This document shows, one piece after another, positions 1-34,749 of a stretch of DNA of 34,749 nt (the first letter of the stretch is position 1; each line of letters starts with the position of its first letter). Source of the stretch: a virus; the IMG/VR virus record IMGVR_UViG_3300019776_000263, positions 1 to 34,749 of that record; one strand, 5' to 3'. Position numbers and translations under genes: made by a program. The notes below the pieces were generated by a model. The model ran no database searches. It was given only the letters and a program-made list of their open reading frames with translations, and was not told the origin of the DNA.

Positions 1-1
1 A

Positions 2-298
2 CTAAACCCAACAAAAACAATTCTTCAAACAGTAGACCGAGGCGTTGATTTCGTAGGCCAAGTAATTAAGCCATGGTATCGATACACGCGAAAACGCACT
101 GTAAATGAGGCCGTTAACCAAGTTAAGAAAACACCAGAATCAGATCTGTTTGAAGTGGCAAATAGCTACTTTGGATTATTAGGACAAGCCGACAAAAGCC
201 ATCGTGACCGAGCAAAGTTAGCCAATGCACTACGCTATCGCGGCCATACGATTAAGGCTGACTTAAGTAAAACATATAGAACACCGAGGTCAATATGA
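2..298 (+). CDS. reverse transcriptase, C-terminal part (cut by window edge)
   Basis: The frame is open from base 2 to a TGA at 296-298 and encodes about 98 C-terminal residues. It contains the pattern KTILQTVDRGVDFVGQVI followed by a basic stretch (PWYRYTRKRT) and SYFGLLGQADKSHRDR. This RGVDF(V/L)G pattern is typical of the region after the catalytic core in bacterial reverse transcriptases of the diversity-generating-retroelement and group-II-like classes. The YxDD core would lie upstream of the window and cannot be checked. The stop overlaps the ATG at 295 (ATGA), so it is probably co-translated with the next gene. Whether it belongs to the prophage or to a neighbouring element is unresolved. 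Confidence 0.75.
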   Translation, partial: LNPTKTILQTVDRGVDFVGQVIKPWYRYTRKRTVNEAVNQVKKTPESDLFEVANSYFGLLGQADKSHRDRAKLANALRYRGHTIKADLSKTYRTPRSI

Positions 299-579
299 CA
301 GACGACTTAATAAAAAACCTAGAACGCATTGCTAAAGCAATGGAAGCAAGTGCCAGCGCGATTAAAGTCAGCAAAGCCCCGGAACTATGGACCACTGAAG
401 ATATTGCCGCCTGGTTAAAGCTTAAAAACGCTGAAGTGCGTGACCGTATCGTTAAAATGCCAACGTTCCCAGATCCATTTAGTCCTACACAATCAAAGCA
501 AGGCCACAAATTATGGTTTGCAGCTGACGTAATTGAGTGGGCACGAATCAATACTGGCAAGTTAAAGCATGCTGCTTAG
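295..579 (+). CDS. AlpA/excisionase-like DNA-binding protein
   Basis: A 94-residue protein. Residues about 31-90 read PELWTTEDIAAWLKLKNAEV, then a wing-like part, then LWFAADVIEWARINTG. This is the layout of MerR-like winged-helix proteins (AlpA, excisionase, helix_turn_helix_17), where a short helix-turn-helix is followed by a basic strand and a C-terminal helix. The N-terminal 30 residues are helical and alanine-rich. The start overlaps the reverse-transcriptase stop by 4 bases. It could be an excisionase or transcription factor for the element; the opposing integrase lies about 550 bp away. The exact role is inference. Confidence 0.6.
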   Translation: MTDDLIKNLERIAKAMEASASAIKVSKAPELWTTEDIAAWLKLKNAEVRDRIVKMPTFPDPFSPTQSKQGHKLWFAADVIEWARINTGKLKHAA

Positions 580-604
580 ATAGTATTCTGAATGGGATTA
601 TAGT

Positions 605-763
605 ATGTCAAGTAAACTTAATAAAGTTAGAGCACGAGAGCAATCTGCAAATAAGCGAGAAAATGAGTGGCGTAAGCAGTTTATGTTAATGCGTCAGCAA
701 CGCGATGATTTAAAGGTTAAGCTAGAAGAATTGCAAAAAAAATATATTGTAGAGGCAAAGTAA
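605..763 (+). CDS. small basic coiled-coil protein, unknown
   Basis: A 52-residue ORF starting MSSKLNKVRAREQ. It is very rich in Lys, Arg, Glu and Gln, and is predicted to be one long helix. It stands 25 bp after the DNA-binding gene and one base before the next ORF, so it looks like part of the same rightward transcript. No family was recognised. The ribosome-binding site is weak, so it may be translated by coupling or not at all. Confidence 0.4.
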   Translation: MSSKLNKVRAREQSANKRENEWRKQFMLMRQQRDDLKVKLEELQKKYIVEAK

Positions 764-764
764 T

Positions 765-965
765 ATGCGTAACGTATCAAAAATTAAAAAAATACAGCGT
801 AAGCATTATCAATATCATAGAATCATGAAAGATGTATTTGCAAAAGTAGAGTCTAGTATATTAAGCATTCTTAAGCGTAAATTGCTCATGGCATTTGGAA
901 TAAATAAAGAAGACTTTAATAAATTTAAGGATGGACTAGATGGAAGACATGAAAATACTTTCTGA
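765..965 (+). CDS. hypothetical small basic protein
   Basis: A 66-residue ORF with a Lys-rich N-terminus (MRNVSKIKKIQRKHYQYHR) and a helical remainder. It begins one base after the preceding ORF and overlaps the next by 26 bases. No family was recognised. The AT-rich composition and packed arrangement suggest accessory genes at the edge of the element. Confidence 0.4.
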   Translation: MRNVSKIKKIQRKHYQYHRIMKDVFAKVESSILSILKRKLLMAFGINKEDFNKFKDGLDGRHENTF

Positions 966-1122
966 ATTTAAGAAAAGGTTCCCTTGTGAAACTTATTCAA
1001 TGACAGATGCTGAAATCATAGATACTTGGAAAAACACATTAACGTGGACTGGCTTGGGTTTGAATTTAGCTTTAAATGATCTTAGAAAATCTTTTATCGA
1101 TTGTTTTATTCCAAATAAATAA
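940..1122 (+). CDS. hypothetical 60-residue protein
   Basis: The ORF begins MEDMKILSEFKKRFPCE; a second Met at residue 4 (position 949) is an alternative start. The pattern EFKKRFPCETYSMTDAEIIDTWKNTLTWTGLGLNLALNDL is helical and soluble. It converges on the integrase gene, with the two stop codons directly abutting (1122/1123). No family was recognised and no terminator separates the two genes. Confidence 0.4.
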   Translation: MEDMKILSEFKKRFPCETYSMTDAEIIDTWKNTLTWTGLGLNLALNDLRKSFIDCFIPNK

Positions 1123-2109
1123 TCACCCCAACTTATCTGCCATAGTCGTAGCAGTATCATTAAAATAAATCATCAATGTTTTAGGGTTCTTATGCCCCAC
1201 CATCCTAGCCAATTCCAGCACGTTTAACTTTTTAGCCAGATCAGTAATTGCCTGGTGACGTGAATCATGAAAAGTTAATCCAACAACTTTACCTTCAGTA
1301 TTGCCTCTAGCCTTACGCCACATTGAATCAACCTGCGATGTTTTTAATCCTAAGCCATTTGGTACCAGTTTAAATAACTCTATCGCCCGGCTAGATAACG
1401 GCACGTCACGTGAATCATCATTCTTTGAATCTTTCACGTGAACATACTTTTTATCCAGAAATATATCCTTCTTTTCTAGTGCGCAGATCTCACCTTCACG
1501 CATAGCCGTCTCAAGTGCAATCAGATACGCATATGCTACTCTCTGCCCTACCGTAACTGGGGCTGCACCTTCAACATAACCAAGCGCATCAAGCATCGCC
1601 TTTTTTTCTTCTGGCGTAGTCAATCGATCACGGTGTTTCGGGTTCTTTGGCCGGGCAATATCTCGCACCGGGTTATGCTTGCACCAAAGCCATTCACGCA
1701 CGGCTTTCGTAAAAACAGCACTGAGTACGTTTAACTCGCGATTTATGGAGCTGGACTTTATCTTTTTAAGTCTGAAATCACGCCATTCAGATATGTCACG
1801 CACATCAACATCACTAATTAACTTGCCGACAAATGGTAATTCACGCATAAACTTATTAATACGGATATGCTCCCAGCGCTTGCCTTTTTGATCTGGGGTG
1901 ACTTCTTTCTGATAACGGATCAAAGCATCATGCAATGATTTGTTAGTTGGACTTGTTGACGAACCCTTTGAGCGAATTTCGACTTCACGCTCAGTGGCCC
2001 AGGCGACCGCATGGCCTTTTGTGGGGAACCCACCTTTTGCATCACGCTGATTTAAGACTTTTAATTCAGCATACCAATTACCACTTGGTAGCTTTCTATA
2101 ACTTGCCAT
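1123..2109 (-). CDS. int: tyrosine recombinase (phage integrase)
   Basis: A 328-residue site-specific recombinase that would integrate and excise the prophage. The N-terminus (SYRKLPSGNWYAELKV) is the small three-stranded arm-binding domain of lambda-type integrases. A SAM-like core-binding domain spans about residues 55-150, and the catalytic domain follows. Catalytic residues are visible: Arg204 in TAMREGEI, His281 and Arg284 in FHDSRH, His306 in MVGHKNPKT and nucleophile Tyr315 in MIYF. The start at 2109 has AGGAA about six bases upstream; a longer frame to 2148 lacks a good site. A repeated 22-bp element lies just upstream and may bind the protein or regulate the gene. Confidence 0.95.
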   Translation of the reverse strand: MASYRKLPSGNWYAELKVLNQRDAKGGFPTKGHAVAWATEREVEIRSKGSSTSPTNKSLHDALIRYQKEVTPDQKGKRWEHIRINKFMRELPFVGKLISDVDVRDISEWRDFRLKKIKSSSINRELNVLSAVFTKAVREWLWCKHNPVRDIARPKNPKHRDRLTTPEEKKAMLDALGYVEGAAPVTVGQRVAYAYLIALETAMREGEICALEKKDIFLDKKYVHVKDSKNDDSRDVPLSSRAIELFKLVPNGLGLKTSQVDSMWRKARGNTEGKVVGLTFHDSRHQAITDLAKKLNVLELARMVGHKNPKTLMIYFNDTATTMADKLG

Positions 2110-2121
2110 GGCATTTCCTGT

Positions 2122-2143
2122 TTCATACGTCTTTTGTACGTAC
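2122..2143. repeat. 22-bp direct repeat, copy 1
   Basis: The copy differs from the one at 2332 by a single base. It contains TACGT-(7 bp)-ACGTA, an inverted pair with a 7-bp spacer, which is the geometry of a tyrosine-recombinase core site. It sits 13 bp upstream of the integrase start. It could be an integrase or excisionase binding site, or an operator. Confidence 0.6.
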
Positions 2144-2208
2144 AACATAACAGAAAGTAGCTAAAAATAGCAAATAAAAGTTAAAGATAACAGAAGTGAC
2201 AAAGCTTC

Positions 2209-2255
2209 TGCAAGCCTTGTCTATATTGGATGAGCGCCTATTTATAAGGCTTGCA
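2209..2255. other. 10-bp perfect inverted repeat
   Basis: TGCAAGCCTT at 2209-2218 is the exact reverse complement of AAGGCTTGCA at 2246-2255, with 27 bases between. There is no flanking T run, so a rho-independent terminator is unlikely. It may be a protein-binding dyad or an RNA hairpin at the end of the late transcript. Confidence 0.5.
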
Positions 2256-2271
2256 TGAGATTGTATAAAAT

Positions 2272-2311
2272 ATAAGCAAGGTGCTTCTTTTGGGCACCAT
2301 CAAATGCTTAT
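2272..2311. other. nested hairpin
   Basis: The inner arms GGTGC (2280-2284) and GCACC (2294-2298) lie within outer arms ATAAGCA (2272-2278) and TGCTTAT (2305-2311). It could slow or stop transcription leaving the spanin genes toward int, but no canonical U tract follows on the minus strand. Confidence 0.4.
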
Positions 2312-2331
2312 TTTATGCTGGTTTCAAGCGG

Positions 2332-2353
2332 TTCATACGTCTTTTATACGTAC
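2332..2353. repeat. 22-bp direct repeat, copy 2
   Basis: It is 21 of 22 bases identical to copy 1 and lies exactly 210 bp away in the same orientation. It keeps the TACGT/ACGTA inverted pair with a 7-bp spacer. It lies in the non-coding DNA between the spanin genes and integrase. Confidence 0.6.
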
Positions 2354-2416
2354 TTGCTAAAAACTAGCACCGCCTGATCACCGTTAAGACTTAGCAACCA
2401 CGTAGCGCATTATAGC

Positions 2417-2959
2417 CTACTCTTCACGCTCACATACCATTGCATCAGCATCGAGTAACTGCCTGCATGTATTAAAATCTGAAGTCGTGATCGCCGCGCC
2501 TTGTTTCAGCGTTTCATATTGTCCAGCAAGGGTTGCGTAACGCTCTCTCCACTCTTCGGCAGTGAGGCTGGCAGCTTTGGCAATTTCGGGCACTGCAAAG
2601 CTATCACTTCGGATTTTGTCGCGCAGCTGCTTACGCAGAGCGGCAATAGCAATATCAGTAGCATTGGTACGTTTTTTATATTCAGCATTGATTGACTCCA
2701 ATTCAGCTTGATAGACCACGGCAATATCATTGACATGCTTGGCTGCGGTTTTTTGCAGCATGATATTTTTTAACTCCTGCAATTTGGCGGCCTGTTTTAT
2801 TTCAGCCTTATAATCAGCCAGTTCTTGCACAGCGGATTCGTAGCGCATTTTGTAAAAAAACAAAGCCGCAAGCATTAGCACGATTAAAATAACGCGCCAA
2901 TGCTCTGCTACGATGTCCCATGCTTTACCGGCAAAAAGTTTAATCATTAGCCAGGTCAT
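2417..2959 (-). CDS. Rz-like inner-membrane spanin
   Basis: A 180-residue protein with one N-terminal membrane segment (WRVILIVLMLAALFFY, about residues 21-37). A long periplasmic alpha-helical coiled coil rich in Lys, Glu and Gln follows. This is the plan of i-spanins, which join with Rz1 to fuse inner and outer membranes at the end of lysis. An out-of-frame lipoprotein gene nested inside it supports the call. It overlaps the preceding secreted-protein gene by four bases (ATGA). The start at 2959 fits this coupling; Met5 is an alternative. Confidence 0.85.
   Translation of the reverse strand: MTWLMIKLFAGKAWDIVAEHWRVILIVLMLAALFFYKMRYESAVQELADYKAEIKQAAKLQELKNIMLQKTAAKHVNDIAVVYQAELESINAEYKKRTNATDIAIAALRKQLRDKIRSDSFAVPEIAKAASLTAEEWRERYATLAGQYETLKQGAAITTSDFNTCRQLLDADAMVCEREE
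2506..2688 (-). CDS. Rz1-like outer-membrane spanin lipoprotein, nested in Rz
   Basis: A 60-residue ORF wholly inside the Rz gene in another frame. It has a basic start, a hydrophobic run (MLLILLLPLC) and a lipobox VSSC, with Cys22 as the predicted lipidation site. The mature part is short and proline-containing (CPKLPKLPASLPKSG), as in known o-spanins. The start at 2688 is chosen because GGAG lies about seven bases upstream; the frame is open to 2736 but has no such site there. It would pair with the Rz-like protein. Confidence 0.85.
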   Translation of the reverse strand: MLNIKNVPMLLILLLPLCVSSCATKSEVIALQCPKLPKLPASLPKSGESVTQPLLDNMKR

Positions 2960-3294
2960 ATTGCTGTCTTTTCACTGGTGTCAGGTTTGGCTTTGTTGCC
3001 AAGCTCTGGATTTACCAGAAAAACATTGGCTGGCAATACTGTCACATCGCCCTTGTACCACTGGATACGGATATTATCCTCATCCTCTTTTTTGTAGCAG
3101 CCGATAAGTTTCTCACCATCGATGCGCGTTGCAATCACGGCCCAATCGTACTGATCTTTTATTTTTGGTATCGGGCATTCAACATTTGAAATGGTAATGA
3201 CCACGTTATGATTGAATTTATAGTGCAGGTACTTCACTTCAGCAGCTGCGGTGAATGAAACAAGTAATGAAATGATTGCCAGAATGTATCTCAT
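2956..3294 (-). CDS. secreted small protein, unknown function
   Basis: A 112-residue protein with a clear signal peptide (MRYILAIISLLVSFTAAAEV; likely cleavage after AAA or AAAE). The mature domain is about 93 residues with two Cys (VECPIP and IGCYKK) that could form a disulfide. A strong GGAGGT lies five bases before the ATG. It sits between the metallophosphoesterase and the spanin genes, overlapping the latter by ATGA, so it is co-expressed with lysis genes. A periplasmic role in lysis or exclusion is possible but unproven. Confidence 0.7.
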   Translation of the reverse strand: MRYILAIISLLVSFTAAAEVKYLHYKFNHNVVITISNVECPIPKIKDQYDWAVIATRIDGEKLIGCYKKEDEDNIRIQWYKGDVTVLPANVFLVNPELGNKAKPDTSEKTAI

Positions 3295-3305
3295 GATGAC
3301 CTCCG

Positions 3306-4475
3306 TTATTCCAACATCTCAGGTGTGACGGTTGATCGTGCAACCTGACCATATTGGGTATGATAGGTAATAGCGGTTGCTTCGCGTTCAGATAGCCAGC
3401 CGCCACGTGCAGCGTATGCGTCCCGCGCTGCCAGTGTTGAATGCTGGATTACCTTCATGCCGCTATGTTCTTTCTCTTCCACGTGATGGCGGTGGCCTGT
3501 GTGACAATACCGCTTAGTTGTTTCACCCCATGCTTTAGGAAACTGTGCTGCAAACAGCAGTGGTAATGAATCATTTTTTGATAAATGGCCATGATGAAAA
3601 GCCAGCATGGTTTGGCCGTGCTGGTAGTAGTAATATGGTAATTCTGAATCCACAACTTCAACGCGCGGCTCATTCTCATACAGCGCCTTGAATATCACGC
3701 GCAGCCAGATACTGGATGCCATGTCATGATTGCCTTCAGCCATCAGTACAATCACTTTTTCATGCCGCATGAGTGCCAGGTCAATGATCCGGCGCAACAC
3801 ACGCAAAGCAATTGTGACGATTTTCGAGAACCGACCATCCTGGTCAAGAATGTGACCGCTGGTTGGTGTAACAGGCATCATGCCATCCGAGTGCAGGAAA
3901 TCACCAAGCTGATTAACAAAGCCGACTTTGGCATGCGGCGTTGACAGTATCATTTGCTCAAATACACCAACCAGTGTGTTTTCAGCTATTTTCAGATCCC
4001 AGTCATCGCCGGTTTCTTTTTTCCAGCTCAACATGCCGACGTGACAATCCGTCAATGTAAACAGGTTGCATAATTTCTCATTGGCATGCGCAGGTGGTGA
4101 TAATGGTTCAAGCCTGGGCATAGTTTCAACCATGGACTCAATGGCCTCACGAATTGCCTGTTCACGCAGTTCTGCGTCAACCTGTGATTTAACCCATTGT
4201 CCGGATGGCTGCCCGTCTTTGTTGTAGTAAGTAGATACGCCCCTCACTACAAACGGGGATGGCACCACGCGCGTCATATCGTGCGCCGGAGAGTAGCCTT
4301 GCAATGCGGCTTTTTTCTTTACAGCCCTGATGGCGTTTTGAATGGTTTGCCTGGCAATCCCTAACGCTTTTGCCGCATGGTGGAGATTGCCTTTATATTG
4401 ATTGACTGCATCAATGCACACTACCTGTCTTGGTGTTGCCCATTCTTTAAGTTTTACATCGATTTTGTCAGCCAT
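3306..4475 (-). CDS. HTH-containing calcineurin-like metallophosphoesterase
   Basis: A 389-residue protein. Residues about 15-52 form a Fis-type helix-turn-helix (KGNLHHAAKALGIARQTIQ). Residues about 135-360 carry the metallophosphoesterase motifs in order: DCH at 143-145, GD at 191-192, GNHD at 248-251, HGH at 295-297 and GHRHH further on. All metal ligands look intact. Such HTH-phosphoesterases occur as hypothetical proteins in other phages; substrates are unknown, and DNA nuclease or nucleotide hydrolase roles are possible. It lies in the lysis segment, 2 bp downstream of the endolysin gene, an unexpected place for a nucleic-acid enzyme. Confidence 0.8.
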   Translation of the reverse strand: MADKIDVKLKEWATPRQVVCIDAVNQYKGNLHHAAKALGIARQTIQNAIRAVKKKAALQGYSPAHDMTRVVPSPFVVRGVSTYYNKDGQPSGQWVKSQVDAELREQAIREAIESMVETMPRLEPLSPPAHANEKLCNLFTLTDCHVGMLSWKKETGDDWDLKIAENTLVGVFEQMILSTPHAKVGFVNQLGDFLHSDGMMPVTPTSGHILDQDGRFSKIVTIALRVLRRIIDLALMRHEKVIVLMAEGNHDMASSIWLRVIFKALYENEPRVEVVDSELPYYYYQHGQTMLAFHHGHLSKNDSLPLLFAAQFPKAWGETTKRYCHTGHRHHVEEKEHSGMKVIQHSTLAARDAYAARGGWLSEREATAITYHTQYGQVARSTVTPEMLE

Positions 4476-4477
4476 GA

Positions 4478-4924
4478 TTAAACAAACTCCCGGTAACTAG
4501 CCTTACCCTTGTTGTCGAATAAAGCATTGAGCGTCTGCCTGCGCATTTTTGGATCAAAAGAGATATGCACCCAGCCATTGATGCCGCCTTCGCAGATCAG
4601 CTGGTCATAGGCAATATCGCTGGATTTTATTTTGCGAACGACGTCATCAGGTGAGCCGAATTGCGGACACTTGAAGTCAGCTGCGTAACCAAGGCAATGA
4701 GCGCTGCTGTCCGATCCACCGATAAACCGGTTGAGTGTCGGTGAACGAAATCCACTTGTGATGAATATCGGGAACCCTAGCAGCGCCCTTACCTTTTCGA
4801 GACCTTCAGCGGTAAGTTTAAGATTGCCCAACTGGTTCGGGCTGGGAATGTTTTTTATTCCGGTGCGCAAAGCCGTACTGGAACTTACCAGCTCGGCCAT
4901 GGTGAAATGTTCTGTGAGCTTCAT
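4478..4924 (-). CDS. M15A-family peptidase endolysin
   Basis: A 148-residue zinc peptidase of the D-Ala-D-Ala carboxypeptidase/VanY type, which cleaves peptidoglycan cross-links during lysis. The opening LTEHFTMAELV is typical of the family. Motifs are SGFRSP (57-62), SSAHCLGYAADF with zinc ligands His76 and Asp83, and GWVHIS with His120. No signal peptide is present, so it would need a holin. It overlaps the upstream holin-like gene by four bases. The length matches phage endolysins of this family. Confidence 0.9.
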   Translation of the reverse strand: MKLTEHFTMAELVSSSTALRTGIKNIPSPNQLGNLKLTAEGLEKVRALLGFPIFITSGFRSPTLNRFIGGSDSSAHCLGYAADFKCPQFGSPDDVVRKIKSSDIAYDQLICEGGINGWVHISFDPKMRRQTLNALFDNKGKASYREFV

Positions 4925-5109
4925 TTGGTAATCGCAGTCGTGGAAATAACACGCAATACTGCGTTACCAATCGCCAAGCCTGTGGCCAGTATTCCATACC
5001 AGGGCGCAGGAATAATCGCGCTTAACTGCCCGAGGCTGGACTCAAGGGCAATCAATGAGGTCATGAACATATTGAACCAGAGCGTTTTGCTTCGATACCA
5101 TTTTTTCAT
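4921..5109 (-). CDS. small membrane protein, holin-like
   Basis: A 62-residue protein starting MKKWYRSKTLWFN. It has two hydrophobic segments (MFMTSLIALE and WYGILATGLAIGNAVL) and a short polar C-terminus, as in small phage holins. The ATG at 5109 overlaps the stop of the upstream 53-residue gene as ATGA. An in-frame ATG at 5121 lacks a clear ribosome-binding site and is less likely. It lies directly upstream of the endolysin. Holin, antiholin or pinholin roles cannot be separated by sequence. Confidence 0.7.
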   Translation of the reverse strand: MKKWYRSKTLWFNMFMTSLIALESSLGQLSAIIPAPWYGILATGLAIGNAVLRVISTTAITK

Positions 5110-5267
5110 TTGCCAAGCCATTTCTGCACGGTCTTGGTTTCATATATCCGGATCAGCGTCCAGATGATAGAAAACAATGCGGCCAGTGCTGGAAGCCATC
5201 CTGCTATCGTTGCAATTACCCCGCCGATTGATATGGCATCGACAACCTGTTTTGCGTGTTCATCCAC
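5106..5267 (-). CDS. 53-residue holin-like membrane protein with GTG start
   Basis: A short gene with a GTG start at 5267 preceded by AAGGGG about eight bases away. The product begins MDEHAKQVVDAISIGG, has a central hydrophobic stretch (about residues 13-41) broken by GWLP, and ends in the basic tail KTVQKWLGK. This is like small phage holins with an acidic N-terminus and basic C-terminus. The stop overlaps the next gene as ATGA. With the neighbouring 62-residue membrane protein it forms a two-protein holin/antiholin candidate pair ahead of the endolysin. Confidence 0.75.
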   Translation of the reverse strand: MDEHAKQVVDAISIGGVIATIAGWLPALAALFSIIWTLIRIYETKTVQKWLGK

Positions 5268-5354
5268 GGCTTACCCCTTTCATGGGTTTTTGTTAGTTTT
5301 TCTCCTTTGCATTTGTGATCTTCCTTGTTTGATTAATTATTATTTATTGGTTAT

Positions 5355-6041
5355 CTATACGTTTGAATAAGGATATGCCGGCGGCGTAAAGTTCGCTGTG
5401 TATCTGGCAACGCCTTTAGTAATTCTTAGTTCATCAATGTAGCCGTTAAAATAATTTAACGATCCACCACTTCCAATATAATGACTGCCTGATGATGTAT
5501 ATGTCCTAGTTATTGTTGCGCTCCCATCTTGTGTTCCATTAACAAATAATCGCAAAGTTGTTCCAGACCTAGATGCCGCAACGTGAACCCATTGTGATGT
5601 TGCTATGTCTGCTGAAGTTTTTACATCATAGGCAACATTATTTGCACCAACTTGTAATTTTTTTCCGTTCAGGCCAAAACTTAAACCGCCATTATTAGCC
5701 GTTATATATATATTTCTGTCCGTTGTATCGGAAACCACAATATAAACAAAAGCCTCTATTGTAAAATCACCGGAAAATGCAAAATCAGAACTATTTGCAA
5801 AACTTACTTCGTCACCGCTCCCGTCAAACAACCCAGACGCACCACCAAACTTGCTTTGTGCAGTGCTAATTTGTGCATTACCATTGGCTGTGAGTGTTTT
5901 GCTGTTTTCACTTGAATCAGTAAACGTTGTGCTTGAATTTGCCCCATCAAAATGCAGCAACAAGCTGACGTTATTAAAATAAATATCATTGTCAACAAAA
6001 TCTGACCCGACACCGCCTAACTGGAATGGGAATGGCATCAT
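5355..6041 (-). CDS. LamG/concanavalin-like tail protein
   Basis: A 228-residue protein. It contains one laminin-G-like jelly-roll domain (about residues 25-215), with the signatures LLLHFDG, FTIEAFVYI, WVHVAASR, LRLFVNG and the closing YIDELRITKGVARYTANFTPP, which recurs in many phage tail proteins. The fold usually binds carbohydrate, so a role in receptor contact or fibre decoration is likely. It starts three bases after the stop of the tail fibre gene, suggesting assembly on the same fibre. Confidence 0.8.
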   Translation of the reverse strand: MMPFPFQLGGVGSDFVDNDIYFNNVSLLLHFDGANSSTTFTDSSENSKTLTANGNAQISTAQSKFGGASGLFDGSGDEVSFANSSDFAFSGDFTIEAFVYIVVSDTTDRNIYITANNGGLSFGLNGKKLQVGANNVAYDVKTSADIATSQWVHVAASRSGTTLRLFVNGTQDGSATITRTYTSSGSHYIGSGGSLNYFNGYIDELRITKGVARYTANFTPPAYPYSNV

Positions 6042-6043
6042 AA

Positions 6044-7636
6044 TCAGGCATCCGTTTCTGCTGCTGTTGTGATATACAAGGTAATACCATGCAGCCTTGC
6101 ATCAATCGCCATCGTGTCTGACCCGTTACCGGTTACCCGTGATAACCTGAAAAACACCATATCCTCTGCTGCCGGTGTGCCTGCAATCGTAATCGCGCTG
6201 GATTCTGGACTAGTATAAAGGTCATTCGTAGTCCCGCCGGTATCGGTAACTGTCTGAGCAGTTCCGTAAGCCACGGCAATTGTATCGTCATTGCTGACCG
6301 CCACCCCTTGCAGGTCAAATACAACGCCAAAGTTTGTAGTCGTTGCGGCGTGTGACCAGTGCGCTTTAAAAGTGACGGTGCCCTCGTCCCATTTCTTCGG
6401 CATGACAATGCTGAATTGCGCGTACTCCTGTGTAGTCGTGTCAAAATCAAGCGTCACAATGTCAGGCTGGTTGGCAGCGCTGGCAATGCGCGTTAAGGCA
6501 GCACAACCACCTGAAACAGACGGGACCATTGACCCTGCCGATACATAAATAGCCTGCTTGCCTATCGTGCCGCCGCCACCGCCGCCACCGCCTAAAGAGA
6601 TTGGCGCACGTTTGTCAGTGTTTGAAGTAATGCCGGAGCCATCCGTCACCACTTGCGCCATCGGATAACGGCCAGTAGTAAATCCTGTGGTATTGGCGCT
6701 AACTGTGCCTGATGAATTTACCTCGACATAGTTGGTGCTGCTTGCAGTTAGCGTAACGGTACCGGCTGAAACACTTGTTACAACATTGTCTGACCGGATA
6801 ACACCTGCAAGATACCCATAAGTCAATCCTGTGGTCGTGCCTGCATCATTGCCAAAGTCGGTAATATTCTGACTGCCTGGCGCACCTGCCGTTGCCGATA
6901 AAACACCAGCCCCATCAATAGACAACCCTGAACCCACCTTGATTCCGCCTAAAGTTCCGGCTGAAGCGGTTGGCAATGTGTAAGCGCCGGATGATGTCGC
7001 AATCAATACCACATTTGTTCCATCCGCACGCAGCAATGCCCTATCCCCTGCCGCAATCACAATGCCCGTGCCTGCAGATGTTTTGACGGTTAAAGTAAAC
7101 GCACCGGCACAGCCGTTGTATATTTCCCATTCACCGTGATTTGGCACAATCACATTCCTGTTCCCTGTCAACGTGCCACTTGCTGGGATATATTCAGCCC
7201 TCGCCTGTGCTGCTGTCAGCGTTACGTCTGCCGTGGTAACAGTGATCGCCACTTCATGTGTAATGTAGTAAGGCGTTACCCAGTCGCGCTCATCTGTATA
7301 ACTGGTAACCGCCGATGCGCCTGTGACAATGGTATATAGCGGAATCTGTCCCGCCGTGAAGCCAGTCGTATTTTTAGACACTACCCCTGCGCGTGTTGCT
7401 TCCACATAATTGGTCGTGCTTGCTGAAAGCGCCAACGTGCCGTTAGCGATTGCAGTCAGTACGCCATCAACCAGCATTCTGCCGCCGTAGTATCCCCAGG
7501 TTAAGCCAACGCAAGTAGATGCCCTGCGCCCGAATATCATGGCTGGACTGGCAGCATCTGCAAGTGCATTAACGGTCACCTCCTTGCTTGCCTGTGATGC
7601 ACTTACTAAATCTAAAAGGGTAGCTGAATCTGACAT
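6044..7636 (-). CDS. tail fibre / receptor-binding protein
   Basis: A 530-residue Ser/Thr/Gly/Ala-rich protein with the composition of phage fibres. A module of about 75 residues occurs twice: residues 44-118 (GLTWGYYGG...YTDERDW) and 270-343 (GLTYGYLAG...NTDKRAP). Eight consecutive glycines (349-356) form a flexible hinge before the C-terminal domain, which starts KQAIYVSAGSMVPS and resembles C-terminal heads of other phage fibre proteins. It is likely trimeric and exposed at the tail tip. It lies between the tail tip protein and the LamG protein. Confidence 0.8.
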   Translation of the reverse strand: MSDSATLLDLVSASQASKEVTVNALADAASPAMIFGRRASTCVGLTWGYYGGRMLVDGVLTAIANGTLALSASTTNYVEATRAGVVSKNTTGFTAGQIPLYTIVTGASAVTSYTDERDWVTPYYITHEVAITVTTADVTLTAAQARAEYIPASGTLTGNRNVIVPNHGEWEIYNGCAGAFTLTVKTSAGTGIVIAAGDRALLRADGTNVVLIATSSGAYTLPTASAGTLGGIKVGSGLSIDGAGVLSATAGAPGSQNITDFGNDAGTTTGLTYGYLAGVIRSDNVVTSVSAGTVTLTASSTNYVEVNSSGTVSANTTGFTTGRYPMAQVVTDGSGITSNTDKRAPISLGGGGGGGGTIGKQAIYVSAGSMVPSVSGGCAALTRIASAANQPDIVTLDFDTTTQEYAQFSIVMPKKWDEGTVTFKAHWSHAATTTNFGVVFDLQGVAVSNDDTIAVAYGTAQTVTDTGGTTNDLYTSPESSAITIAGTPAAEDMVFFRLSRVTGNGSDTMAIDARLHGITLYITTAAETDA

Positions 7637-7645
7637 AATGTTTCC

Positions 7646-9526
7646 TTAAATTGTGTAAGTCTTGCGTTCGCCACTCGTCCACGTCTGGCCTGATGCGCTA
7701 AATACAGTTATCCACGAAGCGCCGATATATTGCTGCAAGCTGAATGCCGTTATTGCGCGTGTGCCATCAGCGCAAGTGATTGCCAATTCTCCGACGCCAA
7801 CGCTTGATGCAAATTCATACGCTATCCAGTTTGGCGATGTTTCTGTGACTGAAGTCCAAGTGCCTGTGTTGTTATCAAAAGCATTAGCAGCCGTTCCGCT
7901 GCTTGCAGTTGCAATGCCGCCAGTGCATTGATCTGCACCGCCAACCGTTGCCGCCATTTCAATTTCAGAAATTAATGAAGATTGGAAAAATGATGTATAG
8001 CCGGTGATATAAACGCGCCATTTGTTTGAAGTTAAAGTGACTGGCAGGCTGAATGTAGCCTGCAATGGATAACCTCGACCGACAATCGCGCTTAACTGGT
8101 AAATGTTGACATATATTGTATCAAGCCCTTCGCTTGTATAGTCAGCGGCCTGCTGTGCAACCGTATAAGTCACGCTGTTTGTGCTTGCAGTCAGTGTTCT
8201 TTTGACTGCGGTGAACGTAGCGTCCATAATATCAATTTCATAACTCTCAACCGCTTCGCTCATCGGCACATCTGTATAATCACGCCATTCAGCATTTAAC
8301 CGGTTCCTGCGTATCCAGTTTATGGTTACATCTCCTGCTGAATTTCTACCGGCGCCGGCCTGAACTGGCGAATAACATTCCAAACCTACCGCTGCCGGGG
8401 TTACCGGAATTGCAGCTGTCTGCTGAATTGTCATGCCAAAGCTTACCGGCTTGAATAACCTGGTCAGTCCAATATCACCGGACTGCAACGGGATTCTGCG
8501 CCATGATACGGTGCTGGCAAGCACGAACCGCTCACCAATAGCATGAGCACCCATTGCCCATTCAGTGCCGCGCCGGCCACGCAATAAGCCAGTAAGCTTA
8601 TAGGTATTGGCTGCGATCAGTTCTGCATTTTTGAACTGGATTAACTCATCACCAAGCACCGCATAATTTGCGCCATTCAACACCGCCAGCTCTGTCGTGC
8701 TTGAGAGCGTGCCTGTAAACATTTTTATGGTGACGGAATTAAGCTCGTCGAATATGTTGCCGCCATAGAAATTACCCAGTGCGGTCGTGGCATTCCCAAT
8801 GCTGGCTTCATCAGTGACCGAGAATATTTGTGAATAGGTTGAGCCGTTATCATTGGATTTGAATAGCGCACAACCACCCCAGCCAGTTCGATAACCGCAA
8901 GCCGCAAAGTAAACGCCTGCGTCATTATCGCTGTCACGCAATAGCGGAATGTCCAGGAACATCGCCAGGGTCTGCACTGGGATGGTGACTACCTGAGCCT
9001 GGATGTTTGAACTTCCTGCGCCAGTGCCGGATTGTGTATAAATTGCGCTATCCTCCGCTATGCACTCCAGCGATATAATGCCAGGCTTTGCATCGTCTTT
9101 TTTAGTGATGCGCATGCGCATGGTCACATCGTTATAAACCACGTCTATCACATCCGTTGGCTCAAGTTTTGACCATTTGCGTGACACTTGTAAAGTGTAG
9201 GTAGTACGCTGCACCCAAGCGTTAAACAGGTTAACGTCTGCCACCTGCTTGGCTTTAGTGTCATCCATGACTACCGGCAAAGCGATGGTCATGGTGTTTA
9301 CGCCGCTGCCGGTTTGCCGTTCTGCCTTTTGCGTACCCTGCTGATAATCCGCGCCTGAATTGAAATACAGCACATTGATTTCATGCGGCAATTCCAGATC
9401 CTGTGCGCGGACTTTATTGATTGGATCTGGTGCATCGCTGCCCCAGTCATGTGCCGCCAGATCATCCTCTGTGACAGTTGCCGCAAGTGATTGACCACGC
9501 TTAACAAATTTGATTTTGCCAGCCAT
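7646..9526 (-). CDS. tail tip/baseplate protein, C-terminal half (Phage-tail_3/gpJ-like)
   Basis: A 626-residue protein that begins directly in the middle of a known tail-tip family: MAGKIKFVKRGQSL, then about 300 residues of host-specificity-type beta domains (TTYTLQVSRKWSKLEPTDVI, ELIQFKNAELI...LTGLLRGRRGTEWAMGAH). The last 130 residues (SEIEMAA...NAFDNNTGTW...PNWIAYEFAS) resemble a discoidin/F5-8C carbohydrate-binding fold. In related phages this sequence continues without a break from the preceding ORF. Here the start overlaps that ORF's stop by TGATG. Confidence 0.8.
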   Translation of the reverse strand: MAGKIKFVKRGQSLAATVTEDDLAAHDWGSDAPDPINKVRAQDLELPHEINVLYFNSGADYQQGTQKAERQTGSGVNTMTIALPVVMDDTKAKQVADVNLFNAWVQRTTYTLQVSRKWSKLEPTDVIDVVYNDVTMRMRITKKDDAKPGIISLECIAEDSAIYTQSGTGAGSSNIQAQVVTIPVQTLAMFLDIPLLRDSDNDAGVYFAACGYRTGWGGCALFKSNDNGSTYSQIFSVTDEASIGNATTALGNFYGGNIFDELNSVTIKMFTGTLSSTTELAVLNGANYAVLGDELIQFKNAELIAANTYKLTGLLRGRRGTEWAMGAHAIGERFVLASTVSWRRIPLQSGDIGLTRLFKPVSFGMTIQQTAAIPVTPAAVGLECYSPVQAGAGRNSAGDVTINWIRRNRLNAEWRDYTDVPMSEAVESYEIDIMDATFTAVKRTLTASTNSVTYTVAQQAADYTSEGLDTIYVNIYQLSAIVGRGYPLQATFSLPVTLTSNKWRVYITGYTSFFQSSLISEIEMAATVGGADQCTGGIATASSGTAANAFDNNTGTWTSVTETSPNWIAYEFASSVGVGELAITCADGTRAITAFSLQQYIGASWITVFSASGQTWTSGERKTYTI

Positions 9527-11382
9527 CAGTTACTCTCCACCGCGTCAAAAAAGAATGCCGCCTGTACGCCATCCAGCGCAGCGCGAGCGCTCATCTGTTG
9601 CGCGATTGTGTAGCCTTCAACATCGTCTGTGAGCTGCGTCACATCAATATCGCCAGCTGCAAGCTCTACACGGCTGCAAATATCAGAAACAATGCTGGAC
9701 AAGGTTACGGTGTTATTAGATAGTCTATTGGTAATTGGCACCAAAGCCAGGCCGTCTGACGGGTCTGTCACATAAGACACCAGGTATTCAGGCATAGCAG
9801 CAATCTGGAAACTGTTCAAAATAACGCCGGCACTGACACTAAATATCTCTATGCTGCTTTCAGTTTCAAATGTGTCAGCATTCAGGAAATAGATATACTT
9901 CCTGTCACTAAAAACATATTTATCAATATTGCGCAGGTAATCCAGTGATCCGAATGTAGCAATAGATGCTGTTGTGGTCGGGCTGTGTGATGTGGTTGCA
10001 AAAATACCGTCATCTGCAAATGTCTTGAATATTGATTTTGTGAGCACATTGCCGTCATAGATTGCGTAACGGTTGCGGATACTGTCGTAAGCAATATGCG
10101 GCGCGCTGGTTGCGACTGTTACAGTCTTTACAAACGCGCCGCCAACAAAAAAGCAAATGAAAGTATTGAAATTCGACAATGCCACTGAGTTTTCACCGGC
10201 AATAGATACGCCATCAAATACATTGTTAGTCACGTCTGCCGTATCGTAGCCATCCCATGTTAATGGCACTGGATTAAGCGCGTTATAACCTAACCCGCCG
10301 CCAAATGCTGTGGATGCAAATATCACCTTGTTGGCTGACTCATCAAATATCATTTTGCCAACCGATGAAACATTGATTGCTGCGCTAGGCTGTATCAGCC
10401 TTGTAAACTCCAGTGTAGTCGCATCAAAGGCCACCGCAACGGTAGGCGCATCGTTAACCTGTACCCATATTTCATTGATAAGCATAGGCAGTCCGGTAAC
10501 TGGGTCTATGCCTGCTTTAACATAGGTGATATACCCGCTGCCATTTGATGCAGCAGCTGTGCCTACATCTTGTGTGCGGTCTGTACCCGCAATCACGTCT
10601 GTGACATGCAGCACATAAGGATTTGCATTGGTGTTGTCTATGCTGGTTGAAAGATAAACGCCATCAATGAACGGGTGTGCGATTGAGTGTACGATAGTGG
10701 ATTCTGATTGCTTTACCGGTGCCGGTAATGAAAACGCACCACTGGCCACGACTTCAAAGCTAAAATTTGGGATTCTGTTACCGTATTTTTCAAGCTGCAA
10801 GTTCTCAAATACAACATATGCAAGCCCACGATGAGCAGGAACGTTGCCAGCGCCTAAATAAGACTCTAGCAATGAGTCTGCAACCTGTGTCTCTGAGCCG
10901 GTATAAACACGAATATTGGATGATTGACCAGTCGGCCCTAAGTTGCCAGTGCTTTGGTCGTAGATTAAATCGCCATTGGCCCATATCCTGCGAATACCGG
11001 TAATTTCACCTTCACACACGCCTACCGCACAATTGACTGAATAAGTATAAGTCGTCACAGATTGACTTGGACCACCTTTACCGCCGGCTTCTTCTTCATG
11101 TGAAGTTTCAATCAGGTCACTTGACCAGATAACCTGCCCTGCCCCTCTGGCAGTGCCGTAATAGATCGGAATCATCGTGCCGTATGTTGATGCCTGCACT
11201 TTCAAGTCACCCATGCGCGGACCTTGAATATCCGGCATATTAGGTGCAAATAGCATAGATCCTAGACTTGAACCGGCAATAAAGCCAATCTGTGCGCCTG
11301 ACATCCCAAGCGCACCTCCCCACGCCAATCCAGCAGGGCCTAATGCAGCAGCACCGGCAATGCCCAGCACCAATGATGCCAT
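9526..11382 (-). CDS. tail tip/baseplate protein, N-terminal half
   Basis: A 618-residue protein. The N-terminus has a hydrophobic glycine-rich stretch, then the family signature DIQGPRMGDLKVQASTYGTMIPIYYGT and VIWSSDLIET. Residues 1-215 and 560-618 match the tail-tip family, ending SARAALDGVQAAFFFDAVESN. Between them about 325 residues of repeating beta structure (FDATTLEF, LNADTFET) look like an inserted beta-propeller. It ends where the family normally reads on into GKIKF, so with the next ORF it probably makes one functional unit. Confidence 0.8.
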   Translation of the reverse strand: MASLVLGIAGAAALGPAGLAWGGALGMSGAQIGFIAGSSLGSMLFAPNMPDIQGPRMGDLKVQASTYGTMIPIYYGTARGAGQVIWSSDLIETSHEEEAGGKGGPSQSVTTYTYSVNCAVGVCEGEITGIRRIWANGDLIYDQSTGNLGPTGQSSNIRVYTGSETQVADSLLESYLGAGNVPAHRGLAYVVFENLQLEKYGNRIPNFSFEVVASGAFSLPAPVKQSESTIVHSIAHPFIDGVYLSTSIDNTNANPYVLHVTDVIAGTDRTQDVGTAAASNGSGYITYVKAGIDPVTGLPMLINEIWVQVNDAPTVAVAFDATTLEFTRLIQPSAAINVSSVGKMIFDESANKVIFASTAFGGGLGYNALNPVPLTWDGYDTADVTNNVFDGVSIAGENSVALSNFNTFICFFVGGAFVKTVTVATSAPHIAYDSIRNRYAIYDGNVLTKSIFKTFADDGIFATTSHSPTTTASIATFGSLDYLRNIDKYVFSDRKYIYFLNADTFETESSIEIFSVSAGVILNSFQIAAMPEYLVSYVTDPSDGLALVPITNRLSNNTVTLSSIVSDICSRVELAAGDIDVTQLTDDVEGYTIAQQMSARAALDGVQAAFFFDAVESN

Positions 11383-11810
11383 TATTTAATCCCCTTGAAT
11401 CTGTATGCACCCCTGATGCGTGATTGCCAAGTGGAGTCTAGGCTATGTTCTACGCATTTTCTGGCCTGTGCATAAGCGTGAATAATGCCAATGTCTGTGA
11501 TGATGCCTAAGTGCTGCGGGTCACGGTCGAAACAAAAGTGATAAATGTCACCAATAGTTGCCTCTGGGACAGGGATACGCACCATTTTTTCATCAAGCAC
11601 TTTGGTCATTTCAGTGCCATTTGGATGTTTAGCGTAGTCCTTCGGTATGTCATTTTCATCAACCAACCCCAAGGCAGCGCCCACCATTCCCACCACGCCT
11701 GCACAATCAACGCCTACCAACTTGATACGGCCCTGATGATGGAATGGGGTATCAATCCACGTTCTCGCTTCATCCACGATCTTTTCGCGTATGGTTTTAC
11801 GCTTTGCCAT
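11382..11810 (-). CDS. NlpC/P60-family tail peptidase
   Basis: A 142-residue cysteine peptidase-type domain. Cys36 lies in GVDCAGVVG, His100 in DPQHLGIITD, and His111 in IIHAYA is the likely third residue. Related phage and gene-transfer-agent tail proteins cut peptidoglycan during DNA entry and lie at the tail tip. It abuts its neighbours by single-base overlaps on both sides. The order DUF2460, DUF2163, NlpC/P60, tip protein is conserved in this class of tails. Confidence 0.88.
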   Translation of the reverse strand: MAKRKTIREKIVDEARTWIDTPFHHQGRIKLVGVDCAGVVGMVGAALGLVDENDIPKDYAKHPNGTEMTKVLDEKMVRIPVPEATIGDIYHFCFDRDPQHLGIITDIGIIHAYAQARKCVEHSLDSTWQSRIRGAYRFKGIK

Positions 11811-12649
11811 TACATCGGCCCCTTATACAGTTGGTCAACGCCAGGGAAATATGGCTCACCGCGAAAGTTCACCACATTGTTAAACTTGGTCTTGCAGTCC
11901 TCAATGATGCGTTTTGCACAGCCAGCTACTATCGAGAATGTATCCCCAACCTGTACGCCGTATGGCATCGGTAACTGTAAGAGAACCGCGCCCGTAGTGT
12001 ATGTTTTAACTTCCATAGAAATGCCTGCATTTAAGCCTCCTGTGAACGTGATGATTCCGTAATCAAAATAACCATTGGCTTGCGCCAAGCCGCTATCTGT
12101 AAACTGCCGATTACTGGTGACGGTTTGAACCGTGCCATTGAATGTGAAGCTTGCTAAATTAACGCCACATCTTGTATCTCCTAAAGTAGCCCTGCATGAT
12201 GGGGAATACAGCTCGCCGATGGTCTGCTGCAGCTTTTGTGTCATACCGCGCAGTTCTGCGCTAAACACGGAGCGGCCGGTACGCACTTCACCCAACCAAC
12301 CCTTACGAAGATATAAAGCGCCTTGTGTCAGGTCGGCATAATTAACCTGGAATATCTCTATCTCTGCGTAATCCCAAAGCCCTGCGTGTATATCAGCGTC
12401 TGCAATAGCGTCATTGGATAACATCCCTACCACTTCAAGATTGTCTACACTCAGAGCCTCTGTGGTAGTAATAGATGAAGGCGTGTACCCTGCACTTGCC
12501 AGATAGGTAACAGCATCAAATACAAGATTTGATGTGTGGTCTGTAAATCCGTAAACAGTGCCATTTTTCAATGTCGCTTTCCAGCAGGTGGCAATGGTCA
12601 TGGTTTCCTGTTGAAAATGGCTTGCCAGGGCTACCGGTATTGTTCTCAT
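11810..12649 (-). CDS. DUF2163 distal tail / hub protein
   Basis: A 279-residue protein. The opening RTIPVALASHFQQETMTIATCWKATLKNGTVYGFTDHT and the C-terminal pattern CRATLGDTRCGVNL plus AGCAKRIIEDCKTKFNNVVNFRGEPYFPG are marks of DUF2163/phage BR0599. Paired Cys in the C-terminal half may bind metal (an iron-sulfur cluster is reported for gene-transfer-agent hub proteins). It would form part of the distal tail hub next to the DUF2460 protein. The start overlaps the preceding stop by four bases. Confidence 0.88.
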   Translation of the reverse strand: MRTIPVALASHFQQETMTIATCWKATLKNGTVYGFTDHTSNLVFDAVTYLASAGYTPSSITTTEALSVDNLEVVGMLSNDAIADADIHAGLWDYAEIEIFQVNYADLTQGALYLRKGWLGEVRTGRSVFSAELRGMTQKLQQTIGELYSPSCRATLGDTRCGVNLASFTFNGTVQTVTSNRQFTDSGLAQANGYFDYGIITFTGGLNAGISMEVKTYTTGAVLLQLPMPYGVQVGDTFSIVAGCAKRIIEDCKTKFNNVVNFRGEPYFPGVDQLYKGPM

Positions 12650-13518
12650 TCCCGCACCTCAACAATCGGAATACTGTCCCAGCCATAAACGCCAGGTGCG
12701 ATGTGCAAGCCTTTCAGCTGATCAATATCAAACCTTGCCGGAACGTCAAATTCAAATGCGGCAGTCAGAACATCGGAGGCTTGCGGATATTTGTAGCCGG
12801 AACCTGAACCAAGGGTGATGGTTTTTGCCGTTGTATCAGTAGCAAGCACGAAGGTATAAGGACCGGTACCGGTAACGCTGTTGATCGTATGTGCCAACCC
12901 GTTAAGCAATGCAGCGTCAGCACCGGAAAAGCCTGCAAGATACAGCTTATTGCCAGCAACCAGCGTGCCTGGATTAGTAGTCAGCACTACAGTTGTGGTT
13001 GCGCCAGGTGTCACAGATGTAGCAGCTGATGAAGCATCCGCCACAAAAGTCACAATCCCTGTCGAATTATCAATGGCGATGTTGCCTGCCCCGGCACCGA
13101 TAGTGATCGGACTCGCACCACGAAATGCACTGAGCGTGCCGCTGACCGGGCGCGTAATTTTGCGTATGCTGGTACCGGCAGCATTGGTGTATTTCTTGTA
13201 TAACTGATACGTAGGCAAACCAGTACCAACGCCCGTGCCAAGCAAGCCGTTAGAAGCGGATGCGCTATAATCCAGCTCGTCCTTATAACGGAAACTATGA
13301 GCGCGGCCCTGTGCCACCCTGAAAAACGCGATCAGTTCTTCAACCTGTTCCTGCGTTCTGGCGGCATGACTCACATCATAAGAATGACGTGCAGCTAACC
13401 AGTTTGCATTGCGCTGCTCGAAACCGCTGTTAATTACCACAACGTCGGTAGAAAAATTAGGGCCGCCGGTGCCGCCGTAGCTGATATTGTCCGGGAATCG
13501 AATATCCAGAAATGACAT
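12646..13518 (-). CDS. DUF2460 distal tail protein with inserted FCCH-like domain
   Basis: A 290-residue protein. The N-terminus (MSFLDIRFPDNISYGGTGGPNFSTDVVVINSGFEQRNANW) and the end (FDVPARFDIDQLKGL) are typical of DUF2460, a distal tail protein family. Between residues about 160 and 240 lies an extra beta domain (VAGNKLYLAGFSGADAALLNGLAHTINSV) like the FCCH-type domains found in phage virion proteins. The family without an insert is about 200-210 residues, so the insert accounts for the extra length. Confidence 0.87.
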   Translation of the reverse strand: MSFLDIRFPDNISYGGTGGPNFSTDVVVINSGFEQRNANWLAARHSYDVSHAARTQEQVEELIAFFRVAQGRAHSFRYKDELDYSASASNGLLGTGVGTGLPTYQLYKKYTNAAGTSIRKITRPVSGTLSAFRGASPITIGAGAGNIAIDNSTGIVTFVADASSAATSVTPGATTTVVLTTNPGTLVAGNKLYLAGFSGADAALLNGLAHTINSVTGTGPYTFVLATDTTAKTITLGSGSGYKYPQASDVLTAAFEFDVPARFDIDQLKGLHIAPGVYGWDSIPIVEVRE

Positions 13519-15566
13519 TATGTGTTCCTCATGGCAGCTCTACGCAGCCCGGAAAAAGCGCTTGCGGCAATCTGTTGCTGCGTGCGCATATCTGCCGGCG
13601 CATTAAGCACAAAGTTCATTGACACATTGCCAAATCCATTTGAACTCATGTTGTTCTGTGCCGCCGGTACAATCTTTTCGCCCTTGTGGATCATGGCTAG
13701 CATGTCATGCGGCACATAGTCGGTACCAACATCAAATGAAGGCACAAACCCTTTCAGCCAGTCAAAAAAACCACCCCCGCTGCTTGCGCCTTCCATGCCA
13801 AGAATCCCGCCATAGGATGCAGACGGTGAAACATCAGAGCTGCTACCGAAAATATTGCCGAAAAGACTGCCAAGCAAACCGCCGGAACTGCCGCCAGATA
13901 GCCCAAGACCGATAGAGCTGAACAGCGGCTCCATCAGTTGCTTCTGTACGATCATTTTGGCAATTGCTTTTGCAAAATCATTGGCCATTTGCTCAAATGA
14001 AGCACTGGCACCAAAAGCAAATTCGACCAATGAGTTGGTTGCATCACGGCTGAATCCATTGATCGCGTCTTTCAGCTCTTCAAATTCATCCTTGTTTGAC
14101 TTAACAAACCCTGACATGCCGTCCTGTGCCATAGCTTTAGCCTTCGCAAACTCTTCAGCACTCAAGCGTCCAGCCTTGTACATTTCGTTAAGCTTTTCTA
14201 TTTCACGGGTATATTCACGTGTAGGATCAATCGCATCCTTAATGCGCTCAACTTCAGCATTAAACTCAATTTGAGAACGCACAGTTTCTGCAATAATCTG
14301 TCGGCGCTCCTCATCCGCTTCAGCTTGGTCTTTATTTGCCTGTGTAATCTTTTCCTGAGTAGCAAGCTGCTCAATGAGGCCAGCAACAGCTTCTTTCTGA
14401 GTGGAGTTAAGCTTTAGATGTGCTGCTTCATATTCAAGCAATGCTGTTTTGCTGAGATTCAGCGTTTCAACTTCTTTTTTGAGGCTTTCAACAAATCGAT
14501 TAGCATCGCCGGCATCTGCGTCGCGCTTTAAAGATGGGCTGCTAGGGCTATTGGGGCTTGTTCCGGTTTCGCCGGTTTTAGAAGTAGTCTTTTTAGATGC
14601 TGGCTGATCAATGCCAAGCTCTCTTTTAAGATTATTGGCCTCGTTTGCCAAATATTTAATGTCAAGCTCAATCTGTTTACGATCAATAAAACTTAATGGT
14701 TTTGATCCATTAATATCGTTTCTAAGTCTTGTAGAAAGCTCATTAATTTCGTTTGGTATTGCTTGCAGGGCACGTTTACGCTTATTTTCAGCCTCACTGC
14801 CAAATAATTCATTTTTGCCTAGAGTGCCAAGCCCAAGTAAAAATGACTTAAATAACCCGCCTTCGGTATAAGCATCTTTCATCGCTTTGACAATTTCAAG
14901 TATTGTCGGCAATAAATCAGTAGCTAATTTGGTACCTAATCCTGTGGCCGCGATCTTTAATTCATCAAGCTGATCATTAAATGCCTGTGCCTGCTGAACA
15001 CTATCTTCTGTAACGCCTGCGTATTCCTTTCCTTTTGTGATTTGATCACGCAATGCATCACCACCCTGCAACAATGCTGGCAATAATTCCTGATAACTTT
15101 TACCAAGAATCTTATTAGCCGTAGCCGCGCGTTGTTGCGGATCTTCAATATTACTAATAATATTTGCTAATTGAACAAAAGCTTCAGCTGGGTCTTTAGC
15201 AGATAAACCAAGCTTTTTGGCTTCCTCACTATTTTCTGCCATAAAAATAGAAAGTTTGTTGATGCCCTTGCCTAAAGCTTCAAGGCTTGTATCTGACTGG
15301 GCTGCTACTAGCTGAAATCCGGAAAGAGTTGAAGCTGCAACCCCAGTGCGATCACTGAGATCACCCAGCATATCAAGCGTATCGATCCCACTTTTAAGAA
15401 ACGCTGTAAATGATGCGGCACCTAATACCGGCGCCAATGCCCCCAGTGTGTTATTTAAGCCGCCAGCAATACCGCCAATGCCGCTAAGACTGCTTTTAAC
15501 CGATGCAAATGCAATCTTAGTCTGGTCTTTAGCACTGATAATTATTTCAGCTTTTTGGTTTGCCAT
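13518..15566 (-). CDS. tail tape measure protein
   Basis: A 682-residue protein, mostly helical. It opens with AEIIISAKDQTKIAFASVKSSL, followed by a hydrophobic glycine-rich helix and the conserved region LSDRTGVAASTLSGFQLVAAQSD. Long coiled coils fill the middle and a glycine/serine-rich C-terminus ends with HKGEKIVPAAQNN, a common tape-measure ending. At about 0.15 nm per residue the tail would be near 100 nm. It follows the gpG/GT chaperone genes, which is the standard order. Confidence 0.92.
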   Translation of the reverse strand: MANQKAEIIISAKDQTKIAFASVKSSLSGIGGIAGGLNNTLGALAPVLGAASFTAFLKSGIDTLDMLGDLSDRTGVAASTLSGFQLVAAQSDTSLEALGKGINKLSIFMAENSEEAKKLGLSAKDPAEAFVQLANIISNIEDPQQRAATANKILGKSYQELLPALLQGGDALRDQITKGKEYAGVTEDSVQQAQAFNDQLDELKIAATGLGTKLATDLLPTILEIVKAMKDAYTEGGLFKSFLLGLGTLGKNELFGSEAENKRKRALQAIPNEINELSTRLRNDINGSKPLSFIDRKQIELDIKYLANEANNLKRELGIDQPASKKTTSKTGETGTSPNSPSSPSLKRDADAGDANRFVESLKKEVETLNLSKTALLEYEAAHLKLNSTQKEAVAGLIEQLATQEKITQANKDQAEADEERRQIIAETVRSQIEFNAEVERIKDAIDPTREYTREIEKLNEMYKAGRLSAEEFAKAKAMAQDGMSGFVKSNKDEFEELKDAINGFSRDATNSLVEFAFGASASFEQMANDFAKAIAKMIVQKQLMEPLFSSIGLGLSGGSSGGLLGSLFGNIFGSSSDVSPSASYGGILGMEGASSGGGFFDWLKGFVPSFDVGTDYVPHDMLAMIHKGEKIVPAAQNNMSSNGFGNVSMNFVLNAPADMRTQQQIAASAFSGLRRAAMRNT

Positions 15567-15574
15567 TTGACTAC

Positions 15575-15889
15575 CTAAAATTGTTTAAAAAACTCAGCCG
15601 GTTGAGTTTCAACTTGCGGCTGTTCTTCTTGCACTTTTTTTCCGTACTTAGGAATAAAGTCATAAGCGCTGAATGGCTCTGTATCTTTGCCACGGTTCAC
15701 ATTTGCTACCGTGCTAGCAATGATTCCGCCCATCATGTCATTGCGAATTTCACCCCACGGCCTAGTTCGATATTCGTATTGCCATAAACCAAACTCTTCA
15801 GCGGTCATCGTGTGCATCAGTTCATGGAGCGTTCTGCCTAGTGTTCTTGCCAGGAACAGTGAAAACTGCAACTCAGGCCGCTCGCCTAC
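15575..15889 (-). CDS. tail assembly protein T domain, made as gpGT by -1 frameshift
   Basis: This frame has no good start of its own (only a TTG at 15871 with no usable site) and continues upstream to the slippery site at 15889-15895. Slippage by -1 there joins it to gpG, adding 104 residues beginning VGERPELQFSLFLARTLGRTLHEL, for a fusion of 211 residues spanning 16209 to 15575. The T part (LARTLGRTLHELMHTMTAEEFGLWQYEYRTRPWGE) matches the DUF4035/gpT type. As in lambda, the minor gpGT product should recruit the tail tube protein to the tape measure. Confidence 0.85.
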   Translation of the reverse strand, partial: VGERPELQFSLFLARTLGRTLHELMHTMTAEEFGLWQYEYRTRPWGEIRNDMMGGIIASTVANVNRGKDTEPFSAYDFIPKYGKKVQEEQPQVETQPAEFFKQF

Positions 15890-16209
15890 TTTTTTTCTGC
15901 CACCTTGGCATCAAAGCCTGATAGCCGTTTTGCTACCTTAAACAACACCATCGCGTCAACAAAGTTTGTTGCTCCGAAAACTTCCCACTGCTGCTGCGTG
16001 AAAAGTGGATCACCTTTATCATCAACAACAGTCAGGCTTAACAACAATGAAAGGTTAATGCGGCCTGTTTCTGATTCAGAAAACAGGAGTTCCATGCGGT
16101 CCTTAAGCATCAACCCTTGCACCACCACATCGCCATTCAGAGACGGTACTTCAACCGTCTCTTTAGGCAGAACGGGCGCAGGAATTGCAGATCGGTTTAA
16201 TACAGCCAT
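15886..16209 (-). CDS. tail assembly chaperone gpG-like
   Basis: A 107-residue protein beginning MAVLNRSAIPAPVLPKETVEV. It is placed between the tail tube and tape measure genes, where siphophages encode tail chaperones. The sequence ends AEKK followed by TAG. The last codons form A AAA AAG directly before the stop, a strong -1 slippery site. Most ribosomes should stop here and give gpG; a minority give gpGT. No catalytic features are expected: the product acts during tail assembly and is not part of the virion. Confidence 0.85.
   Translation of the reverse strand: MAVLNRSAIPAPVLPKETVEVPSLNGDVVVQGLMLKDRMELLFSESETGRINLSLLLSLTVVDDKGDPLFTQQQWEVFGATNFVDAMVLFKVAKRLSGFDAKVAEKK
15889..15895 (-). 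promoter_or_regulatory. -1 programmed ribosomal frameshift site A AAA AAG
   Basis: Read on the minus strand, the heptamer A AAA AAG lies in the correct phase (codons GAA AAA AAG) and is followed at once by TAG. The same heptamer drives frameshifting in E. coli dnaX. An AAGG six bases upstream could act as a stimulatory Shine-Dalgarno, and AGGC/GCCT can form a small stem just downstream. Confidence 0.85.
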
Positions 16210-16211
16210 GA

Positions 16212-16850
16212 TTAGCTTGCGTACACTTGTGGTTTACCGAACATGGTAATTACCACGCTGGTTTTAACAACTTCCTGTGCGCCGCCGGTAGGCAGACCAG
16301 ACGCACCTACATAGCCGATAAACACCACCTTTTGGCCATTAGCGAAAGTGAAGCGCACAGCACGTTGCAACTGGTTATCTGATGCAGCTTTCAAAGCGAT
16401 AAGCGCAGCATCAGCTAAGTCCCAGAACAGATCCATCGTGAATGTGCCAGGTGATGGCAGACCAGGGATCTGTTTCTTCACGTTGTCGTGAATGGTAGTC
16501 GTGTCAATAAATTCGAAGTCCCCACCACTAGCGTTGATACTTGTGGCAGAAGTTAGGCTGGTACCGAAAGTGATTTCTTCAGCAGTGCCGCTGGTAAATG
16601 TTTCGTACAGGGTTGTATCGATACCTTCCAGTGTAAATGAATCAGCAGCCACTGAGCTGACGCGAGCTACCACTCCGTCCAGTTGATACATACCTTGAAC
16701 AGTCAGCAGTACATAATCACCGTTTGAGTAACCATGCGCTGTAGATGAAACCACGCCTTCGCTGGCTTTGGTGATTGCAGTAATTGTTTTAGCTGCAGCA
16801 AGCGCAGACTGAACCGCGACCGCCACGTTACTCCATTTTGAAACAGCCAT
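16212..16850 (-). CDS. major tail tube protein with FCCH-like insert
   Basis: A 212-residue protein starting MAVSKWSNVAVAVQSALA. Residues about 23-90 hold an FCCH-like beta domain (GVVSSTAHGYSNGDYVLLTVQGMYQLDG...DSFTLEGIDTT). The remainder (ATSINASGGDFEFIDTTTIHD, GTFTMDLFWDLADAALIALKAA, VRFTFANGQKVVFIGYV) follows the plan of gpV-like tail tube subunits. It lies two bases before the chaperone gene. The inserted domain probably projects from the tube surface. Confidence 0.85.
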   Translation of the reverse strand: MAVSKWSNVAVAVQSALAAAKTITAITKASEGVVSSTAHGYSNGDYVLLTVQGMYQLDGVVARVSSVAADSFTLEGIDTTLYETFTSGTAEEITFGTSLTSATSINASGGDFEFIDTTTIHDNVKKQIPGLPSPGTFTMDLFWDLADAALIALKAASDNQLQRAVRFTFANGQKVVFIGYVGASGLPTGGAQEVVKTSVVITMFGKPQVYAS

Positions 16851-16861
16851 TTTATGACTCC

Positions 16862-17308
16862 TTAAAGTGAAACATCAGGTGCTTGCGCACGTGTGTAATA
16901 ATTTGCGTTAAAAGTTAAAACTGCTTGCCCGGTTGGCATTTCAGCATCGGCGTTCATTTCGATTTCAATACCCGTCAACACGACATCTTTTACCAAGCCG
17001 CCCAATGTATTGCTGGTGCTAACTGCAACTTCAACCTCTTTGATAATCTGATCAAGAGTGTCATCAAGATTGCTTACCGCTTTAGCTACTGCAGTTACAT
17101 TGATCGTCAGCGTGCGCTCTAAAGATGGATTGCTCACAAAATCCAGCACATCGATGCTTTCGCTATTAGTTGCAATCAATAACGCTGGCAACTCATTCGG
17201 TTCAAGCTGTACTACACGCGATTGGTACACGCGGGCGCCGGTAGTTGCCAAACTGGTCACTACCGTTGCCAAAGCCTCTCTGATTTGTTGCCTTACATGA
17301 TTTGCCAC
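16862..17308 (-). CDS. tail terminator-like protein (gpU position)
   Basis: A 148-residue protein starting with GTG at 17308. The pattern VRQQIREALATVVTSLATTGARVYQSR and the C-terminal GQAVLTFNANYYTRAQAP resemble phage tail completion/terminator proteins that cap the tail tube and dock to the head. It sits between a head-tail joining protein and the tail tube gene, the lambda gpU position. Sequence similarity is weak, so the call rests partly on gene order. Confidence 0.7.
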   Translation of the reverse strand: MANHVRQQIREALATVVTSLATTGARVYQSRVVQLEPNELPALLIATNSESIDVLDFVSNPSLERTLTINVTAVAKAVSNLDDTLDQIIKEVEVAVSTSNTLGGLVKDVVLTGIEIEMNADAEMPTGQAVLTFNANYYTRAQAPDVSL

Positions 17309-17309
17309 G

Positions 17310-17600
17310 TTATGCCTTTGTTAATTCAACTAATGCCATTCCAGTTCCGTCTGGCTCAATTATTTTGACGGTATAACTTACGCTATTAATCACTACGCCA
17401 GCACCCCTACTTACAGCAGAAATATCACTGGATAAACACTGGAATTGCGGAATATTTGATTGAGTACCATATTCATCAACAGGCAATGAATCAAATATCC
17501 CATCTACCAATAACCCCCCGCCAAAATCTGCCTGTGCATTAGCTAGTCTCCGCATACATGCAGCATTTATCTTTTGCTCTGTTGCAGAGAACAATGCCAT
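17310..17600 (-). CDS. head-tail joining protein (gpFII-like)
   Basis: A 96-residue protein opening MALFSATEQKINAACMRRLANA and continuing with a small beta domain (GVVINSVSYTVKIIEPDGTGMALVELTKA). Size, beta content and the C-terminal pattern are those of lambda gpFII/Phage_attach proteins, which connect the portal complex to the tail. It ends one base before the tail terminator-like gene. Confidence 0.7.
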   Translation of the reverse strand: MALFSATEQKINAACMRRLANAQADFGGGLLVDGIFDSLPVDEYGTQSNIPQFQCLSSDISAVSRGAGVVINSVSYTVKIIEPDGTGMALVELTKA

Positions 17601-17611
17601 TGCTCTAACTA

Positions 17612-17956
17612 TTAAGTCGCTACAGGCAAGTTACTGCCCAACAAAACTTTTACTGTAGACGATGGGTTAGCCGCTGCAGCGACGGCAATGCCTACGCATT
17701 GCTGAGCAGTAGATGTTTTGTTTACAACCTTGTTAGTTGCGTCCCAAAACACGCGATCACCAACTGAAATTGCCAATGCGCTGGTTTTTGCAATATCTAC
17801 CACGCCAGTAACAGCAAATGCGCCTGTTGCGCCGCTTACAACATCTGTCGTTGCCACGCCAAACAATGCTGTCCCGAACAGGTAGCCAACACCTGATGCC
17901 ACATCTGCACCAGGGGCTAAATCAAGCACGTCGCCTGTCTGAATAAAGTTTTTCAT
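17612..17956 (-). CDS. DUF2190-family capsid decoration protein
   Basis: A 114-residue Ala/Val/Gly-rich protein beginning MKNFIQTGDVLDLAPGADVASGVGYLFG. Its core VGDRVFWDATNKVVNKTSTAQQCVGIAVAAA is the DUF2190 signature. The family is found next to major capsid genes and is thought to decorate the capsid exterior, like lambda gpD. It follows the capsid gene after a strong hairpin. Confidence 0.82.
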   Translation of the reverse strand: MKNFIQTGDVLDLAPGADVASGVGYLFGTALFGVATTDVVSGATGAFAVTGVVDIAKTSALAISVGDRVFWDATNKVVNKTSTAQQCVGIAVAAAANPSSTVKVLLGSNLPVAT

Positions 17957-17988
17957 TTCAATTCCTTTAATTAAAAATGAGCTATAAG

Positions 17989-18012
17989 TCAGGCATGGTT
18001 TTCCATGCCTGA
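17989..18012 (-). other. hairpin just after the capsid stop codon
   Basis: Perfect 10-bp arms TCAGGCATGG (17989-17998) and CCATGCCTGA (18003-18012) are separated by TTTT, beginning five bases past the capsid TAA. No U run follows on the minus strand, so it is more likely an mRNA-stabilising or attenuating hairpin than a full terminator. Confidence 0.65.
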
Positions 18013-18017
18013 TCTAA

Positions 18018-19346
18018 TTAAGCACCAACGTTTTTGTATAAACCGCGGTAATCAATTGCTTTTGCCGCAAAGTCAAGACGCGCTTTAAGCTCCATGCCAT
18101 CCACATCAAAGCCTTGGCGAGTTTCAATGTACACGCCGTTTTGACCTTCAAGATATGCATATTCAACAGTATCAACCTGGTTAAAGTCTGCTGCCAGGTA
18201 CCATGCTGTAGCACTTGATGCATCCAGGCGCGCATCAACTACAACTTGCAATGCACCTGCAAACGGGTTGATGTTGCTTGATTGCGCTGCAATGTAAGCT
18301 TGGCTTACAAATTGGTTGGCAATCGTTTCAAGCGCAGCAGGAACGATCAGGTACTTAGGTGTCAGGTTCATAACCGCACCCTGTGGTGTTGTTTGCTTGC
18401 GCAGCAATGCACGTGCAACACCAAGTGAAGTAACTGATAATGCCGTACCTGTTCCGGTCAAGTTGCCATGATTAGCATGGAACAGTGCTGTGCCATCAGA
18501 AAGTGCTGCATTTGCGGTTAAGATGCCGTAAACAGTATCTGACTCATAATTTGCTGCTGCATTGGCGAATAATGCTGGCAAGCGTGTAAATGCGCCAAGA
18601 TCATCATTAATAATGGCTTGACGGGTGATGCCGATGATCTTACCCACTGTTGCCAGTTGATAAGTTTCTTTTCCATCAGTCACTGCGCCGCGTTTAAATT
18701 CACCATTTTCAGTGACGGATTCAAGTGCCGGTGCATCAGACATGTTGGTGCGTGAGATTGTTTTAAAATCAGACGCAACACCTTGACGTGCCCATGGCTG
18801 AAATGTGCGTGGTGCTGATAAGTAAGCGTCACGCAATGATTTATTTGCCACATTTGCCAAAATATTCGGCAAATCGGATGTAGATTCAAATGCACGTTCT
18901 GCAATTTTCATACGATCCATACCGCGTGTACTAATACCACGTGACTCAAGACTTTCGCGAGCCATATCCATCATGGTTAACCCGGCAAAATTACGAGCAC
19001 CTTCGCTGAGCGGTTTAGATGGATTCGCGCGATGTAAAATCGCTTCCGCCATCAAGCTGCGACGTGTTTCTGTTTCGTCAGTAATTGTTTGAATGTTTGC
19101 CTGGCTAGTCACTGCTGCAGCTGCTGTGCGTTCAGCGAGTCTTGATAATACTGCTGAGCGAGCGGCATCCAGTGAAACGCCAGATGTGATTAGTTCGTCT
19201 GCATAAGCGTCATCTAGTGAAGCCGCGCGTACAGCAGTACGAATTTCAAGGCCACGTGTGCGTTCAGCTTCAGCAGCTGCACGTTGCACGGCTTGATGAT
19301 CGGGTTGATTCTCACTGCCCGACGCAGGTGTTTGAGCTTGGCTCAT
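18018..19346 (-). CDS. capsid protein with scaffold domain from an internal start
   Basis: Met219 of the fusion (position 19346) is preceded by GAGAGAGG, eight bases away, a better ribosome-binding site than is usual by chance. Initiation here would give a 442-residue product beginning MSQAQTPASGSENQ, with scaffold-like helices and the complete capsid domain but without the protease. This would supply many capsid subunits per protease, as nested genes do in lambda (C/Nu3). The product is predicted, not shown. Confidence 0.55.
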   Translation of the reverse strand: MSQAQTPASGSENQPDHQAVQRAAAEAERTRGLEIRTAVRAASLDDAYADELITSGVSLDAARSAVLSRLAERTAAAAVTSQANIQTITDETETRRSLMAEAILHRANPSKPLSEGARNFAGLTMMDMARESLESRGISTRGMDRMKIAERAFESTSDLPNILANVANKSLRDAYLSAPRTFQPWARQGVASDFKTISRTNMSDAPALESVTENGEFKRGAVTDGKETYQLATVGKIIGITRQAIINDDLGAFTRLPALFANAAANYESDTVYGILTANAALSDGTALFHANHGNLTGTGTALSVTSLGVARALLRKQTTPQGAVMNLTPKYLIVPAALETIANQFVSQAYIAAQSSNINPFAGALQVVVDARLDASSATAWYLAADFNQVDTVEYAYLEGQNGVYIETRQGFDVDGMELKARLDFAAKAIDYRGLYKNVGA

Positions 19347-20000
19347 GTTATTACCTCTCTCTAAAAAGCCCTGGTCGGGCAAATCAATCACCCGTAATCG
19401 GGTGCCCTCTGCAGGCTGCTCAAATGAGCGGCCAATTCCTACGGTGGCATCAGCCGGAATGTCAACAATTGACACTTCCAGGGGCATCCACTTGGTAACG
19501 CGATAATCGTCAGGTGCGTCCTGATTTTGTTTGATTAAGGTGCGCTCTAAAATCTGGTAGCCCACGGAAACATTGCGCACGATGCCGTCTGCAATGTCTT
19601 GTAATAAACCTTCCATGCCTTCACGGCGCGAAAGCTTGATTTCAACATAGCCGCGACCTCCTTCAATCCATGCTTTTTCGGTAGTGCCGATCAATGCGAG
19701 TGGAGAATCTCCGGTGCGATATCTGCCGTGATTTGAAAGCACAGGCGCACCGCTATTCAATCGAGTTAAGTCGCACTCTCCATCCGCATGACCCAACACC
19801 TCATTCCATGGCTCGTCAAACCATGAGCTACGGGTGTAAGACTCTTCACTTGAAAATGGAAAAGTTAAAACGAGATTTGGAGACAGCTCGGCAGCATCAG
19901 AAACGTTTTCGTCTTCCATACGCTGTGCGATGCTTTTTTGCTGAACTTGAAGCGTAAAGGTGCGGTTGACCTGACCTTCAATGCGCTGTTTTTTTGACAT
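18018..20000 (-). CDS. prohead protease-major capsid fusion protein
   Basis: A 660-residue fusion. Residues 1-200 form a U35/S78-type prohead protease: His91 in VLSNHGRY and Ser145 in VRNVSVGYQI are the catalytic pair, and EVSIVDIPADA follows. Residues about 235-330 are a charged Ala-rich helix resembling a scaffold (delta) domain. From about 340 to the end lies the HK97-fold capsid protein (GEFKRGAVTDGKETYQLATVGKIIGITRQAIINDDLGAFTRLP). The protease should cut itself and the scaffold away during maturation. An internal ribosome-binding site at residue 219 suggests a second, shorter product. Confidence 0.92.
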   Translation of the reverse strand: MSKKQRIEGQVNRTFTLQVQQKSIAQRMEDENVSDAAELSPNLVLTFPFSSEESYTRSSWFDEPWNEVLGHADGECDLTRLNSGAPVLSNHGRYRTGDSPLALIGTTEKAWIEGGRGYVEIKLSRREGMEGLLQDIADGIVRNVSVGYQILERTLIKQNQDAPDDYRVTKWMPLEVSIVDIPADATVGIGRSFEQPAEGTRLRVIDLPDQGFLERGNNMSQAQTPASGSENQPDHQAVQRAAAEAERTRGLEIRTAVRAASLDDAYADELITSGVSLDAARSAVLSRLAERTAAAAVTSQANIQTITDETETRRSLMAEAILHRANPSKPLSEGARNFAGLTMMDMARESLESRGISTRGMDRMKIAERAFESTSDLPNILANVANKSLRDAYLSAPRTFQPWARQGVASDFKTISRTNMSDAPALESVTENGEFKRGAVTDGKETYQLATVGKIIGITRQAIINDDLGAFTRLPALFANAAANYESDTVYGILTANAALSDGTALFHANHGNLTGTGTALSVTSLGVARALLRKQTTPQGAVMNLTPKYLIVPAALETIANQFVSQAYIAAQSSNINPFAGALQVVVDARLDASSATAWYLAADFNQVDTVEYAYLEGQNGVYIETRQGFDVDGMELKARLDFAAKAIDYRGLYKNVGA

Positions 20001-20046
20001 ATCATTACCTGTAAAAAGTAAATTAGTAAGGCTTTAAATAACTTAC

Positions 20047-20093
20047 TTTTTACAGAGTTATGTTTTATATTTCCAAGAAAAACTGTTAAAAAA
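20047..20093. repeat. 47-bp dyad element, copy A
   Basis: An AT-rich element bounded by TTTTTACAG on the left and CTGTTAAAAA on the right (inverted ends). It lies in the 112-bp gap between the portal stop and the capsid-fusion start. About 42 of 47 bases match copy B. On the minus strand it contains a TTGGAA that could be a -35 box. It may be a late promoter/operator. Confidence 0.6.
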
Positions 20094-20112
20094 TGCACTT
20101 CAGATAAAAAAT

Positions 20113-21585
20113 CTATTTAATGTTCTGTTTTTCCTGATCAGATGCCTGCGCCGCAATACTTGCAGCTCCTAGCGCCAGATCATTAATCTTGATTTCAATG
20201 CCGGCTTTTCTAAATTTCTCCTGCTCAGCTGAAATTTCAGCAATGTTTTCATCCGGACTAAACCCACGTCCGCGAACCGCTTCACCCCATGGTTTAAATC
20301 CTGCTGCAACTTCTAGCAGCTCTCCGGTCATGTCGCGTACCGGGTCCACCCAATCCCAGCGTGGTGGTGTCCAGCGTACTTGTACATCGGTTTTTTTAAT
20401 TTTTCCGGCAAGTACTGCGGTATCCAGCCATGTTTTCATGACGGCATCGCATAACATCGGGATAAATGTCAGCCATTGGAATTGCTCCACGCTGCGACGA
20501 TGTTCTAATGTGCCTGCGCGAATGCTTGAGTAGTTTACCTGCGACAAATCTCCTGTCAGCTGTTCGTAAGTAATTCCCGCTCCAGCTGCAATCGCATGTA
20601 GCTGAGTACGAATATACTCGTTATAACCACTGGATGAGCTTGGTGCGCCAAAGCTTACGTCTTCTCCAGGCTTAAGATACTGGATCATTCCTGCAGATAG
20701 GGTTTCCAGCCTGCGCGTAGTATCTGCGTCAGTGCTGCTTTCCCCCATGGTGGCAGATTCATCACCCGTAGTGACAAACGCAGCAAAGCAAGCCTCTATG
20801 CCTTTTCTCACCAGCTCCGCTTCTTCGTAGTCATCCAGATCACGCATTTTTAGCATGGATGCTGCCAGCATTGGCACGCCCCTTGATTGCCCTGGGCGGG
20901 TTTTTTCATAAATATGTAAAATATCAGAGGCCGGCACAAATACGCTCACCAATGAATTTAAGATTGGGGATATTTCTCCTGGGTGGCTTTTAAATAGCCA
21001 GTAACCTTCTCGGCGGCCTAACGGGTCAAACTGAATGCCATTCTGTATCCAGCCGCCGTTTCTTAATGTTTCAGTTTTCAGGTTATCCAGATAGTCCGGC
21101 TCTAGTACTTGCAGCTGCAATGGCACAGATAGGCCGTCCGCTGGTAATCGGTAGCGTAAACGAACCAGCACCTCTCCGGATTCCTTAATGGTATTGGCTG
21201 CAAGTGACTGCAAACCATAAAAATCATGCTGCCCGTCTGCGTCGCATTCTTTAATCCATTTCTCCCATAGTTTCTGGGTAGCGCTATGGTCAATTTTTGC
21301 AATGATGCCGGTACCCACTGCATTGCTCACATAAGCGGAGATGGCTTTTTTTGCATAGGGGTTGTTACGCACTAAGTCGCGTGAACGGTTACGCAGCAGC
21401 GTTAAAGCTGGTGATATTTCTGCATTGGCAGAATTTCCGCCAGTCGTCCAGCCATTGGTGCGACGTCCGGTTTTTGCGCCATCGTATGAGCGCTGGACTA
21501 AATTCATAGCAGCACGTGCTCGCGCTCTTTTTAAACCTGCTTCAGGGCTAACATAGCCAATAATTGAATCTATTATTGAGGCCAT
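20113..21585 (-). CDS. portal protein, lambda gpB family
   Basis: A 490-residue protein with family signatures: LTLLRNRSRDLVRNNPYAKKAISAYVSNAVGTGI, LQLQVLEPDYLD, GQSRGVPMLAASMLKMRDLDDYEEAELVRKGIEACFAAFV and GITYEQLTGDLSQVNYSSIRAG. It forms the dodecameric ring at the capsid vertex through which DNA is pumped. The ATG overlaps the gpW stop (TAATG). In lambda the portal is also cleaved by the head protease; a cut site is not evident here. Confidence 0.93.
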   Translation of the reverse strand: MASIIDSIIGYVSPEAGLKRARARAAMNLVQRSYDGAKTGRRTNGWTTGGNSANAEISPALTLLRNRSRDLVRNNPYAKKAISAYVSNAVGTGIIAKIDHSATQKLWEKWIKECDADGQHDFYGLQSLAANTIKESGEVLVRLRYRLPADGLSVPLQLQVLEPDYLDNLKTETLRNGGWIQNGIQFDPLGRREGYWLFKSHPGEISPILNSLVSVFVPASDILHIYEKTRPGQSRGVPMLAASMLKMRDLDDYEEAELVRKGIEACFAAFVTTGDESATMGESSTDADTTRRLETLSAGMIQYLKPGEDVSFGAPSSSSGYNEYIRTQLHAIAAGAGITYEQLTGDLSQVNYSSIRAGTLEHRRSVEQFQWLTFIPMLCDAVMKTWLDTAVLAGKIKKTDVQVRWTPPRWDWVDPVRDMTGELLEVAAGFKPWGEAVRGRGFSPDENIAEISAEQEKFRKAGIEIKINDLALGAASIAAQASDQEKQNIK

Positions 21586-21791
21586 TATGAGCGGCCTCTC
21601 TGTACATAAGAGGTACGTGCAACTTTTGCAATCGTGCCGGCTGACTGTAGAGCGCCAGAAATCAAATCACGCGCTTTAAGTAAATCAGTCATTGAGCGAT
21701 ATGTAACAGTCCTGCCATTGACAGAAACTGTTAATTCTCCAGTTGCAATTGCTGCTTCAATGTTTTCTAAATCGGTTGTGGTAAAAGCCAT
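21585..21791 (-). CDS. gpW-like head-tail joining protein
   Basis: A 68-residue protein with the gpW pattern TTDLENIEAAIATGELTVSVNGRTVTYRSMTDLLKARDLI. It binds below the portal and stabilises packaged DNA. AAGGA about seven bases before position 21791 selects that ATG; an ATG six bases upstream would leave no spacing. Order terminase-gpW-portal is as in lambda, apart from the inserted Mor-like gene. Confidence 0.85.
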   Translation of the reverse strand: MAFTTTDLENIEAAIATGELTVSVNGRTVTYRSMTDLLKARDLISGALQSAGTIAKVARTSYVQRGRS

Positions 21792-21815
21792 GAGCATTCC
21801 TTTTAGGATTGCTCA

Positions 21816-21862
21816 TTTTTACAGCTTTATGTTTTATTTTTCCAATAAAAACTGTTAAAAAA
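21816..21862. repeat. 47-bp dyad element, copy B
   Basis: The second copy lies between the Mor-like gene (stop at 21864) and gpW. It has the same inverted ends as copy A, plus an inner stem (GTTTTATT/AATAAAAAC). Its position one base from the regulator gene and 25 bases before the gpW start suggests a cis-acting site for gpW-portal or for the regulator. Confidence 0.6.
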
Positions 21863-21863
21863 A

Positions 21864-22130
21864 TTATTTTCGAGAGATAGCCCGATATACCGTCATATGT
21901 GAAACTCCGCATTCCCGCATCACCTCTTGTATATTGTTGCCGGTAAACATGCGTTTTATTTTCTGCGTTCTGCTCTGATGTGATTTTTTTTGTATATAAA
22001 CTTGTTCGCCTTCATATTCATGGCGAATCTGTTCTTCAATTTTTATAGCCAGATCTTCCGTGATCGTTGGCTGCATTTCCCTTACGCGCTCTAAAATTCT
22101 ACTTAGAATATCTCGGCGTTCTATATTCAT
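21864..22130 (-). CDS. Mor/C-like transcription regulator
   Basis: An 88-residue protein. The N-terminal helical part (ITEDLAIKIEEQIRHEYEGEQVYIQKK) matches the Mor dimerisation domain with its strand YIQKK. The C-terminal part (RTQKIKRMFTGNNIQEVMRECGVSHMTVYRAISRK) is the Mor helix-turn-helix. Mu Mor activates middle transcription. Here it is translated from an ATGA overlap with the terminase gene, inside the late operon, and may activate head-tail genes through the 47-bp elements. The target is inference. Confidence 0.75.
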   Translation of the reverse strand: MNIERRDILSRILERVREMQPTITEDLAIKIEEQIRHEYEGEQVYIQKKSHQSRTQKIKRMFTGNNIQEVMRECGVSHMTVYRAISRK

Positions 22131-24271
22131 CGATCTCTCCTATTCAAAATTCTGCTGGTAATGTCATTCCTTGATATTGCCGCTGGTGGCGGGTTGATTA
22201 TTTTTGTCTGTGGTTTTGGCGCGGATTGCGCTGGAATTGATGCATATTTACTTAAATCAACTGCACATAGCCGCATGGCCGCGAATGAATATACTTTGCA
22301 GTCAATCGCTTCATTGCGCGCACGGGTTTTTACCCACATTGAGAATGGGCGAGTACCTTTAATTTTAGTTACCAGTTTTTCTGCCGTGAGTTGTGCAAAG
22401 TATTCATCATCAAACGCAGAGTCTTGAGGAAAATGTATATAGCCAGGGCCGGGTTTTTGATTCTTAAGCCGTGAATAAACAAGCGCCTTACCTTGATCAA
22501 CCCCAAGTGGCTCTACATGTACGCCGCGCTTGCGCTTGATGCGCATGCGCGATTTGCGTTTGCGCTCATCTTCAATCAGTGGCCGTCCAGCTCCTTCAAA
22601 GCCTTTCACTGCCACGCACCATTTGCGTTTTTCGCAAAATGCATACACCATGCTAGTGTTGTAACCGGAGTCAATCGCAGCTAACCGAATGCCGGCATCC
22701 GTCAAAATAATATGCAGGTCGTCCCAAACTTCCTGCTGTACTGTGTCGCCTGGAATAATAATGTGATCCAGCGTCCAGTTTTCTTCATCTTTACCCCAGC
22801 CATCTATCGTGACTTCTAGCCGGTCTTTCTGCACGTCAACGCCCGCCGTTTTAAATGCAATCTGTGGATTCTCGTAGACTTCAAGCCGCATGATCAACGC
22901 GGCCGGATCTTGTTCCTCACCCTCTTCTTTAAATACTTCGCCAAGGTAGGTATTGATAAAGGCTTTAAGCTCACTGGTATCGTGCTGACAGCTTAACCAC
23001 TTTTCAGCGATAGATTTCCAGCCCAAACCCAAACCGATGGGTGCATATAGCGCATTCAGGTGATAGCCGCGCGTTGTTTTAATGCTGGGTCTTTCCGCAA
23101 TCCAGCGGCCTTGCGTCAGCATGTTGGTTTTGTGGCCTTCATCGATGTAAACACCGCAGTGCTCGCAAAGATACTGGCAGGATTCAACTACGGCGGGCTC
23201 GTCCTCTTTTGGCAGTGTCATTTTCCACTTCAGGCCGTAGGGCTTATCCTTGCCGCCAAATTTAAGCACCTGAAATTCACCGCAGTGCGGACATGGCACG
23301 TGATAACGGCGCATATCGCTGCGCTTGTACAATATTTCAATCCGTGATGCTTGGTCATTGGTCGGGGTGCTGACAAAGTAAGACTTTGCCCGGCTGAATG
23401 TTCGCTGGCGGTTTTCAATCAGTGTCATTGGATCACCCTCACCGCCTACATCCCACGGAAAAGCATCTACTTCGTCACAAATTACATACGGCAAGTGATC
23501 AGAACGCAGGCTGTCTGGTGAGTTAGCACCAGCCTTGATAATGCGCGAGCGTGCGCCATATTCCATCAGGTCACCGCGATTGGTTTTACTGCGGCTCGCA
23601 TGGCTGACTAACTCAGATAATGCTTCAGTTTCATCCAGCATTTTAGCCAGGCGCGGATTAAATGAACGGTCGCGCAACTCAAGTGTAGGCACTACCACCA
23701 GCAGATCCTTGTTTTGCAAATGATGCATGACATAACCCAGCCAGTTATACATGGCCTCGGTACCGCCCACGCCTGAAGATTTGATAAATACTGTGCTGCG
23801 TACCGGACTGTGCTCGCTCAAGCTATCCATAATTTCACGCAGGTATGGAGTCAAAGCTGTGTTCCAGCGCCCTGGCGAATTGGTACCGGATTGTAGCCAG
23901 CGGTTGCGATCGGCCCACTGTGAAACAGTCAATAGATCACGCGGCTTTGCACCTCGTTTAAAATATTCAGCGAAAGCTGGTAAAGGTAAGTTTTCAGCTT
24001 CAACCTGATTGCTGAGTTCGCGCATTAAATCAAGCATGCAATCGCTCATCAGATAATGCACGCGCGTTTCATTGTATTCGCCATCGATGGCGCTGATTAA
24101 TCGCGACTCCATACGATTAACCAGATTTAACATGAGTGCGCGGGTTTTTAGTGCGGAGCTGATCACTATTTCAAACGTGCAGCTTTCGTTTAATGCTTTT
24201 TCATATTCCTTGTTGGCAATTTCAGCATTCAGGCGCGCTTCTTCTGTTTTTAGATCCGCCATATTCAGCAT
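22127..24271 (-). CDS. terminase large subunit, lambda gpA family
   Basis: A 714-residue packaging motor. From about residue 96 it follows GpA: FKRGAKPRDLLTVSQWADRNRWL, Walker A-like KSSGVGGTE (164-172), Walker B ICDEVD (264-269), a Cys-rich zinc motif (CPHC...CQYLCEHC, about 325-375), and nuclease acidic motifs in GVDVQKDRLEV, AIDSGYNTS and NEAIDCKVYS. Before this there are about 95 extra residues resembling the C-terminal helices of the adjacent small subunit. Start 24271 follows AAAGG at a rather long spacing. Confidence 0.93.
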   Translation of the reverse strand: MLNMADLKTEEARLNAEIANKEYEKALNESCTFEIVISSALKTRALMLNLVNRMESRLISAIDGEYNETRVHYLMSDCMLDLMRELSNQVEAENLPLPAFAEYFKRGAKPRDLLTVSQWADRNRWLQSGTNSPGRWNTALTPYLREIMDSLSEHSPVRSTVFIKSSGVGGTEAMYNWLGYVMHHLQNKDLLVVVPTLELRDRSFNPRLAKMLDETEALSELVSHASRSKTNRGDLMEYGARSRIIKAGANSPDSLRSDHLPYVICDEVDAFPWDVGGEGDPMTLIENRQRTFSRAKSYFVSTPTNDQASRIEILYKRSDMRRYHVPCPHCGEFQVLKFGGKDKPYGLKWKMTLPKEDEPAVVESCQYLCEHCGVYIDEGHKTNMLTQGRWIAERPSIKTTRGYHLNALYAPIGLGLGWKSIAEKWLSCQHDTSELKAFINTYLGEVFKEEGEEQDPAALIMRLEVYENPQIAFKTAGVDVQKDRLEVTIDGWGKDEENWTLDHIIIPGDTVQQEVWDDLHIILTDAGIRLAAIDSGYNTSMVYAFCEKRKWCVAVKGFEGAGRPLIEDERKRKSRMRIKRKRGVHVEPLGVDQGKALVYSRLKNQKPGPGYIHFPQDSAFDDEYFAQLTAEKLVTKIKGTRPFSMWVKTRARNEAIDCKVYSFAAMRLCAVDLSKYASIPAQSAPKPQTKIINPPPAAISRNDITSRILNRRDR

Positions 24272-24272
24272 G

Positions 24273-24827
24273 TTATTGGTTGCCTTTCTTTAATCGACGC
24301 ATGGCACGTGGAAACTCAGCTTTTATTACCGTTCTCAATACCTTTAATTCATCCTGCAGCAGCTGCTTACGCATATTTGCATCAGTCATCACGCTTAAGC
24401 GCGGGGCTGTCTGATCAATCAGGCGTTCTACCGTAGCGCGTAGTGTATTGCCAAGCGCCAAAGCTTCGCGGCGCACGTCACCGATGATGAAACGCTTGCC
24501 CAATGCCAGGTCAAAATTTAATTCTTTCGATTTATTTTTGAGCGCCTGAGTCTCACGCTCATAATGCTGGCGGCTACCATCAACAACTTCAGCGGCTTTG
24601 CGTTTTTTACGTGCTGGCTTTGTGCTTTTACGTGCGGCCTCATGCCTTGCTGCCACCACTGGATTTGCGCCGCTGGCAGTTTGTTCAATTTTTGCCAGCG
24701 ACGCTTCGACTTGAACAAGCTTTTCATCTTTGGTCAGCACAATGCGGCCATGCTTAATCAGCTCGGTGACGTAGCTTGGTGCGCGGTTGATGCGCTTTGC
24801 AAATTGGCTTTTACGTTCCGTGGTCAT
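24273..24827 (-). CDS. terminase small subunit (Nu1/DUF1441-like)
   Basis: A 184-residue protein. The N-terminus is a winged-helix DNA-binding domain (SQFAKRINRAPSYVTELIKHGRIVLT). A basic linker (ARKSTKPARKKRKAAE) and a helical oligomerisation/TerL-binding part (RREALALGNTLRATVERLIDQTAPRLSVM) follow. It would recognise the packaging site and recruit the large subunit. The ATG overlaps the preceding stop (TAATG) and its stop lies one base before the large subunit start. Confidence 0.85.
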   Translation of the reverse strand: MTTERKSQFAKRINRAPSYVTELIKHGRIVLTKDEKLVQVEASLAKIEQTASGANPVVAARHEAARKSTKPARKKRKAAEVVDGSRQHYERETQALKNKSKELNFDLALGKRFIIGDVRREALALGNTLRATVERLIDQTAPRLSVMTDANMRKQLLQDELKVLRTVIKAEFPRAMRRLKKGNQ

Positions 24828-25015
24828 TAGTTAATTTTTGTTAATTGAAATTGTTTTAAAATAACAGCGTCAAAATCTTTTGCTGGTAAATAAATTGCAT
24901 TAACTACTGGCAAGTTATGAGCACTTACAACCAAAGAAAAACCAACTAAACGATCAATATTCAGTCCTAATGCATTACCGATCTCAAGATTTATAGCAAT
25001 ATTTTCTACTGACAT
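24827..25015 (-). CDS. hypothetical 62-residue protein
   Basis: The ORF reads MSVENIAINLEIGNALGLNIDRLVGFSLVVSAHNLPVVNAIYLPAKDF. It overlaps the previous gene by 10 bases and couples to terminase small subunit by TAATG. The LVGFSLVV...PVVNAIYLP pattern suggests a small beta domain. No family was assigned; the tight packing argues it is translated. Confidence 0.5.
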   Translation of the reverse strand: MSVENIAINLEIGNALGLNIDRLVGFSLVVSAHNLPVVNAIYLPAKDFDAVILKQFQLTKIN

Positions 25016-25203
25016 GCTTCATCCTTTAAGTTATTTACCGGTTCAAACTCATTACAATCATCATCAGCAAACGCATAAAACGCAGCCCATGACTGGTTTT
25101 CTGCTTCGGGTCTAAGGTAACGGCCACATGAATGTTTAAACGCGCAGCCTATCCCTTCGCATTTCGCTTTGTCTGCCATTGCCTTTAATGTTTGTTGTGT
25201 CAT
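25006..25203 (-). CDS. small cysteine-containing phage protein
   Basis: A 65-residue protein with Cys at KCEGIGCAFKHSC and a later CNEF, a spacing that could bind zinc or iron-sulfur. The pattern CAFKHSCGRYLRPEAENQSWAAFYAF resembles small phage proteins of unknown role found near terminase or replication genes. It starts right after the preceding stop codon. Function unknown. Confidence 0.55.
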   Translation of the reverse strand: MTQQTLKAMADKAKCEGIGCAFKHSCGRYLRPEAENQSWAAFYAFADDDCNEFEPVNNLKDEACQ

Positions 25204-25446
25204 TTATCGTTTGCCTAATTCAATTTTTAATAATCCTGCAATCACACCTTCAGCTGGTACCTCTTTCCCCAACTTTCCGAGTGCCAGGTAATCAGCGCCG
25301 CTAATTTCTAATCTAGCTTTAGGTGACTCTTTCCAGTTCCTGCTTCCACCAACCTGTCCTGTTTCATTGTTAGTCGCTTTAAATTCAACCAAGCCAAAAG
25401 CTTCTTTAAATTCCCCTACTACTTCACTAATACTCTTTTCTTTCAT
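25204..25446 (-). CDS. hypothetical 80-residue phage protein
   Basis: The ORF MKEKSISEVVGEFKEAFGLVEFKATNNETGQVGGSRNWKES is soluble and mixed alpha/beta. It ends ADYLALGKLGKEVPAEGVIAGLLKIELGKR. Its ATG overlaps the end of the repeat-rich ORF upstream. No family was recognised. Confidence 0.5.
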   Translation of the reverse strand: MKEKSISEVVGEFKEAFGLVEFKATNNETGQVGGSRNWKESPKARLEISGADYLALGKLGKEVPAEGVIAGLLKIELGKR

Positions 25447-25730
25447 GATAAATAAGTGTTGTGATGGGGTGTGATGGGGTCATGTGTACCCCGTAACATC
25501 CGCAAGCCGCATGTATAAAGGCGTGTGACGGGTGTGACGGGTGTGACGGGGTGTTTTCCGTGTGCGTGATAAATATATTTATTTAATAGAGTATTTAATA
25601 AATAATAATCCTCACGTGTACGCGCATGCACAAAACCCCGTAACACCAGTAACAAGCCAATAAAAATGCGGTGTTTGCCCGTAACATACCCCATCACATA
25701 CCCCGTCACACCCGTCACATTAATTGTCAT
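25443..25730 (-). CDS. doubtful ORF over iteron region
   Basis: A 95-residue frame overlapping the primase stop by 11 bases and the next ATG by 4 bases, so it is well placed for translation. However, its sequence (VTGVTGYVMGYVTG, VTPVTPVTR) is just a translation of the 9- and 12-bp iterons. The iteron spacing is a multiple of three, which keeps the frame open. It may be non-coding DNA, or a gene carrying the origin within it. Confidence 0.25.
   Translation of the reverse strand: MTINVTGVTGYVMGYVTGKHRIFIGLLLVLRGFVHARTREDYYLLNTLLNKYIYHAHGKHPVTPVTPVTRLYTCGLRMLRGTHDPITPHHNTYLS
25460..25719. repeat. iteron array flanking an AT-rich core; candidate replication origin
   Basis: Left side: TGTGATGGGG twice (25460-25479), an inverted TACCCCGTAACA (25487-25498), and three tandem TGTGACGGG (25524-25550). 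Right side, inverted: AACCCCGTAACA (25634-25645), a degenerate copy (25646-25654), GCCCGTAACA (25677-25686), TACCCCATCACA, TACCCCGTCACA and CCCGTCACA (25687-25719). The core 25568-25610 is almost pure A/T. This is origin-like and abuts the primase-helicase. A terminase-binding (cos/pac) role is the alternative. Confidence 0.7.
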
Positions 25731-28053
25731 TTCGTGGCCTTAATGCTTCTTTGAAGTCCAAAACGCAAGTTGTAACCCATTGCGATTCAGTTAAGTCAGC
25801 CGTTTTTATTTGCTTTTCTGTGTAAAATTCAGCAGGCGGGAAGATCACAGCACGCTGTTTTACTTCGCCAGTGAAGTGATAATCAGAATAAATACGCGGT
25901 TTACTACGAGACCAGCCGTTAGTTTTAACAATATTTCCGATGATCTGATTTAATTCACGCGGCCTGATTACGCCGTTTCGCTTGGACCAATCCGTATAAG
26001 CCTTGTATAAGTCCTCACTCAGGCACGGACAAACTGGCAGATCCAACTCATTCAGTATCCATTCCTGCAAAAAGCGCTCACCAGATTCAAGATTGATATC
26101 AATCAGGTCTTGTTTTGATTTTGTCATCGGCGGCTTGGTGTGCTCGTTGAAATCACCAAGCGGCAGCTGCAGCAGATAATCATGCAAAGCCTCGATGCCA
26201 CCCTCTTTGACTTCTTCAGCTACATCAGAGTAATAGTTTGGATGCAGTTTTTCGGGGGTCCAGATTACTGCAAAGCGCCGGTCGTCTTTTTCCAGCACTA
26301 GAGGCTGTTTCTCATTGGATAAGAAAACGATATTCACATGGTTTTTTTCATCATGTGCTGCCACGTTTTTTGGATTGATGCGGATCGTGTCGCCAGTGAT
26401 CAGCGCTTTGATTTTGTTTTTTATGTGGAACAGTTCCTGCCTGGCAACAACCTCATCGGCAATCATGAATAATTTACCGCTGGCCCAATCATTGAACTTG
26501 TCATCGATCTCAGCCTGACCAACAATGCGTGAATATTTACCGAACAGCTGAGCATAAGCTTCAAAGAATAAGTTTTTACCTGCCCCTTGCGGTCCGTGAA
26601 ATATCAGAGCCGTGCGCATTTTTGCGCCCTTGTTTTGAATTGGATAAGCCAGCCATTTTAAAACCCACTGGTATATATCGTTATTGCCGGACTCTTCACC
26701 GCTACATAAGTGCTCAAGCAGGCTTAGTAATATGCCGCACTGTCCTTTTTTAGGCTCAGTAGGCCAACCACCCCACAAATTGCAAAGAATATGCTTATCG
26801 TTTTCAGTAGGATCAAAACCAACTTCAGACAAACGTACCACTTTGCGCATTGGATGCAGCTTCCATTCACGCCAGGCGTGATCAACACATATATCCAATA
26901 CGTCAGATTTAGGTATCAGGCTGGATTCCTGATGATCGTACATCGTGCCACCGGCACCATAAATCAAACTGTAACGCTCTACCGCTTCAGTAACATCCAG
27001 TAATGGTTTTAATGTGCTGCGAGCATCACTTACCCCACCCCCCCGCTGTATCGCGCCCGCGCGCGGGGCGCTTAAAACCCAACCAAGCTGGTTAAGCTTG
27101 TCTGTGATTTGCACCGCAATGGTGCTTTCTGAGCAGTTAGGAAAGTTTACGAGGTCGTTAAAGTCTGTGAGCTTCTTACCTTCACGGTCAAATGGAAACT
27201 CTGGTTTAATCCATGCACCGCCAACTGCAAGCGCAGCTGACTCAGCGGCCTTGCATCCGGGATTACCTTCAGATAGGTAATCATCATCAGCACAAATCAG
27301 AATGCGCGCACGCGGATATTCTTTATGCAGCGCACTGGCGACTTCAATCAGATTACCTGCATCAAAGGCAACTGCAACGGGTAGATCTGTTGCCTGATAG
27401 ATGCTGGCACCAGTGGCGTAACCTTCTGCAATTAAAATAATGGGTGTAAGTGAAGTAACACTGCCGCACAAATGAAAGTGCGCTTTTTTGTTTAAGCCTT
27501 TTGGCCAATATTCTTTCTCAAGTTTGTTGCCACGGTCCTTCCCGCGTATGATCTGCAATCCCCAAATCTTGCCTTTAGTATCTTTCATCGGGATTGCTAC
27601 CGTACCGTTACCGGATGGCGCGAATCGAAGTCCGTGCGCCCTGACAACCTTGCGGGTTAAATAACTGCTCTCACCTTCTTGCACATATTTATACCAGGCA
27701 ACAGTTGCCATGTGAGAAGCTTTTGCAGCATCCTGTTCGCGCTGTAACTTGGCTCTTTTCTGTGCATCCGCATGCTGTTTTTTTACAGCTTCCAGTTGCT
27801 CTTTACTCAACTTAACATCGGTACCCGGTGCAATCTTTTCAATAAAAGCATCACCGCCAAACCAGTACCCAAAAGAACCAATCAGTGCATGGCGACCATC
27901 ATCCAGGGTGATCTCATGAACGATATACCAGCCCTTTTGCTTATGGCCATCACGCTTAATGCGACGCATCACGCCAACATCAAGTCCACTGAGTACAAAA
28001 TCATGACTGATCAGCGTGTTTAATACATCATCGTAATTGATCCAGGTACTCAT
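25720..28053 (-). CDS. Toprim primase fused to SF3/D5-type helicase
   Basis: A 777-residue replication protein. Residues about 1-200 hold a DUF927/CHC2-like N-terminal region. The Toprim domain shows catalytic Glu210 in LIAEGYATG and the Asp triplet 256-258 in CADDDY. The C-terminal half is a DUF5906/D5-like helicase: Walker A GPQGAGKN at 487-494, MIADEVVA as Walker B and VFLSNE as the motif C/sensor Asn. It would prime and unwind phage DNA, probably at the adjacent iterons. It overlaps gpZ by ATGA. Confidence 0.9.
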   Translation of the reverse strand: MSTWINYDDVLNTLISHDFVLSGLDVGVMRRIKRDGHKQKGWYIVHEITLDDGRHALIGSFGYWFGGDAFIEKIAPGTDVKLSKEQLEAVKKQHADAQKRAKLQREQDAAKASHMATVAWYKYVQEGESSYLTRKVVRAHGLRFAPSGNGTVAIPMKDTKGKIWGLQIIRGKDRGNKLEKEYWPKGLNKKAHFHLCGSVTSLTPIILIAEGYATGASIYQATDLPVAVAFDAGNLIEVASALHKEYPRARILICADDDYLSEGNPGCKAAESAALAVGGAWIKPEFPFDREGKKLTDFNDLVNFPNCSESTIAVQITDKLNQLGWVLSAPRAGAIQRGGGVSDARSTLKPLLDVTEAVERYSLIYGAGGTMYDHQESSLIPKSDVLDICVDHAWREWKLHPMRKVVRLSEVGFDPTENDKHILCNLWGGWPTEPKKGQCGILLSLLEHLCSGEESGNNDIYQWVLKWLAYPIQNKGAKMRTALIFHGPQGAGKNLFFEAYAQLFGKYSRIVGQAEIDDKFNDWASGKLFMIADEVVARQELFHIKNKIKALITGDTIRINPKNVAAHDEKNHVNIVFLSNEKQPLVLEKDDRRFAVIWTPEKLHPNYYSDVAEEVKEGGIEALHDYLLQLPLGDFNEHTKPPMTKSKQDLIDINLESGERFLQEWILNELDLPVCPCLSEDLYKAYTDWSKRNGVIRPRELNQIIGNIVKTNGWSRSKPRIYSDYHFTGEVKQRAVIFPPAEFYTEKQIKTADLTESQWVTTCVLDFKEALRPRNDN

Positions 28054-28652
28054 TTGAATGTACCCAGTAGAGCTGCTTTGATTGCACGTTCAAATTCAAC
28101 CGACATTTCTGCATTGATGCGCGCAATTACTTTTTTATTAATGCGGCGCGTATTGAACATTTGAGGAACATCGATGGTTGTAAGTGCTTTAATTGGCAAA
28201 CGGTCTTTTCCGGTGCGTGCAAAGACCGTGCGGCCTTGGTTTCCAATGAATGCACCTTTAATGGTTTTCTTACCTGCCCCGCGTTTAATCTGGAATCTTA
28301 GATCCTGCTTTGTTCCAGCTTTAGCACGGCGACGACCTTCAGCCAGGCTGACTTTATTTTCTGTAAAGCGGATAAGGTTCAGACCGCGCCCCTTTTTATT
28401 TTTTGCGAACGGGTCAAGCTTTGCATACCACTTGCTAAAGTCACGCTGTGCGCGAATCACTCTTAAATTCGAGCGCACCTCGTTTGATTTAATATTAAAT
28501 TCTGATGTGATCTCGCGAACCATCGTAGTATTTGCTTTCGCAATTACTTTATTCAATGCAGCTGGCACTATTTTCTGCTGCAGAGTATTGTTTAATTTAT
28601 CCAGGCTTTTCTGCACATCTTTAAAATTCGTTTTTATATTGATGATAGCCAT
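28050..28652 (-). CDS. minor tail protein Z-like
   Basis: A 200-residue basic protein. The opening (INIKTNFKDVQKSLDKLNNTLQQKIVPAALNKVIAKANTTMVREI) and the tail (FERAIKAALLG) follow the pattern of lambda gpZ (Minor_tail_Z), a tail completion protein. Unusually, it lies upstream of the primase in the early leftward operon, about 11 kb from the other tail genes. An alternative is a basic nucleoid-type protein with a gpZ-like fold. Confidence 0.72.
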   Translation of the reverse strand: MAIINIKTNFKDVQKSLDKLNNTLQQKIVPAALNKVIAKANTTMVREITSEFNIKSNEVRSNLRVIRAQRDFSKWYAKLDPFAKNKKGRGLNLIRFTENKVSLAEGRRRAKAGTKQDLRFQIKRGAGKKTIKGAFIGNQGRTVFARTGKDRLPIKALTTIDVPQMFNTRRINKKVIARINAEMSVEFERAIKAALLGTFK

Positions 28653-28825
28653 AGTTGCATCCGTAAAATTTCAGTAACTTAAACTTACAAAACCTAGCGG
28701 CATTTCGCGATCGTTTCGACCCGTAATGAATAACTCCAGGGAGTACCTTGAGAAATTCATAACATTGGTATTAAGTTTTATGTTTTTCAGCCGCATTTTC
28801 TTGAGTCTTAATGAGGGGTGCGGGG

Positions 28826-29035
28826 TTATCTATTACGTGATGTGCGCAATTGCCAGTCATCACGGCAATCTGCATCACAGAACGTAGCGCCATCGCCAAC
28901 AGTCTCAGCACAGTTGTAGCACTTGCCATTAGCTGTAAGCTTTGGCTGAGTGCCGGCACTTGCTCTTATGTTAGCCAGCGCCAGTTCGCGATCTCTTATC
29001 TCGCGCTCGGTGGCCTGATCGTAGATGTCAGTCAT
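28826..29035 (-). CDS. small zinc-finger protein (TraR/DksA-like)
   Basis: A 69-residue protein. The N-terminus DIYDQATEREIRDRELALANIRA is the helical start of TraR-like phage proteins. A four-Cys zinc motif (CYNC...FCDADC) follows, ending CRDDWQLRTSRNR. TraR/DksA proteins bind RNA polymerase through the secondary channel, but the Cys spacing here differs from classical TraR, so a plain zinc ribbon is possible. It overlaps the CII-family gene by ATGA. About 170 bp of DNA without a recognised gene follow it. Confidence 0.65.
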   Translation of the reverse strand: MTDIYDQATEREIRDRELALANIRASAGTQPKLTANGKCYNCAETVGDGATFCDADCRDDWQLRTSRNR

Positions 29036-29475
29036 CGCACAATTCTTTTAACTGAATACTGGAATGCTGATAGCCGGGCTTGCACTTGTGAAACATGATG
29101 GGCAATCCGTTCAAACTCTTTAGTATTGATATTGCCATCAGCAAAGTCTGACTGAAACTCGGTAGACAATTGACCAAGTTCTTTCATGATGTCCATGTAG
29201 TTATCGAGCAACGACATATCACCATCAGCCGGGATAGTAGGCATCTCAACAACTACCGCATTCTGTTTCTGTGCAAAGTATTGAGCTACCTCGATATTGC
29301 TATTAGTGAAGTCAGCCAGCATTGACAGCTCTTCAATGGTCAGGTGGTGAGTATCAATGTTAGGGTTCAGCTTACTAGCCATCACCCTATCGTTCTTTGC
29401 CATCATGCTGCTTAAAGCAACAACACCGCCGCGATACTCATGCGCGATTCGATATGCTAAATGTGTAATCTTCAC
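29032..29475 (-). CDS. phage regulatory protein, CII family (CP76-like)
   Basis: A 147-residue protein with a GTG start and AAGGAAG about six bases upstream. The family pattern is clear: LAYRIAHEYRGGVVALSSMMAKN, KLNPNIDTHHLTIEELSMLADFT and later EFERIAHHVSQVQARLSAF. CII-type regulators of this family (Phage_CP76) act in the lysis-lysogeny choice. It follows the Cro-like gene beyond a terminator, the position of cII in lambda. Confidence 0.85.
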   Translation of the reverse strand: MKITHLAYRIAHEYRGGVVALSSMMAKNDRVMASKLNPNIDTHHLTIEELSMLADFTNSNIEVAQYFAQKQNAVVVEMPTIPADGDMSLLDNYMDIMKELGQLSTEFQSDFADGNINTKEFERIAHHVSQVQARLSAFQYSVKRIVR

Positions 29476-29554
29476 GTTAATCTTCCTTATAAATAAACGT
29501 AAACAACTGTTTTAAAACAATGCATCCTGTAATTAAGAAAACTTAATAAACCAG

Positions 29555-29592
29555 AGAAAAAGCCACTCAACCAAAATTACCTGGCTGAGTGG
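29555..29592 (-). terminator. rho-independent terminator between Cro-like and CII-like genes
   Basis: The minus strand reads a stem CCACTCAGCC/GGTTGAGTGG (29592-29583 and 29572-29563, one mismatch) with a 10-base loop, followed by CTTTTTC. It stands after the Cro-like stop and before the CII-like start, like lambda tR1, so reading through may need antitermination or be partial. Confidence 0.75.
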
Positions 29593-29613
29593 ATTAACTA
29601 AGGAAGATGCACA

Positions 29614-29745
29614 ATGCGACTTGTAGTCATAGCAGCGGTTACATACTTAGTGTTGTCGGTCTTGCACAACACTCCGGACCGTGCGCCGGTGGTAAATCTT
29701 GAACAGTTGCACCAAGCCTTAGATGGTCAGGCAGACCATCCATAG
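29614..29745 (+). CDS. possible 43-residue membrane peptide, antisense to the Cro-like gene
   Basis: AAGGAAG lies seven bases before an ATG. The frame reads MRLVVIAAVTYLVLSVLHNTPDR, a hydrophobic segment followed by a short polar tail, and stops at 29745. It overlaps the 3' end of the Cro-like gene on the other strand. No promoter is evident, so this may be chance. Confidence 0.25.
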   Translation: MRLVVIAAVTYLVLSVLHNTPDRAPVVNLEQLHQALDGQADHP

Positions 29746-29953
29746 GGTGCGGATATAAATCAGGGCGTAACTCATGAGGCGTAACTTTCCATTCAGTAGC
29801 TTTAGAAACAGCAATTACATTTTTAGGCGGAATGCCATCTTTTGTTTTATTTATCCACGCCCAAACGTGTGCCTGTGCAACACCAAGAGACTTGGCAGTT
29901 GCGACTTGCCCGCCCAATATTTCAACGGCTTTTATTAAAAATGATTTACTCAT
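29639..29953 (-). CDS. YdaS/Cro-like repressor
   Basis: A 104-residue protein from ATG 29953. Residues about 5-45 form a helix-turn-helix: FLIKAVEILGGQVATAKSLGVAQAHVWAWINK. PPKNVIAVSKATEWKVTPHELRPDLYP then matches the YdaS/Cro family closely. The rest is a proline-rich tail. The promoter -10 (29965-29960) places transcription start at or beside the ATG, so the mRNA is probably leaderless; an in-frame ATG at 29959 is too close to the -10. It should antagonise the S24 repressor at the shared operators. Confidence 0.8.
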   Translation of the reverse strand: MSKSFLIKAVEILGGQVATAKSLGVAQAHVWAWINKTKDGIPPKNVIAVSKATEWKVTPHELRPDLYPHPMDGLPDHLRLGATVQDLPPAHGPECCARPTTLSM

Positions 29954-29959
29954 GTGCAT

Positions 29960-29989
29960 AGAATACAACCATAGTTATATTAATGTCAA
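29960..29989 (-). promoter_or_regulatory. leftward early promoter (pR-equivalent)
   Basis: TTGACA (29989-29984) and TATTCT (29965-29960) are separated by 18 bp on the minus strand. An operator lies in the spacer and another covers the upstream side of the -35 box. It matches the rightward promoter at 31501 over about 30 bases and should drive the Cro-like gene and all leftward early genes. Confidence 0.8.
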
Positions 29990-30026
29990 TAACTATAGTT
30001 GTTTTACAGAAAACAATTTAAGTTGT
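29965..30026. promoter_or_regulatory. triple operator, left cluster
   Basis: Three 14-bp dyads with consensus AYAACYAWAGTTRT or a close variant: ACAACCATAGTTAT (29965-29978), ATAACTATAGTTGT (29989-30002) and ACAATTTAAGTTGT (30013-30026). Start-to-start spacing is exactly 24 bp, as for lambda OR1-OR3. They overlap the promoters on both sides. Confidence 0.8.
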
Positions 30027-30031
30027 ATAAA
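30003..30031 (+). promoter_or_regulatory. repressor maintenance promoter (pRM-equivalent)
   Basis: TTTACA (30003-30008) and TATAAA (30026-30031) are separated by 17 bp, with the third operator in the spacer. Transcription should begin seven or eight bases later, at or next to the repressor ATG at 30039, giving a leaderless message. Confidence 0.75.
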
Positions 30032-30038
30032 CTACGAT

Positions 30039-30728
30039 ATGAAATATGGCGAAAGATTAAAAAGTGCGCGCGTTAGCGCAAAGCTAACCCAAACCGAACT
30101 TGGGGATAAAGTTGGTGTTACTCAAGCCAATATATCTAAATTGGAAATTGGGCAGGCCGAGGGGTCAGAATACACCGTTCAATTTGCATCGGTTTGTGGA
30201 GTTAGTCCAGAATGGCTAGCTACTGGCATTGGGGAAATGAAGAAAGAAAATAACAATCCGACGAATTCATTACAGACAAATTTAACCGGTTATAAAAACG
30301 TCAATGTGGAGTTTGCTGATATTGAAATAAAAAGATGCCCACTAATTTCATGGGTACGCGCTGGGGAGATATGTGACGTGGGGAATGTTTATAGCGTTGA
30401 AGATGCAGAAGAGTGGCTAATTTGTGGAACTCCGCACAGCAGTAAAACTTTTGCATTAAGAGTAGTTGGAGATTCTATGTCTCCAGAATACCAGGAAGGC
30501 TGGCATATATTTGTAGATCCAGAAGTACAAGCGCAGCACAATGATGACGTTATAGTGCGTGATGAAACTGGCAACGCAACATTCAAAAGACTACAAATAA
30601 CGCAAGAGGGTAAATTCCTTTTAGCGTTAAATCCAGACTATCCCAACAGAATTATTACTGTACCTAATACCAGCACTATTTGTGGCGTTGTAATTTATTC
30701 AGGTAAAAGCCGAAAAAATAAAGGATAG
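30039..30728 (+). CDS. CI/LexA-like repressor with S24 peptidase domain
   Basis: A 229-residue protein. Residues 1-65 are an XRE helix-turn-helix (LKSARVSAKLTQTELGDKVGVTQANISKLEIGQ). Residues about 100-220 are the S24 domain, with cleavage dyad Ala108-Gly109 in WVRAGE, nucleophile Ser146 in GDSMSP and Lys183 in NATFKRL. It should keep the prophage silent and cut itself after RecA activation. The start at 30039 fits the promoter; a longer open frame upstream runs through the operators and lacks support. Confidence 0.93.
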   Translation: MKYGERLKSARVSAKLTQTELGDKVGVTQANISKLEIGQAEGSEYTVQFASVCGVSPEWLATGIGEMKKENNNPTNSLQTNLTGYKNVNVEFADIEIKRCPLISWVRAGEICDVGNVYSVEDAEEWLICGTPHSSKTFALRVVGDSMSPEYQEGWHIFVDPEVQAQHNDDVIVRDETGNATFKRLQITQEGKFLLALNPDYPNRIITVPNTSTICGVVIYSGKSRKNKG

Positions 30729-30730
30729 AA

Positions 30731-31393
30731 ATGGATATTAATTGCACAAATAATGACTTTCCTAATTTATCAACAACCGCAAAACAATCCCTGTTACTCC
30801 GCATAGATACCAGGTCAATCCAAACACTGCTTGGAATATGTACAGGAATTATTGCTGATGAAGTTATTACAGACAAAGAAATTTCTTTTTTAAAAACTTG
30901 GATATTAGAACATGAGTCTATATGTAGGCATTGGCCAGCTAATGCCATACATTTCAGAATTAAAGAAATAATAAAAGATGGAATAATTACAAATGAAGAA
31001 CGCATTGCTTTAATGCAAATGCTTCAGCAGATTACAGGTAATTATTTTAATGAGACTGGAGCTGCTGCTGTAGAAGCCCCCGCGCTACCCATTGATGATG
31101 ATCCATCTATATTTTTTAATAATATGACTTTTTGTTTTACAGGACTTTTCATGTATGGCACAAGAGCATCGTGTGAAAGAGTTGTTTTAAATTTAGGGGC
31201 AATGCCACTTGATAATGTAACTAAAAATTTAAACTACCTTGTTATTGGAAGTATGGTAAGCCCATTTTGGGCAACAGAATCTTATGGCCGGAAAATTCAA
31301 AAAGCTATTAAATTAAGAGACGAAGATGAAGTAGATGTATGCATAATATCAGAGCGCCAATGGACAAATGCACTAATTGACGCGTATAGGTAA
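30731..31393 (+). CDS. TerB-like plus BRCT-domain protein, lysogeny-expressed
   Basis: A 220-residue protein with AAGGA before its ATG, two bases after the repressor stop, so it shares the repressor transcript. Residues about 30-105 form a TerB-like helical domain with acidic motifs (GIIADEVITDKEISFLKTWIL, DGIITNEERIALMQML). Residues about 128-215 are a BRCT domain (MTFCFTGLFMYGTRASCERVVLNLGAMPLDNVTKNLNYLVIG). No catalytic domain is visible. It is a lysogenic-conversion or defence candidate that senses or binds DNA ends, but function is unknown. Confidence 0.8.
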   Translation: MDINCTNNDFPNLSTTAKQSLLLRIDTRSIQTLLGICTGIIADEVITDKEISFLKTWILEHESICRHWPANAIHFRIKEIIKDGIITNEERIALMQMLQQITGNYFNETGAAAVEAPALPIDDDPSIFFNNMTFCFTGLFMYGTRASCERVVLNLGAMPLDNVTKNLNYLVIGSMVSPFWATESYGRKIQKAIKLRDEDEVDVCIISERQWTNALIDAYR

Positions 31394-31408
31394 ACATTAA
31401 CCCCTTAC

Positions 31409-31435
31409 AAAAACCGCCTTTTGGCGGTTTTTTTT
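31409..31435 (+). terminator. rho-independent terminator of the repressor operon
   Basis: AAAACCGCC and GGCGGTTTTT pair with a TTTT loop and are followed by a run of T. It begins 16 bases after the BRCT gene stop and insulates the repressor operon from the rightward early promoter. Confidence 0.92.
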
Positions 31436-31487
31436 CGCCTGCATTCATTAAATATTTTATCTAATTTTTATATAGTCAATAAAAAAA

Positions 31488-31530
31488 ACAACCAAAGTTG
31501 TTGACATTAATATAACCATAGTTGTATATT
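31488..31530 (+). promoter_or_regulatory. rightward early promoter with double operator
   Basis: TTGACA (31501-31506) and TATATT (31525-31530) have an 18-bp spacer. Operators ACAACCAAAGTTGT (31488-31501) and ATAACCATAGTTGT (31512-31525) lie 24 bp apart, one upstream of or on the -35 and one in the spacer, the same geometry as the leftward promoter. It drives the small early genes to its right. Confidence 0.82.
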
Positions 31531-31573
31531 ATTTCAAAGCGTCACCCATAAACCACTACGGGGAGTTTTGAAA

Positions 31574-31750
31574 ATGCACACACAAGCACAGCTTCAAGCC
31601 GCATTTAACAGCACTCAACTAGGTCGATTAGGTTACACGCTTGATAGCGCCATGGCCAATAAAGCCCTGGAAATTTGTTTAAACAGGCTGGCATCTATTA
31701 AAGCAAAGTCAGCCCCGGTACCGAAAACGTACTGGTATCAAAACATTTGA
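31574..31750 (+). CDS. hypothetical early protein, 58 residues
   Basis: First gene of the rightward operon. The start at 31574 follows GGGGAG at nine bases. The sequence MHTQAQLQAAFNSTQLGRLGYTLDSAMANKALEICLNRLAS is helical, ending PVPKTYWYQNI. It resembles small unnamed early proteins of temperate phages; no function can be assigned. Confidence 0.7.
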   Translation: MHTQAQLQAAFNSTQLGRLGYTLDSAMANKALEICLNRLASIKAKSAPVPKTYWYQNI

Positions 31751-31759
31751 GGTGACGAC

Positions 31760-31936
31760 ATGATGCAATTACCAGAAAACACAAACATCCGCACGATTGA
31801 AACAATTATTCAAGAAGCCAAACAGCTTGGCCTGCGCGTAGTGCATAAGCCTGATCCAAAGCCAAGCAATGTTGTTCAACTACATGCCGCAGCACATGAG
31901 CGTCGCCAAACACACGTTAGTCCAGAGGCTGCCTAA
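31760..31936 (+). CDS. hypothetical early protein, 58 residues
   Basis: GAGGTG lies six bases before the ATG at 31760. The product MMQLPENTNIRTIETIIQEAKQLGLRVVHKPDPKPSNVVQL is small and mostly helical with a polar C-terminus. It is nine bases after the preceding gene and two before the next. No family was recognised. Confidence 0.6.
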   Translation: MMQLPENTNIRTIETIIQEAKQLGLRVVHKPDPKPSNVVQLHAAAHERRQTHVSPEAA

Positions 31937-31938
31937 TC

Positions 31939-32013
31939 ATGGATTCGTTATGGATTTTATATGTTCTTGCCATGGTTGCAGTGATCTATATCGCCAGTGG
32001 TGGCAAGCTATGA
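31939..32013 (+). CDS. 24-residue membrane peptide
   Basis: MDSLWILYVLAMVAVIYIASGGKL is a single hydrophobic segment. It begins two bases after one gene and its TGA overlaps the next ATG (ATGA). The unbroken overlap chain is the main reason to regard it as real. A regulatory or leader peptide is also possible. Confidence 0.5.
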   Translation: MDSLWILYVLAMVAVIYIASGGKL

Positions 32014-32213
32014 AACAGAGAATCATAAATTTTATGCTTGATGGCTTATGTCTTCTGATCTGGTTTGCCGTACTCGGCGGCATTTTTTTTGCCCTATTCC
32101 CTTTATTCAAAACAGATTCTTTATTTGTGCTTGTTCAAGCACAGCAGCCAACCTGCTTTGTTGAACTTCATAAAGCACGTGAAACAGCCCTATATCAAGG
32201 AGTTGTAAGATGA
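32010..32213 (+). CDS. small inner-membrane protein, 67 residues
   Basis: The start at 32010 overlaps the preceding stop (ATGA). Residues about 9-34 (MLDGLCLLIWFAVLGGIFFALFPLF) form a membrane segment, followed by a soluble tail of about 30 residues. An open frame extends further upstream but runs through the previous genes. Function unknown. Confidence 0.6.
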   Translation: MKQRIINFMLDGLCLLIWFAVLGGIFFALFPLFKTDSLFVLVQAQQPTCFVELHKARETALYQGVVR

Positions 32214-32311
32214 AAAGATTGATTAAACGCCTTCAAAGCACTCGCAGATACATGAAACATTGCGGCTATAGCTTTCGCCGCGCTTGGTTTTATGCGGGGT
32301 TAACACTATGA
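32210..32311 (+). CDS. 33-residue basic peptide
   Basis: The product MKRLIKRLQSTRRYMKHCGY plus FRRAWFYAGLTL is very basic at its N-terminus and mildly hydrophobic at its end. ATGA overlaps join it to both neighbours. It may interact with membranes or nucleic acid. Function unknown. Confidence 0.5.
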   Translation: MKRLIKRLQSTRRYMKHCGYSFRRAWFYAGLTL

Positions 32312-32577
32312 GCGGACTTCAAAACCATAGCGTTGTATTTAGCGATACACAGTTCAGCTTTGCGGCATGGATTAGCCAGCCGAGTGAATGGAGTGAATCT
32401 AAAGTGTTGGCAAGCATCAGGGTTGAAACCGGCAATGCTTCTACAACTTGTTTTTTGGATGAATCTAATGCGCGCGCATTAATAGTTGCACTTCAGGATC
32501 ATATCAAAAACATTGAAGAGGCAAGAAAAAAGCTAGTTGCGATACAGCAGATTCAAAAAAAGGAAGCGACAGCATGA
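32308..32577 (+). CDS. hypothetical early protein, 89 residues
   Basis: The start at 32308 overlaps the 33-residue gene stop. The protein starts MSGLQNHSVVFSDTQFSFAAWISQPSEWSESKVLASIRVETGNAST, apparently beta, and ends in a charged helix (ALQDHIKNIEEARKKLVAIQQIQKKE). No family was recognised, but the overlap chain supports expression. Confidence 0.65.
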   Translation: MSGLQNHSVVFSDTQFSFAAWISQPSEWSESKVLASIRVETGNASTTCFLDESNARALIVALQDHIKNIEEARKKLVAIQQIQKKEATA

Positions 32578-32921
32578 GTGAGCATACGAAAGAGCCGTGG
32601 AAAGCGGAGCTACATAAAACTATTCATCCAAACACAAAAATGTACTGGCTCAACGAAAACACTAGTATCGGCACAGAGAATGCGGCAGACGCACGCCGCA
32701 TCGTTGCGTGTGTGAATGTGTGTGCTGGGTTGCGTGAAGATGAGTTGGCTCATGGCGTTGTTCCTGCAAACAATTTTATATTGATGCGAGAACAACGCGA
32801 CGAACTGCTGGCTGAAATTAAAGCCGCGCGGGACAGTTTGCTGGAATCGGAAGGTGCATCATGGGCGTATGACATTGCGCAAATTAACGCCGCCATCGCC
32901 AAAGCCGAGGCTACACCATGA
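32574..32921 (+). CDS. conserved-type phage early protein, 115 residues
   Basis: The N-terminus (SEHTKEPWKAEL) and the segment NAADARRIVACVNVCAGLREDEL form a pattern seen in many temperate-phage early proteins of unknown role (HTPEPWK-type). The C-terminal half is a charged helix (REQRDELLAEIKAARDSLLE). It overlaps both neighbours by four bases. Confidence 0.7.
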   Translation: MSEHTKEPWKAELHKTIHPNTKMYWLNENTSIGTENAADARRIVACVNVCAGLREDELAHGVVPANNFILMREQRDELLAEIKAARDSLLESEGASWAYDIAQINAAIAKAEATP

Positions 32922-33286
32922 TCACCGCCCTACTCATTTTCGCCAGTACGTTTACCCTAGTATTCGCACTAGGCTTTCAGAGCCTGAATGTAAATAACGG
33001 CCACTACAAGGCCGCATTTTTCACCAGCCTTGCCATTGGCCTGGCTAACTTGGTGCTATTCAAAACAGTACCGCAAGCAGACGAACTTGATATTGCTGCT
33101 TATCTAATTGCAGGGCCATTTGGTATCACAGCCAGCATGTGGGCGCATAAGAAAGTGATTAAACATAAATCAATAGACGCTGAAATTGAAGATGTACTAA
33201 GCATAGACATTTCATACAACCCGGTACCACAAGCTAGAACTATGGCACAGGTTGTTGCAGACATGAAGAAAGAACGTCGCGCATGA
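32918..33286 (+). CDS. membrane protein, unknown function
   Basis: A 122-residue protein with three hydrophobic segments: residues 1-20 (ITALLIFASTFTLVFALGF), about 33-48 (AAFFTSLAIGLANLVLF) and about 60-76 (IAAYLIAGPFGITASMW). A cytoplasmic tail of about 45 residues follows. It is linked to neighbours by ATGA overlaps. Possible roles include superinfection exclusion, but no evidence selects one. Confidence 0.65.
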   Translation: MITALLIFASTFTLVFALGFQSLNVNNGHYKAAFFTSLAIGLANLVLFKTVPQADELDIAAYLIAGPFGITASMWAHKKVIKHKSIDAEIEDVLSIDISYNPVPQARTMAQVVADMKKERRA

Positions 33287-34224
33287 GCCGCCCACAACGC
33301 CGCCTCACAAAATTAAGCACTAACGACATAAAGGTTCTGCAGGCATTACGTGCTGGGCCAATGGACCCATCAGAGCTTTATGAGAGATTTTCCGGTGCAT
33401 ACGCCATGAGCAACGTGATTTCTAATGGGTACGTGACATTTCAAAAGAACATTTACCGCATCACGGAATCAGGGCGGGCTGTATGCCCTACAAGGAGGCA
33501 AGTAGAAATGGCAAAGAACTTACCCCCATTGCCTATTCCGCCGTTGCGCCAGATTAAGCCAATAGAAACGATCAGCATTTACAACGTGCCAGTGATTAAA
33601 CCAGTAGAAAGTGATATTCAAATGAAAACTGTAGAGAAAACTTCAAAAGCAAAATTGATACGTGAAATTATTACCGACTACCCAGGCATTAATCACGATG
33701 ATTTAGTGGCTAAGGTCACTAATAACACAACGGACCTTGCTGAAGCCAAAAAAGCAACAGTCATGATCGAATATGTGGTTCGTAATGGCGGTTTTACTAG
33801 ATGCAACGATCTGCAGCTGCCAGGTGAAAGCAAATCATCAGCTAAACGCTATTACACCGAGGCTGACTATCTTAAACGCAAAGAAAAAGCGCAAAAGATC
33901 ATTGATACAACCGTGCCCACGCTTGAACAACATCATGAAGCTGCAGCACCAATAGTTAAATTGAAACACTTGCCTAATGAGGTAGGGCCAATGATTAATG
34001 AATGGATCGAGAAAGCCCAATCTGCGCTCAATGTACAAGAAGGCGGCGACCACTATAAGCGCATGAAAATACAGCCGATTGAATACATCACAGCTAATAA
34101 CCTGAGCTTCATCGAAGGCAGCGTAGTCAAGTACATCAGCCGCTGGAAAAACAAGAATGGCATTCAGGACTTGAAGAAAGCGCGGCATTTCATCGACATT
34201 CTGATTGAACAGCAAGGAGATTAA
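33283..34224 (+). CDS. DUF3310 protein with N-terminal winged helix
   Basis: A 313-residue protein. Residues about 8-70 look like a winged-helix domain (LSTNDIKVLQALRAGPMDPSELYERFSGAYAMSNVISNGYV). A second helix-turn-helix-like part lies near 125-175. The C-terminus (about 250-311: GGDHYKRMKIQPIEYITANNLSFIEGSVVKYISRWKNKNGIQDLKKARHFIDILIE) is a complete DUF3310 (SaV-like) domain, often annotated nucleotide kinase-like. DUF3310 usually stands alone, so fusion to DNA-binding domains suggests a regulatory use. Confidence 0.82.
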   Translation: MSRPQRRLTKLSTNDIKVLQALRAGPMDPSELYERFSGAYAMSNVISNGYVTFQKNIYRITESGRAVCPTRRQVEMAKNLPPLPIPPLRQIKPIETISIYNVPVIKPVESDIQMKTVEKTSKAKLIREIITDYPGINHDDLVAKVTNNTTDLAEAKKATVMIEYVVRNGGFTRCNDLQLPGESKSSAKRYYTEADYLKRKEKAQKIIDTTVPTLEQHHEAAAPIVKLKHLPNEVGPMINEWIEKAQSALNVQEGGDHYKRMKIQPIEYITANNLSFIEGSVVKYISRWKNKNGIQDLKKARHFIDILIEQQGD

Positions 34225-34226
34225 TC

Positions 34227-34346
34227 ATGGATCAATCTTTATTTGAATATGTTGGCGTCAATTCTGAATTAAAGAATGCAGTTGTAACGATTGAGCGCGA
34301 AACAGACAAATGCTATTTCATCAATTACCGTCCTTGGGGGGGGTAG
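34227..34346 (+). CDS. 39-residue hypothetical protein ending in a G8 tract
   Basis: AAGGAG precedes the ATG at 34227. The frame MDQSLFEYVGVNSELKNAVVTIERETDKCYFINYRPWGG ends at TAG directly after eight consecutive G (34336-34343). Losing one G would extend the frame by about a dozen codons, so the tract may be a phase-variable or error-prone site. Confidence 0.5.
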   Translation: MDQSLFEYVGVNSELKNAVVTIERETDKCYFINYRPWGG

Positions 34347-34413
34347 AAGTGGAACAGCGTCGAGTGTCAAAAAGTAATTTAAAGCCGCATGAGAGCTTAG
34401 CTGGACTTTAGTC

Positions 34414-34500
34414 ATGATACATAAATTCAAATGCCCACATTGCGGCTGTACTGAGCCATACAAAATGATGTTTTGCAGACTATGTAAGCAGTATATTTAA
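34414..34500 (+). CDS. 28-residue zinc-ribbon peptide
   Basis: The frame MIHKFKCPHCGCTEPYKMM then FCRLCKQYI has two CxxC pairs (CPHC and CRLC), a minimal zinc ribbon. It lies between the G-tract ORF and the last gene. Its size leaves doubt, but the Cys pattern is not expected by chance. Confidence 0.5.
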   Translation: MIHKFKCPHCGCTEPYKMMFCRLCKQYI

Positions 34501-34518
34501 TTCAACAAGGAGAAAGTA

Positions 34519-34749
34519 ATGAAACAAATCACAACACCAGAACTTAAACAAAACGAAATATACGCCGGGGCAATTATCAATCCGGACGGTACCGGCAACC
34601 ATATCATCCTGCTCGATGGCGATCATGATGATACTGACTGGCAATCAGCTATGGAATGGGCAAAAGAACAAGGCGGTGATCTGCCAAATCGCGTAGAAAC
34701 CGCATTATTGTTCAACCAATTAAAAGACCGATTCAAGCCTGAATGGTAC
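34519..34749 (+). CDS. DUF1566-like phage protein, cut by window edge
   Basis: AAGGAG precedes the ATG at 34519 by about six bases. The 77 residues visible read MKQITTPELKQNEIYAGAII, LLDGDHDDTDWQSAMEWAKEQGGDLPNRVETALLFNQLKDRFKPEWY. The DW..AM.WA...GG.LP.R.E..LL pattern is typical of DUF1566/Lcl-like phage proteins, a C-type-lectin-like fold. The C-terminal end is outside the window, so its exact type is open. Confidence 0.65.
   Translation, partial: MKQITTPELKQNEIYAGAIINPDGTGNHIILLDGDHDDTDWQSAMEWAKEQGGDLPNRVETALLFNQLKDRFKPEWY

Follow-up and report, generated by a model that had tools for sequence, protein, structure and literature searches.

The window analysed here is an IMG/VR record taken as a whole, with a length of 34,749 bp. 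It carries genes for an integrase, a CI-like repressor and a CII-like regulator, given which the phage is probably temperate. An array of short repeats, or iterons, lies between the gene of a primase-helicase, the presumed initiator, and a string of small ORFs that is followed by the genes of the small and large terminase subunits (Table 1). The array was thus correctly placed in the initial annotation, just downstream of the primase and upstream of the terminase, and the ORF that bears it is directly 3' of the primase gene. The 80-residue product of the next gene had no match in Pfam or PHROG. On the other side, a Minor_tail_Z/neck-protein gene is found directly upstream of the primase (positions 28050-28652, minus strand), which is an odd site for a morphogenesis gene. 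GC skew was also considered as a mark of the origin. Its sign changes near 29-30 kb, but this change is explained by the orientation of the genes and is uninformative; the window is also a fragment.

Table 1. Positions of the genes and sequence features in and around the iteron array.
Feature	Position	Strand	Remarks
Terminase large subunit	22127-24271		
Terminase small subunit (TerS)	24273-24827		
Next gene after the bridge ORF, 80 aa	25204-25446	-	Start and bridge ORF stop overlap; lacks an evident Shine-Dalgarno sequence
Bridge ORF, 95 codons	25443-25730	-	Begins 11 nt within the end of the primase gene; its stop and the next start share ATGA
Iteron half-array distal to the primase	25460-25550	+	Exact TGTKAYGGG; + copies at 25460, 25470, 25524, 25533 and 25542; reversed (-) copy at 25490
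Shorter alternating tract CGTGTGCGTG, other side of the A/T core	25559-25568	.	From the sequence
A/T core, candidate unwinding element	25570-25609	.	2 G/C in 40 bp (5% G+C)
Perfectly alternating purine-pyrimidine tract CACGTGTACGCGCATGCACA, 20 nt, beside the A/T core	25613-25632	.	
Iteron half-array next to the primase	25637-25719	-	Copies at 25637, 25646 (degenerate), 25678, 25690, 25702 and 25711
Candidate iteron-reading C-terminal domain, primase residues 679-777	25723-26019	-	Word-similarity link; AlphaFold model; probable winged helix
Primase-helicase, 777 aa, presumed initiator	25720-28053	-	Pfam Toprim_3 (3.5e-9) and DUF5906 (3.3e-21); PHROG 2249 DNA primase (1e-132)

Searching the 34,749-bp window for TGTKAYGGG returned 11 exact matches, all at positions 25460-25719, and none in the rest of this possibly incomplete record; simple base counting gives a chance expectation of about 1 for both strands of the whole window. 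A twelfth, degenerate copy, TGTTACTGG, is observed at 25646-25654. The count of at least eleven units proposed initially therefore holds, but the word that came with it, TGTKACGGG, was too strict: it fits 8 of the 11 exact copies, the remaining three being TGTGATGGG, whereas TGTKAYGGG fits all 11. As had been described, the copies form two opposing groups around a core made almost only of A and T, the copy at 25490 being the lone reversed one in its group. The right-hand spacings are the expected 12, 12 and 9 bp, and those on the left are 10, then 9 and 9, rather than 9 and 10. Neighbouring copies abut or are 3 bp apart, which is why searching for a pattern with the spacer fixed at 2 bp gave no match. 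The array matched no RNA family of Rfam at E 0.1, and a nucleotide search against isolate phages returned no match, as is expected if iteron words turn over. Our literature search, mostly of open-access articles, found no published description of this array.

Of the relatives found by primase scans, 25 were viral loci and two were bacterial contigs. A profile search gave 80, some of them on contigs already found; the annotated phages S1, Mcat3, pAN, H4907 and PG1 were added. In total, 94 loci were examined and 84 were left after near-identical primases had been removed. An array was scored when the commonest 8-mer occurred at least 4 times within a 470-bp stretch at the stop codon of the primase. 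Such an array was detected in 89 of the 94 loci, with the 8-mer present up to 13 times, versus 39 of 6257 other windows from the same loci. The layout varies little among the 84 loci: the copies of the left half, in the sense of the primase, lie at about 0, 9, 21, 33, 65 and 74 (steps of 9-12-12-32-9). After a gap with a median of 86 bp, the copies of the right half are spaced by 9, 9, about 42, 12 and 9-21. Plus copies prevail in the left half (463:51) and minus copies in the right half (417:50). Six copies is the mode in each half (46/84 and 49/84 loci), and exactly 6+6 copies are found in 33 loci. The words include TGTGACGGG, TGTGCAGGG, CGCTACGGG, AACCACGCCA, CAGCGAAC, TGTGCGGTATG, GATGGAACA and TATACCGGG; the copies agree within one phage and the word differs widely between phages. 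That the word turns over while the geometry is constant suggests a protein reader changing along with the word. In one of the relatives (L006:7208-7315), the primase frame is apparently broken near its 3' end and the array follows normally, which could reflect a sequencing error or a real frameshift.

The lowest 20-bp GC content in the gap between the half-arrays is 0.00 in the window and 0.4-0.6 in GC-rich relatives, whose centre is less A/T-rich. Most relatives display between the half-arrays a GC-rich and perfectly alternating purine-pyrimidine tract, of which the exact sequence varies and the alternation is kept. The longest alternating run has a mean length of 16.4 nt, versus 10.0 nt in dinucleotide shuffles and 6.1 nt in other windows, and a tract of at least 12 nt is present in 79% of the relatives, versus 30% of the shuffles and 1.1% of the other windows. 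Alternating purine-pyrimidine tracts are prone to form left-handed DNA under supercoiling, and those described here could play a role in melting or in supercoil sensing. The centre of the array also has a mild inverted-repeat potential and folds better than shuffles (mean z -1.4, versus -0.16 in controls). A reading of the array as a hairpin only was rejected, since pairing does not explain arrays of one repeated word.

We analyzed which part of the primase goes with the word, by relating the similarity of iteron words among the 84 loci to the identity of 60-residue windows of the primase, with the rest of the protein controlled. Only the windows covering residues 661-777 stand out (partial r 0.22, 0.27 and 0.34, and at most 0.10 elsewhere); the null maximum was 0.15 in 500 max-statistic permutations of the scan (p 0.002). 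A second and weaker peak, with a partial r of about 0.1, is seen at residues ~350-410, on the immediate N-terminal side of the helicase domain, and could be a clade effect or a second DNA contact. To illustrate the linkage, the primases of L103 and L104, which share about 90% of their residues outside the C-terminus, are about 75-98% identical per 40-residue window to roughly residue 640, then 60, 62, 35 and 22% identical, and their words are TATACCGGG and TGTGCAGGGT, respectively, with the central sequence TTACGTGACGCGCGAGAAA kept in both. Likewise, L012 resembles the window in TerS (75%), in the large subunit (80%) and in the primase N-terminus, whereas the C-terminal half of the primase and the word both differ. 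The primases of L012 and L041 are in fact mosaic, their N-terminal ~300 residues, together with the terminase, being window-like and their helicase and C-terminus not, which suggests recombination inside the primase gene. Some relatives have the word TGTGCAGGG in common despite C-terminal domains that are only ~25% identical, so that the linkage is statistical and not a one-to-one code. The best reading of these sequence comparisons is that the word would be exchanged in step with the primase C-terminal domain. The AlphaFold model of this domain (pLDDT 89, pTM 0.73) has the element order H-S-H-H-S-S, by which it is a probable winged helix. Its fold matches in the PDB are mostly winged-helix DNA binders (FOX, RFX5, PadR, ORC), none of them significant (best E 0.19). 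In exploratory column tests, the word-linked residues are near 679-681, 716-726 and 733-735, and map in the model to a helix start and a wing-like hairpin.

Terminase binding had been put forward as the alternative, and the repeats could be a packaging (cos/pac) site bound by a lambda-type terminase small subunit. Supporting this idea, the terminase is of the gpA type and a large-subunit gene comes after the array within a few kb in 47 of the 57 relatives with enough DNA. A joint test on 70 loci also left a weak residual correlation between the word and the TerS N-terminus (partial r 0.13, p 0.003). However, the primase C-terminus reached 0.33 in the same loci, and the specificity of the repeats does not follow TerS as in a lambda-type cos site. 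Indeed, L012 and L041 have a TerS 72-75% identical to that of the window, but another word and a primase C-terminus of ~30% identity. Moreover, H4907 keeps its array directly after the primase, with the terminase kilobases off, beyond antitermination and lysis genes. We thus regard a packaging site as quite unlikely. Another hypothesis is that the array, bound by the primase or by another protein, would be a regulatory, copy-control or partition site, that is an operator or a centromere. Plasmid iterons serve control as well as initiation, and P4 has a crr separate from its ori. Nevertheless, there is no ParA/ParB-like gene among the scanned proteins and no second array of the TGTKAYGGG word in the window, and repeats placed symmetrically about a melting core agree with initiation; this hypothesis also appears unlikely.

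One could also assume that the ORF across the array encodes a functional repeat peptide, the DNA repeats being a by-product. The frame is indeed open in 62 of the 84 loci, versus 19 for the opposite strand and an expectation of 32 when spacers are shuffled, and its start and stop are coupled: the ORF starts on the primase stop in 65/84 loci, mostly through ATGA, and 56 of these end on a following start codon. Where close relatives differ by indels, these come in multiples of three. However, a new word means an entirely different peptide, and not all loci use the same frame. Compared with three relatives, the substitutions in the ORF are even over the codon positions (10/11/7, 17/17/18 and 18/23/14), with no third-position excess, whereas such an excess is evident in the primase of the same relatives (23/8/147, 41/26/162 and 37/19/190). 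The protein encoded by the ORF is therefore not conserved, and a functional peptide is, to our mind, very unlikely. The initial annotation had opposed ORF and origin as alternatives and proposed a comparison between phages. Among the primase relatives, the repeats are indeed conserved and the protein sequence of the ORF is not, but the opposition was too simple, as the frame is also maintained without protein-level constraint. We propose that the frame is probably kept for translational coupling, or to keep ribosomes on the message through the origin. SD-like 4-mers precede 43% of the next genes in the relatives, versus 13% of random positions, so that a general absence of SD sequences gives no support to coupling, for which only the overlaps and the open frame speak.

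Altogether, we estimate at roughly 85% the probability that the array at 25460-25719 is the replication origin of the phage, read by the C-terminal domain of the primase-helicase. The candidate origin of the initial annotation is supported in that conservation favours the repeats over the ORF protein and the word follows this domain far more than TerS. On this basis, the winged-helix-like C-terminal domain would bind iterons of ~9 bp, and each half-array, which usually has six copies, would be the seat of a single helicase hexamer, so that two hexamers would face each other across the ~86-bp centre. The A/T core would melt, aided by the flanking alternating tracts; two helicases would then load and the Toprim domain would prime both strands. 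The array word and the C-terminal domain would evolve together, in such a way that each phage reads its own origin. This origin would lie inside an operon, threaded by an ORF with a maintained frame, and ribosomes would pass from the primase to the next gene.

A broader proposal, to which we give somewhat less than an even chance, is that of a widespread class of phage origins. In such a class, a fixed set of 6+6 iterons would seat a double hexamer of a self-reading primase-helicase and the word would be exchangeable with the C-terminal domain. Z-prone alternating tracts would flank the melting core, and a translated ORF, open only for coupling, would lead ribosomes through. What is new here is a 6+6 frame that is fixed while its words are exchangeable, the apparent exchange of the word in step with the C-terminal domain, the presence of alternating tracts, and a bridge ORF that is maintained without being conserved. 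To our knowledge, the way in which initiator helicases select an origin has been established only for a few mobile elements. This primase family offers dozens of natural initiator/word pairs at constant geometry, including the near-isogenic L103/L104 swap, which should make the recognition code of the C-terminal domain readable and testable by domain exchange. It also supplies a simple rule by which the origins of uncultured phages could be located. Many small genes that follow such primases and are annotated as hypothetical proteins are marked as probable origins, and may not be ordinary proteins.

Stenotrophomonas phage S1, whose primase is 42% identical, is a case in point. An array of the word TGTGCGGG lies directly downstream, inside gp2 (L028:2454-2804), followed by the terminase; the word is different, and gp2 is annotated as a hypothetical protein, the array not being recognised as an origin. 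For the helicase core, the best solved relative is PDB 6k9c/6k9e (E 2e-22 over residues 450-650), which we infer to be the helicase domain of the polymerase of Nitratiruptor phage NrS-1 (PMC7102993). This polymerase differs by its AEP-type prim-pol at the N-terminus and has no known link to iterons.

A likeness also exists with the rep/ori module of the staphylococcal pathogenicity islands (SaPI), and with the putative origin of SCCmec Cch2, where the gene of a D5-type initiator helicase is directly followed by multiple short iterons, as in the window and its relatives. As in the SaPI-type module, an A/T-rich segment separates two iteron groups in the window. SaPI Rep binds its downstream iterons with its C-terminal domain, and this binding has been proposed to involve two hexamers (PMC7581432); here the C-terminal domain of the primase is the putative reader. 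In contrast to SaPI, the helicase is here fused to a Toprim primase, the hosts appear proteobacterial, the layout is fixed, mostly 6+6, and lies within a coupled ORF, and the core has alternating tracts at its sides. The likeness to SaPI Rep is one of D5/DUF5906-type helicase class taken from the literature, and the element is a possible rather than an established SaPI relative. On the other hand, in P4 alpha a Toprim primase-helicase ends in a winged-helix domain that binds the origin (Yeo et al. 2002, as cited in PMC4234260). The primase of the window has the same length (777 aa) and also joins Toprim and helicase parts, its probable winged helix being the candidate origin-binding domain. 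The P4 crr lies directly 3' of alpha and has oppositely oriented repeats, some of them 9 bp apart, as here; however, it is 3' of a terminator, it is a duplicated 120-bp unit and its repeat word differs. Besides crr, P4 depends on a distant ori as a second, separate cis region, whereas all copies are here in one array. No second cis region sharing the repeat was found in this 34.7-kb and possibly incomplete window, and the element was therefore not filed as a P4-type system. The best reading of these analogies is that the element would work like SaPI rep/ori and P4 alpha/crr.
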